Positions 1 to 64,000 of a stretch of DNA of 64,000 nucleotides are shown in pieces. Every line of letters starts with the position of its first letter. Positions within the stretch are counted from its first letter, which is position 1. The notes below the pieces were generated by a model, which saw only the letters and a program-made list of their open reading frames with translations, did no database searches and was not told the origin of the DNA. The DNA is from Candidatus Scalindua sp. SCAELEC01 (lineage in GTDB: Bacteria > Planctomycetota > Brocadiia > Brocadiales > Scalinduaceae). The stretch is from positions 1 to 64,000 of the forward strand of contig SHMT01000017.1 of assembly GCA_004282745.1 (NCBI GenBank), read 5' to 3'. The position numbers and the translations under genes were made by a program.

Positions 1-2
1 CA

Positions 3-3000
3 ACGGGGAGTGATGATCCGGGAACGGGGAGCATCGTGCTCTATGAGTGGGACTTTGAGGGAGACGGGACATTTGACTTTAGCTCGGCGGACACAGGAGA
101 CACACCGTTTACCTACAGTGTAGCGGGAACATTTACGGCGACATTGAGGGTGACGGATGATGATGGCAATCAGGTGTCGGATTCAGTTGCTGTTGAGGTT
201 GTTCCACTCTGGATGCCGACGGCCACGGCCACGGCGGATCCGGTTACCGGGATAACGCCCTTGAGGGTTGATTTCACGGGTACGGGAATTGATCCGGATG
301 GAACGATTGCAAAATATCAGTGGAATTTTGGGGAGAATGCCCTCGACTTAAAAGGTTATCCTACAACTCAGCTTTTTCTTGGTACCTGGGATTCTGCCGG
401 GTGTCTCGATACAACAACTATTCAGCCTGATATAGAGAACCAAGAACCATCAGAGGGAGAAGTCTTTGCATCTCAAACATGGTTTTCAGCCTCAGACAGT
501 GATGGAAATTTTGACTGGGATGCGATCTTCGGTGATACATCTACCGCGTATGCATATTCACATATTTATCTCTATTCCGATTTTGCACGGATAGTGAGGG
601 TCTGGTTTGGCGCCGATGATTCTGCACGGTTCTGGGTGAACGGTGCCCTTGTTCACACGAAGAGGAGATGTGAAGATGTGAGAATTGATAAGTATAACTT
701 TGAGGTAAACCTAAATGAGGGGTGGAACAGGCTTCTCGTTTCTGTATCGGAGGGTACATCTGGGTGGGGGCTTGCATATAGGATTACGGATACCGAGAAT
801 AAACCATTACGATTACCCTATTCTGTAGACAAACCAACCGGTAAGATTCCGCCGGAATTTTGGGTCTCTGCTACCACCGGTAATACTAACCACACCTATT
901 CAGGTCCGGGCATATACCGTGCAATCCTTACCGTGACTGATAATGATGGAAACAGAGACACGGATAGTGTGGAGATCAATGTCTTTGCAAAGCCGGTAAT
1001 TAAGGGTATAGAGACGAATCTTACCGGAGGCCAGGCACCCCTTGAGCTCTTTTTCTCCGGAGAGGTAGCCGATCTCGACGGTACGATAGTGAAGTACGAG
1101 TGGGATTTTGATGGTGACGGAACCTATGACTGGGTTTCAAAAGAGAGTGCAAATGGCTATCATGTCTATGGTTCGTCCGGGACCTATGATGCCACGCTTC
1201 GAGTGACAGACTCGGATGGTTTTAGCGCTACCGATACGGTACAGATTACGGTGGGTAAATCTGCTCCAGCAGTAAATGCGAAAGCGGCTCCTGTAAAAGG
1301 CAATGCTCCACTAATTGTTAACTTCTTTGATTCAAGTTCAGACCCTGACGGAACAATAACCCGTTATGAGTGGGACTTTGACGGTGACGGTATCTATGAC
1401 TACGACTCTTTAGACAGCGGCAGTACGACGCACACGTATACAGCTCTGGGTACGTATAGGGCGACCCTCCGGGTCACCGATGACGATGGTCTCAAAGATA
1501 CCGATTCCGTGACCATAGAGGTATCTGCTGATGGGACACCCTCAGTGTTCCTTTATGCAACTCCAAGAGGGGGGGTGAATCCCCTTAGCGTACATTTCTA
1601 CGGTCATGGAACTGATCCTGACGGAACGCTTACGCTCTATGAGTGGGATTTTGAGGGAGACGGTACGTACGACATGAGTACACCAGATGCACCAACGGCA
1701 TTTGCCGATAGGGTGGAGGATGGAACGGGATACTGGAGTGTCGATCCTCCCTGGGCACGTACATTTGCAGAGCACTATTCCCCCTCTTATTCCTGGACAG
1801 ACAGCCCCGGAGGGGACTACGCGGACAATGAAGATGTATCATTGACCGTAACTACCATAGATCTGTCAAATACGGTAGAGCCAAAACTGATCTTCTGGCA
1901 TCGGTACGATTTTAGAGCGGGAGATTTTGGAAGGGTAGAGATCTCGGGTAATGATGGCTCTTCTTGGAAACTGTTAGGCTCTTTTTCAAATGGTACGGTA
2001 AATGGTTGGAAGAATCAGGAGTACGATCTCTCCGGATATAGCGGCAACTCTACCGTAAAGGTGCGATTCAGGGTAACGTCCAATGCTTCAGATACCGGTG
2101 ACGGATGGTACATAGATGATGTCTGGGTGGGTGACTCTGTTACCCATACGTATAAAATGCATGGGAATTATACGCCAATCCTACGAGTGACAGACAATAA
2201 TGGCAGTCAGGCTACTGCATCAATAGACCTTTCTGTCCTTGCGAATCCTAACACTTCATATGTGTGGGTGGCTGATTATTTGAACCACCAGATAGCCAGG
2301 CTTTCAGATGATGGGCGGGAGCATGCAAGGATAGGTGGATTTAGTTGGCCAAGGGCGGTTGATGTGGATACATCTAAAGGGGACGTCTGGGTTGCCGATA
2401 CCGGTAATGACCGAATTGTTAAGCTCGTAGCGGGAATTCCTGAAGGTTACCATACCTCTGTTTCAAAAACAACACCAGATTCGACGTTAAATAATAGGGG
2501 TCTCTTATTTGGGGATACAGTTTCTAGTACGGGGAATCTTTCTGGAGGATTCACTCTTGATGGGAATGGAGATTATGTATTAATACCGAGTAATAGTATC
2601 CTGGACGTACAGAATTTTACGATTGAGGCATGGATCAGACCAACCAGTGCAAACAGGGCCGTATTCATGCGGGGGAACAGTTCAGGAGGCAATGAACTGC
2701 TTCTTTGGCTTGATACAACTTCTACCATCCAGGCATATCTGGATAACGGTTCACCAATCAGCTTCAGTGGTGCTACTAATTTTACCGATGGTTCTTGGCA
2801 CCATGTAGCAATGGTGTATGATGCTCGTGTAGGCCAACTGAGCTGCTTTGTAGATGGGGCCATATATGGAATTCCTGCTTCCCTACTGGTAACCCTTGAT
2901 TTTGGGAGAAGCAATGCCCTCATCGGTGCAGATCTTGATTCATTTAACAGGAGTGTTGGTGACTATTTCATTGGTCAGATCGATGAAGTGAGACTGTGGA

Positions 3001-6000
3001 ATGTGATACGTTCTGAGAGTGAAATAGCGAACAATAAAGATACTGAACTTACGGGCAGTGAGAGCGGACTGGTTGGTTACTGGAAGTTGAATACGATCTC
3101 CGGTACACCTTACCATCAGATAATCACAGGATTTGATGACCCCTATGATGTCTCTGCTGATGCCTCTGACGGAAGCGCCTGGGTGACCGACTATAATAAC
3201 AATGAGGTGGTAAAGATTGCATCTGACGGTGAGGAACTTTCGAGGATAGGTGGATTTAGGAGGCCGAGACAGATTGACGTTGATGTTGCCAACCGAAGTG
3301 TCTGGATTGCCGATACCGACAATGATCGGGTAATTGGGGTCCCGACTACAGTACCGAACGGATTTATTGTACCCGCAAAAAAGAGTACGCCCGATTCAAC
3401 AGTAAATGAGAAGGTTGGCCTGCTGTTTGGTGATGCTGTTTCCGGTACCGGGCAGCTCTCCGGAGGTGTCAGCCTTGATGGTGATGGCGATTATCTTTTG
3501 ATACCGAGCGATGAGGCCCTTGACGTACAGGACCATACGGTTGAGGCGTGGATAAGGCCGACCAGTGCAAACAGGGCAATATTCATGCGGGGGAATAGTT
3601 CCGGTGGCAATGAACTGCTTTTTTGGCTCGATACAACTTCTACCATCCAGGCGTACCTGGATAACGGTCCAGCAAAGAGATTTAGCGGCACGGCTAATTT
3701 TACCGATGGTGCTTGGCACCATGTGGCGATGGTGTACGATTCGAGTGCGGGACAGGTGAGCTGTTACGTGGATGGGGCCCTCTACGGTACACCCGTTTCC
3801 CTATCAGTTACCCTCGATTTTGGGGGAAGTCACGCCTTAATTGGTGCAGACTTTGATTCATTTAACAGGAACGTTGGAGACTATTTCAGTGGAGATATCG
3901 ATGAGGTGAGGCTCTGGAATGAGGCACGAACTGAGAGCGAGATCGCGGGTGGTAAAGATGCGGAGCTGACGGGTACTGAGAGAGGGCTCGTTGGCTATTG
4001 GAAACTCAATACGACTACCGATACCCATGTGCAGGAGGTAACGGGATTTAATGATCCGATAGGGATCTCTGTTGATCAGACGGACGGCAGTGTATGGGTG
4101 GCCGACAACTCAAACCATCAAGTGGTGAAGATTGCACCGGACGGGACCGAGCTTTACCGGAGGAGTGGATACAATAGGCCGGTAGGGGTATCTGCCAACC
4201 AGAGTGAGAGGACGGCATGGGTAGCCGACTCAGCAAATGACCAGGTGGTAAAGCTTGCACCTAGAGGGTCAGAGATTGTGAGACTGAGTGGATTTGACAA
4301 TCCGAATGATCTTGACGTAAACCCTGTTGATGGTTCGGTATGGATAGCGGACCAGTCAAATGATCAGGTGGTAAAGCTTGCCCCCGATGGGAGAGAACTG
4401 TTCAGATTAAGCGGGTTCAGTGATCCTCTTTCAGTATCAGTGGATGCTGCAGAGAGGAATCTGAACCAACCACCGGTTGTGACTTCGAGTGCAGACCCTG
4501 CGGCAGGTGAGAGGCCTCTTGAGGTGACGTTCAAGGGAAGTGCTACGGACAACGGTTCGATAGTGAAATATGAGTGGGATTTTGATGGAGATGGCCTCTT
4601 TGACTACGACTCTCCTACAACAGGGGCTACGGTCTATACGTATAGGTTGCCGGGGACATATAACCCCGTATTGAGGGTGACGGACAATGAGGGTCTCTTG
4701 GGCTATGACTCATCGCAGACGATCTATGTCGGTCCGATGACGGTGTATCCAGGGCAAACCACGTATGAGGGGGATGCACCCTATGACGTGACATTGGGAG
4801 GTTTTGTGCGAGGGACACCATCTGATAGGCACATAGTTCTGTATGAATGGGATTTTGATGGTGACGGTCTATTTGACTGGAGTAGTCCAGCGAGTCCTAA
4901 GGTTGCTCACAAGTACGATACAGGAGGGACCTATACGGCGATACTGAGGGTGACCGATGACGTAGGAAATCAGACGCATACGAGCACAACGGTTACGGTT
5001 AATAATGTGCCTTTGACTGCCACGAATGACTCAACTCCCACAATTGGGGTTGTACCTCTTTCCGTTAATCTAAGAGGTTCGGGTAGAGATGTTGATGGTT
5101 CCGTAGTGCGATTCGAATGGGATTATGATGGAGACGGAGTCTATGACTGGTTCTCAGATTCCACAGGAGATACAGACTTTACCTATACTCATGTCGGTAC
5201 CTATACTGCGACGTTACGGGTAACGGACAATGATGGTTTGACGGCAACAGCAGCAAAAAAGATAACGGTGAATGAGAGGAGGGAGGCACCGATTGCAAAT
5301 GCGTCTGCAGATGTAACAGAAGTGACTCTTTCACTAGTTGTAAATTTTTTGGGAACGGGCAGTGATCCAGATGATGGGACCATCACCCTCTATGAGTGGG
5401 ATTTTGAGGGTGACGGCACGTACGATTTTAGTTCTCCGGATACGGGAAACACCTCACATACCTATAACGAACCGGGAGAGTACGGTGCGACACTGAGAGT
5501 TACAGACCTTGACAAGCTGACGGCTACTGATGTAGTCGTAATTATGGTAAAAGATAGAGGTATTCCAACTGCGGTTGCCACGGTAACACCAGCGAGTGGA
5601 CCAATACCCTTAACGGCCAACTTTGATGCTACTGGTTCTACCGACCCTGATGGGGATATATCTCTCTATGAATGGACCTTTGGCAACGAAGTGATGTGGG
5701 CGGCCAATAGTGGAAATAGTACGGTCGTAAAGTTAGAGGGATATGGAGAAGATTCATCACTGAGCGGTTTCAATAACCCAAAGAGGGTATCCGTCAACCG
5801 GAAAGACGGAACGGTATGGGTATCAGACCAAAAGAATGATCAGGTTGTTAAGTTAAGGTCTGACGGTAGGGGAGAACTTAAGAGAATAAGTGGTTTTAAT
5901 GGTCCGGAGGGGATCAGTGTCAATCGATCTGACGGAACGGTCTGGGTTGCAGATTATTTGAACAATCAAGTGGTAAAGCTCGACCAGGACGGCGGAGAGC

Positions 6001-9000
6001 TTGTAAGGGTAGATGGATTTAACCGGCCGATATCCGTTTCAGTAAATTCTACGGACGGTACAGCTTGGATAGCTGATCAAGTTCAAAATCAAATGGTAAA
6101 GGTATCTCCTGACGGGAGAGAGCTTGCCAGAGTAAATGGTTTTAACCGACCTCACTGGGTATCCGTCAACTCAACTGATGGTTCCGCCTGGGTAGCGGAC
6201 AGATCGAATAATAAGATAGTTAAACTCAGTGGTGATGTTCCTGATAGGTATAATGTGTTACATACTCTCTATGTCTCCGATTCTGTGAAGAAAGATGAAT
6301 TAGGACTTGTGTTTGGGGACACCTCTCCTGTATCAGGAAAGATTAAGGGGGGATTGAGCTTTGATCTCTTTCGTGACTATTTAGAGGTTTCAGACTCTGA
6401 GCGATTAAGGATCAGTAACTACACGGTAGAAGTTTGGATAAAACCGAATGGAATACCAAACGAAGTCTGGAAGGGTATTGTGGGAAAGCCGGGGAGAAAT
6501 TTCAATATCTGGTTAAATCGGGAAGGATATATATCCCATAAATTCCATAATAGTACCTCAACAAATTCAGGTGCACCAGACACACCCAAGGGTTCAATAG
6601 ACTGGGATGAGTGGAACCATATTGCAATCACGAATGATGGTACTACTGCAAAGACATTTATTAATGGGGTAGAGCGGGCCAGCGGACCTTCGGGTGGTGC
6701 TCAAATAGTAGATAATAAACCACTCTTTATCGGCAGAAATTTGGATGGAGCTGGTGGAGGATATTTTCATGGTGTTATTGATGATGTGCGGATATGGAAT
6801 GTCGTACGTTCTGAGGCTGAAATTATGAGTAATAAAGATAGTGAACTAACGGGAACGGAGAGAGGTCTTGTTGGATACTGGAAGATGGATACTCTCTTGG
6901 ATTCCCCGTTCCATAAATCAATCTCAGGATTTAATCAGCCATCTTGTGTCTCTGTCAACCCCAACGATGGGACTGCCTGGGTCTGTGATTATGGTAACAA
7001 TGAGATGGTAAAGATATCGGAGGATTGCAGCCGAGAGATCGTACGGGTTGGGGGATATAATCTTCCTAACGAAGCATTTGTAAATCCGGAAGACGGTACT
7101 GTCCTGGTTGCCGATTTCCTAAATAATCGAGTAGTAAAACTTTCGGAAAAAGGTGAAGTGATTAACAGGGTAAGCGGCCTGAATCGTCCGACGTCAGTAG
7201 GGGCCTATCATGACAGTTCAAATACCGTTAGTTCAACATTAGATGGGTCAACAACGCATGTTTACAACAAGATCGGTTCATATAGAGCAACATTGAAGGT
7301 CACAGACAATGATGGCCTGACTGATTCAGACCCAGTTATTATAAAGGTGGGTAATTTTCCAGAGTCTCTCCCTGATGCTCATCCCGTAGTGGGCTCAGCC
7401 CCATTAAAGGTGCGTTTTTCATCTAATGGGAGAAGTCCGGATACAACGATAGAATTTTTCCATTGGGATTTTGATGGAAATGGCAGTGTTGACTGGACAA
7501 CCCGGATATCAGAAAACCGTGAACACACCTACCGGTATCCGGGAACATACACGGCAACCCAAAAGGTTATAGACAATAATGGCCAGAGCGATACGAAACC
7601 GGTTACGATCACCGTTACGGTTCCGGACGAAGTGCCTTTAGCGGAAGCACTGGCTAATCCGGTTGAGGGTAACGCCCCTCTTACCGTTGATCTTACCGGA
7701 TTGGGAAAAGATTCAGATGGCTTCATCACGAAATATGAGTGGGATTTTGAGGGTGATGGGGTCTTCGATTTCGCGTCTGATACAACGGGTATAACAACAC
7801 ACACTTTTGATGAAAATGGTATATATAATACCGGTTTGAGAGTGACGGACAACGATGGAAACAAAGCTGTCGATAGTGTACGTATCGAGGTTAAGCCTCC
7901 CGGCTCTCCAACCTCAACAGCCACAATTTCTACTACGGGTAGCGGTGAGGGTACCTTACATGTTAGCTTTTCGGGTGGAGGAGAAGACGATGGAAAGATA
8001 GTGCTGTACGAGTGGGATTTTGACGGAGATGGGACCTATGATTGGAGCTCTCCAACTACGGGAAAGACAAATTATAATTATCCAAAGCCTGGAAAATTTA
8101 GTGCCACGTTGAGGGTAACCGATGATGCAGGGTTGACGGATACGTATTCGGTGAAAGTTGATGTAACCCTTGGGCTTTCCGCCTCTTTAAGTGGAGAGAT
8201 CTTCGACCCTTCAAGTGGTGATGTAATAAAGATTAATTCCGTATATACGGGTGATGTTACCGTTACGGTAAAGATTAAAGACAAATCTGGGGAAGTGGTG
8301 AGAACTTTGGTAGACAATGTACCTCGAACGGGAGGCTATTACTCTGATATGTGGGATGGGAGAGATGATAATGGTCTGTCTGTTGATGAGGGTGTTTATT
8401 TCTATATAATAGAGTATACGGAAGGGGTAAACAGTCACCTATATGATATTACGAATGATGTCTCTCCAAATAGAATTACACCGCCCGTGGTCTATCCAGC
8501 TAATTTCAATCCATTCAGTTCGGAGACAAACTTTTTCAGATATACCCTCAATACAAAGTCAGAGGTAACGGTGTATGTTTCTCCTTTCACAAGCGGTGCG
8601 GGAGATAGGGTAAAGACCCTTATTCTTAGAGTGCCCCAGCGAGCGGGTCGTTATGTAATGGTGTGGGACGGTACGGATGATTTAGGGAATCTCGTTGAAC
8701 CAAAAAATTATGTAATTGCCGTCATGGCCTGGCGATTGCCGGAAAATGCTATAATCGTGGAGACGAAGCCCATCATCTCTGACCTCCTGGTGACACCAAC
8801 TCATATCAATCCTGATGCAAGGCCATACGGCAAGGAAAACGAGGCCACATTTACCTATACTCTCTCAAAGATGTCGAACGTAGCTGCTACTATTTTTAAC
8901 GAGAACAATTTTATTGTTAAGAACATTACCGTTGATGATGCCCCTGAGGGCACAGGACATACTATTGTGTGGGATGGGAAGAATGACAGGGGGAAATACG

Positions 9001-9095
9001 TAAAGGAAGGTATCTACCGATTGAAGCTTGTTGCAACAGACAAGAACGGAAGGCAATCAAGAGAGGTAAATGGGTTGGTGGTTGTCTTTTATTAA
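3..9095 (+). CDS. Giant PKD/NHL/LamG repeat surface protein, 3' part
   Basis: The reading frame is open to the left edge (codons from base 3), and PKD-type sequence precedes the first possible start (GTG at 36), so the true start lies outside the window. About thirteen PKD repeats (YEWDFDGDG ... THTY ... LRVTDNDG) alternate with NHL-like blades (VWVADxxNxQVVKL) at about 2255-2440, 3110-3340, 4020-4460, 5695-6240 and 6900-7210. LamG/concanavalin-like domains lie at about 2450-3090, 3370-4010 and 6245-6890. A PA14-like stretch (about 330-820) and a MAM-like stretch (about 1700-2135) are inserted inside PKD domains. Three FlgD-type Ig repeats (WDGxDDxG) end the protein. Asp-rich loops suggest calcium binding. 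It is probably an exported adhesin or matrix protein; the ligand cannot be read from sequence. Confidence 0.9.
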   Translation, partial: TGSDDPGTGSIVLYEWDFEGDGTFDFSSADTGDTPFTYSVAGTFTATLRVTDDDGNQVSDSVAVEVVPLWMPTATATADPVTGITPLRVDFTGTGIDPDGTIAKYQWNFGENALDLKGYPTTQLFLGTWDSAGCLDTTTIQPDIENQEPSEGEVFASQTWFSASDSDGNFDWDAIFGDTSTAYAYSHIYLYSDFARIVRVWFGADDSARFWVNGALVHTKRRCEDVRIDKYNFEVNLNEGWNRLLVSVSEGTSGWGLAYRITDTENKPLRLPYSVDKPTGKIPPEFWVSATTGNTNHTYSGPGIYRAILTVTDNDGNRDTDSVEINVFAKPVIKGIETNLTGGQAPLELFFSGEVADLDGTIVKYEWDFDGDGTYDWVSKESANGYHVYGSSGTYDATLRVTDSDGFSATDTVQITVGKSAPAVNAKAAPVKGNAPLIVNFFDSSSDPDGTITRYEWDFDGDGIYDYDSLDSGSTTHTYTALGTYRATLRVTDDDGLKDTDSVTIEVSADGTPSVFLYATPRGGVNPLSVHFYGHGTDPDGTLTLYEWDFEGDGTYDMSTPDAPTAFADRVEDGTGYWSVDPPWARTFAEHYSPSYSWTDSPGGDYADNEDVSLTVTTIDLSNTVEPKLIFWHRYDFRAGDFGRVEISGNDGSSWKLLGSFSNGTVNGWKNQEYDLSGYSGNSTVKVRFRVTSNASDTGDGWYIDDVWVGDSVTHTYKMHGNYTPILRVTDNNGSQATASIDLSVLANPNTSYVWVADYLNHQIARLSDDGREHARIGGFSWPRAVDVDTSKGDVWVADTGNDRIVKLVAGIPEGYHTSVSKTTPDSTLNNRGLLFGDTVSSTGNLSGGFTLDGNGDYVLIPSNSILDVQNFTIEAWIRPTSANRAVFMRGNSSGGNELLLWLDTTSTIQAYLDNGSPISFSGATNFTDGSWHHVAMVYDARVGQLSCFVDGAIYGIPASLLVTLDFGRSNALIGADLDSFNRSVGDYFIGQIDEVRLWNVIRSESEIANNKDTELTGSESGLVGYWKLNTISGTPYHQIITGFDDPYDVSADASDGSAWVTDYNNNEVVKIASDGEELSRIGGFRRPRQIDVDVANRSVWIADTDNDRVIGVPTTVPNGFIVPAKKSTPDSTVNEKVGLLFGDAVSGTGQLSGGVSLDGDGDYLLIPSDEALDVQDHTVEAWIRPTSANRAIFMRGNSSGGNELLFWLDTTSTIQAYLDNGPAKRFSGTANFTDGAWHHVAMVYDSSAGQVSCYVDGALYGTPVSLSVTLDFGGSHALIGADFDSFNRNVGDYFSGDIDEVRLWNEARTESEIAGGKDAELTGTERGLVGYWKLNTTTDTHVQEVTGFNDPIGISVDQTDGSVWVADNSNHQVVKIAPDGTELYRRSGYNRPVGVSANQSERTAWVADSANDQVVKLAPRGSEIVRLSGFDNPNDLDVNPVDGSVWIADQSNDQVVKLAPDGRELFRLSGFSDPLSVSVDAAERNLNQPPVVTSSADPAAGERPLEVTFKGSATDNGSIVKYEWDFDGDGLFDYDSPTTGATVYTYRLPGTYNPVLRVTDNEGLLGYDSSQTIYVGPMTVYPGQTTYEGDAPYDVTLGGFVRGTPSDRHIVLYEWDFDGDGLFDWSSPASPKVAHKYDTGGTYTAILRVTDDVGNQTHTSTTVTVNNVPLTATNDSTPTIGVVPLSVNLRGSGRDVDGSVVRFEWDYDGDGVYDWFSDSTGDTDFTYTHVGTYTATLRVTDNDGLTATAAKKITVNERREAPIANASADVTEVTLSLVVNFLGTGSDPDDGTITLYEWDFEGDGTYDFSSPDTGNTSHTYNEPGEYGATLRVTDLDKLTATDVVVIMVKDRGIPTAVATVTPASGPIPLTANFDATGSTDPDGDISLYEWTFGNEVMWAANSGNSTVVKLEGYGEDSSLSGFNNPKRVSVNRKDGTVWVSDQKNDQVVKLRSDGRGELKRISGFNGPEGISVNRSDGTVWVADYLNNQVVKLDQDGGELVRVDGFNRPISVSVNSTDGTAWIADQVQNQMVKVSPDGRELARVNGFNRPHWVSVNSTDGSAWVADRSNNKIVKLSGDVPDRYNVLHTLYVSDSVKKDELGLVFGDTSPVSGKIKGGLSFDLFRDYLEVSDSERLRISNYTVEVWIKPNGIPNEVWKGIVGKPGRNFNIWLNREGYISHKFHNSTSTNSGAPDTPKGSIDWDEWNHIAITNDGTTAKTFINGVERASGPSGGAQIVDNKPLFIGRNLDGAGGGYFHGVIDDVRIWNVVRSEAEIMSNKDSELTGTERGLVGYWKMDTLLDSPFHKSISGFNQPSCVSVNPNDGTAWVCDYGNNEMVKISEDCSREIVRVGGYNLPNEAFVNPEDGTVLVADFLNNRVVKLSEKGEVINRVSGLNRPTSVGAYHDSSNTVSSTLDGSTTHVYNKIGSYRATLKVTDNDGLTDSDPVIIKVGNFPESLPDAHPVVGSAPLKVRFSSNGRSPDTTIEFFHWDFDGNGSVDWTTRISENREHTYRYPGTYTATQKVIDNNGQSDTKPVTITVTVPDEVPLAEALANPVEGNAPLTVDLTGLGKDSDGFITKYEWDFEGDGVFDFASDTTGITTHTFDENGIYNTGLRVTDNDGNKAVDSVRIEVKPPGSPTSTATISTTGSGEGTLHVSFSGGGEDDGKIVLYEWDFDGDGTYDWSSPTTGKTNYNYPKPGKFSATLRVTDDAGLTDTYSVKVDVTLGLSASLSGEIFDPSSGDVIKINSVYTGDVTVTVKIKDKSGEVVRTLVDNVPRTGGYYSDMWDGRDDNGLSVDEGVYFYIIEYTEGVNSHLYDITNDVSPNRITPPVVYPANFNPFSSETNFFRYTLNTKSEVTVYVSPFTSGAGDRVKTLILRVPQRAGRYVMVWDGTDDLGNLVEPKNYVIAVMAWRLPENAIIVETKPIISDLLVTPTHINPDARPYGKENEATFTYTLSKMSNVAATIFNENNFIVKNITVDDAPEGTGHTIVWDGKNDRGKYVKEGIYRLKLVATDKNGRQSREVNGLVVVFY

Positions 9096-9113
9096 AAAAA
9101 GTGTCTAAAGTAC

Positions 9114-9318
9114 CCAAAGTGACTAAAGTTTGAAGTGTGAAAACAGTGGAGTATTAGAGTCGTGGAGAGATGGAGGATTGTGTTGCAGGTTGCAAGTGGA
9201 GTTTGTAATTTACCCTTTACAGATCCCGGGTTTGGTGTTGTCAGTGAATTGTTGTAGGACTTTGTTTTTAACTTTAAGTAATTTAGACCACTTCACACTT
9301 TAGTCACTTTGAGATACT
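9114..9318. repeat. Inverted repeat pair in the gap between the PKD and Rhs genes
   Basis: The left arm at 9114-9142 (core AAAGTGACTAAAG followed by GAAGTGTGAA-like sequence) is matched in inverted orientation by 9291-9318. About 150 bases lie between them with no convincing reading frame. This looks like a small foldback element or a degraded MITE-like element filling the gap. The arms are imperfect, and no second copy was found in the window. Confidence 0.4.
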
Positions 9319-9334
9319 TAAGGAGTTATAAGGT

Positions 9335-12300
9335 ATGAAAAAACTATTTAGACCGAAAGCATTGTTTACGGTCATCATTTTACATTTAATGATATCCGTT
9401 CTCCTCTTAACACTGAATACATTTGGATCTGATACACCCTGGGATTCGGGACACAATGTGGTAAAGATTGATAAAGATCCTGACAGAAAACCACCCAAAG
9501 ATCCTTGTGCGGAGAAGGGCTCACCCGTACATCTTAAACAGGGTAACTATTTTTACTCACATAGCGATATATCGCTTCCCGGGCGTGGTTTAGTCTTAGA
9601 GGTAGTTCGGCAATACGATTCACAGGACCTCTATGATAGCCCCTTTGGAATTGGATGGAAATTCAATTTAGAGGTCAGATTAATTGAAACAACCGATGAG
9701 TTAAATGAATATGTTACTATCAGGCAGGGGGATGGGGTAAGACTGGAATTTACGAGAAATAAGAGTGGTACCTATTCTCCGCCTCCCGGCAGACATGACC
9801 AGCTTATCAAGGATTCGGATGGTACCTTTACCTGGTGCCCATCAAGCGGCTGTACATCGTGTAGTACGTGTTATCACTTTGATAAATCAGGCTATCTTTC
9901 ATTGTTAGAGGATGCCAATGATAACCAGATTTTATTTGACTACGATAGCGAACGAAAGCTCATACGCGTAACAGATGACCTGGGGAGACATCTTGTTGTG
10001 AATTACAATACGAATAATAAGATCTCTTCCATTACGGACATTGCGAAGCGGTCCTTTTCCTATACCTATGACTCATTTGGTAATCTTACCGGTTTTACCG
10101 ACCCATTAGGAAACACAACTACCTATGCATATGATTCTGACCATAATCTTATCAACATTATTGATGCCAGAGGAAACGCAGTTGAAACCATAACCTACGA
10201 TGATGATGACCAAGTTGTGAGCTATACTGAAAATGGAGAGATCTGGATATACTCTTTTGACGCGGTACATAAGAGAAAATATAAGGATGATCTTGATGGC
10301 AACAGATGGACGTACCTCTTGAATGATACAGGCCAACTATTGAGTCTTACCGATCCGTTGGGTAACACAACAACGAATAAATGGGACGATGATATTAATC
10401 GAACGAGTGTTACTGATTTCAACGGTTTTACTACCACCTATACCTATAATGCAAACGGTAACAAACTTACCGAAACAGACCCTCTGGGCAATAGAACAAC
10501 CTATACCTATGATCAACAATCCAATAAAGTCACAACGGTCACCGACCCCCTTGGCCGTATTACAAAATATGAGTATGAATCAAATGGTAATAATTCAAAA
10601 GTTATTGTGGATTTTGGCGGTACATTGCAGAGTGATACGGTGTACACCTATGACACTCATGGGAGATTAGCCAGTGAAACAGACCCTTTGGGAAATAAGA
10701 CGGTTTACACGTACGACAATAACGTTGATGGTTCTGTAACCCACGTTACTGATCCCTTGGGAAAGAAGTCTACCGTTTCTTACGATATCAGGGGTAATAA
10801 ACAGTCCGAAACCGATGCCTTGGGTAATACCACTTCCTACTCCTACGACTTGATGGATCGGTTGGCTTCTACGACAGATGCATTGGGGAATGTAATTTCA
10901 TTTACCTACGATGCCGTTGGGAATCAGACTTCGAGGGTAGATGCCAATGGTAACAGCTGGTCGTTTATTTATGATGCCGAGAACCGCCTGTTACAGGAGA
11001 CCGATCCTCTTGGAAACACCGTTTTTTATCTTTACGATTCAAGAGGAAATCGCATAGCCGAGACTGATGCCAGAGGGAACTCCACAACATATGTTTATGA
11101 CGCGCTGAATCGTCTTACCCATAAAACAGACGCTTTAGGAGGCGAGACGACTTTTGCCTATGATGCTAACGGTAATATGCTCTCTACAAAAGATGCAAAC
11201 GGGAACAGCACCACTTCCTCCTATGATGCACATAATCGAAGGATTTCAACAACGAATGCCTTAGGGCAAACGATAACGTATGGTTATGACGCGGTCGGAA
11301 ACCAAATAACCGAGTCGTTGCCAAATGGAAATAGAGAGACAACTATCTACGATTCCCTGAACCGTCGAATAGAGGAAACAGATACACTGGGTCAAAAGAG
11401 AAAGTATACCTACAATCTTGCGGGATCAATTTTGACCGTGAGTAATGCTCTTGGGAATACAACCAGTTACACGTATGATGCAAACAAGAGAAGAGTTAAG
11501 AAAATTGATGCCCAGGCAAATACCACCAGTTACACGTATGATGCTGTAGGGAATCTGCTCACGACAATGGATAGGGAGGGGAATGCTACCAGCGTGAGCT
11601 ATGATGCACGAAAGAGGATGATCTCTTTTACCGACCAAATGGGAGAAATTACCACTTTTTCCTACGATAAGGTAGGCAACCAGATATCGGTGACTGACGC
11701 TCATGGTAAGATCACCCGTTACGTATATGATAAAGTTAATAGATTAAGAGTGGTGACCTATGCTGATGAGACGAAAAGGGCTTTTACCTATGATGCAAAT
11801 GGTAATTTGGCAACCATGACAGATCAAAAAGGCAATACAATAACCTACTCTTACGACGCGTTAAATAGAGTTACCGGGAAAGATTATCCGGGGACAAATG
11901 ACAACGCCTACACCTACGATAGTGTAGGGAATGTGTTGACAGCGAACAATCAAATATCCGTAAATACTTTTACTTATAACAAGGTGAACCAACTCACACA
12001 ATCCATCCAAAACGGAAAAACCGTTCGCATAGCGTACGATCTCCCAAAAAATGCAAGGACTATTACCTATCCTGGCGGTAAAGTGGTAAAAGAGACGAGG
12101 AATCCAAGGGGGACCTTAATGAAGGTTGAAGACGGTAAAGGCCAAACCATTACCCAATATACGTTTGATAAAGCAGAAAGGGTGCAGTCTCAAAGCTATC
12201 TCAACGGAATTGCCGGTACTGTTACCCATAACGCAAATGGTTGGATTGAAGAAATTCATTACGATGATGGGGATGATCAAATCATCGCCTTTCAATACGA

Positions 12301-13633
12301 TTTTGATAAAGAGGGCAATAGGTTAAATACTCTTAAAACGCATGATCCATCCAATTCTGAGCAGTATATATATGATGCTAAATACAGATTAAGTCAGTTT
12401 AGGCGAGGGGAACTGGATGCGAAGGGTGAAATACCAGCACCGGCAACACAAATATCATATAACCTTGATGCCCTTGGAAACTGGATGACTAAGACAACCA
12501 ATGGCTTAGTCGGGAATAGAACGCACAATAAGATGAATGAAGTTACCGTTGTCGACGGTGTTACTCACACCTATGATGATAATGGAAACTTGATTAATGA
12601 TGGAACGCATACATACGAGTTTGATTACGAAGATCGAATGTTGAAGGTGGTAAAGAATTCGGATAGCTCTATCTTAGGTGAATACACATACGATGCCCTG
12701 GGTAAAAGGGTTTCAAAACAGGCTTCAGGAGTCACTACGAACTATTTCTACTTTGGGGACAAACTGATTGAAGAGCGGATTGGAGGTGCAACGGAATGTA
12801 CGTATGTGTATGGTAAATGGCCTAACGAAATAGTTCAAATTAGCAAGAAAAGTGAAGAGTATTACTGTCATCAGGATATACAGCGTAGCGTAGTTGGTGT
12901 GACTGATGGTTCCGGAAAAATTGTTGAGCAGTATCTGTATGATCCTTATGGGGGAGTAGAGATCTTGGATGGGAACGGAGCAGTGATCGGAACAAGCGCT
13001 ATAGGAAACAGGTTTAGTTTTCTGGGGATGTTCAGAGATTATGAGACAGGCCTCTACTATTCCGATAGATATTTTAAGAGCAGTATCGGCAGGTACCTGA
13101 ATAGAGACCACTCCCTGTTTGCAGATGGTGTGAATCCCTATATTATTTTTGGCGGGGTACCTTTCATTAGAGAATTGTTTGAGAATGCCGCGAACGCCGT
13201 CTCATCGTGTGGATTGTCAAGAGATGTTGATGATCCCTATCAAGTAACAATTCACAACACAAAATGCACAAAGACGTGCAGCACAAAGCATGAGCATAAA
13301 CATGCGAGCGACCGTATAGGATGCTGCAGAAAAGCGAGAGAGGCATATCAAGACGCTTGGACTACTGCTTCGAGGAATGCCGTTGTAAGAAAATGGAATA
13401 AGCTTCTGAATGATTCAAAGAACTGGTCTGAATGCAGGGCGCACAGTGTAAGCGTGGACTGTGCGGCGGTGGAATCGTTTGGCAATGCATGTCACTGTCC
13501 CGAAAAGTTAAACGAGGGGGAGAAGAAGTGTTGCGGTGATTATAAAACATATGCAAAGGATCAGAAAGGTTTAAAGGATAGTTTTTGTGGGAAACCGGGA
13601 GCAAATACAGCACCGGCTTGTCCATTTGATTAA
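9335..13633 (+). CDS. Rhs/YD-repeat protein with cysteine-rich C-terminal tip
   Basis: 1432 residues. The start is supported by AAGGAG upstream of the ATG. A hydrophobic segment at residues 9-30 is a likely signal peptide. An N-terminal region of the DUF6531 kind (GxPVHLKQGNYFY, then LPGRGLVLEVVRQYDS) leads into roughly thirty YD repeats (GNxTTYTYDAxGN). The Rhs core follows near residues 1195-1265 (YLYDPYGG ... FLGMFRDYETGLYYSDRYF ... IGRYLNRD). The last 135 or so residues differ sharply, being hydrophilic with 13 cysteines. In polymorphic toxin systems this variable tip after the core carries the effector. I do not recognise the tip fold, so a structural or adhesive role is also possible. 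The gene follows another giant surface gene and precedes a candidate partner. Confidence 0.9.
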   Translation: MKKLFRPKALFTVIILHLMISVLLLTLNTFGSDTPWDSGHNVVKIDKDPDRKPPKDPCAEKGSPVHLKQGNYFYSHSDISLPGRGLVLEVVRQYDSQDLYDSPFGIGWKFNLEVRLIETTDELNEYVTIRQGDGVRLEFTRNKSGTYSPPPGRHDQLIKDSDGTFTWCPSSGCTSCSTCYHFDKSGYLSLLEDANDNQILFDYDSERKLIRVTDDLGRHLVVNYNTNNKISSITDIAKRSFSYTYDSFGNLTGFTDPLGNTTTYAYDSDHNLINIIDARGNAVETITYDDDDQVVSYTENGEIWIYSFDAVHKRKYKDDLDGNRWTYLLNDTGQLLSLTDPLGNTTTNKWDDDINRTSVTDFNGFTTTYTYNANGNKLTETDPLGNRTTYTYDQQSNKVTTVTDPLGRITKYEYESNGNNSKVIVDFGGTLQSDTVYTYDTHGRLASETDPLGNKTVYTYDNNVDGSVTHVTDPLGKKSTVSYDIRGNKQSETDALGNTTSYSYDLMDRLASTTDALGNVISFTYDAVGNQTSRVDANGNSWSFIYDAENRLLQETDPLGNTVFYLYDSRGNRIAETDARGNSTTYVYDALNRLTHKTDALGGETTFAYDANGNMLSTKDANGNSTTSSYDAHNRRISTTNALGQTITYGYDAVGNQITESLPNGNRETTIYDSLNRRIEETDTLGQKRKYTYNLAGSILTVSNALGNTTSYTYDANKRRVKKIDAQANTTSYTYDAVGNLLTTMDREGNATSVSYDARKRMISFTDQMGEITTFSYDKVGNQISVTDAHGKITRYVYDKVNRLRVVTYADETKRAFTYDANGNLATMTDQKGNTITYSYDALNRVTGKDYPGTNDNAYTYDSVGNVLTANNQISVNTFTYNKVNQLTQSIQNGKTVRIAYDLPKNARTITYPGGKVVKETRNPRGTLMKVEDGKGQTITQYTFDKAERVQSQSYLNGIAGTVTHNANGWIEEIHYDDGDDQIIAFQYDFDKEGNRLNTLKTHDPSNSEQYIYDAKYRLSQFRRGELDAKGEIPAPATQISYNLDALGNWMTKTTNGLVGNRTHNKMNEVTVVDGVTHTYDDNGNLINDGTHTYEFDYEDRMLKVVKNSDSSILGEYTYDALGKRVSKQASGVTTNYFYFGDKLIEERIGGATECTYVYGKWPNEIVQISKKSEEYYCHQDIQRSVVGVTDGSGKIVEQYLYDPYGGVEILDGNGAVIGTSAIGNRFSFLGMFRDYETGLYYSDRYFKSSIGRYLNRDHSLFADGVNPYIIFGGVPFIRELFENAANAVSSCGLSRDVDDPYQVTIHNTKCTKTCSTKHEHKHASDRIGCCRKAREAYQDAWTTASRNAVVRKWNKLLNDSKNWSECRAHSVSVDCAAVESFGNACHCPEKLNEGEKKCCGDYKTYAKDQKGLKDSFCGKPGANTAPACPFD

Positions 13634-13659
13634 ACATTTCATACATCTTTATCGAATAT

Positions 13660-14304
13660 ATGATGGTAATCAATGTTGGTTTGACAAAAACAAATATACT
13701 CCTTTTTCTTATGACTATACTAGGGTTGAGTTGTGTGGAAGAGCCATCTAATGAAGTGACCCTTTTCGATGAAATCAAGGTCTCGTTCAATATAGGGGAC
13801 TACAAACTTTTTACGGGTTGTTCGGGTGAATTAGGGGAGCCTACCGAGGCCTTTTTGAAGTTCTATGCCGTTCAGGATGGAAGAGTGAAAAAAGAAATCT
13901 CTTCTATTGAAGAGATGCACGGTATTATTGGAGAGATAAAAACGGAACAAGAGGCAATAGACCTCATCTACCTCTTTAAGAGTCCGGAGACGAACTATCT
14001 GTTTGAGAAGGGGGTTAACAAAAGTATAGTGCTTCTCAGAAGGTCTGATGGAGAGATTGATAGAATCGGGACACTGTCTACAAGCCGGTTTAGAGAGTTA
14101 GGGCTAAGAGAGACGGGAGTTGAAAAACAGAGTGACGGATTTGTCGTAGCGTTAAACCTGGTGAAAACAAACGCCTCTTCAGATAAAAGAGAGATAGTTA
14201 AGAGTGTTGAAACTGTTTCCCGGAAAGGGAGACACAAAGTAATTCAGCAAGAAACCGTTGCGTATGTAGAACCAGATGAAATTCTCATGCCTTATTATGA
14301 GTAG
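13660..14304 (+). CDS. Putative exported or lipoprotein of unknown function, possible Rhs partner
   Basis: 214 residues, starting 26 bases after the Rhs stop. No clear ribosome binding site precedes ATGATG, so an internal ATG near 13711 is possible. Residues 8-25 are hydrophobic and end in LGLSC, a weak lipobox. The rest is soluble, with an acidic and basic mix and no family I recognise. Its position directly behind the Rhs tip is where an immunity protein would sit in a polymorphic toxin locus, but nothing in the protein itself shows that function. It could equally be an independent lipoprotein. Confidence 0.6.
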   Translation: MMVINVGLTKTNILLFLMTILGLSCVEEPSNEVTLFDEIKVSFNIGDYKLFTGCSGELGEPTEAFLKFYAVQDGRVKKEISSIEEMHGIIGEIKTEQEAIDLIYLFKSPETNYLFEKGVNKSIVLLRRSDGEIDRIGTLSTSRFRELGLRETGVEKQSDGFVVALNLVKTNASSDKREIVKSVETVSRKGRHKVIQQETVAYVEPDEILMPYYE

Positions 14305-14345
14305 AGGAGCCCTTCTAAATTCTGATCGTATCCATTCCCGAGTAA

Positions 14346-14400
14346 ATGTTTGAACGGAAGCTACCCATCAACTGCATTGCTGAAAAACTCCGTAATTATC
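14346..14400. repeat. Half copy of element A
   Basis: The stretch beginning GTTTGAACGGAAGCTACCC matches the left half of the 145 bp element A copies at 29214, 30787 and 59856, including the CTACCCATC and GCATTGCTG blocks. The right half is missing. It lies in the convergent gap downstream of rarA. Confidence 0.6.
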
Positions 14401-14456
14401 TAATACATTTCTTTCCAACCAATCTCCTTCATGCTCTTAAACCGTGAACGAAGAAC

Positions 14457-15788
14457 CTATTTTGAAGTTTTTTTTCTCTTCTCTTTATTGTACTCCATCC
14501 TCTTTTTGATCTCTTTATCGAAGCCGTTGTCCGTTGGTTTGTAGTACTCTCTGTTTTGCAGTTTCTCGGGTAAATATGACTGTACGGCATATCCGCCATA
14601 ATCATGGGGATATTTGTACCCTTTTCCGTACCCAATCTCCTTCATCAGGGAAGTCGGGGCATTTCTGATGTGAAGGGGTACACCTAAGGAGCCTCTATCT
14701 TTCACATCTTTTAATGCATCTTGATAGGCCTTGTACGAGGCGTTGCTCTTCGGTGAAGTTGCCAGATAGGTTACACCCTGTGCCAGCGGTATCCATCCCT
14801 CGGGCATTCCAACGAAATGAAAGGCTTCCTTTACTGACAGGGCTACCTGGAGAGCACCCGGAGCAGCATTTCCAATATCCTCGGAGGCAAATATGACCAT
14901 GCGTCTTGCAATAAAGAGAGGGTCCTCTCCAGCTTCCAGCATACGGGCAAGCCAATAGAGGGCTGCATCCGGATCACTCCCCCGCATCGATTTAATAAAG
15001 GCCGATATTACATTGTAGTGTTCTTCACCTCCTTTATCGTAACGAAGCGCCTTCTGCTGCATAGCCTCCTGGACAATTTCCATGGTTACGACCCGTCTCT
15101 TTTCCTGATTTGGTTCGGAAAGCATAACGGCAGATTCAAGGGTATTTAAGGCGAGTCTCGCCTCTCCATGGGAGTTTTCCAGGATAAAGGAGAAGGCATC
15201 TTCTTCTACCTCTACCGATAAATTACCAAGGCCCCGTTCAGGATTTGACAAGGCGTTGTTCATGATGGTTTTCAAGTGCTCCTTAGAGAGTTGCTCAAGA
15301 ATCAGCACCTTACAGCGGGAGAGGAGTGGAGCATTTACTTCAAAAGAGGGGTTCTCTGTTGTGGCACCAATTAACGTAAGAGTACCGTCTTCTACATGGT
15401 GGAGAAAAGCGTCCTGCTGGGTCTTGTTAAATCTATGGATCTCATCGACAAAGAGGATGGTTCTCTGTCCATAAAATTTGAGCTGTTCTTGTGCTTCAGC
15501 AATAACAGCCCGAATATCCTTAACCCCTGACAGTACCGCTGAAAATGAGATAAAATGGGCCTCCATTGCCTGGGCAATGATTAAGGCCAGCGTAGTTTTT
15601 CCTACTCCGGCTGGTCCCCAGAATATGAGGGATATCAAATCCCCGTTTTCTACAAATCTACTGAGTATCTTTTTGGGACCAACGAGATGTTCCTGCCCAA
15701 CAAATTCCTTTAAACTTCGTGGTCTCATTCGGTCGGCTAATGGTGATTTCTTTGCAGCTTTTGCACTTTCGTCAAACAGATCTTCCAT
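14457..15788 (-). CDS. rarA: Replication-associated recombination ATPase RarA (MgsA)
   Basis: 443 residues, full length for the family. It is a clamp-loader-like AAA+ ATPase that acts at stalled replication forks and on single-stranded DNA binding protein-coated DNA. Visible motifs: an N-terminal RPRSLKEFVGQEHLVG, Walker A GPAGVGKTT near residue 60, Walker B-like FVDEIHRFNK near 120, sensor 1 GATTENPSFEVN, and an arginine finger region LLSRCKV. The C-terminal half matches the MgsA tetramerisation part (KSMRGSDPDAALYWLARML ... GGYAVQSYLP). GAGGACTC sits just before the ATG. It is a single gene with htpX next to it on the same strand; no functional link is evident. Confidence 0.95.
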   Translation of the reverse strand: MEDLFDESAKAAKKSPLADRMRPRSLKEFVGQEHLVGPKKILSRFVENGDLISLIFWGPAGVGKTTLALIIAQAMEAHFISFSAVLSGVKDIRAVIAEAQEQLKFYGQRTILFVDEIHRFNKTQQDAFLHHVEDGTLTLIGATTENPSFEVNAPLLSRCKVLILEQLSKEHLKTIMNNALSNPERGLGNLSVEVEEDAFSFILENSHGEARLALNTLESAVMLSEPNQEKRRVVTMEIVQEAMQQKALRYDKGGEEHYNVISAFIKSMRGSDPDAALYWLARMLEAGEDPLFIARRMVIFASEDIGNAAPGALQVALSVKEAFHFVGMPEGWIPLAQGVTYLATSPKSNASYKAYQDALKDVKDRGSLGVPLHIRNAPTSLMKEIGYGKGYKYPHDYGGYAVQSYLPEKLQNREYYKPTDNGFDKEIKKRMEYNKEKRKKTSK

Positions 15789-15855
15789 TTTGAGTCCTCA
15801 ATTTGAAACATGATTAGTCAACCATTTATGAGAATGATCATCGAAAATGCATCAA

Positions 15856-16674
15856 TCACATGGATCGCAGCTTCTCGATCCGTTTCTCGATAGGGGGATG
15901 GGTGCTGAAAAGAGAGGCCAGTCCACCGCCCCTCAGGGGATTGACGATGAACATGTGTGCGGTTGCCGGGTTGGCATCCATAGGTACCTGTTTAATGATC
16001 CCGCTGATCCGGCCCAGGCCACTGGCCAAGTATTCTGGATTGCCGCATATTTCAGCTCCGTCCCGGTCGGCTTTGTACTCACGGGTCCGGGAGATCGCCA
16101 TTTGGACCAACATAGCTGCCAGGGGACCCAGGATGATCAGCAGTAAGCCGAACATGGCATTATCCCTTCTTTGATGTCGTCCGCCGCCAAACAGTCCCAT
16201 GTAACCCAGATAACTGATAGCGGCGGCAATAGCAGCCGCAATGGTGCTGATCAGGATATCACGGTTTTTGATATGCGCAAGTTCATGACCCAGTACTCCT
16301 GACAGCTCCTGTTCAGACAATGTCTCCATGATACCTGTAGTGACTGCCACGGCTGCGTGCTGAGGATTACGGCCCGTAGCAAATGCGTTAGGTTGCTGCT
16401 GAGGTATGATATAGATTGCCGGCATGGGCAGGCCTGCACGCTGGGCTAATTTCTCTATCGTACGGTAAAGTTGTGGATGGCTATTTATCTCGACCCGGTG
16501 GGCTCGATACATAGATAAGACGATTTTATCACTAAACCAGTAGCTGATGAAGTTAATGGCCAAACCAATTAGCAAGGCAATAGTGACTCCCTGATAACCA
16601 CCTATCAGAAAGCCTGCTCCCATGAGCAGTGCCATTAGGGCTACCATTAATAAAAATGTTTTAAATCCGTTCAT
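15856..16674 (-). CDS. htpX: HtpX-type membrane zinc metalloprotease (M48)
   Basis: 272 residues from the chosen ATG at 16674, which has GGAGG eight bases upstream; a longer frame to 16767 lacks such a site. HtpX degrades damaged membrane proteins from the cytoplasmic side. The zinc motif HELAH stands in VLGHELAHIKNRD, with the downstream glutamate in TREYKADRDGAE. Two hydrophobic segments lie at the N-terminus and two follow the active site. The MPAIYIIPQQQPNAFATGR block is family-typical. The protein ends with THPPIEKRIEKLRSM, as usual. No heat-shock promoter was identified. Confidence 0.95.
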   Translation of the reverse strand: MNGFKTFLLMVALMALLMGAGFLIGGYQGVTIALLIGLAINFISYWFSDKIVLSMYRAHRVEINSHPQLYRTIEKLAQRAGLPMPAIYIIPQQQPNAFATGRNPQHAAVAVTTGIMETLSEQELSGVLGHELAHIKNRDILISTIAAAIAAAISYLGYMGLFGGGRHQRRDNAMFGLLLIILGPLAAMLVQMAISRTREYKADRDGAEICGNPEYLASGLGRISGIIKQVPMDANPATAHMFIVNPLRGGGLASLFSTHPPIEKRIEKLRSM

Positions 16675-16852
16675 AATCTTCAACCTCCAGTTGATAGTGT
16701 TAACATAAACGAATAAAGCATAAATTTCAAGTTTATTAGACAAAAAAAATATAATAAATTGCCTCAAAAATCTGTTTTGCCTGAAAAGAAACAGGTAACA
16801 ATATTTTATATTGAGTTGACAATTTGATATTTATATAATAAGACCCTTGATA

Positions 16853-17010
16853 TACTCATCTTATAATGGTTTTCGGATAAAATCCGAGAAAAAACGGAGC
16901 GAGTAAAGTCCTCGGCGTCCGGGGATACCTTCACCAAGATTTGGTTTCCAGCCCGCCCGGCCTGCCAGCCGTTCGGACGGGTAAAACCGAAAACCAAATC
17001 GGTTTTAGTA
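16853..17010. mobile_element. Element B, 158 bp copy (MITE-like, TA-flanked)
   Basis: The left end TACTCATCTTATAATGG continues to TTTTCGG. The right end, read inverted, is TACTAAAACCGATTTGG followed by TTTTCGG. Both are immediately flanked by TA, as expected for IS630/Tc1-mariner-type target duplication. The core is GC-rich and has no convincing coding sequence. Related copies are at 23022, 30846, 40465, 52562 and 62331. It lies between htpX and ftcD. Confidence 0.7.
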
Positions 17011-17067
17011 TAATATCAATTTATGTATTTGATGATGTCGTCTCTTTTGTGAGTTCAGACACAATAA

Positions 17068-18075
17068 ATGGTAATGGCAGAAAAAAAAATTGTAGAGTGT
17101 GTTCCCAATTTTAGTGAAGGGAGAAATATCGAGACGATAGATGCTATTGAGGCATCTATCGTTTCAACAGAGAATATTAAACTGCTCAATAGAGAATCTG
17201 ACAGAGACTACAACAGGACAGTTATAACATTTGCGGGAGAACCTTCGGGTGTGAAAACTGCCGCATTCAGGGCAATAGCAAAGGCCTCCGAACTCATCGA
17301 TATGTCACAGCAGTGTGGTGAACATCCAAGAATAGGAGCAACAGATGTATGTCCTCTCATACCGGTATCCAATGTAACTATGAATGAGTGTGTACAATTG
17401 GCACATGAACTGGGAAGGGATGTTGGAGAGAGGCTTGGTATCCCCGTGTATCTGTATGAATCTGCTGCAAGGTTGGCTGAGCGAAGAAACCTTGAAAGTA
17501 TCAGGAAGGGTGAATATGAAGGTCTGAGGAAGAGGATAAAAGAGTGGAGGCCCGATTACGGACCTACAGAATACGATGATAGAGTGAGAAAATCCGGTGC
17601 AACGGTAATTGGAGCGAGATTTTTTCTGATTGCCTATAATATAAATCTCAAGACGCAGGATGTACGTATCGCTCATAACATAGCACGGATGGTGAGGGAG
17701 TCCGGCTCTCTGGTTAAAGATGTGACAGGTAAGGAGAGAAGAGTACCCGGAATATTAAAATATGTAAAGGCGATTGGAGTGGAACTCAAGGAGTACAATA
17801 TTACACAGGTATCAATCAATCTGACGAATTATGAGGAGACATCCCTACATAAAACATTTGAAACGGTAAAAAAGCTGTCCAGGGAATTCGGGACGGAGAC
17901 GACGGGAAGTGAAATCATAGGGCTTGTACCCAAAAAAGCATTAATAGATGCTGGTAGTTTCTATACAGAGACTCAGTCAGAGGGGAAGTTAATAGAGGCA
18001 GCGGTAGAAAATCTCGGGCTTAGTCAATTAAACAGGTTCGAATCGAGAAAGAAGATCATCGAGTATCTTTTATAA
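17068..18075 (+). CDS. ftcD: Glutamate formimidoyltransferase
   Basis: 335 residues, matching the stand-alone formiminotransferase domain without the cyclodeaminase half. It moves a formimino or formyl group between glutamate and tetrahydrofolate. Diagnostic blocks: VECVPNFSEGRN at the N-terminus, NRESDRDYNRTVITFAG, the substrate-site region HPRIGATDVCPLIPV, and the C-terminal domain with SGSLVKDVTGKERRVPG and TGSEIIGLVPKKAL. An ATG six bases downstream (17074) is an equally good start. No histidine degradation genes lie nearby, so a one-carbon folate role is as likely as histidine catabolism. It converges with the next gene, overlapping by six bases. Confidence 0.92.
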   Translation: MVMAEKKIVECVPNFSEGRNIETIDAIEASIVSTENIKLLNRESDRDYNRTVITFAGEPSGVKTAAFRAIAKASELIDMSQQCGEHPRIGATDVCPLIPVSNVTMNECVQLAHELGRDVGERLGIPVYLYESAARLAERRNLESIRKGEYEGLRKRIKEWRPDYGPTEYDDRVRKSGATVIGARFFLIAYNINLKTQDVRIAHNIARMVRESGSLVKDVTGKERRVPGILKYVKAIGVELKEYNITQVSINLTNYEETSLHKTFETVKKLSREFGTETTGSEIIGLVPKKALIDAGSFYTETQSEGKLIEAAVENLGLSQLNRFESRKKIIEYLL

Positions 18076-19563
18076 TTTTTTCATCTCCTTCCAGTTAATG
18101 CCAAGTACGTGTATGCGCTGTCTCATATTATTTTCATTAATTCCGAATAGTTCTGCAATGTCGTGATAGGTGAGGTTCTTCTTCTTTTTGTTTTTTTTCA
18201 GTCTTTTAATACATCGTTCAAAGAACTCTTTCTGCCACTCTTTGGAGGTGTACGTCCGGACAAAACTATTCCATGTCTCTTCCCCATGCCACTTTCCCTC
18301 AAATACTTCATTGACCAGCTCTTCAACATCGAACAGAGTACTATCTCTTTTTCGAGCAATGTTAATATCAAAATAATTTGTTAATAGAATGTTTGAGTCT
18401 CCAGCATTAATCATAGCCGTTCGCACGCTATTCTCAAACTCTCTTATGTTGCCAGGCCAGTCATATGAAGTCAGTAAATCTATTACATCTTGTCGAAGGC
18501 AGTCCCTTTCTCCTTTTTTTGTTTCTACGAGGATGTTTTTCTTGTCTTCTCTATTGAGTTTTCTTATAAAATAGGCGAGTAACTCCGGCAAATCCTCCTT
18601 TCTCTCCCTTAAAGAGGGGAGCTGGATTTTATACTGACTGAGACGATGAAAGAGATCTTCTCTGAATTTGCCCAATTTTATCAACTCTTCAAGGTTCTTA
18701 TTCGTAGCAGTAAGAATTCTGATATCAACGGCTATGTCTTTTTTCCCTTTCATCCTCCGAATGGTTTTTTCTTCCAGGACCCTCAAGAGTCTTCCTTGTG
18801 TTTCCGGTGTTGCATCTCCTATCTCGTCGATAAATACCGTTCCCCCTATTGCTTCCTCAAAAATACCTTCATGGCAACTATCGGCACCGGTGTAGGCGCC
18901 TTTTTCATGGCCAAACAATTCGCTTATCAGCAAATTTTCGTTTGGAAAATCGGTACAACTCTTTGTTAAGAGTTTTTTACTGTTTCTTTCACTTTTCTCT
19001 TTTATTGTACGAGCAATTACCCCCTTCCCAACACCGCTTTCGCCGGTAATAAGGATTGTTGCATTGGTAGTCGCAACATTTAGAATTTGCCTACAGACGC
19101 TTTTCATTGCTCCAGTTTTTCCGACAATAAACTTAAAATCTCTTGCAAATGATTCGTCCGTTGCCTTGCTGTTTTTTATGGCACGCCTAATCTTCTCAGC
19201 GAATCCTTCATACGCCTCATCCATACCCGAGGTCAATTGGTTCTTGGCGTAAGCAAATGCGCATCCTGGGTAGTCTTCAAGTCGAAAATCTTCTCCAATA
19301 AGAGTGTGCGTTAGCATGATAACGGTAAGTTGTGGGTACTCTCGTTTGATTTTTCTGAAGAGATCTTTCCCTTTGTTCGTATCTCCAAAAAGTACGTCTA
19401 AGAGGATTGCATCAGGAGAGGATGAATTGATAGCGTGCAGAGTATTTTCTGCCTGTGATTCAGAATCAACATCAAAACCGTTTTCTTGAAGAACTGACTT
19501 TATAACCTCGCACCAACCCAATTCATCATCAACGATCAAGAGTCTCTGCTTTTTGTAATTCAA
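18070..19563 (-). CDS. Sigma-54-dependent NtrC-family response regulator
   Basis: 497 residues. The receiver domain (1-125) has the DDE acidic pair, a phospho-acceptor Asp in AILLDVLFGD and Lys in YAKNQ. The AAA+ domain (about 145-390) has Walker A GESGVGKGV, the sigma-54 contact loop GAYTGA and Walker B FIDEIGD. A long linker leads to a C-terminal helix-turn-helix (TYHDIAELFGINENNMRQRI). Its start lies inside the end of the 161-residue gene upstream, so the two are translationally coupled behind a radical SAM gene. No target promoter was identified. The partner kinase is not obvious; the upstream small protein is the best candidate for a signalling partner. Confidence 0.92.
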   Translation of the reverse strand: MNYKKQRLLIVDDELGWCEVIKSVLQENGFDVDSESQAENTLHAINSSSPDAILLDVLFGDTNKGKDLFRKIKREYPQLTVIMLTHTLIGEDFRLEDYPGCAFAYAKNQLTSGMDEAYEGFAEKIRRAIKNSKATDESFARDFKFIVGKTGAMKSVCRQILNVATTNATILITGESGVGKGVIARTIKEKSERNSKKLLTKSCTDFPNENLLISELFGHEKGAYTGADSCHEGIFEEAIGGTVFIDEIGDATPETQGRLLRVLEEKTIRRMKGKKDIAVDIRILTATNKNLEELIKLGKFREDLFHRLSQYKIQLPSLRERKEDLPELLAYFIRKLNREDKKNILVETKKGERDCLRQDVIDLLTSYDWPGNIREFENSVRTAMINAGDSNILLTNYFDINIARKRDSTLFDVEELVNEVFEGKWHGEETWNSFVRTYTSKEWQKEFFERCIKRLKKNKKKKNLTYHDIAELFGINENNMRQRIHVLGINWKEMKKL

Positions 19564-20014
19564 CCTTTACGTCCTCCAGCTTCTTTACTATGTGTACAAG
19601 GACTTTCGTAATCTTTTCTCCTGCAATTACCGATGCATTCTTGCCTTCATCAGAATATGGTATTGAGTTATGAATAAGATCGAAGAGTGATTTGTAATAA
19701 CTGTCCGCTATGGTAATTTTATCATAAACGTATCTATATTTTTTGCGAGAGATACCTTCTATTACCTCTCTCTTGGTGCAATAAATTATCATCTCTCTAT
19801 GAATCCTGTCTCTCCCTGTTGCCTTTAGAATTTCTCTCACCGTAGACCACCTTCTTATCATTGATTTGGCGTCTTCTTTCTTCAGAAGACAGTTACACGA
19901 TTCGATTATCCCCTGGATATTGCATAACCGGTGGTTCAATGCCCTGAGCGCTTCACTCTCACCTGGTTTGTGAGTGGACAGTTCCTCTTGGGGAATTGTC
20001 TTGTTCGTATTCAT
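19529..20014 (-). CDS. Small helical protein, possible histidine phosphotransfer or kinase-like partner
   Basis: 161 residues. Its ATG overlaps the stop of the radical SAM gene by four bases, and its 3' end overlaps the following response regulator by 35 bases, so the three form one translational unit. The sequence is largely helical. Residues 24-45 (ALNHRLCNIQGIIES) carry a histidine in a setting like DHp or phosphotransfer helices, followed by charged helices. No ATP-binding boxes are present. I infer a signalling helper of the neighbouring regulator; the family itself is not recognised. Confidence 0.7.
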   Translation of the reverse strand: MNTNKTIPQEELSTHKPGESEALRALNHRLCNIQGIIESCNCLLKKEDAKSMIRRWSTVREILKATGRDRIHREMIIYCTKREVIEGISRKKYRYVYDKITIADSYYKSLFDLIHNSIPYSDEGKNASVIAGEKITKVLVHIVKKLEDVKVELQKAETLDR

Positions 20015-21876
20015 GTTAATTGTGATAATATTTTACCCACATAATGACTTGATCGAACACAGGCTCCACAATCGGGACAACTACCTTTAAAACAGTCAGG
20101 CGTAAACTGTTGCTGGAAGGACTTGTCGTTTTCTTTTTGAAAAAATTGCTTCACCACTCCAGTATTAATATGGTCCCAAGGAAATATTTCATCCTCTTTT
20201 CTCTCTCTATACACGTAAAAACTGGTATCTATGCCAGTCTCCTTAAAAGCATCATTCCAAGCGTCATAGTTAAAATGCTCGTCCCACGCATCGAATTTGC
20301 ACCCCTTTGACCATGCTTTCAATATGACACTGCCAAGTCTCCGATCACCACGGGCAAATACACCCTCAAGGAAACTCCTTTCGGGTTTGTTAAACTTTAT
20401 TTTAATTTTTCTGCTCCGTATCTTTTTTCTGATCAGAAGTTTGATTTCGTTGATCCTTTCCAATTGGACCATAGGCCCCCACTGAAACGGGGTATGGGAC
20501 TTGGGTACAAAAGGCGCTATTGTCACGTTCACATCCCCAGATACTCCTTTTACCTCTTTTCTCAGACTCGATACTGTCTGGGACAAGTCTACAATTGCTT
20601 CGATATCTTCATCCGTTTCCGTTGGAAGGCCGACCATAAAGTATAATTTGACCAGTTTCCAACCCTCTTTAAATGCCTCTCTCACTCCATTAAAAAGATC
20701 TTCATTTGATATGTCTTTGTTAATGACCTTTCTCAGCCTTTTCGTGGCAGCTTCAGGCGCTAACGTCAAGCTCGATTTACGCACGGTATTGAGATAAGAA
20801 GGTAATTCGGTTAGCTGATCTGATATTCTCAAAGAGGGAAATGATATATTCACTTTTTTCTGGCTAAAAAGGGCACCCATCTTTTCCATCAACTCTTTCA
20901 GATGAGGGTAGTCGCTTATGGATAGTGCACCAAGGGATATTTCATCATGGCCTGTACTCCGATAACACTCTTCAGAGAGCTTCAAGATAGTATCAACTGA
21001 ACGTATCCTATTCGGCCGTTTTGTCATACCAGCCTGACAAAACCTGCACCCCTGTGTACAGCCTCGCATCACCTCAATAGAAATACGATCATGAATAGTC
21101 TGTACGAATGGTACTATAAGATTCTTGGGAAAATATGCAGTGTCAAGATTTTGGACTGTTGCGGATTGCACTGCGGAGGGTGTGCTTGTCTCTTTTGGTA
21201 CAATTTCTTTAATAACTCCATCAGGTTCATACGTTACATCATAAAGGGAAGGAGCATAAAGATTGTCCAGCTGTTTCACCAGAGAGAGGATTTTTTCATC
21301 TCTCGTCAATCCGTTGGCCTGTTTTACCGCCTTAAAATGTTCAATGAAATCGATGAACACCTCTTCTCCCTCACCAATAAAGAACAGGTCAATAAAATCC
21401 GACATTGGTTCAGGATTTAGAGTCACGGGGCCACCAGCCATTATTAAGGGATCATCTTCAGACCTATCCTGCCTTCGCAATGGTATCTTTGCAAGGTCGA
21501 GCATATTCAACACATTTGTATATGACATCTCATACTGAAGCGAAAAACCGATTATGTCAACCTCTCTTAATGGCGTAAACGTTTCCAGCGTATAGAGTGG
21601 CACATCATGTTTTCTTAATGCCTCTTCCATATCAGGCCATGGCGCAAATACTCTTTCACACGCTGTATCATCACGATCATTTAAAAGGCCGTAGATAATC
21701 TGCATACCGAGATGGGACATTCCTATTGCATACGTGTCCGGGAATGCAAGGGCAACGGTAACCTCTACATCTCTCGGTTCTTTTGTTATGGAGTTCCACT
21801 CTCCTCCAATGTACTGTCCAGGAGTCTCTACAAATGACAAGATATTTTCCTCGACAAATTTTCTTACATTATTCAT
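20011..21876 (-). CDS. Radical SAM protein of the TIGR03960 (B12-binding-like) family
   Basis: 621 residues from the ATG at 21876, preceded by GAGGGACG and overlapping the rodA stop by eight bases; the upstream in-frame GTG at 21894 is less likely. A Rossmann-like N-terminal part (about 40-170, with FPDTYAIGMSHLGMQIIYGLLN) resembles cobalamin-binding radical SAM proteins. The 4Fe-4S motif CTQGCRFC is near residue 280. The C-terminus has extra cysteines (CFKGSCPDCGAC) that may bind another cluster or zinc. In many genomes the family sits near cell-shape or ribosome genes; its reaction is unknown to me. Here it follows rodA directly. Confidence 0.88.
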   Translation of the reverse strand: MNNVRKFVEENILSFVETPGQYIGGEWNSITKEPRDVEVTVALAFPDTYAIGMSHLGMQIIYGLLNDRDDTACERVFAPWPDMEEALRKHDVPLYTLETFTPLREVDIIGFSLQYEMSYTNVLNMLDLAKIPLRRQDRSEDDPLIMAGGPVTLNPEPMSDFIDLFFIGEGEEVFIDFIEHFKAVKQANGLTRDEKILSLVKQLDNLYAPSLYDVTYEPDGVIKEIVPKETSTPSAVQSATVQNLDTAYFPKNLIVPFVQTIHDRISIEVMRGCTQGCRFCQAGMTKRPNRIRSVDTILKLSEECYRSTGHDEISLGALSISDYPHLKELMEKMGALFSQKKVNISFPSLRISDQLTELPSYLNTVRKSSLTLAPEAATKRLRKVINKDISNEDLFNGVREAFKEGWKLVKLYFMVGLPTETDEDIEAIVDLSQTVSSLRKEVKGVSGDVNVTIAPFVPKSHTPFQWGPMVQLERINEIKLLIRKKIRSRKIKIKFNKPERSFLEGVFARGDRRLGSVILKAWSKGCKFDAWDEHFNYDAWNDAFKETGIDTSFYVYRERKEDEIFPWDHINTGVVKQFFQKENDKSFQQQFTPDCFKGSCPDCGACVRSSHYVGKILSQLT

Positions 21877-22972
21877 AAAATTCGTCCCTCGCAAGCGTTA
21901 CTCTCGTTCTCAATCTTACATTAAAGATTAAGGAGAGGGCAATAAAAGATGATAAGAGAGAAGAACCCCCATAGCTAATAAACGGCAAAGTCAAACCGGT
22001 GATTGGAGCAAGCCCCATAGTCATGGCGATGTTAACAAGCGCTTGGGTTGCAAACATAGCGGTAAAACCGGTTACCATTAACCTTCCGTACGAGTCTCTG
22101 GTTTTTAGGGCAATACCGGCACAGCATGCGAGAAAAAGTATATAGAGCGCCAAAATAATACAGCTCCTGAAGAAGCCCCACTCTTCAGCGATTACTGAGA
22201 AAATAAAGTCAGTATGCCCCTGAGGAAGAAAATTAAGTTGGCTTTGGGTACCGTTCCCCCAACCGCTCCCTAAACTGCCACCAGAGCCAACGGCAATCAG
22301 TGACTGTACCTTATGATACCCCTCACCCAATTTGCTCACTTTGTCAGGCCAAAGGAAAGTAATTACTCTCGATTTTTGATAATCCTTCAGTATAAGATAC
22401 CATAAAAAAGGTATCGAGGTTAAGCCTAAAATTATTATAGAAAAAAGGTATCGGAGTTTTATACCTGCTATAAAAACTATTGAGAAGAAGATGGGTAACA
22501 TTATGAGGCTTGTACCTAAGTCCGGTTGTTTTATGATCAATACCATAGGGAATATGGTTAGGGTAATGGGTATTATGAGATTGCGAAATGTAGAAACGTT
22601 TTCTTTAAACATCATGTATCTTGAAAGAGCTAAAACAAGCGCTATCTTCATAAATTCTGAAGGTTGTAAAGAGACCGGTCCAAGCGGAATCCACCTTTTT
22701 GCACCATATACTGTCTTCCCAAACAATAGAACAAATACTAAACAGATAATGAGCAACGAGTAAAAAACATACGAGTATCTGGCAATAGTAAAATAATCAA
22801 TGAACAATAAGCTAAAGAAAAGGCCCAGGCCAATAGCGATCCAAATTAACTGTTTATAGGCAAATTTCTCCGATGCAGCACTCCAGACAAAGAAAAAACT
22901 GATTAGTAAGAAAAAGCTGATTATTGAGAATGTTATCCAATCAAATTTTTTTAAAATATCGATACGAAACAT
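21869..22972 (-). CDS. rodA: Rod-shape SEDS glycosyltransferase RodA
   Basis: 367 residues with about ten membrane segments. SEDS polymerases join lipid II glycan chains during elongation together with PBP2. Family signatures: YGAKRWIPLGPVSLQPSEF, KQPDLGTSLIMLPI, QSLIAVGSGGSLGSGWGNG, LPQGHTDFIFSVIAEEWG and the C-terminal LPFISYGGSS. All are intact. The gene is last of the mreB-C-D-mrdA-rodA set, separated from mrdA by about 190 bases that contain a miniature element B. The length is typical. Confidence 0.95.
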   Translation of the reverse strand: MFRIDILKKFDWITFSIISFFLLISFFFVWSAASEKFAYKQLIWIAIGLGLFFSLLFIDYFTIARYSYVFYSLLIICLVFVLLFGKTVYGAKRWIPLGPVSLQPSEFMKIALVLALSRYMMFKENVSTFRNLIIPITLTIFPMVLIIKQPDLGTSLIMLPIFFSIVFIAGIKLRYLFSIIILGLTSIPFLWYLILKDYQKSRVITFLWPDKVSKLGEGYHKVQSLIAVGSGGSLGSGWGNGTQSQLNFLPQGHTDFIFSVIAEEWGFFRSCIILALYILFLACCAGIALKTRDSYGRLMVTGFTAMFATQALVNIAMTMGLAPITGLTLPFISYGGSSLLSSFIALSLIFNVRLRTRVTLARDEFYE

Positions 22973-23021
22973 TGGGTTCAGGTCCGTTAGAGTTGATTTT
23001 GCAAAGGGTATACTAAAGGTA

Positions 23022-23047
23022 TACTGAAAACCAAATCGGTTTAAGTA
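23022..23047. repeat. Miniature element B (26 bp, TA-flanked)
   Basis: The stretch TACTGAAAACCAAATCGG plus TTTAAGTA is flanked on both sides by TA. Its right end, inverted, matches the right end of the 158 bp copy at 16853-17010. It sits between mrdA and rodA and may be what remains after internal deletion. Confidence 0.5.
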
Positions 23048-23158
23048 TAAGAGGTAATTTTGTCCTAATTTGTAGCTGTTGCCTGGGGAGACGATAAAAC
23101 TGTATGTATTAACTTCATAAGAATAAAATGCTAAAAAAACTCCAGTACAAATTTTTAT

Positions 23159-25078
23159 TTAACCGTTACCGTACAACAATTCCGCTAAAAGTTTGAGGGC
23201 TAATGAGCCTGCTGCATCCGCTCCGTGACCAGTTGTATGTTCGACCGTTATTGTAAAACAGTACTTTGGGTTGTCAAAAGGGGCATATCCCGAAAACCAT
23301 GCATGATTGTCCCTTTTTCGTGCGGTTTCTGCTGTTCCTGTCTTTCCTGCGACACCCAATTCACCAAAACCTACCTCTTTTGCGGTACCATCCGTTACTA
23401 CTTTTCGCAATGAGCGTCTTACATAGTCGAGAGTCTTTTCTGAAATGTGTAATCTCTCATTAAGTACAAGATCATTATCTAAGAGAATGGTATCTTGGTC
23501 GTCCGTGATTTTTTTTATGATATGTGGCTTAATGTACCAACCTCCGTTTGCAACCATAGCCATCATCTTGGTAATTTGTAGAGGCGTAACCAGCATGGCA
23601 CCTTGACCAATAGATAAATTCATCACCTCATACAGAGAAGAAGATTTTGGCATGTTTCCCTTTTTCTCATAGGGAAGTTCAATACCCGTAACAGTCCCAA
23701 AACCAAATTCATGTGCCCATTTGCTTAGCAATTTACCTCCCAACTTTTTCGCAATTTCAAAGAAACAGACATTGCATGAAAACTGTATGGCCTCTTCAAG
23801 ATTCAATAAACCGTGACCATACTGAGAAAAACAGCGAAATCTCGTATTTCCCAATCTCAATGATCCATTACAGGTAAAGTTTGTCTCTTCATTTACACAA
23901 TTTTCTTCTAATGCGGCAATTGCTGTAACTACCTTAAAGACAGATCCTGGAGGCAATGCACTCTGGATGGGACGATTGAGAAATGGGTTATCGGGGTTTT
24001 TGCTTATCTTCGTAAAGTCGTCACGAAAAGTATTGAGTCCAAACCGAGGGGCAGTAGCCATTGCGAGGACTTCTCCATTCCAAGGATCCATTACAACAAT
24101 TGATCCCCGTCTTTTTCCGAGAACTTTTTCTGCTATTCCTTGTATCTTGCTATCGATGGTCAGGAATAGACTATTACCGGGTACCGGAGGCCGTTCCAAG
24201 ATAATTTTATTCACCTGAAGAGTGTCGAGGGTAATCTCTTCAAACCTCTCACCAGGTATACCCATCAGGTTAGAATTAAATACTTTTTCTATTCCGTTCT
24301 TTCCTACCAAAGAGTCGGCGGTAAGTGCTTTCTGTGCAAAATATTCTCGTTCTGATTCATTCTTTTTACTGAGCGTGTCAAACCATTGCTTCTTAAAGTT
24401 ATATTCACTTAGTTCCTTTTTGTCCAATTTGCCAACATATCCAATAATATGCGGTGCAAAATCATTTTTTGGATACCATCTCATCGGTGTGACGTCAATT
24501 TCTACCCCCTGTATCTGTGGTATCTCTACCTTCAGCCTTGCAATATTTCTCCACTCTAAATTAGAAAATATAGCGTGGGGAACCGTTTCCTCAAGGATAT
24601 GTACTGTCCGTTTATTCCGTTTTTCCACATTACTTTTGATTGTTTCAACCTTTTCAACCGTCTCAATTGCCTGTTTGAAAATATCAGGACAGGGGATTTT
24701 TAACAGATCGGCTATCCTGTTTACCCAAACTTGGTTATGAGGATGACACTCCTTGCATAACGACGAGGAGAGAGTGTTACTCTTTTTCTTGGAAAGTGTT
24801 GGGAAAATATTGTTCTGTAGGCATGCGTATGCGGAAGACAACTTTTTGTATGATACCGTGAGATCAAAAGAGTGTTTATCGACAGCTAAAACAGCACCGT
24901 TTCTATCATAGATAGTACCTCGCAATGTATTAATGTCAACGGTCCTTATCCTTTTGCTATCGGAAATGCCACTATACTTCCCACCTTCCATCATTTGAAG
25001 ATAAAATAGCCGAGAAAAAATTACCATAAACAGCGCCAATATTATACCAAAGAAAATATTAAAACGTTTTTTTGCCAT
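23159..25078 (-). CDS. mrdA: Penicillin-binding protein 2 (elongation transpeptidase)
   Basis: 639 residues. A membrane anchor at residues 8-28 is followed by the pedestal region and the transpeptidase domain. The catalytic S379-x-x-K382 is in PPGSVFK, the SxN motif is S434-C-N, and KTG is in VAGKTGTAE. PBP2 cross-links peptidoglycan on the outer face in partnership with RodA and MreBCD, which surround it here. An oddity: residues 108-112 read CKECH, a CXXCH c-type heme signature, in the extracytoplasmic pedestal, with further cysteines at 86 and 130. The insertion around it (about 85-155) is extra to the usual fold. Whether heme is attached is unknown. Confidence 0.95.
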   Translation of the reverse strand: MAKKRFNIFFGIILALFMVIFSRLFYLQMMEGGKYSGISDSKRIRTVDINTLRGTIYDRNGAVLAVDKHSFDLTVSYKKLSSAYACLQNNIFPTLSKKKSNTLSSSLCKECHPHNQVWVNRIADLLKIPCPDIFKQAIETVEKVETIKSNVEKRNKRTVHILEETVPHAIFSNLEWRNIARLKVEIPQIQGVEIDVTPMRWYPKNDFAPHIIGYVGKLDKKELSEYNFKKQWFDTLSKKNESEREYFAQKALTADSLVGKNGIEKVFNSNLMGIPGERFEEITLDTLQVNKIILERPPVPGNSLFLTIDSKIQGIAEKVLGKRRGSIVVMDPWNGEVLAMATAPRFGLNTFRDDFTKISKNPDNPFLNRPIQSALPPGSVFKVVTAIAALEENCVNEETNFTCNGSLRLGNTRFRCFSQYGHGLLNLEEAIQFSCNVCFFEIAKKLGGKLLSKWAHEFGFGTVTGIELPYEKKGNMPKSSSLYEVMNLSIGQGAMLVTPLQITKMMAMVANGGWYIKPHIIKKITDDQDTILLDNDLVLNERLHISEKTLDYVRRSLRKVVTDGTAKEVGFGELGVAGKTGTAETARKRDNHAWFSGYAPFDNPKYCFTITVEHTTGHGADAAGSLALKLLAELLYGNG

Positions 25079-25093
25079 GGCTCTCTTTCTCTC

Positions 25094-25582
25094 TTATGTT
25101 GAGAATCTTGAGGGAGAGTATAATCGGTCTAATAACCAGAATACGGGAGGTACTATAAGTGCATTGTATACGGCTATTGTGGGACATTTCCATATCATCG
25201 TTAAAAAGTTTACCGATTGTAATGTGCTGAAAAGCATCAAGATTGATATGAAATTGTATATCATTGAGATGAAGAATGTAACCAAAATTTGGGTAAATAA
25301 ATGTTTTCTATAAATTTCCTCCCTAATTATGGAAATAAGATATCCTGCAATTACAAACATTATTGTATTTAAACCAAAGAGATTACTGGAAAAGAGATCT
25401 TTTGCAAGACCGGTAGCCCAATTAACGTGGAAAGAGCGTGTGGGGTTAAAATTTAATGAAAAATAGATGGTGAAAATTAAGAAGAGGTCAGGGTGTACAT
25501 CAAAGATGCAGATGGAGAATAATAATGTTGTCTGTATCAGTGAAATGCACAACAAAATGCTTATCACGGTTATCCATGGCAT
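25094..25582 (-). CDS. mreD: Rod-shape determining protein MreD
   Basis: 162 residues with about five membrane segments, the right size and hydropathy for MreD. It contains FDVHPDLFLIFTIYFSLN and WATGLAKDLFSSNLFGLN, close to the family pattern of a G-x-x-x-D-x-x-S block. Sequence conservation in MreD is low, so position between mreC and mrdA (15 bases to the latter) carries much of the call. It is part of the membrane scaffold coupling MreB to wall synthesis. Confidence 0.88.
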   Translation of the reverse strand: MPWITVISILLCISLIQTTLLFSICIFDVHPDLFLIFTIYFSLNFNPTRSFHVNWATGLAKDLFSSNLFGLNTIMFVIAGYLISIIREEIYRKHLFTQILVTFFISMIYNFISILMLFSTLQSVNFLTMIWKCPTIAVYNALIVPPVFWLLDRLYSPSRFST

Positions 25583-25613
25583 GTTCGGTTCCTTCTCTTT
25601 GACTTTGAGAAAT

Positions 25614-26453
25614 TTACTCTTGCAGAGCTACTTCCGATAATCTGTTTTTTATTACGAGTACAAACTCTAATTTCGAAAGATCTATCCTTGGCTTAAGATT
25701 AATTTCCTTAAAGAGTTGTGCCCCTTTCTCTTTAATTGACACAACATCACCGATATAGAGTGATTTTGGAAAGATTCCTCCAATACCAGACGTAATTACC
25801 TTGTCTCCCTCTTGTACACGTTCCTGTCTCGGTATAAATTTTACCGAGCAGATGGCATTGCTCTCTCCCTTGACAATTCCCTGTATTCTTGATTGGAGAA
25901 ATTGAGCAGGGACATTCGATGCCGGGTCTGTTATGAGCATTACCCTGCTCGTTGAGGTTCCGGCAAAAGTAACTCGGCCTACAAGCGCTGTCTCAAATAC
26001 TACCGTATCATTTACCGAGACTCCGTGTTTTTTTCCTATATCAATTACAATGCTTTTTCTCAGATTTGAGGTGTCATAACCAATGATGTTTGCTATAGAC
26101 GGTTTTTCATCTTCCGCCCAGTTCTTGTGAAATTTTGAAAGAGTAACAAGTTTCTTGCTGAGTAGGTTTATGGTATTTTTCTGCCTGATAATTTCATTCT
26201 CTAGGGAGAAGACTTTTTTTTGTAATCTATTAGCTTCATCAGCAGAACCGAATATTGAGAAGACTTTTTTAATTCCATTACTAAAAAAATTTCCCGTTCC
26301 AGAAACTGTCTTTTGTACGGGCGCCAGAGGAGATGCAACGGTAAGTTTGATGCTATGTGAAATGTTTTCTGGTAGGGAAATAAGCAACAATGAGATTACG
26401 ATAAGCAGGTAAATCGAAAAACCATTGTGAGTTTTCCGGAGATTAGGACTCAA
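25614..26453 (-). CDS. mreC: Rod-shape determining protein MreC
   Basis: 279 residues. A membrane segment at about 14-31 is followed by a coiled coil at about 70-105 (LQKKVFSLENEIIRQKNTI). The beta-barrel periplasmic part has VIGYDTSNLRKSIVIDIG, GVSVNDTVV, GLVGRV-like ALVGRV, and SGIGGIFPKSLYIGDVV, all standard MreC landmarks. MreC organises the elongasome in the periplasm. The gene starts 11 bases inside the end of mreB, so the two are translationally coupled. Confidence 0.95.
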   Translation of the reverse strand: MSPNLRKTHNGFSIYLLIVISLLLISLPENISHSIKLTVASPLAPVQKTVSGTGNFFSNGIKKVFSIFGSADEANRLQKKVFSLENEIIRQKNTINLLSKKLVTLSKFHKNWAEDEKPSIANIIGYDTSNLRKSIVIDIGKKHGVSVNDTVVFETALVGRVTFAGTSTSRVMLITDPASNVPAQFLQSRIQGIVKGESNAICSVKFIPRQERVQEGDKVITSGIGGIFPKSLYIGDVVSIKEKGAQLFKEINLKPRIDLSKLEFVLVIKNRLSEVALQE

Positions 26454-27498
26454 GTTCCTTATCCCACAAAACGTCTTTATATAAATCTACATATTCAAGA
26501 AGTATGCCTGTTCCTCTCGCAACAGCCGTAATAGGGTCTTCCGCAATCCTGACCGGGAGTCCCGTCTCTTCCGCAACTAATTTATCAAAACCCCGTATCA
26601 TCACTCCGCCACCAACCATAACCAGGCCTGTGGTCAATAAGTCAGAAGCCAGTTCCGGGGAAGCCTTTTCCAAGGTCTTTTTTATAGCATCCATAATAGA
26701 TTCTATCGTTGAGGCGAGGGCTTCCCGGATCTCTTCCGATGTAATCGTTATGGCACGGGGTAATCCTGCTACGGCATCGCGTCCCCTGACTTCAACAGTA
26801 ATCTCCTCTTCCAGGGGGTAAGCTGAACCTACCTCAATCTTAATATTTTCAGCCGTCCTCAGACCAATATCGAGGCTATATGTGCGGCGAATAAACTGGG
26901 CTATCGCGACATCCATATGGTCACCCGCAACCCGTAAACTTTGATGGGTAAAGATATCGCCTAATGATATGACCGCAACTTCAGTGGTACCGCCACCAAT
27001 GTCAACAATCATACTTGCAACCGGTTCACCAACAGGAAGGCCTGCCCCAATCGCAGCAGCTTTCGGTTCTGATATCAGAAAAACTTCCCTTGCACCAGCC
27101 CGTTCGGCAGAACTTACTACTGCACGTTTTTCAACAGCGGTAATTCCAGATGGAATGGCGATAACAACCCGAGGTCTGACTCCCCATTTCCTCTTATGCA
27201 CCTTCAGGATAAAGTACTTCAACATTGCTTCGGTAATATCAAAATCGGCAATGACACCGTTCTTCATCGGTCTTACTACAGAGATACTTCCGGGTGCCTT
27301 TTCCAACATCGCCTTGGCCGCTTGACCTACTGCATTTCCATTGAGCAGGATCTTGTTTGTTCCATTTTGTATAGCAACGACAGATGGCTCAAACAAGACG
27401 ATACCTTCATCAGGAATGCAAACTAACGTATTTGCTGTTCCCAAATCGATACCCATATCTGTAGAGGCTAACCCTAACAAGTAATCAATTGGGTGCAT
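26443..27498 (-). CDS. mreB: Actin-like cell-shape protein MreB
   Basis: 351 residues. The actin-fold ATPase motifs are clear: phosphate 1 MGIDLGTANTLV, phosphate 2 VDIGGGTTEVAVIS, and the adenosine motif GLVMVGGGVMIRGFD. MreB filaments under the inner membrane orient wall synthesis for rod growth. It heads the mreB-mreC-mreD-mrdA-rodA series. MreB is patchily distributed in the PVC group, so a full set argues for rod or elongated morphology with peptidoglycan, an inference from gene content. Confidence 0.97.
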   Translation of the reverse strand: MHPIDYLLGLASTDMGIDLGTANTLVCIPDEGIVLFEPSVVAIQNGTNKILLNGNAVGQAAKAMLEKAPGSISVVRPMKNGVIADFDITEAMLKYFILKVHKRKWGVRPRVVIAIPSGITAVEKRAVVSSAERAGAREVFLISEPKAAAIGAGLPVGEPVASMIVDIGGGTTEVAVISLGDIFTHQSLRVAGDHMDVAIAQFIRRTYSLDIGLRTAENIKIEVGSAYPLEEEITVEVRGRDAVAGLPRAITITSEEIREALASTIESIMDAIKKTLEKASPELASDLLTTGLVMVGGGVMIRGFDKLVAEETGLPVRIAEDPITAVARGTGILLEYVDLYKDVLWDKELES

Positions 27499-27577
27499 AA
27501 TTTTGCATGTGTCCTAATGGGGTTATGGATATAAGCTAAACTATTACATAGCTTTACGTAGAAGATTATACTTCTGC

Positions 27578-29194
27578 CTAGGTAAATGTCAAGTTAAAAT
27601 TCTTCATCCTTATGGTAATCAAACTCAAGAGAATCGTTGCAATCAGGCAGGAGAGGGCAAACACATCTCCATAATTTGTATACCACGTAGTTTCTCGGTT
27701 TTCATATTTTATTTTATTACACAAGATACCATCTATCTCCTTCTGTTTACCCTCTTTGGTGAGGAAATCATATATCTCTCCGCTTGGAGAAACAAATGAA
27801 GAGATACCCGTATTGGCCGCACGGATAATACTCATACGATTTTCTATAGACCGAAAAACCATAATGGAAAGGTGTTGATCTAATTCCGCACTATTACAAA
27901 ACCAGGCATCATTTGTGACATTGACCATAAATTCAGCACCATCTTGTCGGAACTTTCTTACTAAAGGGGCAATCGTGTCCTCGTAGCAGACAATCACACC
28001 AAATTGAAAAACTGTATGATCCTTGATCGTTTCGAGGGTAAAGATCGTTCGCCTCTTCCCACCGCTCAGGTTTACTTCGTAGGGTACCAAATGGCTGAGA
28101 AAGGGGAAATAATCATCAAGTGGAACAAACTCACCAAAGGGAACGAGGTGTATCTTGTCGTATCGATCCAGATAGTTTCCATTTCTGTCATAATAAAAGG
28201 CAGCGTTATAGTAAAAAGGAATATTTTCGTAAACATCAATTGCGGTACCCCCAACCAGCATGTAAGCATTTTTTGTTTGTGCTGATTTTTGAACCGACTC
28301 CTTTGATAACGAGTCAATTTTTCTGTCAAGAATCTGTGGATCAATATTCAGTATGCCTGGGACCATAGTCTCCGGCCAGACAAACATATCTATCCCTTTT
28401 TCGGTAGTATCTAAGGTCAGGTTTCTGTATCGTAACACAATCTCTTCTTGCTGTTTATCATCAGGATTAATCTTAATGCCTTGCGGTATATTCCCTTGTA
28501 CTAAACAGACATTTGGCCCATCCTGGTACTGCGTATGATGTTTGAAACTCAGGAAGCCATACACGAATGCAAATAAGAGCATGAGGCTCGGTGTAAGGGC
28601 AACAATCCAAAAGAACACGCTCCCCTTTTTCCCCCAATTGTTGATATGGGTAAAGAGAGAAGTTTTTCTTAGTATTACCTGTTCTGCAATGTCTGCGATA
28701 GCGGCATTCACTATGAGAATAAGAAAGGAGATACCGTATACACCCGTAATGTCTGCAATTTGAATTAATGTTAGATGCTGATATTGGCTATGGCCAATAA
28801 AAAACCAGGGAAAACCAGTAACAGGTGAAGATCGTATAAACTCAAAGGTGATCCAAACAAACGGAACGATACAGATATAAGGAAGTCTTAACTTTCTCTT
28901 CAGGTAATGAGAGATGGCACCAAAGGCGAGAAAATATGCGGCCAAATAGAGACTTAACAATATCCAGCCTAGAGAAGTGACATACCGAAGCCAAGAAAGA
29001 TTTATGACAAAGAATGATACTCCAATTAGATAGGAGAAAAACCCTGTTTTGTATCCAGTTGAGAGAATCAGGAGCCAGGGCACAAAGGCAATCCAGACCA
29101 GGTAACTGATACTTGGAGAGGGAAATGAGAATGAAAGGAAAAGGATGGTCAGAAACGCGAAAAAAATGTTTATGGAAAATGCCTTTTTATTCAA
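27578..29194 (-). CDS. lnt: Apolipoprotein N-acyltransferase
   Basis: 538 residues from a TTG start at 29194 with AAAGGAAG seven bases upstream. A longer frame to 29296 would read into the repeat element at 29214-29358 and is rejected. Lnt adds the third acyl chain to lipoproteins at the periplasmic face. Six or more membrane segments precede a nitrilase-like domain with the Glu-Lys-Cys triad: E in VWPETMVPG, K in YDKIHLVPFGEFVPL, C in VIVCYED. A C-terminal membrane segment closes the protein. It probably followed moeA in one transcript before element A entered the gap. Full length is typical. Confidence 0.95.
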   Translation of the reverse strand: MNKKAFSINIFFAFLTILFLSFSFPSPSISYLVWIAFVPWLLILSTGYKTGFFSYLIGVSFFVINLSWLRYVTSLGWILLSLYLAAYFLAFGAISHYLKRKLRLPYICIVPFVWITFEFIRSSPVTGFPWFFIGHSQYQHLTLIQIADITGVYGISFLILIVNAAIADIAEQVILRKTSLFTHINNWGKKGSVFFWIVALTPSLMLLFAFVYGFLSFKHHTQYQDGPNVCLVQGNIPQGIKINPDDKQQEEIVLRYRNLTLDTTEKGIDMFVWPETMVPGILNIDPQILDRKIDSLSKESVQKSAQTKNAYMLVGGTAIDVYENIPFYYNAAFYYDRNGNYLDRYDKIHLVPFGEFVPLDDYFPFLSHLVPYEVNLSGGKRRTIFTLETIKDHTVFQFGVIVCYEDTIAPLVRKFRQDGAEFMVNVTNDAWFCNSAELDQHLSIMVFRSIENRMSIIRAANTGISSFVSPSGEIYDFLTKEGKQKEIDGILCNKIKYENRETTWYTNYGDVFALSCLIATILLSLITIRMKNFNLTFT

Positions 29195-29213
29195 TAGATG
29201 TCTTCCTTTAACT

Positions 29214-29358
29214 CTGTTTGAATGGAAACCCCGTGGTTGAACTAAAACTGCCCAGATACAAGGCGCGTAATAATTTCGTAACCGGAACGTACTCAAGTAC
29301 GTGAGGATTACGTAATTATAACAGCAACGCCGTATATGGGTAGTTTTAGTTCAAACAC
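29214..29358. mobile_element. Element A, 145 bp copy between moeA and lnt
   Basis: The ends are GTTTGAATGGAAACC-like and, inverted, GTGTTTGAACTAAAACTACC. The whole element is a long imperfect palindrome centred on ACGTACTCAAGTACGT. TA follows the right end at 29359-29360. It is identical in length to the copy at 59856-60000 and to the 30787 copy once its nested insertion is removed. No coding potential is seen. Confidence 0.8.
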
Positions 29359-30566
29359 TAGCTAAAGTCGTCAATTAACATTACCTCTACCCTATCACCG
29401 ACTTTAAATCTCTCAACCTTTTCATCTATAATGAGCAGACTATTTGCCTTTGTCGTTGAAAACAGATCGCCTGAACCATGCCAATCGACAGGGGAAACTA
29501 CCCACCTGTTCTCCAGATATCTCAAGAGCGCAGGTCTATATTCTCGACGCTTCTTTTTCATCGTAATGCTTTGTTCCAGTTCGGCAAGGAGTATCTGGTT
29601 GTGATAACGGGTAAATCCCATCATCTTTTTTATACACGGCCTTACAAACAGTTCAAAGGTGACCATAGTAGATACTGGATTACCAGGTAGGGCAAAAATC
29701 ACCTTCTCCCCTATCTTACCAAAAACCGTTGGTTTTCCTGGTCGGAGAGCGACCTTCTCAAAAAAAATTGTGATACCGAGGTCTTTCAGTACCTCTCCAA
29801 CAAGGTCGAATTCACCCATTGAAACCCCACCGGACAAAATAAGGATGTCTTTTTTTAAACCTTTTTGGACCAAACTCCTTATCTTACTTTTCTGGTCACT
29901 TGCTATTCCTAAAATCTCTACATCCCCTATTGTTCTTCGGACCTGAGCAGCCAGTGAATAACTATTACTATTACGTATCTGCCATGGTTTCGGTTTTTTT
30001 GCTACCGAAACCAACTCATCCCCTGTCGATATAATTCCAACACTGGGTACCGAAAAGACCTGAACGGTGTCGGCACCAACGGTGGCGAGTATACCGATTT
30101 CAGGAGGCCTTATCTTGGCCCCTTTCCGGAGAACGATCTTTCCTGCCCGCAAATCTTCACCCTTTTTTGCGATATTACCTCCTTTTTTGATGGTTTTCAG
30201 CAAACGAACACCTGTTTTGCCGTCGCACGGCCTTGTCTCCTCAACCTTTATTACGGAATCCGCCCCTTTCGGAACTACGGAACCTGTCATGATCTTGGCC
30301 GCTTCTCCACTGCGAATGGTTTTCTTCGGATTGTATCCAGCACGGATGTTCTCAACTACCACAAGATCTACGGGTGTTTTCGTCGTGTTTTTTGCAATTA
30401 CCGCATAACCATCCATAGCAGCCCTGTTAAATGGTGGCATGTCTGAATCGGCCTTTATGTTCTCTGCCAGACATAACCCTTGAGCGTTTTGTAATGGTAC
30501 ATTTTTCGATGGCAATGTTTTTACCTTTTTCAGGACAATCTGTATAGCCTTATCTACACTTATCAT
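29358..30566 (-). CDS. moeA: Molybdopterin molybdenumtransferase MoeA
   Basis: 402 residues, full length. MoeA inserts molybdate into adenylylated molybdopterin in the cytoplasm. Landmarks: DMPPFNRAAMDGYAV, GEAAKIMTGSVVPKGADSVIKVEET, PSVGIISTGDELV, ILSGGVSMGEFDLVGEVL, FALPGNPVSTMVTFELFVRP and a C-terminal domain IV. GGAGGG lies seven bases before the ATG. The stop codon TAG is made of the TA target plus the first base of element A, so the insertion set the present 3' end. No other molybdenum cofactor genes are in the window. Confidence 0.95.
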   Translation of the reverse strand: MISVDKAIQIVLKKVKTLPSKNVPLQNAQGLCLAENIKADSDMPPFNRAAMDGYAVIAKNTTKTPVDLVVVENIRAGYNPKKTIRSGEAAKIMTGSVVPKGADSVIKVEETRPCDGKTGVRLLKTIKKGGNIAKKGEDLRAGKIVLRKGAKIRPPEIGILATVGADTVQVFSVPSVGIISTGDELVSVAKKPKPWQIRNSNSYSLAAQVRRTIGDVEILGIASDQKSKIRSLVQKGLKKDILILSGGVSMGEFDLVGEVLKDLGITIFFEKVALRPGKPTVFGKIGEKVIFALPGNPVSTMVTFELFVRPCIKKMMGFTRYHNQILLAELEQSITMKKKRREYRPALLRYLENRWVVSPVDWHGSGDLFSTTKANSLLIIDEKVERFKVGDRVEVMLIDDFS

Positions 30567-30786
30567 AAACCCTCCTTCAAACCATGTATTGGTATCTCTG
30601 ATTCATGTGAAAAATACAAATAGTATTATTTGACAGAAAATGACTAGTTGTCATACCTAAATTTCACTTTGGCAAAATTCTCTTTGTATTGGTATAAAAA
30701 AGAAGCACATTGTAAACAGACAGTACAAATATATCAACAATCAAAGATTCTTGCACACAATGCACTAATTTGTAACAGTCTAAATA

Positions 30787-31111
30787 GTGTCTGAACGAAA
30801 ACCCTGTGTTTGAATGAAAAGTGCCTAGGTACAAGGCGCGTAATATACTCATCGCAAATTGGTTTTCGGTTTTCAGATCCCGATTTCACCAGACCTTTAG
30901 ATCTTTCTCAATCAAAATATCCTCGCCTTGATAGCACCAAGGCTCTGGTTTTGTTCAATCGAAAAATCAAAATTTCAGGCAAACTCTTGCCCAGAAATTC
31001 CAAAAATCAATTCGCGATGAGTATAATTTCGTAACCGGAACGTACAATTGTACTTGAGGATTGCGAAATTATTGCAGCAACGCAGTAGATGGGTAGTTTT
31101 CGTTCAAACAC
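30787..31111. mobile_element. Element A copy interrupted by element B
   Basis: The left end GTGTCTGAACGAAAACCC and the right end, inverted, GTGTTTGAACGAAAACTACC are flanked by TA on both sides (30785-30786 and 31112-31113). Removing the inner element B plus one TA leaves exactly 145 bases and restores the GGCGCGTAATAATTTCG junction seen in the 29214 copy. The inner centre is the palindrome GTACAATTGTAC. Confidence 0.85.
30846..31023. mobile_element. Element B, 178 bp copy nested in element A
   Basis: The terminal inverted repeats are TACTCATCGCAAATTGG plus TTTTCGG on the left and, inverted, TACTCATCGCGAATTGA plus TTTTTGG on the right. TA duplications flank it at 30844-30845 and 31024-31025. 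The insertion point falls in the middle of element A. The core has no convincing coding sequence. Confidence 0.85.
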
Positions 31112-31265
31112 TAAATAAGAAGCTGGCAAGGGCAAACCTCTCTACTAATTTCACCTTGACAACAAATACCGCAAACATTACATTAGTACGATTGATACAG
31201 CATTGTGTCTCCGATGTAATCTTGTACATATGGTGTAACGTTACGGTGGTCCCTAATGATTGACC

Positions 31266-31311
31266 TTAGGACCCAGGAAAGAACAACAAGTTATTCTTTC
31301 CTGGGTCCTAA
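31266..31311. repeat. Element C foldback (46 bp)
   Basis: TTAGGACCCAGGAAAGAA, a short centre, then its near-perfect reverse complement ending GGGTCCTAA. The arm carries CCAGGAAAGAATAACTTG, the same 18-mer as the left end of the 224 bp element at 48512-48735. No T-run follows on either side, so it is not a good intrinsic terminator. It is best read as two fused ends of element C. Confidence 0.65.
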
Positions 31312-31373
31312 ATCGGTCGGGGAGTACTAGGAGCAGGGTTTATTAGTGTGTAAAGGAGTTTTTCGAGTGTATT

Positions 31374-31424
31374 AACCTTACTGGCGAAGAGGGCTTTGTC
31401 GTATCTTTGCAGTAAGGTTTTTTT
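31374..31424 (+). terminator. Terminator-like hairpin in the leader of the histidine kinase gene
   Basis: AACCTTACTG pairs perfectly with CAGTAAGGTT across a 26-base loop and is followed at once by seven T residues. It lies 40 bases before the kinase ATG and points into it, so it could end an upstream transcript or act as a leader attenuator. Confidence 0.55.
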
Positions 31425-31463
31425 ATGGAGTCTCGTTTGCCGTGGAATCAGGTTGATTGAATA

Positions 31464-32924
31464 ATGAAATTTACCATATTTAAAAGATTGACATTTGGCT
31501 ATATAGCAATAATGTTGTTGGTCATTTTTCTCGGTATCTATGTAACCTTCAAGTTGAACCAATTGAATCTGCTTACACGATCGATAGCTTCTGTTGACGG
31601 CTCAATCATAAATCGAATTGAACATATGTTAGATACGATGTATTCTCAGGTAAGTTTTGGAAAAAAATATCTGATTTCAAAGGACAAGGATTTTTATAAG
31701 CAGTTTGTTGAGATGGAAGGATATTTTAAAGCGGACATGGAAGCCCTTGAACCTTTTCTTTCGGGTACGGACAACGAATCGATGTATTCTGAGACGACTA
31801 AATTGTATGATAGGTATATCTCTCAATTTAAAAATGAGCATAAGTTCATAGAAACAGGTCAGGAATATCCAGCGGACCAATATGGGACGGATAAGGAAAC
31901 AATAATCGATCAGATGAATCAGAAACTGGTTAAAATTAATAAGATAGCACGGTTAGCCACCTATAATAAAATTTATGAAGCAAATAAAATTAGTTCCCGT
32001 GTATTAAAGGTTGTGGCCATTACGGCGGTATTGACGGTCATTATCGGAGTCTTGATTTCCTTTTTCAATACAAAAATCATTAACCGTTCTGTTTTGCTTT
32101 TAAAGGACAGGACAAAGGAGATTGCCAAAGGTAAATTTGCAAAAATCGAAGATATCACCTCGCCTCCAGAAATTAAAGAACTGGCTGATTCTTTTAATCT
32201 TATGTGTGAACGGTTAAAGGAGATTGATGAACTAAAGGAAGATTTTGTCAGCCATATTTCTCACGAGCTTCGGACTCCTTTGACAGCCATTAGAGAGGCA
32301 ACCAGTATGCTTCTTGACGGTGTATTTGCAGATGAACAGGAAAAACGGCACGAACTTTTGACGGTTTTACATGAAGAGTGTGAAAGATTAATACATTTAG
32401 TTAATAGTATACTTGATCTTTCCTGCATGGAGGCCAAGATGGTAGGTTACCATATGAAGGAGTGCAACATCTTTCCGGTAATTCAAAAAAGTGTTTTACA
32501 TATTGCACCGATTGCTCGACGAAAACACATTAATCTTGAGCTGAAACCTCCGCAAGAGATGCCTCTGGTAAAAATTGATCAAGAGAGGATTGGGCAGGTA
32601 ATGGAAAACCTGTTGGGAAATGCCTTAAAATTTACCAATAACGGTGGTACGGTTATTGTCGTTTGCGGTTGTCGAGAGGAGAATGGTAGGGATAATATTG
32701 AAATTTCGGTTTCTGATAACGGTTGCGGGATTTTACGAGAAAATCTAGAAAATATCTTTGATAAATTTGTGCGAATAGAAAGTGGTGAAAAAACCATAAG
32801 AGGGACAGGCCTTGGCCTTTCTATAGCTAAGCATGTTGTAACTGCGCATGGAGGAATGATATGGGCTCAAAGCAAACCTGGGGAGGGAAGCACTTTTTCT
32901 TTTACGTTACCTGTCTCATGTTGA
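31464..32924 (+). CDS. Membrane sensor histidine kinase, QseE/GlrK-like layout
   Basis: 486 residues. The first membrane segment is at about 12-32, an extracytoplasmic helical sensor region runs to 170, the second segment is at about 175-200, and HAMP at 200-255. The HisKA domain has the phospho-accepting His in SHISHELRTPL near residue 268. HATPase boxes: N in MENLLGNALKFTNNGG, G1 in VSDNGCGI, and G2 in GTGLGLSIAKH. The gene overlaps the lipoprotein gene by 64 bases, and a sigma-54 response regulator follows. This kinase-lipoprotein-regulator order matches GlrK/QseE, QseG and GlrR/QseF of enterobacteria. A terminator-like hairpin lies in its leader. Confidence 0.93.
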   Translation: MKFTIFKRLTFGYIAIMLLVIFLGIYVTFKLNQLNLLTRSIASVDGSIINRIEHMLDTMYSQVSFGKKYLISKDKDFYKQFVEMEGYFKADMEALEPFLSGTDNESMYSETTKLYDRYISQFKNEHKFIETGQEYPADQYGTDKETIIDQMNQKLVKINKIARLATYNKIYEANKISSRVLKVVAITAVLTVIIGVLISFFNTKIINRSVLLLKDRTKEIAKGKFAKIEDITSPPEIKELADSFNLMCERLKEIDELKEDFVSHISHELRTPLTAIREATSMLLDGVFADEQEKRHELLTVLHEECERLIHLVNSILDLSCMEAKMVGYHMKECNIFPVIQKSVLHIAPIARRKHINLELKPPQEMPLVKIDQERIGQVMENLLGNALKFTNNGGTVIVVCGCREENGRDNIEISVSDNGCGILRENLENIFDKFVRIESGEKTIRGTGLGLSIAKHVVTAHGGMIWAQSKPGEGSTFSFTLPVSC

Positions 32925-33493
32925 TCGTGATTGGGATACAGGGGTGTGCAATCTTTCCTGAAAAACATCAAGATAAAGACTCTTATAATAATTCGGAAAT
33001 TTCAATGAGTGTTGAGGAGAGCAAAGCTATGGGCGAGAGTTCGATACCGGATGCAGAGTTGCTTAGTATGTTTCCTCAATTTGCAAGAAAATGGCAGGGG
33101 ATGCAGAAACTTGCAAAGGCAAGGGTTCTCATGTTGAATGGATACCATAGTTCATCACTGAGGGGGAATAAAGAGGTGCTCAGATTGTTTCCACGGTCAC
33201 TGGGAGATCAGGCTCTTTTTCAAATGGGCTTAAACTATGCCCATTCTGGGAATCCCGATCGCAATTACAAAAAATCCAAAAAATGTTTTCAGAGAATATT
33301 AAAAGAGTATCCCGATAGTGATATTAGAGATAAGGCTGGAATCTGGGTTTTGTTTCTCCAAGAGATGATAGAGAAGAATAGGGAAATTAATAATTTACAA
33401 AATCAGTTAGAAGGTTTACAATACCAGATCGAGAGGTTAAAAGAAGTTGACCTCGGGATTGAAGAGAAAAAGAGAGAATTGTTGCTCAATTGA
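32861..33493 (+). CDS. Lipoprotein between kinase and regulator, QseG-like
   Basis: 210 residues. The ATG at 32861, inside the kinase gene, has GGAGGA seven bases upstream and gives a lysine-containing n-region, a hydrophobic core and the lipobox GIQGC, so it is preferred over the ATG at 32918. The mature part holds a TPR-like stretch (ALFQMGLNYAHSGNPD ... CFQRILKEYPDSD) and ends in a coiled coil (NLQNQLEGLQYQIERLKE). Similarity to QseG is by position and type, not by a recognised signature. It could monitor or scaffold the kinase in the periplasm. Confidence 0.8.
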   Translation: MGSKQTWGGKHFFFYVTCLMLIVIGIQGCAIFPEKHQDKDSYNNSEISMSVEESKAMGESSIPDAELLSMFPQFARKWQGMQKLAKARVLMLNGYHSSSLRGNKEVLRLFPRSLGDQALFQMGLNYAHSGNPDRNYKKSKKCFQRILKEYPDSDIRDKAGIWVLFLQEMIEKNREINNLQNQLEGLQYQIERLKEVDLGIEEKKRELLLN

Positions 33494-33510
33494 TTAAGGG
33501 GAAGAGGTAC

Positions 33511-34866
33511 ATGAACACTATTATGGTTGTCGACGATGACCAGAATATCCTCAAGGTGATAAAAATGAGATTAGAGGCGAATGACTATCAAGTATCGACA
33601 GCTTTTCAGGCGACCAATGCGGTGAAGATAGCTCAAGACAGGATGGTTGATCTGGCGCTTGTAGACCTCAAGCTTGCGGATGATAGTGGTATTGATCTAA
33701 TGGAAAACCTCCTTCAGATTAATCCTGAAATGCCCATTATTATCCTTACCTCCCATGGCACTATTGAGACTGCAGTAGAGGCAATGAAAAAAGGGGCTTT
33801 CGGTTATGTGACGAAGCCCTTTAACTACCAAGAACTTCTGTTGCAGATAAAAAACGGTTTGCAGAGGGACAGCTTCCTGGAGAAGCCCAATCCGTCCGGA
33901 AAAGTAATGGAAGAGAGTGGAGGTTTTGAGAATATTGTCGGAAATAGTGAAAAAATAAAAAAAATTTTCGAACAGGTAATTCAAGCCTCAAAAACGGATT
34001 CCCATGTCCACATTTATGGAGAAAGTGGGACGGGAAAGGAGTTGATTGCCAAGTGTTTACACCAGACAAGCTCAAGAAAAGAGCAGCCATTTGTTGCGAT
34101 TAATTGTGCCGCTATTCCTGAAGCACTTTTTGAAAGCGAACTTTTTGGTTATGAGAAAGGGGCATTTACGGGGGCCAACCAAAAGAAAAAGGGAATTTTT
34201 TCTCAGGCACATACGGGCACTCTGTTTTTAGATGAAATATCTGAAATGCCTTTGTCTCTGCAGGCAAAGCTGCTTCGCGTTCTAGAGGATACCGTGTTTT
34301 ATCCTTTGGGAGGAGAGAGCACCATCCAAGTGGATGTTAGAATAATTGTGGCTTCGAATAAAGATTTAAAGAAAGAGGTAGAGAATGGTACTTTTCGAGA
34401 AGACCTCTATTATCGTGTTCACGTTATCAATATAAAATTACCTCCCCTTAGAGAAAGGAAAGAGGACATCCCGCTTCTGGCAAGGTATTTCCTAAAAAAA
34501 TACACGAGTACTATGAATAAAAAGATCAAAGATTATTCTTCAGCAGCCTTACAAAAAATGATGTTACACCATTGGCCTGGTAATGTAAGAGAACTAGAAA
34601 ATACCGTAGAGTATGCAGTTGTTATGGCTGTAGGAGACGTTATTACCGATGATCTGATCCTCTCTTCCCATGAAGACGTAAGCGAGGGGTTAAAATGTCT
34701 TAAGTCCGCTAAGGAGGACTTTGAAAAAGATTATCTTGTACAGCTTATTGGACTTACTCACGGTAATGTTAGCCAGGCAGCAAAGTTGGCAGGAAAATAT
34801 AGAGCTGATTTATATGAGCTCTTAAAAAAATACGATCTAAAACCCATCAATTTTCGGAAAAAGTGA
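33511..34866 (+). CDS. Sigma-54-dependent response regulator, QseF/GlrR-like
   Basis: 451 residues from the ATG at 33511, preceded by AAGGGGAAGAGG; an upstream TTG is unnecessary. The receiver has DDD, the phospho-acceptor Asp in LALVDLKLAD and Lys in VTKPF. The AAA+ domain has Walker A GESGTGKEL, the sigma-54 loop GAFTGA and Walker B LFLDEISEM. The C-terminal helix-turn-helix (GNVSQAAKLAGKYRADLYELL) is of the Fis type found in QseF/GlrR. It is very likely phosphorylated by the kinase two genes upstream and would activate sigma-54 promoters; none was found with confidence in the window. Confidence 0.93.
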   Translation: MNTIMVVDDDQNILKVIKMRLEANDYQVSTAFQATNAVKIAQDRMVDLALVDLKLADDSGIDLMENLLQINPEMPIIILTSHGTIETAVEAMKKGAFGYVTKPFNYQELLLQIKNGLQRDSFLEKPNPSGKVMEESGGFENIVGNSEKIKKIFEQVIQASKTDSHVHIYGESGTGKELIAKCLHQTSSRKEQPFVAINCAAIPEALFESELFGYEKGAFTGANQKKKGIFSQAHTGTLFLDEISEMPLSLQAKLLRVLEDTVFYPLGGESTIQVDVRIIVASNKDLKKEVENGTFREDLYYRVHVINIKLPPLRERKEDIPLLARYFLKKYTSTMNKKIKDYSSAALQKMMLHHWPGNVRELENTVEYAVVMAVGDVITDDLILSSHEDVSEGLKCLKSAKEDFEKDYLVQLIGLTHGNVSQAAKLAGKYRADLYELLKKYDLKPINFRKK

Positions 34867-35253
34867 AGACTGTTTCATACAGGCGAAACGTCTTAAACCT
34901 TCCCGCTTCTCGTCTTACCACATAAATCTGAGTAACGTTAACCAACTGTATGAAATAACCTTCTCTTGAAACAGCAACAGCAACTACCATTTAAGAATTA
35001 AATACGACAAATCTTCTTTACCCGCTGTAGGAAAATCCCTTCGATTAGTCTGTTTTCTTATCGATATCATAAGTGCTGTAATTTGTTTGAAAACAAATAG
35101 ATAGAGATTTTGTGTCAATTCGGTATACCGTTAGCTGCTCCACTTCAATAGGAAGTACGTTGCAATGATAAGGACCACAATAGGTGTGAGGAATTGTGGG
35201 AAAAAGAAGAGAGATTCTTATTTTACGAAGATCTGTATTTAGGGGGAAGTGCG
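34867..35253. other. Intergenic stretch without a clear gene
   Basis: About 390 bases. A loose inverted pair (TTTCATACAG near 34873 and CTGTATGAAA near 34946) is the only structure noted. No sigma-54 promoter with the proper GG-N10-GC spacing was found, despite the regulator upstream. Confidence 0.4.
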
Positions 35254-35559
35254 ATGAAAAAAAACCGATTAAAATCTTTTGTTTTGATAATAAATAATCT
35301 CAGTTGTATGGTGATTTTTGGGTTGGCAACTATGAGTCTTATCTCTCCAGGTTTTTTTGTTACCCATAAAGATAATTCAACAGAGGCGGAGAGTATGGAG
35401 ATGCAATCTGAAACTATTTCAAAGCGTGAAGTTGAATTTGGGTTAAGGGGTCAAACGAAGTCTAGGGGAAAAAATGTAGTAGATACGGGGAGAGATGTGG
35501 GGATATTGGATAGTGTGCAGCGGGGTGATTGGACGTTTGTGTCTGTGCTAGCCCAGTAG
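35254..35559 (+). CDS. Small exported protein of unknown function
   Basis: 101 residues from the ATG at 35254, which has AGGGGGAAG just upstream; the frame extends 60 bases further but without a better start. An N-terminal KKNRLK and a hydrophobic stretch (residues 8-35) suggest a signal peptide or membrane anchor. The mature part is polar and charged, with no recognised domain. It lies downstream of the sigma-54 regulator, so it might be a target, but that is a guess. Confidence 0.55.
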   Translation: MKKNRLKSFVLIINNLSCMVIFGLATMSLISPGFFVTHKDNSTEAESMEMQSETISKREVEFGLRGQTKSRGKNVVDTGRDVGILDSVQRGDWTFVSVLAQ

Positions 35560-35697
35560 AATTGCTCAAGGCAATAGAGAAAGTTGTGTAGGCCTGGTTG
35601 CGTGAGGGAGACCATATTCCCTTTTTTTCTGTCTGTTATATCAATTAGAGGTGTAGGATTTAAACCGAAATGGTCTACTTTTGTCTGGATTCTAGTT

Positions 35698-36081
35698 ATG
35701 ATTAAAAGAAATGGTTGGTCAAGTGAAGCGAAATGCATAGAGCGGCGCGCTCAGAAAAGATTAGAGCTTTCCCTGCTCGTATTGCTGCCTAACCAGAAAG
35801 TTAAATCTAAGAATATTAGTTCTGCTGGTGTTTATTTTGAGATAGTTGCGGATTATAATAGGGCGTATTATCTTGGGAAAAGTGTTAAATTTGAAATAGT
35901 GGCAGCAACAACATCAACTATGCTTCCCCTGAGGTCGATAAGGCTGAGTGGGAGTGGAAAAATTATTAGAAAAGCCCTCATACGCAGCAGTTTGCACGAA
36001 AAAGTTTGGGGTATTGCAGTGCGATTTGATGAAAGACTTGAGATTGTATACGATCCTATCGGTTTTCCCCGTTATGCATGA
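35698..36081 (+). CDS. PilZ-like domain protein
   Basis: 127 residues from an ATG at 35698. The frame is open to 35584 but the upstream part does not look coding, and no clear ribosome binding site marks either start. The PilZ signatures for cyclic di-GMP binding are visible: RRAQKR (RxxxR) near residue 15 and NISSAGVYF (the D/NxSxxG motif) near residue 37, followed by beta-strand-like sequence. A GGDEF protein is encoded at 38841, which could supply the ligand. The target process is unknown. Confidence 0.65.
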   Translation: MIKRNGWSSEAKCIERRAQKRLELSLLVLLPNQKVKSKNISSAGVYFEIVADYNRAYYLGKSVKFEIVAATTSTMLPLRSIRLSGSGKIIRKALIRSSLHEKVWGIAVRFDERLEIVYDPIGFPRYA

Positions 36082-36367
36082 TGGGGTGAATGCTATTATT
36101 TTTTACCATTTCCCCTGGCAAAATTAGAGCGAATAGATGATGAGCAATAGCTTTACTCAGATGGACGACTTATTCGTACGGCATTATTTTGCTATCTTAT
36201 CCCATTGACATTTTATTGTGTATTTGTTACCATGTATGCTCTTATGTCGTTGTCAGTGATTATTGGGTGTAAGCTTGAGGGCTTAGTTGCTTATCCATTC
36301 TCGGGCTAGGAAATCTCTCCAGCGAGCTTTTTGATATTTTTGTTGATCTGGCGTTTTTAAGTCTGTT

Positions 36368-37474
36368 ATGAAAAAAATCTTGTTATTTCAGTTTTTCCTT
36401 ATTATTTTTCTGATTGCTGTTTTTGAAACAACCTCTTATGGTTCGAGTAAGTTTAAGGAATACTATAATCAGGCAATTGAATATTATAAGCAGGGCAAAT
36501 ATGATCAGGCGGGAAAGCAATTTGAAATGGCATTAGATCTGAAACCGAACGATGCGTATGCACTTTATGGTCTTGGAAATACCTATTATTGCAAGGCAAA
36601 ATACGATGAGGCCATAAAAATTTACAAGAAGGCTATCAGTAAAAATCCTGACTATGCGAAGGTTCATTACTCATTATCCCTTGCCTATAATAAGATGGGT
36701 ATGACGCGCGAGGCCGAAAAGGAGAAAAAGATTTTCAGGAAGATATCACAAGGTGAAAAAGGGGCTGGAAAATCTTCAGATAAGGTGACAGCGTCTCGCG
36801 CTCCAGTGAAAGTAAGTGAACATTCTTCTGCAGCTGAACGTGACCGATCAGGGTTTGGTCTTGCGACAGGGGATAAACATGGTGAGCAAGAGCACTCTGA
36901 TTTTGGCAGAACCCAGGGAAAGGTTGCAGATAAAGACAAGCACGGCGACACTGACGAGCAATCACATGCGGTAGGAGAGAAGTCTGCGATTAGTACAAAA
37001 GCGGATCAGGCTCCAGTTGGTACACATGGGGGGAAGTCCGAGCATAGTGAGCAGACAGCCTCCCAAGGAGCAAAAGCGGACCACACCTTTGGTAAAAAAG
37101 CACCTGTTGATCAACGTGCAGCACCTAAAGAGCGTGCACCCATTGAACATCGCGATGCAACAAATATGCACGTTACCAGCACACATGGCACAAAGAAACA
37201 TCTTAAAAAGGATGATACGCACTCTATCTTTCAAGGTTATACGAAAGAGTCCACTAAACCAAAATCTAGCCTATTTGCAAAAAAACAGGGAAAATTTTCT
37301 GGGTCTCGCCTGAGCCCGACTGTCTATGTTAGGAGTGAATGGACCAAATCAAGGATACATAAGATTCTTATTTGTGTCATTGGTTATGTTTTTGTAACTC
37401 AAATGTGGCTTAGCGTTATCGCCTTCTTCGGGTTTATCGTCTGGAGAATAAGAAAAAAAAATCTAGTTGGCTGA
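36368..37474 (+). CDS. TPR protein with low-complexity linker and C-terminal membrane anchor
   Basis: 368 residues. A signal-like hydrophobic segment (5-22) precedes two to three TPR units (EYYKQGKYDQAGKQFEMALDL, AYALYGLGNTYYCKAKYDEA). A long region from about 125 to 310 is rich in Lys, His, Asp, Ser and Gly with loose repeats (DKHGEQEHSD, DKHGDTDEQSH). A membrane segment near 335-358 and a basic tail end the protein. The His/Asp-rich linker might bind metal. The likely topology is a periplasmic body held by the C-terminal anchor. No functional family is recognised. Confidence 0.7.
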   Translation: MKKILLFQFFLIIFLIAVFETTSYGSSKFKEYYNQAIEYYKQGKYDQAGKQFEMALDLKPNDAYALYGLGNTYYCKAKYDEAIKIYKKAISKNPDYAKVHYSLSLAYNKMGMTREAEKEKKIFRKISQGEKGAGKSSDKVTASRAPVKVSEHSSAAERDRSGFGLATGDKHGEQEHSDFGRTQGKVADKDKHGDTDEQSHAVGEKSAISTKADQAPVGTHGGKSEHSEQTASQGAKADHTFGKKAPVDQRAAPKERAPIEHRDATNMHVTSTHGTKKHLKKDDTHSIFQGYTKESTKPKSSLFAKKQGKFSGSRLSPTVYVRSEWTKSRIHKILICVIGYVFVTQMWLSVIAFFGFIVWRIRKKNLVG

Positions 37475-37683
37475 TTCTTTTTTATCCTACCTACCTCTAT
37501 TATACATTTCCAAAGGTTACCCGTCGTTTTGTCTGATACAAAGTTTAGTTGGATATTTTCAGAGGCCTAACATGTTTTGGTCATAAGCTATTAGCGTCTA
37601 AACAATCGAAATTCCGTTTTAGCATATCTCTTTTCCTGGGCCCTTAGAGAGAAAAAATCTTTTTTTGGTGTAATTTTTTGTGC

Positions 37684-37689
37684 TATAAT
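37684..37689 (+). promoter_or_regulatory. Possible -10 box upstream of cobT
   Basis: TATAAT stands 60 bases before the cobT ATG. The -35 region is only T-rich, so this is a weak promoter call. No cobalamin riboswitch is present in the 275-base gap before cobT. Confidence 0.3.
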
Positions 37690-37749
37690 GCACGTTTTTA
37701 TCTTTGCAAACGGTTATCTGCGTTCCTTGTTGAGTGACGAACCACTTGA

Positions 37750-38829
37750 ATGAAACTATTAAATCAAACGCTCGAAAATATTGAAGGGATCACAATAGAT
37801 CCAAATGGTAGAGTACGGGAAAGATTTGATAGTCTTGCTATCCCTTCAGGCAGTCTTGGGAGACTGGAGGAATTTGCGACAATTTATGCGTCAATAAAAA
37901 AGGAAACTTTTGCAACCATTAAGCATAAGGCGGTATTTACCATGGCGGGAGACCATGGTATTTCTCGTGAAAATGTAAGCGCTTTTCCGCAAGAGGTGAC
38001 AGGTCAAATGGTAAGAAGTTTTCTCCGTGGCGATGCAACAATCAATCTATTTGCACAGCACGTTGGTGCAAGGGTTATTGTTGTTGATTGTGGGGTAAAT
38101 ACCGATTTTCAATCTGTTGAAGGCTTGCGGATTAAAAAGGTAGATTATGGAACGGCTAACATGATCCATGGTCCTGCGATGACCCATGAACAGGCGATTG
38201 AATCACTGGAAGTGGGGATTGAAGTTCTCCTTGAAGAGCTGTCTGTCGGTTTGGATGTTGTTGCTACCGGTGATATGGGTATCGCAAATACAACACCAAG
38301 TAGCGCAATAATTTCGTGTTTAACAGGCGAGAAAGTGAAAAAAGTTACGGGAAAGGGTACCGGCTTAGATGATAGTGGTTGGGAGAGGAAAGTGCGTGTC
38401 ATAGAAAGGGTTTTGGAGGTGAATAAACCCGATCCATCAAGGCCTATAGATGTGCTTGCTAAGATAGGAGGGTTTGAAATAGGCGCTATTGCCGGTCTTT
38501 GTCTGGCAGCGGCAAGTAAAAGAATACCTGTTTTGATTGACGGATTTGTTTCAACGGCCGCAGCATTAATTGCATCTGCCATAGAACCGAAAGTAAACAA
38601 TTATCTTATTGCCTCTCATGTATCAGCTGAGAATGGACATCTCATTGCCCTGGAAAAATTGGGGAAAAAGGCTATTTTTGATCTGAATTTAAGGCTTGGA
38701 GAGGGCACGGGGGCACTGCTTGGATTAAGTCTTGTTGAGGTTGGTGTAAAGGTCTTAACCCAAACGGCAACGTTCTCTGAAGCAAACGTTTCGATGCCAG
38801 AGTTGAAGAACCTAAGAAAGGAAAGCTAG
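37750..38829 (+). CDS. cobT: Nicotinate-nucleotide-dimethylbenzimidazole phosphoribosyltransferase
   Basis: 359 residues, full length. CobT activates the lower-ligand base (5,6-dimethylbenzimidazole or similar) to its alpha-riboside phosphate for attachment to cobinamide. Family blocks: LAIPSGSLGRLEEFA, VFTMAGDHGISRENVSAFPQEVT, VVDCGVNTDF, EVVATGDMGIANTTPSSA-like VVATGDMGIANTTPSSAI, the catalytic region GFEIGAIAGLCLAAAS, and LRLGEGTGALLGLSLVE near the C-terminus with the active-site glutamate. It is set apart from the B12 uptake locus at 52860-62780. A REC-GGDEF gene follows 11 bases later. Confidence 0.95.
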   Translation: MKLLNQTLENIEGITIDPNGRVRERFDSLAIPSGSLGRLEEFATIYASIKKETFATIKHKAVFTMAGDHGISRENVSAFPQEVTGQMVRSFLRGDATINLFAQHVGARVIVVDCGVNTDFQSVEGLRIKKVDYGTANMIHGPAMTHEQAIESLEVGIEVLLEELSVGLDVVATGDMGIANTTPSSAIISCLTGEKVKKVTGKGTGLDDSGWERKVRVIERVLEVNKPDPSRPIDVLAKIGGFEIGAIAGLCLAAASKRIPVLIDGFVSTAAALIASAIEPKVNNYLIASHVSAENGHLIALEKLGKKAIFDLNLRLGEGTGALLGLSLVEVGVKVLTQTATFSEANVSMPELKNLRKES

Positions 38830-38840
38830 GTAAAGGTTTA

Positions 38841-39806
38841 ATGAACAAAGACGCACTATGTCAAAATGCACCCTTCGTGAATGAAGAGGATATTTCTGAA
38901 AAAGCAAGGATCATGATTGTTGATGATGAAGAGAGTTTTCTAAGGGTTTTACAGAGTGTTTTAGAGGTAAATGGCTATCAAGTAACCACTTGCCTAAATG
39001 CATTTGATGCGATAGAGGAATTAAAAAATGAGGTATACGAGTTAGTTATTACAGACTTGAAGATGCCGGGTTTGTCTGGAGTAGAGTTTGTTAAAAAGGC
39101 GAAAAAGATATCTCCAAACTCTTATATAGTTGTTATGACGGGTTTTCCATCAGTGGAAACTGCGGTAAAGTGCATGAAACTTGGAGCCACCGACTATTTA
39201 GTAAAACCGTTTGATATGGAATATTTTCAAATTATCGTTGAAAGGACACTGTATAAGAGAACGTTAGAAAAACGGGCGGCAGAGAGGGATTACTATGAAC
39301 AGATTTCGCGAACTGATGGACTTACAGGATTATACAACCACCGCTTTTTTCATAAACTATTGGATAGTGAAATGTCCAGGGCCGATAGATATAAACATAA
39401 TTTTTCTTTATTAATGATTGATATCGATGATTTTAAAAGATTTAATGATCAATATGGCCATCAAGCGGGTGATAAAGTACTGAAAGAGCTGGCATCACTG
39501 TTTAAATCACTCGTCAGGAAAATAGATCCGGTCATACGTTATGGAGGAGAAGAGTTTTCGATAATTTTGTCGGAAACAGCCAAGGGGCATGGACGTATAT
39601 TTGGGAAAAGGGTCGTTAAAAGCGTTGCTTCCTATGATATTCAAGGATTGCCACAAGTAGAAAAAATAACCATTAGCGCAGGGCTTGCCGGCTATCCTGA
39701 TGATGCGCATACACAAGAGGATTTGATTAGAAAGGCAGACATTGCCCTCTATAAGGCAAAAAGCATGGGTAAAAATACCCTATGTGTGTATACAGAGGAC
39801 GAATAA
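38841..39806 (+). CDS. REC-GGDEF diguanylate cyclase response regulator
   Basis: 321 residues. An N-terminal receiver (about 20-140) has DDEE, the phospho-acceptor in LVITDLKMPG, and Lys in LVKPFD. The GGDEF domain follows (DGLTGLYNHRFFHKLL ... YGGEEFSIIL); the active-site motif is GGEEF. The inhibitory I-site RxxD is present as RKID exactly five residues before it, so product feedback is expected. This is a PleD/WspR-like output, making cyclic di-GMP on phosphorylation. A PilZ candidate lies at 35698. The adjacent cobT gene is probably only co-transcribed. Confidence 0.93.
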   Translation: MNKDALCQNAPFVNEEDISEKARIMIVDDEESFLRVLQSVLEVNGYQVTTCLNAFDAIEELKNEVYELVITDLKMPGLSGVEFVKKAKKISPNSYIVVMTGFPSVETAVKCMKLGATDYLVKPFDMEYFQIIVERTLYKRTLEKRAAERDYYEQISRTDGLTGLYNHRFFHKLLDSEMSRADRYKHNFSLLMIDIDDFKRFNDQYGHQAGDKVLKELASLFKSLVRKIDPVIRYGGEEFSIILSETAKGHGRIFGKRVVKSVASYDIQGLPQVEKITISAGLAGYPDDAHTQEDLIRKADIALYKAKSMGKNTLCVYTEDE

Positions 39807-39960
39807 CCTAGCGAGTTGCTTAGACTTAAGCAGCCATAAGTGCTTTTTGTATGATGATTAACCCTAATTGCACTCCAAAGGCAACGAACTTATACGAAAC
39901 CATCAGATTGTAGCACCACAAAAGCGCGTAAAATAGTATTCGTTTCAGGGATTATATACG

Positions 39961-40341
39961 GTGATCGCAACAAAAGAGTCTCTTTTTAAAAACGGTAATT
40001 CCAAGTGTGTACCACAATGGTTGATTAGATATGAAAAACTATTTAAGATTATTTATAAGATCTCGATCCTGTATCTTATTCTGAATATTTTCATCTCTTG
40101 TTTCTCGCTAAACGTATGGTTTGCGACTTGTTCGGTGGGATTCTTTATTTTAAACAAGACGAATCTTTTAATTATAGAAATTGTAAAAGGGGTGTTACTG
40201 GGGGCAATTAATGAGAGAGTGGGGTATGAGGACAACCCACCGGTGTATAGCCTGAGCATGGCAATACGGTTTTTTCAGGTAATTTTTTTTCTGGGCCTTA
40301 TCGTTTTGTTGGTTCTTGGTGTGAGAATCACGCTGACATGA
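39961..40341 (+). CDS. Small membrane protein of unknown function
   Basis: 126 residues from a GTG start with no clear ribosome binding site. Three hydrophobic segments are seen (about 33-52, 53-83 and 104-124). No motif is recognised. It lies alone between the GGDEF gene and the SPOR-like gene. Confidence 0.5.
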   Translation: MIATKESLFKNGNSKCVPQWLIRYEKLFKIIYKISILYLILNIFISCFSLNVWFATCSVGFFILNKTNLLIIEIVKGVLLGAINERVGYEDNPPVYSLSMAIRFFQVIFFLGLIVLLVLGVRITLT

Positions 40342-40464
40342 TTGTAATAATACAATTTATTGGGGAACCAGTTGGCTTCAACGTACCAGATGACGCTTGA
40401 CATTAAAATCTATTTTTAATAGACTTCACATTCTTAGCTTTGTGGGTATTTTAACGGATTTTGT

Positions 40465-40488
40465 CCGAAAACCATTATGGGATGAGTA
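40465..40488. repeat. Right end of an element B copy
   Basis: CCGAAAACCATTATGGG followed by ATGAGTA; inverted, this is TACTCATCCCATAATGG plus TTTTCGG, matching element B ends at 16853 and 62360. A left end is not clear, so it may be a solo end. Confidence 0.5.
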
Positions 40489-40564
40489 TTATTTTTAAGT
40501 AGATAAACGTAAGAGAAAATTTAATAAGTGTAGATTAAAAGAGTGAGTGTAACAAGGATTTCAA

Positions 40565-41347
40565 ATGTTTAAGAAGGATAAAGATTCTAAAGAATTTTTT
40601 GAGGTTTTTAAAAAACCGAAAGATCTATATAACGTGAAGTATAGGAGGGGTGTACCTGGAGCAGAGCAAAAAAATCCAAGTGTCATACCACCGCCTACAC
40701 CCAAAAAAAACAAGGTTTCTGTAGACGAGGAGAAGAGAGAGGCTGAAACGGAACAGGAGCAGTTACATTGGATAAAGGATACAAAAACAGGTGAAACTTT
40801 TAAATCACGTGCCCAAAAGTATAGAAAATTGCTTTTGAACGAACTTACACTGAAGCATGAAACTTTAATTCTCTGCGCTTTGGGAGCTGTTTTTTTGGCA
40901 TTTGCCTGCTTTTTTACTGGCTACAAATTTGGTTATAATAAGGCCCTTAATCCAGAAATATCGCAAGGTTCAAACCGTGAAAAGAAGAGTGATGGAAAGG
41001 TAAAGGCTGTTCCTCCGGGAGTGGAGCTTGAAGCGGTTGATTTGACAGCAATTCCGCGAACGCAAACTAACGAGGAGTTGCAAAATATAAAGTGGACTTT
41101 GCAAATTATCTCTTACAGCGATACGAAAAATAATAAAAAGAAAGCCGCTAATTTAGCGAGAGCCATAAAGAATATGACACATTACCATACTTTTGTAGCG
41201 AAAAGAGGTAATGAGCTTGTTGTGTGTGTGGGTAAATTCGATTCCAGAAATGGTGATGAGGTAAAAAAGTGTTTAGCCAAAATTAGTAATTTAGAATATG
41301 AGGGGAAAAAACAGTTTTCAACTAGTTATCCAATTCAAATAAAATAA
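40565..41347 (+). CDS. Membrane-anchored SPOR-like domain protein
   Basis: 260 residues. A charged, proline-containing cytoplasmic region runs to about residue 96. A membrane segment follows at 97-118 (LILCALGAVFLAFACFFTGY) and then a linker. The C-terminal domain (about 175-258) looks like SPOR: WTLQIISYSD, KAANLARAIKN, and VVCVGKFDSR, where the family has a strand-helix-strand-helix pattern. SPOR domains bind peptidoglycan lacking stem peptides, often at division sites. It is the first gene of a likely operon with the small basic protein and an aminotransferase (gaps of 13 and 2 bases). Confidence 0.7.
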   Translation: MFKKDKDSKEFFEVFKKPKDLYNVKYRRGVPGAEQKNPSVIPPPTPKKNKVSVDEEKREAETEQEQLHWIKDTKTGETFKSRAQKYRKLLLNELTLKHETLILCALGAVFLAFACFFTGYKFGYNKALNPEISQGSNREKKSDGKVKAVPPGVELEAVDLTAIPRTQTNEELQNIKWTLQIISYSDTKNNKKKAANLARAIKNMTHYHTFVAKRGNELVVCVGKFDSRNGDEVKKCLAKISNLEYEGKKQFSTSYPIQIK

Positions 41348-41360
41348 GGAGGATTGTGAG

Positions 41361-41585
41361 ATGAGTATTGATAAGAGTCTTTCAAACAATGGCAAACTAA
41401 TAAGGCATCGAAGTGTCTTAACCAGATCAGAACGTGTTAAGGCATTAACGAATGAAGGGGTTTGGGGAGAGGGCAGATCTGTATTTGGTCTACCGAAAGT
41501 AAAAACCATCAAGATGCGTAAGAAGGCAAAGTCAACAAAGGAAAAAGTTGAAGAGGCTTCTTCTACTGCTGGGAAGAAGGAATAG
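41361..41585 (+). CDS. PVC-type small basic protein
   Basis: 74 residues with a strong AAGGAGG site before the ATG. The sequence MSIDKSLSNNGKLIRHRSVL, then TRSERVKAL and GRSVFGLPKVK, resembles a short, very basic family I recall from Planctomycetes, Verrucomicrobia, Lentisphaerae and Chlamydiae (TIGR04137-like). Its function is not established to my knowledge; a ribosome or RNA association has been suggested by its composition. The C-terminal tail is lysine-rich. It is the strongest lineage marker in the window. Confidence 0.8.
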   Translation: MSIDKSLSNNGKLIRHRSVLTRSERVKALTNEGVWGEGRSVFGLPKVKTIKMRKKAKSTKEKVEEASSTAGKKE

Positions 41586-41587
41586 GA

Positions 41588-42685
41588 ATGATTGCAGATC
41601 GGATGCAAGGATTTGAAGCATCTGGAATAAGAAAAGTTTTTGATCTTGCACGGAAGATAAAGAACCCTATTAACCTTAGCATTGGACAGCCTGATTTTGA
41701 TGTGCCTGATGAGGTTAAGGAAGAGGCCATCCGGGCAATAGACAGCGGGTTTAATAGATATACAATTACCCAGGGAATACCTGAGCTGAGCAAAAAGATT
41801 CTCCAGCAAACGAAACTTGATAAGGGGGTTATTGCTGATGATATAATGATAACCTCAGGTGTTGCAGGGGCCTTGACCTTAGCCTTTTTGGTCCTTATTA
41901 ATCCTGGTGATGAGGTCCTCGTGCCCGACCCCTATTTTGTATCTTTCAAGCATCTTATTAAATTTTGTGGCGGTGATATAAAATTTATTGATACGTACCC
42001 GGATTTTGAGCTTACGCCCTCCCGCATCGAGTCGTACGTAAGCCCTCGTACGAAAATGCTTCTCATTAATAGCCCCTCAAACCCAACGGGTGTGGTATGT
42101 AGGCCGGAACATCTCAATGAAATTTGCGAGATTGCCAAAAAAAATAATTTAATAATAATATCTGATGAGATCTATAGTAAGTTTGTCTATGACACTCCTT
42201 ACCAAAGTATTGGAAAGTTCCATGAAAATACCCTTACCTGTCAAGGCTTCTCTAAATCGTATGCGATGACCGGGTGGCGCTTAGGAAGTGTTATAGGCCC
42301 GAAAAATATTATCAATGAGATGATAAAACTTCAGCAATATACCTACATCTGTGCCCCTTCATTTGCACAGATGGCGGGGATTAAGGCCCTGGACATTGAT
42401 ATCAGTAAGTACGTAGAAGAGTATAAAATGAAACGTGATTTTATGTACAACGCTCTAAAAGAAAACTATAGAGTAACGAAACCCGATGGTGCATTTTATC
42501 TCTTCCCACAGGTACCTTGGGGTACTGATGAAGAGTTTGCAACACGTGCTATTGATAATAAATTGTTAGTCATACCGGGTAGCGTCTTTTCAGAAAAACA
42601 GTCGCATTTCAGATTATCTTATGCTGCTCCATTTGAAACATTACAGCGAGGAGTTGAAGTCTTAAATTCTCTGGTATCACGATAG
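41588..42685 (+). CDS. Class I/II pyridoxal-phosphate aminotransferase
   Basis: 365 residues. Fold-type I aminotransferase of the aspartate/aromatic group: NLSIGQPDFDVP at the N-terminus, SGVAGALTLAFLVLINPGDEV, the SPSNPTGVV motif, SDEIYSKFVYD with the cofactor Asp and Tyr, Schiff-base Lys in CQGFSKSYAMTGWRLG, and the substrate-carboxylate Arg in SHFRLSYAAP. It transfers an amino group to or from a 2-oxo acid in the cytoplasm; the exact substrate cannot be read from sequence. It begins two bases after the small basic protein gene. Confidence 0.93.
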   Translation: MIADRMQGFEASGIRKVFDLARKIKNPINLSIGQPDFDVPDEVKEEAIRAIDSGFNRYTITQGIPELSKKILQQTKLDKGVIADDIMITSGVAGALTLAFLVLINPGDEVLVPDPYFVSFKHLIKFCGGDIKFIDTYPDFELTPSRIESYVSPRTKMLLINSPSNPTGVVCRPEHLNEICEIAKKNNLIIISDEIYSKFVYDTPYQSIGKFHENTLTCQGFSKSYAMTGWRLGSVIGPKNIINEMIKLQQYTYICAPSFAQMAGIKALDIDISKYVEEYKMKRDFMYNALKENYRVTKPDGAFYLFPQVPWGTDEEFATRAIDNKLLVIPGSVFSEKQSHFRLSYAAPFETLQRGVEVLNSLVSR

Positions 42686-42733
42686 AATTTCAGAAAGTGA
42701 CTCTTTTTTGCAGAAACATTTTTATTGGATATG

Positions 42734-43300
42734 CTACCCCCCCATTTGAGAAATAAGCATCTGTCGCATACCTTCTGGGGAAAGGACGTGATCAACGCAC
42801 CCTAAGTCAATCGCAGCTTTAGGCATTCCCCATATTACACTGGACTCCTGGTCCTGAGCAAAGACAACACCTCCGATAGATTTTATATGGGCACTTCCTT
42901 CTGCACCATCCCTTCCGATTCCTGTCATGATCATACCGGTGATATTATCTCCGTTTTGTTTTCTCACTGATTTCATTGTTACATCCACTGAAGGTCGAAC
43001 ATAGCAGACCTTTGGTTTATGGACCAACTTCATTAACCGATTGTTTGTAAGTTCCAAATGTACCTCACTTGGAACAATATGAACGACACCCTGTTTTAGA
43101 AGTTCTCCGTCATTGGCAATTCTTACGTCCATTTTCGTCAGGCTGTTTAAAGATTCTGCCAGAGGAAGGTTGCCTACTTTTCGCATGTGTTGGACGATAA
43201 GAATGCTTCCATTTAGAATGGGTAGTCCCTGAAACAACCTTCGCAGGGTTATGGGACCGCCTGTAGATATCCCAATGATGATTATGTTCCGATTTGACAT
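42734..43300 (-). CDS. Stand-alone CheB methylesterase domain
   Basis: 188 residues, corresponding only to the catalytic half of CheB. Catalytic residues: Ser in GISTGGPITLRRLF, His in IVQHMRK, Asp in GIGRDGAEG. It removes methyl groups from, or deamidates, chemoreceptor glutamates. The usual N-terminal receiver is absent, but a separate receiver gene ends only 18 bases upstream. Four signalling genes in a row (REC-Hpt, REC-kinase, REC, CheB) form a minus-strand cluster. No CheR, CheA, CheW or receptor is seen nearby. Confidence 0.9.
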   Translation of the reverse strand: MSNRNIIIIGISTGGPITLRRLFQGLPILNGSILIVQHMRKVGNLPLAESLNSLTKMDVRIANDGELLKQGVVHIVPSEVHLELTNNRLMKLVHKPKVCYVRPSVDVTMKSVRKQNGDNITGMIMTGIGRDGAEGSAHIKSIGGVVFAQDQESSVIWGMPKAAIDLGCVDHVLSPEGMRQMLISQMGG

Positions 43301-43318
43301 TTTTCGATACCAGAAAAC

Positions 43319-43696
43319 TTATTTTTTTACATAACGGAGGTATTCTTTTACTTTTTCTATTAATTCTTCTGAAGTGAAGGGCTTTCTAATATAATCAATG
43401 ATATATTCTGAAAGCTTTTCCATTTTTGGTCCAGGATCATTAACTGCGGTGAGCATGCAGATAATGTTGTCACCATGTAACCCTCTCTCTTTAATCTCCA
43501 CAATTGTGTTCCAACCATCCATCTCTGGCATCATTACGTCCATGAGAATCAAGCCCTTGAACTCGTCTTTTAGTTTTTCCAGGCAAACTCTTCCATTCTC
43601 AGCAACAGATACAGAATATCCAAAAGCACTGAGAACTATCTCAACTGTTTCTCTTATAGACGGGTCATCGTCCACTATCATTACCTGATCATTCAT
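43319..43696 (-). CDS. Single-domain response regulator
   Basis: 125 residues, one receiver domain: DDDPS acidic pair, phospho-acceptor in LILMDVMMPEMDGW, Thr in MLTAVND and Lys in IRKPFTSEEL. There is no output domain. It lies between the REC-kinase and the CheB catalytic domain, so together with the latter it could act as a split CheB. Alternatively it is a CheY-like or phospho-sink protein. Confidence 0.92.
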   Translation of the reverse strand: MNDQVMIVDDDPSIRETVEIVLSAFGYSVSVAENGRVCLEKLKDEFKGLILMDVMMPEMDGWNTIVEIKERGLHGDNIICMLTAVNDPGPKMEKLSEYIIDYIRKPFTSEELIEKVKEYLRYVKK

Positions 43697-43774
43697 CTTA
43701 TTTTGCCCCTTATTCTTTTCTGATTTGCAATTCCCACTCCTTACATTACTATACTGCCTCGTGACGGGACCAAT

Positions 43775-44908
43775 TTATTTCTCATTCTCTATACATCTGG
43801 GGATGCTAAAACCTACCGTTGTTCCCTTCCCAAGGCCGGGGCTTTCAATCTGTATTTTTCCCTCACTCTTTTCGATAATCTTGCGACAAATTGAAAGTCC
43901 CAGACCGGTTGAAGAACGATCATTCCTGGAATCATCCGCTTTGTAGAATTCTTCAAAGGCATGGTCGATCTGTTCATCAGTCATTCCAATACCCGTATCA
44001 CTAATAGAAATTTGTATTTGATTATTGTTACAAAAACCTCTCACCGTTACTACGCCTCCACTATTTGTGTATTTAATGGCATTACTGATAAGATTGTGAA
44101 GCAACTCCTTGATCAAGATCTCATCACACTCTACGAGAAGGGGAGTGTCTGTGTTGATTACAGGTGAGATTTTACGTTCAGAAAAGAGAGAGGACAGTGC
44201 ATTAATGATATTTTGTATTTCAAATGCAATATCTATTTTTTCAGGTTTTAGTTGAGAATGTGAAGAATTTAGCCGTGCAAGCTGTAATATTGTTTCAGTG
44301 AGGTTTCTCATGTAGTTGACACTATCTATAGCTAGGTTTAACATCCTCTTAGCCTCGGAATCCTCAGTTCTCTTTGCTATCAGTGGTAAAAGAGCTACAA
44401 GAGGGGTTAAGGGGGTCTTGAGATCATGACTGAGTTGGTTTACAAAGGCGTTCTTTTGTTGAAGGAGTTGTTGCACCCGTGATGTTCGCTCCTCCACCTT
44501 CTTTTCCAGCTTCTGGTTAAAATTTGTCAGCTGATCTTGAAGCTTCTTCGTACGTAAGGCAGCCCTAACACGAGCACGTAATTCAAAGGCATCGAATGGC
44601 TTTGTGACATAATCAACTGCACCGAGATCCAACCCCCGGATACGATTCCCGTTATCATCTGCAGCAGTGAGGAAAATGATAGGTACCATACAGAGTGTCT
44701 CCTCTTCCTTGAGTCTATTGCACACCTCAAATCCTGATAGGTCCGGCATGTCTATATCTAAGAGGATTAAGTCCGGCCTTTCTTCCCTCGCTATCTCTAG
44801 GCATTGCTTTCCTCCCCCTGCACAGATAACGTCAATGCCTTCCTTGACCAACCTAGCCTTGGCGATCAGCAGAGCCTTTGGGTTATCGTCTACAACTAAA
44901 ACCTTCAT
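43775..44908 (-). CDS. REC-HisKA-HATPase hybrid sensor kinase
   Basis: 377 residues, soluble. The N-terminal receiver (1-120) has DDN, the phospho-acceptor in LILLDIDMPDLSG and Lys in VTKPFD. A coiled coil (LQDQLTNFNQKLEKKVEE) leads to HisKA with His in NQLSHDLKTPL. The HATPase boxes are N (NLISNAIKYTNSGG), G1 (SDTGIGMT) and G2 (STGLGLSICRKI). The receiver-first order means it takes phosphoryl signals from another kinase. It sits between a REC gene and the REC-Hpt gene, suggesting a phosphorelay. Confidence 0.93.
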   Translation of the reverse strand: MKVLVVDDNPKALLIAKARLVKEGIDVICAGGGKQCLEIAREERPDLILLDIDMPDLSGFEVCNRLKEEETLCMVPIIFLTAADDNGNRIRGLDLGAVDYVTKPFDAFELRARVRAALRTKKLQDQLTNFNQKLEKKVEERTSRVQQLLQQKNAFVNQLSHDLKTPLTPLVALLPLIAKRTEDSEAKRMLNLAIDSVNYMRNLTETILQLARLNSSHSQLKPEKIDIAFEIQNIINALSSLFSERKISPVINTDTPLLVECDEILIKELLHNLISNAIKYTNSGGVVTVRGFCNNNQIQISISDTGIGMTDEQIDHAFEEFYKADDSRNDRSSTGLGLSICRKIIEKSEGKIQIESPGLGKGTTVGFSIPRCIENEK

Positions 44909-44955
44909 TTATCCTAACCTCCAATGGGAATGTTCATTTCCCTAGTTCTCAACCA

Positions 44956-45741
44956 TTACTTGTCTCTCTCTCTGCCTCTTACAGCAGCCTGATATAGTGC
45001 CGTTAACCTGTTCATTGCAAGAGTGCAGTTACCACTGTTTTGCTCTTTTGCTGCATCTTCAAGCATCTTTCCTGCCTCTGATATCATTGGATACCCATAA
45101 CTGCCTCCTGCACCCTTAATCTGATGTGCAAGTCTACGAAGAGCAGAGAGATCACCATTCTCTAATGTTTCCTTCATGGTCCTAAGATCGTCACCAAATC
45201 CCAAGACAAATTCGTCAATAAGCTCTACGAGATCAGGATCATCTCCATATTCAGACGGTATTGTGTCTGCAACACCTTGCTCAACATATTGAGATTCAGC
45301 TATTATCGATGAGTGGTCAGATTGTGGTTGTGGGCACTTATCTGCACACAAATTACGATCAATAGCATCGGCAAGATCTTGGAAATCTATTGGTTTTGCA
45401 ACATAATCATTCATACCAGTCTCAAGACATGTTTCTCGATCGCCACTCATGGTGTTTGCCGTCATTGCTATTATGGGTACTTTATGGTTCCTAACTGCTG
45501 ATGCCTCATCTCGTATTATTCGTGTCGTCTCATATCCATCCATTTCTGGCATTTGGCAGTCCATCAAAATGAGGTCATAATCTGATGTCTCTAGCTTACC
45601 CAGTGCCTCTTTACCATTATTTGCAACATCTGCATTGTAGCCGAGTTTCTTATCTAGTAGACGCATGGCTACTTTTTGATTGATGATATTATCTTCAACT
45701 AACAGGATACGCGTACGATGTTTTTGGTCTCCCGCTATCAC
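44956..45741 (-). CDS. REC-Hpt protein, probably the 3' part of an eroded hybrid kinase
   Basis: 261 residues from a GTG at 45741. The receiver (10-130) has EDN, the phospho-acceptor in LILMDCQMPEMDGYETT and Lys in VAKPIDF. The Hpt domain (about 165-250) has the phospho-His in LRRLAHQIKGAGGSYG. This REC-Hpt order is the C-terminal end of BarA/ArcB-like hybrid kinases. Upstream, in another frame, is a short PAS-like start (45738-45899) but no kinase core. The frame stays open about 100 bases before the GTG. It may still work as a phosphotransfer protein for the neighbouring kinase. Confidence 0.85.
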   Translation of the reverse strand: MIAGDQKHRTRILLVEDNIINQKVAMRLLDKKLGYNADVANNGKEALGKLETSDYDLILMDCQMPEMDGYETTRIIRDEASAVRNHKVPIIAMTANTMSGDRETCLETGMNDYVAKPIDFQDLADAIDRNLCADKCPQPQSDHSSIIAESQYVEQGVADTIPSEYGDDPDLVELIDEFVLGFGDDLRTMKETLENGDLSALRRLAHQIKGAGGSYGYPMISEAGKMLEDAAKEQNSGNCTLAMNRLTALYQAAVRGRERDK

Positions 45742-45899
45742 ACATTTAGTAACGTTATCGATGGTGCTATCCTTTCTGCTTTCCGTTGACTTTCCGGTAA
45801 GAGTACAGAAACAATATAATAGTTGAGAATACGTAATTTTAACTCTTTATCAAGTACGACAATCCCCCTGTTTACTATATCGAATATCTGATTGAGCAT
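45738..45899 (-). pseudogene. PAS-domain start remnant
   Basis: A 53-codon frame, too short for routine calling. Its first half (MLNQIFDIVNRGIVVLDKEL, continuing KLRILN) reads like the start of a PAS sensor domain. The second half then loses similarity and stops at TGA, overlapping the GTG start of the REC-Hpt gene. A deletion or frameshift joining a PAS sensor start to the kinase tail explains this best. Confidence 0.5.
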
Positions 45900-46066
45900 C
45901 ACTCATATTGCTCCATAAATGAATTTAGAGCACTCTTTAACCACTCTATTGAATCCGGGGCAGGCATAAGAATCAGGTACCCGTTAACATCTTTGCTGGT
46001 TTCCTTTACGACTTCAAAGGCGTTTATCTTAGCAGGTATTACAAATGAAGAAATTTTAACGAAATC
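45899..46066 (-). pseudogene. Start-less C-terminal gene fragment
   Basis: An open stretch of 55 codons ending in TGA. It reads like genuine protein (GYLILMPAPDSIEWLKSALN) but has an in-frame TAG at its beginning and no start codon. It is likely a remnant; the family is not recognised. Together with the PAS remnant it marks the gap upstream of the REC-Hpt gene as decayed coding DNA. Confidence 0.35.
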
Positions 46067-46307
46067 CTAGCCTGTCTGAGTAATGTGATTATTAATGATA
46101 ACGGTGTTTCAAAATATTCTTAACCTACTTATCGGTCTATTTTTCTGTATTTCAATGGGTATAAAAAAAAGATGCAAGCGTCTCCTCAAATATTCTCTTA
46201 ATTGAAAATTTCAGGGTAAAGACTTTTATGGATAGAGACGATAATTAACGTATACATTTCTGGAATTAAATAGCGAGATGCCGGTTTGTATGGAATATCG
46301 TGAGGTG

Positions 46308-46422
46308 TAAAAAGGGCTCTTTGGTATTCGTGTTCAGTACAATTTAACATCTAGAACAGAATCAACTAATAAAAAAATAGGGTTAATAGATACAGACACG
46401 GTACCTTTAAGAGCCTTTTTTT
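46308..46422. repeat. Foldback pair in a gene-free gap
   Basis: Arms near 46308-46327 (AAAAAGGGCTCTTTGGTA) and 46400-46422 (GGTACCTTTAAGAGCC then T-run) are imperfect reverse complements about 75 bases apart. The right arm followed by seven T could act as a terminator on the plus strand. The rest of 46070-46580 shows no gene. Confidence 0.35.
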
Positions 46423-46580
46423 ACTTAAACAAGGAATTATTGTTACATGATAGAAAATAAATAACCCGTGGTTTCTTTGAGACACAGTAGATGATAAAAC
46501 AATTTTGACAGACAATTTGACTTTGAGAATTTTGTGGCAATTATTTTCAAATTTACGGTAATCGGCAATAGGTACTCAGT

Positions 46581-47432
46581 ATGAATAGTAAAAAATTTCC
46601 CGAATTGATCGGATTTATTTGTGCCTTTATAATGGTAACCACGTCTCACTCCTCATACAACATGTGCGACAGATTGATGGTTACTTTCTCCAGTCTCGGC
46701 TACAACCCTGTAGAAGAAGTAGTTCACACTATTTCAAACGGAGAGAAAGCAAATGACAACATTCTCTATGAAAAATGGTGTGAAAAGGTGTTTGACAACG
46801 GAAGTTACATATATCAAGCGTATAAGGACATAGCTTTCAATATAGAATATACTCCCGAGGTGAAGAAAGCGGACTTTTGGCAATCACCGGATGAAACGGC
46901 AAGACTAAAGAAGGGTGATTGCGAAGACGCGGTTTTTCTTTTTTACTCGCATCTTCCAAGAGATCAAAATAATGCTAAAATTGTTTGGGGTTGGATTGTA
47001 GATAAAGAGAGCAAGGTGGGGAGTGCCCATGTTTGGTATCAACTGGTGGATCGTAAAGGGAAACAGTGGGTTGTAGAAGGTTTCTCTCAGGGGTGGAACG
47101 GAATAATACCAATGGTTGAGATTGAGAAGACAGAATTGAGAAGACCAATATTTATACTTCCACACCAGGCAGTGAGCAGTTTTGCCGGGTCTCAGGACAT
47201 GGTAAATGAGAAAAAAAATCTTTCATCTTTTGGTTCTGTAGATATGGTTAATCATGATTCAGAAAAGATACCGTTTACACAGGATTATACATCGCTATCG
47301 TTTCCGAATAGAAAGAGAGAGATAACAAATATTGTAAACAAACTGCATGAACTCTTTTCTCGATACAAAGTACCACAACAGGTGATAGCATCGAAAGGGT
47401 CTCAAGAAAAGAACCTTATTTGCAAAAGATAG
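46581..47432 (+). CDS. Exported transglutaminase-like protein
   Basis: 283 residues. An N-terminal hydrophobic segment (8-25) is a probable signal peptide. The central region has the transglutaminase-like catalytic Cys in KKGDCEDAVFLFYSHL and a His in SAHVWYQLVDRKGKQWVVEG, the spacing used by papain-fold peptidases and transglutaminases. The C-terminal 80 residues are polar and unassigned. It could be a periplasmic peptidase or amidase. The neighbours give no pathway clue. Confidence 0.7.
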   Translation: MNSKKFPELIGFICAFIMVTTSHSSYNMCDRLMVTFSSLGYNPVEEVVHTISNGEKANDNILYEKWCEKVFDNGSYIYQAYKDIAFNIEYTPEVKKADFWQSPDETARLKKGDCEDAVFLFYSHLPRDQNNAKIVWGWIVDKESKVGSAHVWYQLVDRKGKQWVVEGFSQGWNGIIPMVEIEKTELRRPIFILPHQAVSSFAGSQDMVNEKKNLSSFGSVDMVNHDSEKIPFTQDYTSLSFPNRKREITNIVNKLHELFSRYKVPQQVIASKGSQEKNLICKR

Positions 47433-47706
47433 CGAAGTTGTTTTCCTTACTGGTGCCATGTTTACGTTCTGCTGCACAATAAATTTGAGAGATACTATCT
47501 CTCACTTCTTTCCTGCACCCTTAGTACCCATTCCCGCGGCTCCATTTCCTTCTAACAGTACCTTTTTCTCTCAAATTTCTGTATCTACAGTAGTTATCAT
47601 ATTATTGCTGCTGCCTCTTCTTTTTATTTGATTTGGTCATAGAGCCTCTGGTAAACTGAAACCTTTAATTAGCTATTTTGTAATGTACTTAGGGTGGAGG
47701 TGTAAA

Positions 47707-48258
47707 ATGGTCTTACTAAAGTCAATAAATATACCATTAGGGACAAAGGCGGTTGACTTTTGTCTAATGGGTGTAGATGGAGAGATGCACTCCCTTGCCG
47801 ACTACGATGATAAAGATATCCTTGTCGTTATCATCATGTGTAATCACTGTCCTTATGTCCAGGCGGTGGATGTAAGGATCGTTCAATTACAGGACCGGTT
47901 TGCAAAACAAAATGTCCAGTTTGTTGGGATCAATCCCAATGATGACGTTACCTACCCGGATGACAGTTTTGAAAACATGGCGAAGAGAGCAACGGAAAAG
48001 GGGTACAACTTTCCCTATTTAAAAGATGATGATCAGTCTATAGCAAAAAAGTATCAGGCACAATGCACCCCCGACATCTTTGTTTATAACAAAAAGAGGG
48101 AACTGTGCTATCACGGCAGAATAGATGATAATTGGCAGGATTCGGAGAAAGTTACTACGCATGATCTTGCCGATGCCATTGAAGCGTTATTGGAAGGAAA
48201 AATGCCTGCTCCCTTGCAACACCCTTCGATGGGGTGTTCAATTAAGTGGAAGGGGTAA
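47707..48258 (+). CDS. Thioredoxin-fold protein, AhpC/TSA-like
   Basis: 183 residues from the ATG at 47707 with GGAGG seven bases upstream; an earlier in-frame ATG at 47683 lacks a site. Thioredoxin-family landmarks: LGTKAVDFCLMGVDG, VVIIMCNHCPYVQAVD with the CxxC pair, FVGINPNDD and YPDDSFENM, then QCTPDIFVYNKKRELCYHGRIDD. This subgroup (CNHCP) is widespread and usually annotated as redoxin; its substrate is unknown. No signal peptide is seen, so it is probably cytoplasmic. A zinc-ribbon gene starts two bases after the stop. Confidence 0.9.
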   Translation: MVLLKSINIPLGTKAVDFCLMGVDGEMHSLADYDDKDILVVIIMCNHCPYVQAVDVRIVQLQDRFAKQNVQFVGINPNDDVTYPDDSFENMAKRATEKGYNFPYLKDDDQSIAKKYQAQCTPDIFVYNKKRELCYHGRIDDNWQDSEKVTTHDLADAIEALLEGKMPAPLQHPSMGCSIKWKG

Positions 48259-48260
48259 AG

Positions 48261-48443
48261 ATGAAGAATGTCAAACCAGAGGAAATTTTAATAGAGAAGG
48301 AACTGCACATTTGTCCTCAATGTGGTTATGGGGATGGTTTCCACACTTCGTTTGTCCGACTGACTAAAGAGAAGTGCAAGGTTATCCTCATATGCCCAAA
48401 CTGCCATTCACGGTATGATCCGAATTGGGAAGTTGATGTTTAG
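48261..48443 (+). CDS. Small zinc-ribbon protein
   Basis: 60 residues from the ATG at 48261, two bases after the upstream stop, with AGGGG just before. Two cysteine pairs, HICPQCGYG and ILICPNCHSRY, form a rubredoxin or zinc-ribbon knuckle pair. Otherwise unassigned. Tight linkage to the thioredoxin-like gene suggests co-expression. Confidence 0.75.
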   Translation: MKNVKPEEILIEKELHICPQCGYGDGFHTSFVRLTKEKCKVILICPNCHSRYDPNWEVDV

Positions 48444-48451
48444 GGTTTGGG

Positions 48452-48477
48452 AAAGAGTCATCGGACAATGACTCTTT
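48452..48477 (+). terminator. Hairpin after the zinc-ribbon gene
   Basis: AAAGAGTCAT pairs perfectly with ATGACTCTTT across a six-base loop, nine bases after the stop codon. Only the three terminal T of the stem provide a U-tract, so termination strength is doubtful. Confidence 0.45.
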
Positions 48478-48511
48478 GTGAAAGTTAAGGTCTCTATTTG
48501 TCGGACTTGAG

Positions 48512-48735
48512 TTAAGGGTCCAGGAAAGAATAACTTGTAGTTCTCGCCTGTCCCCGCCAGAAAGAGTGTCTCCCGCCCGGGCATCTCATTTTCAGGCTTA
48601 CCTTCGACCGCTCTTCACTCGCTGTATCCTCGCTGTAGCTCAGGCTACGCCTGCGGTCCTGCTCGATCAGATCGACCAAATCCGATCTAAAACTAAGCGC
48701 GATAAAACAACAAGGTATTTTTTTCTGGACCCTAA
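48512..48735. mobile_element. Element C, 224 bp copy (MITE-like)
   Basis: The left end TTAAGGGTCCAGGAAAGAAT then AACTTG is matched inverted by the right end TTAGGGTCCAGAAAAAAATA then CCTTG. The GC-rich core has several short inverted repeats and no convincing coding sequence. The same end sequence forms the foldback at 31266-31311. It is probably a non-autonomous transposable element; no transposase of its type is in the window. Confidence 0.7.
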
Positions 48736-49099
48736 GGTGCCGTGATCCTTCAGATGAGGCGTAATGGAGCAGTATTATCAGGTATAGAGGTGGGCAGAGT
48801 TTGTGAGTACTCGTTCGTCAGTTGATGTTGAGTTTTACCCTTATACGGTCAAATGGTGCTACTCATTTATGTTTTTTGAGAAACTGTTAGGATAATGAAT
48901 TAATACAATAACGTAAATCAGTCGGAGTGTGAAGCTCCACAAACAGATGTTCAAGATGTAGTGGGTATATTTTCAACACTCAGCATCAGGCTTAACAACT
49001 TATTCTGGCAAATTTATCTCTTGCTTTTTATTATCTGGAAATGTTCTTTGTCAGATGGAGTTCTCTGTTTGTCATCTTTTTTCTGTTGCATAGTAGCAC
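48736..49099. other. Gene-free gap between element C and the PfkB kinase gene
   Basis: About 360 bases. A 60-codon plus-strand frame at 48961-49143 overlaps the kinase 3' end and has no ribosome binding site or family likeness, so it is not called. No promoter or RNA was recognised. Confidence 0.4.
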
Positions 49100-50053
49100 T
49101 TAAAACGCCTTTTCTCCAAATACGCTCTCAAATCTTTCATTAAATGACTCAGGGGTGAAATGGAAATTCTGAGGGCCGTGAACTTCTACGCAGTAAGCGG
49201 CGCAAACCGAACCCATTCGCGCACCATGAATAATGTCATTTTCTGACAACATAAACCCCTTGATTAAGCCTGCTCTGTAGGCGTCTCCCGCACCGGTAGG
49301 GTCGTTTACGGGGTCAGCCTTGGCGACAGGGATCTCAATGGTCTTTGTTTTATTGTTTTCCAGAAGCATTATTTCAGAACCAAATTCTCCCTTTGTCTTG
49401 ATCAGGATCTCGGTTCTCTCCAGGATATCTTCAATCGAAAAGGAGGTCTTCTCTTGGGTCAACTGCAGTTCATAATCATTACAGATAAATATTTTTGAAT
49501 CCTCTATCATCTCTGCCAAACGTTCACTTGTCCAGGCAGGAAGGGACTGTCCGGGGTCAAAAATATAGTCGATCTTCTTCCGCTTGTAAACATTTGAAAA
49601 ATTATACATATCGTCTAAATTTCCTGGTGCAACCAGGGCAATGGTATCTTTGTGAGTAAGCGCTTCAAAATCAAAGACAGAACTGAATTTCATTGCTCCC
49701 GGATTGAAGGCCGTTATCTGATTATCTGACTTATCTGTTGTTATGTATGCGCCTGCTGTGAGTTCTTCCTCTATAATTTTAATATGTTCTGTAGGGATTT
49801 TATGGCCTATCAACCAGTTTTTGTAAGGCTCGAAGTCCCTTCCTGCAGTGCCTATTATGGTGGGTTTATCTCCAAAGAGAGATAGTGCATAGGCAATATT
49901 ACCTGCTGTACCCCCGAAATTTTCCCTCAAGCCGTCTATCATAAAACAGACATTCAGTATGTGTACTTTTTCCGGAAGAATATGGTCGGAAAATTTACCC
50001 GGAAAATTCATAATCCTATCATAAGCCAATGATCCCGAAACAAGAATATTCAT
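49100..50053 (-). CDS. PfkB-family sugar or nucleoside kinase
   Basis: 317 residues from the ATG at 50053, with AGAGAGGAC upstream; the longer frame to 50089 is less likely. Ribokinase fold: NILVSGSLAYDRIMNFPG, GGTAGNIAYALSLFG (first PfkB signature region), and NDPTGAGDAYRAGLIKGF with the catalytic Asp and anion hole. The pattern LAYDRIM...GRDFEPYKNWL resembles a bacterial adenosine-kinase-like subgroup, but the substrate is not certain. It phosphorylates a hydroxymethyl group using ATP in the cytoplasm. It is a single gene. Confidence 0.9.
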   Translation of the reverse strand: MNILVSGSLAYDRIMNFPGKFSDHILPEKVHILNVCFMIDGLRENFGGTAGNIAYALSLFGDKPTIIGTAGRDFEPYKNWLIGHKIPTEHIKIIEEELTAGAYITTDKSDNQITAFNPGAMKFSSVFDFEALTHKDTIALVAPGNLDDMYNFSNVYKRKKIDYIFDPGQSLPAWTSERLAEMIEDSKIFICNDYELQLTQEKTSFSIEDILERTEILIKTKGEFGSEIMLLENNKTKTIEIPVAKADPVNDPTGAGDAYRAGLIKGFMLSENDIIHGARMGSVCAAYCVEVHGPQNFHFTPESFNERFESVFGEKAF

Positions 50054-50792
50054 ATTGTCCTCTCTTTTTAGATTAAAATGATATTGCATTAATGTTTTTC
50101 ACATCACACAATTTTACTCGTAGGATAACGTCTCACCATATTTAAAATGAGAAATATTTTACTTTACCCCTTGGTATTTCGAGAGGACACACCGGTCTTG
50201 TAACCTCTAGTAAAATATTTAGGTATGACGGGATTGCACCGTAACGTCAATTTACAAAATACATTTGCCTGCTGTAACCCCACTGAGAGTCTGGAAATTA
50301 CTCTATCTTAAAAACATAATTATAGCCATCAATACCTTAGCGTACCCACTACGTGCCAGCTTAAACCTTACTGTACTTTACCATTTTTGTCAAGCGACGA
50401 TTTTGGAATGAATTTAACACAATTGATATTTTATAGAGCATATGAATATGCGGCCAAGAGATTGAAGTGGGCTGCCTAATAAAGACCTAATGCTTAAATT
50501 TAGTATAGAGGAAATTGCTAAACATTGAAGTGGCGGCAATTGCGGTTATTCACTACGAACAAAGTTTTTCTTGCTCTCTCTGTTTTCGATACATAGAATG
50601 ATGAACCGAAAGAATAAAGATTGTAATTAATTTTTGTTGTAGAAAGCCTAAATATCGAAAATGTCATTTTGGATTTATTTTAGAAGCCATATGCATCAAT
50701 AAATTACGATACCCTGAAATTAATTCAGGGCGAAAAAGTAGTGTTAATCCTTCGGGGAAATTTCTTTTAGCAATATTTATAAGTAAGCAAAA
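50054..50792. other. Gap upstream of the ATPase gene, with a short palindrome
   Basis: About 740 AT-rich bases with no recognised gene. The only clear structure is CCCTGAAATTAATTCAGGG at 50712-50730, a perfect palindrome 62 bases before the ATPase ATG that could be an operator or RNA hairpin. Confidence 0.4.
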
Positions 50793-51887
50793 ATGAGTAC
50801 ATTGGATCATTTAGAAATCAGAAATTTTAAATCAATACATAGTTTGGATATTGACTTGAAATCCTTGAATATCTTTATCGGAGCTAACGGTGCAGGGAAA
50901 TCAAATTTTGTAGGGTGCTTTAAATTTTTGAATCAGGTAATTAAAGGTAATCTTCAAAACTACACGGCAGCATCTGGAGGTGCAGACAGTACACTCTATT
51001 TTGGTCGTAAAACTTCAGAAGAAATGTCTTTCAAGTTGTCTTTTGACGGTGGAGTTAATGGTTATGAATGTAATTTTTCTCCGACTCCTGAAGATAATTT
51101 TTATTTCAGTAATGAGAATGCCTGGTTCCATGATAAAAAACGCTATTCGACACCCTATAATGAACATATGGGAAGTGGCCATATGGAGTCTAGGATTTCA
51201 GAAAGTGACAAACGTGTAGCGCGGTATGTATCAGAATATCTTGATAGTTGGAGATTATACCATTTTCACGATACCAGCGAAAGCGCCAAGGTAAAACAGA
51301 CCTGCAATATAGCAGACAATAAAACTTTTCAGCCTGATGCGAGGAATCTGGCGGCCTTTCTATACCTGCTTGAAAAAAAACATTCTGATTATTTTGAAAA
51401 TATTCAGGATGCGGTGCGTATGGTGGCTCCTTTCTTTGACCGATTTAATCTGCACCCTTCTCAACTAAATGAGGATAAGATACGTCTTGAGTGGAAGGAG
51501 AAGGGTAGTGACGATTATTTTGATGGTTCCGCGCTTTCCGATGGAACTTTACGATTCATGTGTTTGGCTACACTTTTACTCCAGCCAGAATCAAAACTGC
51601 CGTCTATTATATTACTGGATGAACCGGAATTAGGGTTGCATCCTTATGCTATTACTGTTCTAGCCGGTTTATTACAATCAACCTCAAAATGTGCACAAAT
51701 CATAGTTGCTACACAGTCGGTTACGCTGGTAAACCAGTTTGAACCTGAAGATATAGTGGTTGTTGATCGAGAAAAAGGTCAAAGTGTTTTTAACCGTCTT
51801 GTTGATGGTCCAGATATGGAAGGTTGGCTTGAGGAATATGGGCTTGGTGATCTATGGGAGAAGAACGTATTGGGAGGGCGACCATAA
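50793..51887 (+). CDS. AAA ATPase of the RecF/OLD-like (AAA_21) group
   Basis: 364 residues. ABC/SMC-type ATPase: LEIRNFKSIHSLDIDL, Walker A GANGAGKSN near residue 30, a signature-like ALSDGTLRFMCLATLLL, Walker B IILLDEPELGLHP, and the H-loop region VATQSVTLVNQF. There is no nuclease domain of its own. The next gene encodes a TOPRIM-like DUF4276 protein, so the two divide between them what OLD nucleases carry in one chain. ATPase plus TOPRIM pairs (PARIS, RloA-RloB, Gabija) are known phage defences; the role here is inferred from that pattern. Confidence 0.9.
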   Translation: MSTLDHLEIRNFKSIHSLDIDLKSLNIFIGANGAGKSNFVGCFKFLNQVIKGNLQNYTAASGGADSTLYFGRKTSEEMSFKLSFDGGVNGYECNFSPTPEDNFYFSNENAWFHDKKRYSTPYNEHMGSGHMESRISESDKRVARYVSEYLDSWRLYHFHDTSESAKVKQTCNIADNKTFQPDARNLAAFLYLLEKKHSDYFENIQDAVRMVAPFFDRFNLHPSQLNEDKIRLEWKEKGSDDYFDGSALSDGTLRFMCLATLLLQPESKLPSIILLDEPELGLHPYAITVLAGLLQSTSKCAQIIVATQSVTLVNQFEPEDIVVVDREKGQSVFNRLVDGPDMEGWLEEYGLGDLWEKNVLGGRP

Positions 51888-51892
51888 ATATA

Positions 51893-52570
51893 ATGAAAAA
51901 GGTTCTTGTACTCGTAGAAGGACAGACTGAAGAGGCTTTTGTCAAAAGAGTTCTCCATGAACATCTTCTGAAATATAATGTTTCGTTAATACCGACTATT
52001 GTTTCAACAAAGCGGGTAAAAAGTGGTCCAGATTTTAAGGGCGGAATCGTATCTTATAAGAGAGTGCGTGGGGACATTCTAAGATTGCTTCACGACAGCA
52101 GTGCGGTACTTGTTACAACTATGTTTGATCTTTATGGATTGCCGAATGATTTTCCAGGACGTAGTGAAGCAAGAGGTGCCCCACAGAAGAAAGTGCGGTA
52201 TATTGAAGAGGCATTTAGAAAGGATATTGATAATAGTCGTTTTTTAGGCTATTTATCTCTACATGAATTTGAAGGTCTCCTGTTTAGCTCTCCTCACATA
52301 ATCGCCATAACATTGAATGCTCAAGATCGAGAAATTGAGATAAATAGAATTAGAGAGTCTTTCTCCTCTCCTGAAGAAATTAATGACAATCCGGAAACAG
52401 CACCATCAAAGCGTCTTCTTGATATTTTTCCACGATATAATAAAGTTTTTTATGGCTCAACTATTGCGCATCGTATAGGTATTAAAACGATACGTTCTAA
52501 ATGTCAACATTTCCATGAGTGGATGACTGCTCTGGAAAATTTAGGGCAAAAGAATCAAGTCCTCAATTGA
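51893..52570 (+). CDS. DUF4276 (TOPRIM-like) protein
   Basis: 225 residues from the ATG at 51893, six bases after the ATPase stop; a frame from 51854 is possible but the family normally begins MKKVLVLVEGQTEE. Likely metal-binding residues: the Glu of LVEGQTEEAF, the Asp of MFDLYGLPNDFPG, and LHEFEGLLF. The predicted role is a nuclease or effector partner of the ATPase. The stop codon lies within sequence resembling element B (52562-52615), so the C-terminus may have been altered by that element. Confidence 0.85.
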   Translation: MKKVLVLVEGQTEEAFVKRVLHEHLLKYNVSLIPTIVSTKRVKSGPDFKGGIVSYKRVRGDILRLLHDSSAVLVTTMFDLYGLPNDFPGRSEARGAPQKKVRYIEEAFRKDIDNSRFLGYLSLHEFEGLLFSSPHIIAITLNAQDREIEINRIRESFSSPEEINDNPETAPSKRLLDIFPRYNKVFYGSTIAHRIGIKTIRSKCQHFHEWMTALENLGQKNQVLN

Positions 52571-52615
52571 AAAATCAAAATTTCACGTAAACTCGTGTCC
52601 TAAAATTCAAAAAAA
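52562..52615. repeat. Element B fragment at the 3' end of the DUF4276 gene
   Basis: The run GAAAAATCAAAATTTCA, then AAACTC and CATTTT-like blocks, aligns with 30955-31011 inside the nested element B copy. The outer end is lost. It overlaps the last codons and stop of the preceding gene. Confidence 0.5.
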
Positions 52616-52827
52616 TCATTTTCAACCTGTTTGAACAAAAAAACATATGAAATTTATTCCTTTTTGGTTCCGGCTCGACCAAGTTGGGAAAGGAACCTTC
52701 ACATCGTAATAATAAGCATCACGAGCAAGCCGATTAACAATATCATTTTCGTATATATCAGAATTGAGGAAATAGTTTAGAGAATTGTTTGAAGGTATGC
52801 AATTATATTCATCGATTTCCCTATCTA

Positions 52828-52862
52828 GTGCTTGAACGGAAACCCGGTGGTTGAACCAAAAC
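52828..52862. repeat. Element A end fragment
   Basis: TA followed by GTGCTTGAACGGAAACCC and GGTGGTTGAACCAAAACT, matching one end of element A (closest to the 29214 copy). It is truncated after about 35 bases, directly against the tonB stop codon. Confidence 0.6.
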
Positions 52863-52864
52863 TA

Positions 52865-53680
52865 TCAAGAATCTTCCAGTTTAAAATGAAACACGATCTT
52901 CTTGCTGGCAGTAAAAGGGACACCTATCCGTTTAGCAGGTATATATTTTGCCTTCTTTAGAGCTTTAATGGCGGCTTTATCAAGTGATTTACAACCCGCG
53001 GACTTTACAATGTCAATATTCCCACGCTTACCATTACTGAGAATTGTTACTTCCAATATCGTTGTTCCTTCATGACCTTGTCTTTTACAACTCAAAGGGT
53101 AGGAGGGTTTAAATACGTTTTTAACCATAGCACCCGTTGTTACTCCTTTTACCTTCACATCCGCAATTATCTCTTTTGAATTATTGGTACTCTTACTCTG
53201 TTTTGGTACCGGTTTATCTTTGGCCGTATTATCAGGTTTAAAGTATTTAGCACTATAGGCTATCTCTTTCGGTTTTTGTACAATATCGGCTTCAACTTTT
53301 ACCTGCTTCTCTATTGATTTTTTCGGCTTTTGCAGGGGCTGTAGAGTGTCAAGTGCTTTCTCTTCCAACGTATGGAGAGGTTTCTTTATTTCATTAACAG
53401 GATTTGATATGGCAACTGGTTCCGCTTTTTGCCGTTCCGGTTTTTGTAGCGGTTTTGGTACCTCAACCGTTTCTTTTTCTACTTCATGAGGTCTCTTACT
53501 ATCCTTAACAGGTTTTCTGGAAGCAACCGATGCCACTGACGGTACAAGGTGCATCTCTATACTGGATTCGCCCTTTTTGAATACCACCTCCGGTTCAGAA
53601 GTGACATTTGGCGTTATTACTACTGCTGCGTGTAACGCCAGGGCTATCAGACCGGCTATCATTATATTTTTCTTATACAT
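52865..53680 (-). CDS. tonB: TonB energy-transducing protein
   Basis: 271 residues. An N-terminal membrane anchor (7-24) is followed by a long Pro/Lys-rich periplasmic spacer (about 50-175). The TonB C-terminal domain follows (about 190-268: GHEGTTILEVTILSNGKRGN, SAGCKSLDKAAIKALKKAKY, FTASKKIVFHFKL). It links the proton-driven ExbBD motor to outer-membrane receptors. It is the last gene in the series exbB-exbD-tonB, on the same strand as btuB, so corrinoid uptake is its likely use; other receptors may share it. Confidence 0.92.
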   Translation of the reverse strand: MYKKNIMIAGLIALALHAAVVITPNVTSEPEVVFKKGESSIEMHLVPSVASVASRKPVKDSKRPHEVEKETVEVPKPLQKPERQKAEPVAISNPVNEIKKPLHTLEEKALDTLQPLQKPKKSIEKQVKVEADIVQKPKEIAYSAKYFKPDNTAKDKPVPKQSKSTNNSKEIIADVKVKGVTTGAMVKNVFKPSYPLSCKRQGHEGTTILEVTILSNGKRGNIDIVKSAGCKSLDKAAIKALKKAKYIPAKRIGVPFTASKKIVFHFKLEDS

Positions 53681-53691
53681 TGTAAGAGATT

Positions 53692-53757
53692 AAGGAATTT
53701 AGGAATTATGGAATTGAGGGATTGTTATACATCGGTTCCCCGATTCTTAAATTCCTT
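53692..53757. other. Inverted repeat in the exbD-tonB gap
   Basis: AAGGAATTTA pairs with TAAATTCCTT across 46 bases, covering the 3' edge of exbD and the start region of tonB. It could modulate read-through or stability. The evidence is limited to complementarity. Confidence 0.3.
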
Positions 53758-54176
53758 TATTTTTCAATGGTTGTATGTTCAACGGGCTGTGTCTCAAAAT
53801 AGACCTCCTTTATCGCATCTTTTCTCAAGGTATCAAGCACGCTTATTACGACTCCCAGGTCGGCCTCTTTGTCACCGTTAATAAAAATCTTTACGCCCTT
53901 CCTCGCCTTTTTTTTTACTTCTTCAGAGAGAGACTCAAGCGGGAGCTCTTCTTTATTAAGAAGTATCCTGTTGTCCTTATCCACCGTAATTGAGACATAC
54001 TCTTTCCTGTCGAGCTCAGATGTTGATGCCTGAGGAAGGTCTACTTTAAATCCCCGATGCACTACCATGGAGAGCATTGCGTAGATAAAAAAGACCAAGA
54101 GGAGAAAGACGACATCTATTAACGGTATCATCTCGATCCTTGGACCTTTTTTTTTCATATTAAGGTTTATCTTCAT
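53757..54176 (-). CDS. exbD: ExbD-type biopolymer transport protein
   Basis: 139 residues. A short cytoplasmic N-terminus (KKKGPRIEMIPLIDVVFLLL) leads into a single membrane helix carrying the proton-conducting Asp (PLIDVVFLL). A periplasmic domain with YVSITVDKDNRILLNKEEL and DGKADLGVVISVLDTLRK-like sequence follows, typical of ExbD/TolR. It forms the motor with ExbB (86 bases upstream). Association with TonB rather than Tol proteins favours ExbD. Confidence 0.93.
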   Translation of the reverse strand: MKINLNMKKKGPRIEMIPLIDVVFLLLVFFIYAMLSMVVHRGFKVDLPQASTSELDRKEYVSITVDKDNRILLNKEELPLESLSEEVKKKARKGVKIFINGDKEADLGVVISVLDTLRKDAIKEVYFETQPVEHTTIEK

Positions 54177-54261
54177 TGTATTGGACTTTCACCGTAAATC
54201 GTAAAGAGCGCTATGTTTAAAAGGTGTTCAATGCATTTAATTTTCAGTCTGATTCAAAAAT

Positions 54262-54861
54262 TTATTTCTGTTTTTTATGGAGTATTTCGAGACTGGTGGT
54301 ACGTTTTTCTATATTTCGCGCCGCTTTTTCCAGCTTAACAATGAAATAATTATAGGGAATTATTGTGGCAAGGGCAATGGTGAGGCCAGCCGCCGTAGTA
54401 ATCAGGGCCTGTGCTATTCCTCCGGTTACCGCCTTCGGGTCATCGATACCCGACTGCCCCAGAAAATCAAAAGAGACGATTATTCCGGTAACTGTCCCAA
54501 GGATCCCAAGCAGGGGGGCCATTGTTATTATGGTATCCAGGATTGCCATTCCCCTTTTCATCCTGTCTATCTCGTCCTCTGCTGCCATTTCGATTGCATT
54601 AAACATGGAAGACTTATGGTGTGAGAGGGCAAAACACACTATTCTTATCAAGTAGTCTTTTGATTTTCCACCCAGGGCCAGGGCTTTTTCATACAATCCC
54701 TTTTCAATCTCTTCAAACATTTCATCCAGTAGTTTGCGATCCATCCTCCTTGTTTCGTTTGACCAGAAGATAATTCGCTCGATGGTAATAGTAAGAGAGA
54801 TAAGCGAGCAAATTAAGAGAGGGTACATTACCGGGCCACCCTTAAAAATGAGATTCATCAT
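54262..54861 (-). CDS. exbB: ExbB-type proton channel protein
   Basis: 199 residues from the ATG at 54861 (ATGATG), preceded by GGAAAGGAAG; a longer frame to 54942 is rejected because it covers a separate small gene. Three membrane helices: GGPVMYPLLICSLISLTITI, then the pair APLLGILGTVTGIIVSF and ALITTAAGLTIALATIIPYN with the conserved Thr residues. MotA/TolQ/ExbB family. Its start overlaps the stop of the 42-residue membrane protein gene by four bases. Confidence 0.93.
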   Translation of the reverse strand: MMNLIFKGGPVMYPLLICSLISLTITIERIIFWSNETRRMDRKLLDEMFEEIEKGLYEKALALGGKSKDYLIRIVCFALSHHKSSMFNAIEMAAEDEIDRMKRGMAILDTIITMAPLLGILGTVTGIIVSFDFLGQSGIDDPKAVTGGIAQALITTAAGLTIALATIIPYNYFIVKLEKAARNIEKRTTSLEILHKKQK

Positions 54862-54986
54862 TGACTTCTTCCTTTCCTCCATCCAGAGTAAAATAATCCT
54901 AACCATATGAAAACTACAAAAATAGCCATCCAGAGTGTGCATGAGGTGCTTACACCTTGTTCCGTTTCTTGTACTTTTTCTTCCAT
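54858..54986 (-). CDS. 42-residue single-pass membrane protein upstream of exbB
   Basis: The frame starts at an ATG (54986) and reads MEEKVQETEQGVSTSC, then a hydrophobic helix (LWMAIFVVFIWLGLFYSG), then a basic tail WRKGRSQ. It stops at TGA overlapping the exbB start as ATGA, the classic coupling arrangement. The acidic N-terminus and basic C-terminus suggest a single pass. No family is recognised; it may be an accessory subunit of the ExbBD motor. No clear ribosome binding site is seen. Confidence 0.55.
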   Translation of the reverse strand: MEEKVQETEQGVSTSCTLWMAIFVVFIWLGLFYSGWRKGRSQ

Positions 54987-55035
54987 TTCATACTTTTGCT
55001 AACAATTTCGTGAAAATAGTTGAGGTCTTGTAACG

Positions 55036-55728
55036 TTATTTTAAATGGAGATCCAAAAACCAATACCCATCTCGTAATGTCTTTTCACCCAGCGTAAGAG
55101 CCAGTGGTGACTGAAAAATCGGTCCGTCATAGACAAGCGTATGGTACTCTCCCTCTTCACCACAGGCATCCACTCCCTGTCTTTCAATCACTTCAATCAC
55201 TGATCGTGAAAGTGTTTTACCCAGTAAAGTTGTCGGCAAGACATCCTCTTTAAGGGCGATGATCATGGCGCAAAACCCAAGATCTAGAAATTCTCCCAGG
55301 AGTGCTTTTCTCCCCTCTAACCACAAGGGGAGAAAAGGGCGCAGCCCAATGCCTTCACAGACGCGTTCTTCCCAATCACGGTGTTCCTGTAAGTCGATAT
55401 CACCAAAAACAACGCGCTGTATGCCTTCTCTCTTTACAGAGGTTAAGGCAGCTTTGAATTGTTTTTCGTAATCATTCCACAGAGTTGTCCGTGTGAGCAG
55501 AGGTATATTCATGGCCTGCGATTGCGCAGTTACTACTGAGAGGTGTAAGCCGTGAGAACGACTCCGCTCACCACCCTCAGTAAACATTGTAATGAGTTTT
55601 TTCGCGTCACCTCCGGCGTGTATCGCACGGTATAGGGCAAGACACGAATCTTTACCACCACTAAATGAACAGGCAAAAGTGAATCTCTGATTATTCATCT
55701 GTTTCTCGGCTCTTAAGCTTTCCTGCAA
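55036..55728 (-). CDS. COG2102/DUF71 PP-loop ATPase, B12-salvage-type
   Basis: 230 residues from a TTG start at 55728 with GGAGG six bases upstream; an ATG at 55698 is the alternative. The PP-loop motif SGGKDSCLALYRA binds ATP. Other family marks: VFGDIDLQEHRDWEERVC, PLWLEGRKALLGEFLDLGF, and GEEGEYHTLVYDGPIF. One branch of this family makes diphthamide in eukaryotes and archaea. A bacterial branch is predicted from gene neighbourhood to serve B12 salvage (de Crecy-Lagard and co-workers, from memory). Here it lies 18 bases behind cbiZ in a corrinoid uptake operon, which fits that branch. The reaction is unproven. Confidence 0.88.
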   Translation of the reverse strand: MQESLRAEKQMNNQRFTFACSFSGGKDSCLALYRAIHAGGDAKKLITMFTEGGERSRSHGLHLSVVTAQSQAMNIPLLTRTTLWNDYEKQFKAALTSVKREGIQRVVFGDIDLQEHRDWEERVCEGIGLRPFLPLWLEGRKALLGEFLDLGFCAMIIALKEDVLPTTLLGKTLSRSVIEVIERQGVDACGEEGEYHTLVYDGPIFQSPLALTLGEKTLRDGYWFLDLHLK

Positions 55729-55746
55729 GATTCACCTCCACTGCTT

Positions 55747-56889
55747 CTATTCCCACTTTTCATTAAACCCCAGAGCAAATGATTTACAAATAAAATTTGT
55801 GAACGTATGGTTGCATATCCCCATCTGTTCACGAGAAAGGGCTTCCCGATAATGGTCGATCCTCTCAAATTTTCCTGAAATGGAAGCGCTAAGCTGAGCC
55901 CCATAGGACGAAAAGATTTCGGGTAAACAGTTTTCCGGCAAGATGCCCCACTCTATCTTATCGCGCAAGTGAACAAGCGCAGAAGTTGCGGCGACAGTAA
56001 CGGAATCACGGTTAATAGGTACAAAATTCTTTTCAAATAGCTTCGAAACTTCTTTATTCAGATAACTGCAGATCTGCTCCTTCATTGATTTTTTATCAAT
56101 TCCGAATCGTTCTAAACAAATGGTAGCGGAACGCTGACTCTGAGGGGTGAGAGAATCCTGTAATGCCAGGGTGTTCTTTACGGATTTTTTTACTGTTACG
56201 CCTATGAGTTCACCTAACTTAGTGTGTTTACCTGCGCCGGTCAGGGGGATTTCTCCGGTTAATCTGGAAGCAATGCCAACCTGATCGGTCCCCGTTCCGG
56301 TAGCCTGCCCGCATGAATAACGGGAATTCACGTCAAGCTCTTGAAGAGCTGCAGCCTTTGCCTCTGAGGCTGTCACAATCGACCTGACCATAGCGCCATG
56401 GGTGAGCTCTTTATTTATGATAAGTATTGTGTTTATTGTGCCGCGAGGTTCATCCACTTGACCTTGGGTGCTCATAAACGTACCGTCCTTTTCATACAGA
56501 TTTGCAGGGTCACCGGCTCTGCCAGCGTTTGTCTCCACACCTCCCGTGCTTATCGCCACGACCTGAAGGCCTCGATACTCCTGCGATTCGATTGCAGCGT
56601 AATTCATGTTTGCGGCAGTGCCAAGGAGTGCTGTTTTTTGAGGATTGAGTCCATATTTTTCACAAACCGACTTTAGATAAGCAAAGGGACTTTTGTCTAT
56701 AGACAGAAGAGCCTTTCTGTTGTGCCCCAAAGGTTCGCACAATTGATGATTAGCGATACCCTCCAGGTCATCACGCAACCCTCCGCTTACACTGCAAGTA
56801 GAGATTACCCTATGTTGAACAAGAAAGTTAACATAGATAATCTTCTCTTTGCGGTGTATTTCGATCCCGTCAAATTTCCCTATTAACAT
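55747..56889 (-). CDS. cbiZ: Adenosylcobinamide amidohydrolase CbiZ with C-terminal extension
   Basis: 380 residues. CbiZ cleaves the aminopropanol side chain from adenosylcobinamide-type corrinoids to give adenosylcobyric acid, letting the cell rebuild an imported cobamide with its own lower ligand. Family landmarks: TCSVSGGLRDDLEG, GTAANMNYAAI, VVAISTGGVETNAGRAGDPA, TASEAKAAALQELDVNSRYS, and ATGTGTDQVGIAS followed by GAGKHTKLGELIGVTV. About 150 residues after that exceed the basic domain and are unassigned. It is flanked by btuD and the DUF71 gene in one series. Confidence 0.92.
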   Translation of the reverse strand: MLIGKFDGIEIHRKEKIIYVNFLVQHRVISTCSVSGGLRDDLEGIANHQLCEPLGHNRKALLSIDKSPFAYLKSVCEKYGLNPQKTALLGTAANMNYAAIESQEYRGLQVVAISTGGVETNAGRAGDPANLYEKDGTFMSTQGQVDEPRGTINTILIINKELTHGAMVRSIVTASEAKAAALQELDVNSRYSCGQATGTGTDQVGIASRLTGEIPLTGAGKHTKLGELIGVTVKKSVKNTLALQDSLTPQSQRSATICLERFGIDKKSMKEQICSYLNKEVSKLFEKNFVPINRDSVTVAATSALVHLRDKIEWGILPENCLPEIFSSYGAQLSASISGKFERIDHYREALSREQMGICNHTFTNFICKSFALGFNEKWE

Positions 56890-56975
56890 TGCTGTATGCC
56901 TTTTTTTATCTCATGGTTATTACAAAAACATAAAAGACTACCCGAAGAATTTTAAGTTGATGACACTGCCGGTAA

Positions 56976-57761
56976 TTAATCCGGCCAAATAGTCGGTTTT
57001 CCTGTTTTAGGGTGAGGATAAACAGACAAAGCAGTACCATAAACATCACTGAGCAGTTCCGGCTGGAAAATAGCATCAGGAATACCGATTTTCACGATAC
57101 GGCCTTCATTCATTAACATAATACGGTCACTATACATCGATGCATAATTTAAATTATGCGAGATCATAAAAATGGATAGATTCTTATCATGTGCAAGGGA
57201 TTGCGCGAGCCGGTAAATATCCAATTGATAATGAATGTCGAGATGTACAGTAGGTTCGTCCATCAATAAAATAGATGTTTTCTGCGCCAGGGCCCGGGCA
57301 ATTAGGACCCGCTGTCTCTCTCCGCTGGAGAGCTGGTTAAAAATATTATTTTTGTATTTCGTTAATCCTGTTTGTTCGATTGCCTCCCTTATAATTTCAC
57401 GATCGTTATTGGTTAAAGACGCAAGCGGACTATGATAAGGATAACGCCCCATGGACACGATATCAAAAACCGTGAAGTCAAATGCAATATTTGATTCAGC
57501 CGGAATGATAGTCATGATTCTGGCAAGAGCCGGACGTTTAAAAGAAGATAGCGGTATGCCATCCAGTAATATTTCACCGGACTGGGGTTTAAGTATCCCG
57601 CCAAGCAGATATAAGAGAGTAGTCTTACCGGCCCCGTTAGGGCCAACGACATTGAACAATTCTCCCGCCTTAAAGTCAAAAGACAAATCATGAATTAAGG
57701 GATTTTCTGTATACGAATAAGAGAGTTGGTTAACCGTTATGTCTTGATATTGATTGCTCAT
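56976..57761 (-). CDS. btuD: Corrinoid ABC importer ATPase
   Basis: 261 residues. ABC ATPase: Walker A GPNGAGKTTLL, Q-loop region, signature LSSGERQRVLIARAL, Walker B ILLMDEPTVHLD, and H-loop ISHNLNY. FecE/BtuD-type importers use two copies with BtuC. The ATG overlaps the btuC stop by four bases. Assignment to cobamide rather than siderophore rests on neighbours (btuB with riboswitches, cbiZ). Confidence 0.93.
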   Translation of the reverse strand: MSNQYQDITVNQLSYSYTENPLIHDLSFDFKAGELFNVVGPNGAGKTTLLYLLGGILKPQSGEILLDGIPLSSFKRPALARIMTIIPAESNIAFDFTVFDIVSMGRYPYHSPLASLTNNDREIIREAIEQTGLTKYKNNIFNQLSSGERQRVLIARALAQKTSILLMDEPTVHLDIHYQLDIYRLAQSLAHDKNLSIFMISHNLNYASMYSDRIMLMNEGRIVKIGIPDAIFQPELLSDVYGTALSVYPHPKTGKPTIWPD

Positions 57762-58765
57762 CGCATTCCCTTACGCTTATTTCTCCAGAGTAAAAACAGA
57801 AAAAATGGCCCGCCAATAAGAGCGGTTATAACGCCAACAGGGATTTCAGTTGGTGCGAGCAGGACACGTGCCAGGGTATCGGCAACAACCATAAAAATAC
57901 TGCCGGCAATAACACAGGCTGGCAACAAACGTCTGTGGTCAGGCCCAATTAACAATCGCAATAAATGCGGAATGATAATCCCCACAAAACCAATTAAACC
58001 GGTTAAGGCAACGATACTTCCGGTTAAAAGAGAGCAGGAGAAAAAAAGAATCTTTTTTAATCGTTCCACATCAATACCAACAATCTGGGCATCCCGTTCG
58101 CCAAGAGTGAGCGCGTTCAGATGCCGTGCCTGCGGCAGAATCACTCCGATGGCCAGAAGAACATAGAGAGATATCCATAATAAATTCCCGTATTCAGGAG
58201 TTGGTATACTTCCCATTAACCAGGTAAAAACCTGCATCAATTGTAAAGGGTCCAGCAAAGTTTGCAGAAACAAAATTAATGCGGAAAGCATCGCCTGCAG
58301 TGAAATACCGGCCAGCAACATCGTGTGTGTCGGCAAATAATTGCCGATTCGGGAAAAGTTGTAGACAAAGAGTATGGTAAAAAATGCACCGCATACAGCA
58401 AATATCGGGACGATTTGAAAACCGATAATCATCAAATGTAAGCTAAATCCCATGGCAACCACCGCACCCAGCGCCGAACCTCCGGAAATACCGAGGATAT
58501 AGGGATCGGCAAGCGGATTTCGCAGTAATGCCTGAAATACGGCCCCGGTCAGAGAGAGAGTAGCACCGGTAAGCGCAGCCAGAAGCAGCCTGGGCAGTCT
58601 CACCTGCAACAGTATAATATTCGTTTGATCAGAAGCCGCTGCCCCAAAGAGTGTGTTTTTCAATTGCTCCCAGGTAATGATCACAGTACCTGATTTCCAA
58701 CAGAGAAGAAAAATAAAGATCCAGCAAAACGGGATTGCGAATAACACTATTTTACGGTTTTTCAT
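57758..58765 (-). CDS. btuC: Corrinoid ABC importer permease
   Basis: 335 residues with about ten membrane helices, FecCD/BtuC family. Signatures: LQVRLPRLLLAALTGATLSL, GAVFQALLRNPLADPYILGI, SGGSALGAVVAMG, NALTLGERDAQIVGID (the L-loop that contacts the ATPase), LIGFVGIIIPHLLRLLIG, and ARVLLAPTEIPVGVITALIG. It moves the corrinoid across the inner membrane. It overlaps btuF by 14 bases and btuD by four, so the three genes are coupled. Confidence 0.94.
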   Translation of the reverse strand: MKNRKIVLFAIPFCWIFIFLLCWKSGTVIITWEQLKNTLFGAAASDQTNIILLQVRLPRLLLAALTGATLSLTGAVFQALLRNPLADPYILGISGGSALGAVVAMGFSLHLMIIGFQIVPIFAVCGAFFTILFVYNFSRIGNYLPTHTMLLAGISLQAMLSALILFLQTLLDPLQLMQVFTWLMGSIPTPEYGNLLWISLYVLLAIGVILPQARHLNALTLGERDAQIVGIDVERLKKILFFSCSLLTGSIVALTGLIGFVGIIIPHLLRLLIGPDHRRLLPACVIAGSIFMVVADTLARVLLAPTEIPVGVITALIGGPFFLFLLWRNKRKGMR

Positions 58766-59708
58766 TTTTCATAATCCGTTGAATCACCTCTGCCTTTTCA
58801 GGATGAAATTGTTGAGCTAATAAAGCCAGCGCCATGACAACCCTGGGACCGGGACGATTGATGATATCATGATCAATTTCAATAAACCTCTGGTCGCGTA
58901 TAGCGGGAATATTTTTCCAACGCTGCCAGAAAGGGAGCTGACCTTCCATGCTAAGCTCGTTTCCCATACCGCTTGAAAACAGGAGAATATCTGGAGACCT
59001 AGCAATAATACTTTCAATGGTTAATTTGGGATATGCCTGATCGATATCCCCGGTAATGTTAACGCCTCCTGCATCATGAATTAAATCGTTAATGAAGCTT
59101 TTGGACCCAACGGATATTATGGGATTGAGAGCGATCGAATAAAAAGCTGTGGGTTTTTGTATCTCTTTGACCAGGGATCGGATTTGTTCATAACGGTTCA
59201 CGAGATTCCTCGCCACCTCTTTCGCCTCTTTTTGATGCTGTAAAACCTCTCCGAGCCAGTTAATATTGTTAATAATATCAGAAAATTTCTCACTGCGTAA
59301 GACAGCAACATTTATATTTAGCTTCCGTAGTTTATTCACATCACTTCTCGGCGCTCCGTCAAAGGACATGACAACCAGATCAGGATTTAACGAGATGATC
59401 TGTTCAATATTGGGTTTAACATAGCTTCCTACCTTTGGAAGACCTTTGACAGAAGAGGGATAATAAGAATACAGTGAAACACCTACCAGCATCGAATCCG
59501 CGTCTATAACTCCTAATATTTCTGTTATACTCGGGGAAACGGAAATAATTCGCTTAGGCGGATTGTCAAAATGGAGAGAAAATTGGGTATCATCAATGAA
59601 GGTTTTTGTTTTTCTGAAATTCTCCGACTCTGCCAGAGTGGGTTGATTGCAAATCGTCAGGATAATCCAGAAAACAGATAACAGCATAATGTGGAGGTTT
59701 TTATTCAT
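58752..59708 (-). CDS. btuF: Periplasmic corrinoid-binding protein
   Basis: 318 residues from the ATG at 59708, which gives a proper signal peptide (NKNLHIMLLSVFWIILTICN); the frame extends to 59837 without a plausible leader. Helical-backbone binding protein: PPKRIISVSPSITEILGVID, GLPKVGSYVKPNIEQIISLNPDLV, INWLGEVLQHQKEA, and FSSGMGNE. It captures substrate delivered by BtuB and hands it to BtuCD. BtuF identity rests on the operon; the fold alone is shared with siderophore receptors. Confidence 0.9.
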   Translation of the reverse strand: MNKNLHIMLLSVFWIILTICNQPTLAESENFRKTKTFIDDTQFSLHFDNPPKRIISVSPSITEILGVIDADSMLVGVSLYSYYPSSVKGLPKVGSYVKPNIEQIISLNPDLVVMSFDGAPRSDVNKLRKLNINVAVLRSEKFSDIINNINWLGEVLQHQKEAKEVARNLVNRYEQIRSLVKEIQKPTAFYSIALNPIISVGSKSFINDLIHDAGGVNITGDIDQAYPKLTIESIIARSPDILLFSSGMGNELSMEGQLPFWQRWKNIPAIRDQRFIEIDHDIINRPGPRVVMALALLAQQFHPEKAEVIQRIMKNEKP

Positions 59709-59855
59709 AATTTTAATGTTAACGAAAAATATCATCGGGTGGATTGGTAAAATAGAGTATCTTGTGCCCATAATCTTTACTAGCCGATTTAAAATGCTGG
59801 TCAGGAGAGGTCTATTCATATCCCGGGATGACAACACACTCTCCGTCCCTATTTT

Positions 59856-60000
59856 GTGTTTGAACGAAAACTACCCATCTACTACGTTGCTGCAACAATT
59901 CCGAAATCCTCAAGTACAATTGTACGTTCCGGTTACGATATTGTTACGCGCCTTGTACCTGGGCACTTTTCATTCAAACACAGGGTTTTCGTTCGGATAC
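59856..60000. mobile_element. Element A, 145 bp copy between btuB and btuF
   Basis: The left end GTGTTTGAACGAAAACTACC and the right end, inverted, GTATCCGAACGAAAACCC; TA follows the right end. The centre is the palindrome GTACAATTGTAC, and the whole folds on itself. It interrupts the spacing of the uptake operon, so btuF-tonB may be expressed separately from btuB. Confidence 0.8.
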
Positions 60001-60062
60001 TATTTTGTTTGTTACAAACAGCAACGATCTGCTTCCACTCATCCTTTGTCTGAAAACATCAG

Positions 60063-61997
60063 TTACAGGGTAAGTTTTACTCCCAGAAAGAACCGTGCCC
60101 CCGGTGCCCTGAAACCCAATACCTCATCGAATTTTTGATTCGCTATGTTTTCAATCCTGGAATATAATTGAAAATGTCTTGAATGCTGATAAGTAAATGC
60201 TACGTCAAGTTTGAAATAGCCGTCGTTTGTCCTGATAACAGGCCTTCCAGGTGGTTTGATGCCTCCACCGTTTCTCCCCTCTCTGGAAGCGCCGACAATG
60301 GTATTATCAATGTTAAGGTTGAATTTATCTAAAAAATGGTAATTAATAGTAACCGAACCCTGTTTGCTTGGCTGCCTGATCAACTCCTTTTTCAACTCAT
60401 CCCTCGTATGCAACCTCGTAAACGTACCCCTCATCGTTAACCCTTCAAAGGGGTTAATTAAGACTTCTGCCTCAACTCCTTCGGTCCTGACCATACCGAT
60501 ATTTTGTGCCCTGAAGACAAATCCGCCGGTATCGACTGCCTGAATAAGGTTTGAATATCTGTTATTAAAATAGGTTACGCCAAAAAAGAGCCTGTCCTCA
60601 AAGAGGTACTGCTCAAATCCAAAATCATAGCTTTCACTCTCCTCCGGGTCTAACGTTGGGTTTCCGAAATTGGGGAAAAACAGCTCATTGAGAGTTGGCC
60701 CTCTGAACCCCTTCCCATAATTGGCCTTGAATTTTGTATTCGTCTCCTTGAGATGGTAGGCAATGGAAAATTTCGGATTAACGTCCTTTCCGTATGTGTT
60801 ATTGTCATCAACTCTCACTCCGGCGTTGAAGAAGAGTCTGTCCCACAGTTTCAGTTGATTCTGAAAGTACCACCCCCGGTTGATTATGGCGGGATCAACA
60901 CTTCGATTGTCCGCCTCCTGGTCTTCGAATTCAAATCCAAAGATAAAGGTGTTAATGTCCTTATACTTCAGGGTGTGCTGATAGTCCCCGGTATAGATCT
61001 GTGTATCGAGCCGGAATCTTGTATTACCAAAAGGGTCTGAGTCAACAGAGTTAGGCTTGTCTCTGCTTTTCAGATTTGAATCGGTATATGAGAATTTCAG
61101 TTTATGGCTCCACCAGCTTGCTATCGAATGAGTCAAGAGAGAGGTTATTACTAAATCCTGATTCTTGGATAAATTATTTGGGTCTTGCCTGAAAGCCCCG
61201 TCGTCGATATTTACCTTAGAATCATTGTATCTAAGGCTTGTATCAAACTGCAACTTGTCGTTGATCTTGTATCCGAACCTTGCAGACGCATTGGTCTTGC
61301 CGTAATCGTCATTTGAACCGCGGCCATTGCTGTCAATCCTTGCCACATCAAAGGAGTAGTGAAAGTCTTCGATACTACCGCTTGAGCTGATTGCTTCATT
61401 AAAGGTCCGTTCTGGCGTACCAATTTCTGATCGTATACTGAACTGCGGTTTTCCACTCCCTTTTTTCGTAATGATGTTTATTACGCCACCCATTGCATCG
61501 GATCCGTACAGGGTACTTTGTGGTCCCCTTACAACCTCAATGCTCTCCAGGTTGTCGGTGGTCAGGTTGGCAAAATCGAAAGATCCAGTAGTTGGACTGT
61601 TTACCTGAACACCATCAATCATGACCAAGACCTGATCAGCGCTTGAACCCCGTAACGATACGCTTGTTGTTCTCCCAACACCTCCGGAGTTTCGTATGCT
61701 CAGTCCCGGTACACTGCGAAGTGTTTCAAAGACCGTTCTCGCCTTTTGTTGTTCAATCTGTCTCTCCGTTATGGTGGTAACGGAATCTATCAACTGGCTC
61801 GCAGGTGTTTCAGTCCTTGTTGCAGTTACTACGATCTCCTGGACATCTTCGGTCTCAAGTACCGAAACATCATCTCTATCGACTTCACTCTTTTTGTCCT
61901 CTCTCTTTTCTTCAAAGGAGGGATCTGTCTCTGAATAGCCGATATGTGGCAAAAAAACAGTCAATAGTATACACACTCCAATAAAACCATATTTCAT
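60063..61997 (-). CDS. btuB: TonB-dependent cobamide receptor BtuB
   Basis: 644 residues. The signal peptide (3-20) is followed by a Glu/Asp-rich linker and the TonB box EIVVTATR near residue 53. The plug domain (about 60-165: ITERQIEQQKARTVFETLRS, GLSIRNSGGVGRTTSVSLRG, VRGPQSTLYGSDAMGGVINI) leads to a 22-strand barrel ending in an aromatic-containing strand (GARFFLGVKLTL). It imports corrinoids across the outer membrane. Two cobalamin riboswitches precede it on the same strand, which supports corrinoid rather than iron specificity. AGGATGAG lies before the ATG. Confidence 0.93.
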   Translation of the reverse strand: MKYGFIGVCILLTVFLPHIGYSETDPSFEEKREDKKSEVDRDDVSVLETEDVQEIVVTATRTETPASQLIDSVTTITERQIEQQKARTVFETLRSVPGLSIRNSGGVGRTTSVSLRGSSADQVLVMIDGVQVNSPTTGSFDFANLTTDNLESIEVVRGPQSTLYGSDAMGGVINIITKKGSGKPQFSIRSEIGTPERTFNEAISSSGSIEDFHYSFDVARIDSNGRGSNDDYGKTNASARFGYKINDKLQFDTSLRYNDSKVNIDDGAFRQDPNNLSKNQDLVITSLLTHSIASWWSHKLKFSYTDSNLKSRDKPNSVDSDPFGNTRFRLDTQIYTGDYQHTLKYKDINTFIFGFEFEDQEADNRSVDPAIINRGWYFQNQLKLWDRLFFNAGVRVDDNNTYGKDVNPKFSIAYHLKETNTKFKANYGKGFRGPTLNELFFPNFGNPTLDPEESESYDFGFEQYLFEDRLFFGVTYFNNRYSNLIQAVDTGGFVFRAQNIGMVRTEGVEAEVLINPFEGLTMRGTFTRLHTRDELKKELIRQPSKQGSVTINYHFLDKFNLNIDNTIVGASREGRNGGGIKPPGRPVIRTNDGYFKLDVAFTYQHSRHFQLYSRIENIANQKFDEVLGFRAPGARFFLGVKLTL

Positions 61998-62041
61998 AAC
62001 TCATCCTTTCCCCTCGGAAAAATATAGTAAAAATTGTGCAA

Positions 62042-62225
62042 AACAGGTCTCCTGGCTATCGGGTCCTCCTACTCTCTGCGCCTTCCCGGACAACCGTTTA
62101 AACTGTTTAAACGGTTGTCGTTTCCCAGTGGCATCTTGCAGATTTCGTTACCGACTACAGTTGCGGGGCAGCTCCCATTATCCGAAATTGATTCGTTGGG
62201 GATTCCCTCGTATTGCACACACCAT
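62042..62225 (-). ncRNA. Cobalamin riboswitch 1, upstream of btuB
   Basis: Read on the minus strand: AATGGGAGCTGCCCCGCAAC then TGTA, the B12-box GCCACTGGG, an arm closed by a 13-bp perfect palindrome (62090-62118), GGGAAGGCGCAGA, and AGCCAGGAGACCTG. These match the conserved cobalamin aptamer elements in order. The 3' end lies 45 bases before the btuB ATG, close enough to mask the ribosome binding site, so translational control is likely. Confidence 0.92.
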
Positions 62226-62230
62226 ACACT

Positions 62231-62281
62231 CAAAAGTTGCAGTGGTATATCCATCAGCACCAAATCAACTGCAACTTTTCA
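62231..62281 (-). other. Hairpin 5' of riboswitch 1
   Basis: Minus-strand AAAAGTTGCAGT pairs with ACTGCAACTTTT across a 26-base loop just ahead of the aptamer. It may insulate the aptamer from upstream RNA. There is no T-run. Confidence 0.5.
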
Positions 62282-62330
62282 CGTAGCTATTTATCTAACT
62301 CCTTTTGTATATTACACATCTGTACGCATA

Positions 62331-62383
62331 TACTCGCTCAATGTTATCTCGCATCTTATCCGAAAACCATTATGAGATGAGTA
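62331..62383. repeat. Element B, 53 bp copy between the riboswitches
   Basis: The left end TACTCGCTCAATG and the right end, inverted, TACTCATCTCATAATGG plus TTTTCGG. TA flanks both ends. It is a much shortened copy of the 158-178 bp elements. It lies in the leader RNA between the terminator and riboswitch 1. Confidence 0.6.
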
Positions 62384-62394
62384 TAAAACAAAAA

Positions 62395-62425
62395 AACCCG
62401 AATCTTCGATGGGAAGATTCGGGTT
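62395..62425 (-). terminator. Intrinsic terminator between the two riboswitches
   Basis: On the minus strand AACCCGAATCTTC, a five-base loop, then GAAGATTCGGGTT, followed by a run of seven T, G and four T. The stem is a perfect 13 bp. It lies 75 bases beyond riboswitch 2 and 110 before the hairpin of riboswitch 1. Confidence 0.9.
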
Positions 62426-62500
62426 CTATATTGGTTAAATGATAAAAGACGTCTCTTGCCTCCACCTTCTTTACCTTCGAAGAGTCAACGTGAAGCATTT

Positions 62501-62702
62501 ACCGGCAGGTTTTCTGACTATCGGGTCATCCTAATTTCTGCGCCTTCCCATACCAGATTGAAACAGAGGTAAAGTGGTTTATTGTCTCGATTTTTTATTC
62601 GTGACTTGCAGATTTCGTCACCGATTACAGCGGCGGGTCCGTGCCCTTATAAGGGGCTTCCCTATTATGTTGCTAACAGCAGTTGCCGTTCGCAAACACC
62701 TG
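62501..62702 (-). ncRNA. Cobalamin riboswitch 2, distal copy
   Basis: Minus strand: AGGTGTTTGCGAACGG, AATAGGGAAGCC, GACCCGCCGCTGTA, ATCGGTGACGAAATCTGCAA, a divergent B12 box (GTCACGA), a longer variable arm, GGGAAGGCGCAGA, and CCGATAGTCAGAAAACCTGC. The order and conserved blocks match the cobalamin aptamer, with the B12 box weaker than in copy 1. An intrinsic terminator follows, so this copy probably controls transcription. Confidence 0.9.
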
Positions 62703-62754
62703 TAAATGGATGTAAAATAATCAAAGAACAGTAATCAATCCAAAGTCGTCAACA

Positions 62755-62782
62755 AATATAACGGGAGGGAAATTATTGTCAA
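62755..62782 (-). promoter_or_regulatory. Sigma-70-type promoter for the riboswitch-btuB leader
   Basis: Minus strand TTGACA (62777-62782), a 16-base spacer, then TATATT (62755-62760). Transcription would start near 62748, about 45 bases ahead of riboswitch 2. It is the only good promoter seen upstream of btuB. Confidence 0.6.
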
Positions 62783-63173
62783 GAAAAAACTGGTTTCAAC
62801 ACTTCCCACAATTCTCTTGTTTGGTAAGAGAATAACTACTGAACCACTACTTTGTTAATGCAAACAGTTCCGGATTTTATTTTTCCACTCCACTCAATAA
62901 AAGAGTTCCTCGATATAAGAAAAAGCCCACTTGTCTCCACAGATAAATGGCGACGAATTGTCAAACACATGCATTTGTGAATGAAATGATCTAAAGTAAG
63001 ATACAATTATTTACTCTCTTTAAAAATAGAAAAAACGTTAGATAGTGAAAACGGATAACATCCTTAACATTGGAAATATGACGTCTAATCTAAACCTACA
63101 CCTTTCTATTTCTCCTCTCTGTATAACAATGGAGAAAAAATACCTGATCTGATAGTACTCCGCAAAAAAGGGG
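62783..63173. other. Divergent spacer between the btuB leader and cobB promoters
   Basis: About 390 AT-rich bases with no recognised gene, RNA or repeat. Confidence 0.4.
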
Positions 63174-63202
63174 TTGACACGGTATGACTATCGTTATATC
63201 TT
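63174..63202 (+). promoter_or_regulatory. Sigma-70-type promoter upstream of cobB
   Basis: TTGACA at 63174-63179, a 17-base spacer, TATCTT at 63197-63202. The leader to the ATG at 63408 would be about 200 bases and shows no cobalamin aptamer. Confidence 0.5.
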
Positions 63203-63407
63203 TGATACTATTAACAGTATACCATACTCAGAAAGCTTACCTCTGTTACGTGATGCTGCACAGGGGAGACTTTAGAGATAAGAATATTGAGTCAGAAACT
63301 CATCCCTAAATGGCGCTGGATGAATCCTTTGATTGACTAGCGGATATAAATTGAAACCAATAATAGATATGAAATTATTTTCAGAAATTCTCGAATAAAA
63401 GCAGAAT

Positions 63408-64000
63408 ATGAGTATACCCCGAATTATGATTGGTGGAACGCACAGCGGTGTCGGAAAAACATCAGTTACACTGGCTATTATGGCTGGGTTAACCAAAGCA
63501 GGATTACGTGTTGGAGGCTATAAAGTTGGCCCGGATTATATTGATCCAAGTTATCACATGGTTGCGACAACCCGAGCATCCCATAATCTGGATGAATGGA
63601 TGATGGGCAAAGATGCGTGTCTTTGGTTATTTGAGAAGACGTCCCAAGGGTGTGATATTGCCGTTATCGAGGGCGTTATGGGCCTGTTTGATGGTATTTC
63701 ATCTATGACCGATGAGGGCAGTAGTGCCGCTATCGCCAAATTACTAAAAATGCCTGTTATTCTTGTCGTGGATGCTGGAAAAATGGCACGCTCAACGGCA
63801 GCCATGATCAAGGGTTATCAAACACTGGACCCGGATATCCACATTTGCGGTGTGATTCTCAATAAAGTGGCCGGTAAGAGTCATTTGGCTTTATTAACCG
63901 AGGCTGTTGAAGCGTATAATCACATTCCGGTACTGGGTATGATTTTTAAGAATGAAAACATTATGATCCCGGAACGTCATCTTGGCCTGAAAACAGCCTC
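63408..64000 (+). CDS. cobB: Cobyrinic acid a,c-diamide synthase, 5' part
   Basis: 197 complete codons are visible before the window ends, out of about 450 expected. The start is an ATG at 63408. The dethiobiotin-synthetase-like P-loop GGTHSGVGKTSVTLAIM, KVGPDYIDPSYH, the Mg-binding EGVMGLFDG and DEGSSAAIAKLL are all typical of CobB/CbiA. The enzyme uses ATP and glutamine to amidate the a and c side chains of cobyrinate or its Co(II) form. It is divergent from the btuB leader, tying a biosynthetic step to the salvage locus. CbiA versus CobB naming depends on the aerobic or anaerobic route, which is not visible. Confidence 0.92.
   Translation, partial: MSIPRIMIGGTHSGVGKTSVTLAIMAGLTKAGLRVGGYKVGPDYIDPSYHMVATTRASHNLDEWMMGKDACLWLFEKTSQGCDIAVIEGVMGLFDGISSMTDEGSSAAIAKLLKMPVILVVDAGKMARSTAAMIKGYQTLDPDIHICGVILNKVAGKSHLALLTEAVEAYNHIPVLGMIFKNENIMIPERHLGLKTA

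Follow-up and report, generated by a model that had tools for sequence, protein, structure and literature searches.

The DNA analysed here is a 64,000-nt stretch (the window) of a 4.59-Mb genome assembled in 104 contigs; except where a count is called genome-wide or whole-genome, the flank and copy counts given below come from 2.06 Mb of stretches. Two copies of a 145-bp repeat, which we call element A, concern us most. The first (A1) is uninterrupted and fills the moeA-lnt spacer. The second (A2, 30787-31111) lies between moeA and a sensor histidine kinase gene, and measures 145 bp once a 178-bp insert, element B, is removed. The moeA gene adjoining A2 matches Candidatus Scalindua records, the nearest being Ca. 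Scalindua sp. RBC_AMX3 (82% identity), whose genome gives identical matches, at identical coordinates, to the one same-genus genome compared (G001). These matches suggest that the organism is a Scalindua-like anammox (ammonium-oxidising) planctomycete. The insertion can be read directly in the sequence. A1 reads GGCGCGTAATAATTTCG at 29262-29278; the A2 junction reads GGCGCGTAATA, then B (TACTCATCGC...GCGATGAGTA), then TAATTTCG. A first-pass annotation had stated that deleting 30846-31023 and one TA restores the junction of the uninterrupted copy, and removing these 178 bp and one TA does give back the 17-mer of A1. In a repeat search of the window, the two halves of A pair separately (29215-29272 with 30788-30845, 83%; 29270-29365 with 31023-31118, 85%), and B is bounded by 26-nt inverted arms that are 88% complementary. 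TA is duplicated around B. The span that the same annotation gave for A2 is exact to the base, with a perfect 6-bp repeat, TAAATA, immediately outside it. This repeat was absent from the annotation; because it flanks A2 perfectly, A2 is itself an insertion that duplicated its target. Coordinates are collected in Table 1.

Table 1. Features of the nested locus, other A copies in the window, and example loci elsewhere.
Feature	Position	Strand	Evidence
Left 6-bp target duplication of A2, TAAATA	30781..30786	.	Sequence
Left part of A2, A model 1-59	30787..30845	+	nhmmer match 30787-30845
Left TA, target duplication of B	30844..30845	.	Sequence
Element B, putative 178-bp MITE of IS630 type	30846..31023	+	At least 40 full copies, one other 100% identical; hairpin fold z -6.3
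Left terminal inverted repeat of B, TACTCATCGCAAATTGGTTTTCGG	30846..30869	+	Repeat search; pattern search, chance expectation 0.01
Right terminal inverted repeat of B	31000..31023	-	Repeat search; pattern search
Right TA, target duplication of B	31024..31025	.	Sequence
Right part of A2	31026..31111	+	nhmmer match 31022-31111, model 56-145
Right 6-bp target duplication of A2, TAAATA	31112..31117	.	Sequence; pair TAAATA/TAAATA
A1, uninterrupted A copy filling moeA-lnt spacer	29215..29358	+	nhmmer model 2-145; site empty in sister species; hairpin z -7.9
Right target hexamer of A1, TAGCTA, overlapping moeA stop codon	29359..29364	.	Sequence; single TAGTTA in sister
Third A copy, flanks TATTTT at 59850-59855 and 60001-60006	59856..60000	-	nhmmer; sequence
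Hotspot example loci, A position 43-45	G000:C101:8505-8682; C22:7378-7555; C99:6837-7092		
A-C composite loci	G000:C99:6837-7092; C101:121116-121371; C101:121534-121789; C101:123340-123595		

Element A forms an abundant family. Its ends are GTGNNTGAACGNAAAC; on the left, the end motif is present a second time (18 bp), except in some copies. We counted 157 near-full copies in 2.06 Mb, which extrapolates to ∼350 per genome; at least 40 copies were scored in a whole-genome BLAST search. The end motif occurs at 554 sites genome-wide with three or fewer mismatches, and a reversed-pattern control gave 0. When TA was not required in the flanks, 56 of 73 full copies of A were bordered by identical 6-bp sequences, 55 of which have the form TANNTA. 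A is thus short and multi-copy, with terminal inverted repeats and a target site duplication, as expected of a MITE, but the duplication is 6 bp long rather than the 2-bp TA of IS630-type elements. A candidate reading in which A duplicates only 2 bp within a TANNTA context is disfavoured by copies with TAACTT or TATTTT on both sides, which favour a true 6-bp duplication. The intervals inspected between neighbouring A copies hold ordinary genes only and yielded no longer element with A ends, matching duplication and a transposase ORF. Of 17 members of the taxonomic family, no genome other than this one and its sister was found to carry A. A literature search on TANNTA duplication returned nothing relevant.

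Element B is likewise repeated, with at least 40 full-length copies genome-wide (whole-genome BLAST, E down to 9.6e-89), and the numbers of full B copies, scored A copies and A end motifs (against none in the control) mean that the repeats are not chance resemblances. The 40 copies scored fall into two subfamilies. Seventeen, counting the window copy itself, are 94–100% identical to that copy and make up the youngest subfamily; the others are 83–85% identical to it. One other copy is 100% identical to the B of the window, so B has moved recently. The first-pass annotation described B as a discrete unit that targets TA, and TA indeed lies on both sides of 27 of 33 full copies in 2.06 Mb. It also held that mobility was proven. 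Here, the copies do support B as a mobile unit, but the word is too strong for transposition deduced from copies and not observed. Besides this genome, a few other members of its taxonomic family carry B.

Several features connect B to the IS630 family, whose member ISY100 integrates at TA in nearly all cases, duplicating that dinucleotide (PMC2170065). B is short, non-coding and multi-copy, duplicates TA on insertion, and has 24-bp inverted ends (TACTCATCGCRAATTGRTTTTYGG) of a kind also present in the resident IS630, of which the 3′ end was compared. The stop codon of an IS630-type transposase remnant (C30:20383-20634, Pfam DDE_3) falls within a terminal repeat agreeing with the ends of the second B subfamily at 26 of 29 bases. 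The same IS630 end, followed by TA and then by differing flanks, recurs at six contig ends (C101, C102, C26, C57, C85 and C103), the trace that a repeated IS leaves when it is too long to be assembled through. In this genome the IS630 is assembled as the C-terminal remnant and these contig ends, with no complete copy; two loci with B-like single ends (L085 and L088) were examined for a full-length IS and held none. Fuller IS630 transposases with similar ends are present in two related genomes (G042 and G014), that of G042 being 343 aa long. From these similarities we conclude that B is, in all likelihood, a MITE of the IS630/Tc1-mariner type. The resident IS630 transposase would be the enzyme that moves B in trans, presumably by cut and paste, by analogy with ISY100. 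Three further IS630-type MITE ends (TACTCATC..ATAATGGTTTTCGG), resembling those of element C (see below), lie in the window at 16853-16876, 40465-40488 and 62360-62383.

The predicted folds of both elements are much more stable than those of shuffled sequence (z -7.9 for A, a near-full-length hairpin, and -6.3 for B), as would be expected if they were structured RNA genes or regulatory RNAs and not transposons. Long hairpins follow from inverted repeats, however, and target duplications, empty sites and terminal repeats are features of transposons. An Rfam scan of the window matched neither A nor B; its only hits were cobalamin riboswitches, two of which stand in tandem on the minus strand (62025-62245 and 62487-62718). 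We consider an RNA identity for A and B highly improbable.

Comparison with the sister species helps to order the events. The orthologous moeA-lnt spacer there lacks A1 and has one TAGTTA, where the present genome has A1 and TAGCTA; most simply read, A1 was gained once the two lineages had separated. The right-hand hexamer of A1 (within window 29358-29364) overlaps the moeA stop codon, a TAG that corresponds to TAA in the sister. At the A2 locus, the interval from moeA to the histidine kinase gene in the sister (L124 1177-4806) contains a gene for a lipoprotein together with an Mla-type operon. Only an 82-bp stretch of the window (30680-30761) aligns with this block, and the best match to its MlaE in this genome is 39% identical, with no close one found. 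Owing to this different gene content, an orthologous empty site for A2 is unreadable in the sister. Elsewhere in the sister genome, the two halves of A are contiguous, and no B was found there among the 40 of 176 candidates scored. Since A occurs without B in the sister, and the A1 site there has one target hexamer, A is the older element and B the insert, as the first-pass annotation had proposed. That annotation had named the reverse history, in which B was there from the start and its deletion gave rise to the uninterrupted A copies, as the outcome that would overturn its reading. Nothing was found in favour of such a history, and it is contradicted by the contiguous A copies of the sister. 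Moreover, A without B is the great majority form here and the sole form seen in the sister, B copies also sit free of A at unrelated TA sites, and B lies at three different places within A copies. We give the deletion reading next to no credence. The nested insertion was correctly observed, and its interpretation, with B entering a pre-existing A, is supported by these sequence comparisons and holds.

The TA sites of A receive other inserts as well. Element C is a third MITE (109 bp); 36 of its 37 copies are flanked by TA at either end. Full copies of B and C that span an A junction number 15 of 70 in 2.06 Mb, compared with ∼4 of 70 expected from the share of intergenic TA sites contributed by A (∼6%, using a crude ORF mask); another B copy lies directly against a truncated A. 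Eleven of these 15 nested copies, including both B and C, use the same TA, at A position 43-45 (CCAGRTACAAGG). Within the 11, all B copies have one orientation, as do all C copies. Two C-like inserts of other lengths occupy this site in the opposite orientation. The B of the window uses another TA, at A position 58-59. The nearest relatives of the inserts at position 43-45 are partly free copies, which points to several events at that TA, although their exact number is uncertain. We also considered whether six B copies at A ∼44 descend from one amplified A-B composite. This was rejected: the group has weak support in the tree (0.62) and takes in two free copies, several copies have free B as nearest neighbours, and C copies with differing nearest relatives occur at the same TA. 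The safer reading is that the TA at position 43-45 may be an insertion hotspot for both B and C. Four loci hold a 256-bp A-C composite, each with an A-type duplication of its own; two of these duplications are exact and two have one mismatch. The four share a substitution at the first base of C and represent two A backgrounds. This distribution could have arisen because A and C move jointly, or through recombination among A copies.

We assign a probability of about 0.94 to the reading that the window contains two non-autonomous transposons, nested by successive insertions. The hairpin-forming A would have come first, entering a TAAATA that lay between moeA and the histidine kinase gene and leaving two copies of that hexamer. 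B would have followed, placed in the TA at A position 58-59 by an IS630/Tc1-mariner transposase that acted on the terminal inverted repeats of B in trans, with duplication of the dinucleotide. Both elements are parasites that depend on enzymes made elsewhere. A different route to the same arrangement is that an A-B composite formed at another site and jumped here as one 325-bp unit through the machinery of A. The perfect outer TAAATA repeats agree with such a jump, and the four A-C loci suggest that composites may move. However, no second copy of the A-B junction of A2 was present among the B copies examined, and the B of the window belongs to the youngest subfamily. We therefore regard a composite jump as very unlikely; B probably landed at A2 itself.

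Nested MITEs are a known kind of event. Less ordinary are the TANNTA duplication of A and the hotspot at one of its TA sites. Our literature searches found no description of MITEs in anammox bacteria, and exact ends, target duplications and relative ages are now given for two abundant mobile families in one such organism. The 6-bp duplication of A raises a concrete question: which transposase moves A? How nested parasites merge into new mobile units could be studied, as a natural case, in the hotspot and in the A-C composite found at four loci. It is tempting to speculate, with more doubt than confidence, that A is a genus-restricted MITE moved by a TANNTA-duplicating type of transposase not yet paired with such elements, and that one TA within it is a preferred docking site of IS630-type MITEs, repeatedly giving rise to composites of which some then spread as new units.

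Comparable pairs of short elements and insertion sequences include RUP of pneumococcus with IS630-Spn1 and Nezha with ISNpu3-like elements in cyanobacteria (PMC3049150). As in the RUP/IS630-Spn1 pair, B is short, geneless and present in high copy number, and its terminal repeats are shared with a resident IS; it also has the TA duplication of the IS630 family. Unlike RUP, B belongs to a different sequence family, and in this genome its partner appears solely as fragments. By description, A resembles the ERIC and Correia elements in size (145 bp vs 127 bp for ERIC), palindromic structure, mostly intergenic position and copy number. ERIC and Correia elements duplicate TA, whereas A duplicates 6 bp, as TANNTA. 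Copy numbers of ERIC range from 30 to 711 per genome (PMC10969869). TIMEs, as reported in PMC4133298, are non-autonomous elements that combine into larger mosaic mobile units. Those mosaics are derived from Tn3, whereas the units described here consist of IS630-type elements nested in A.
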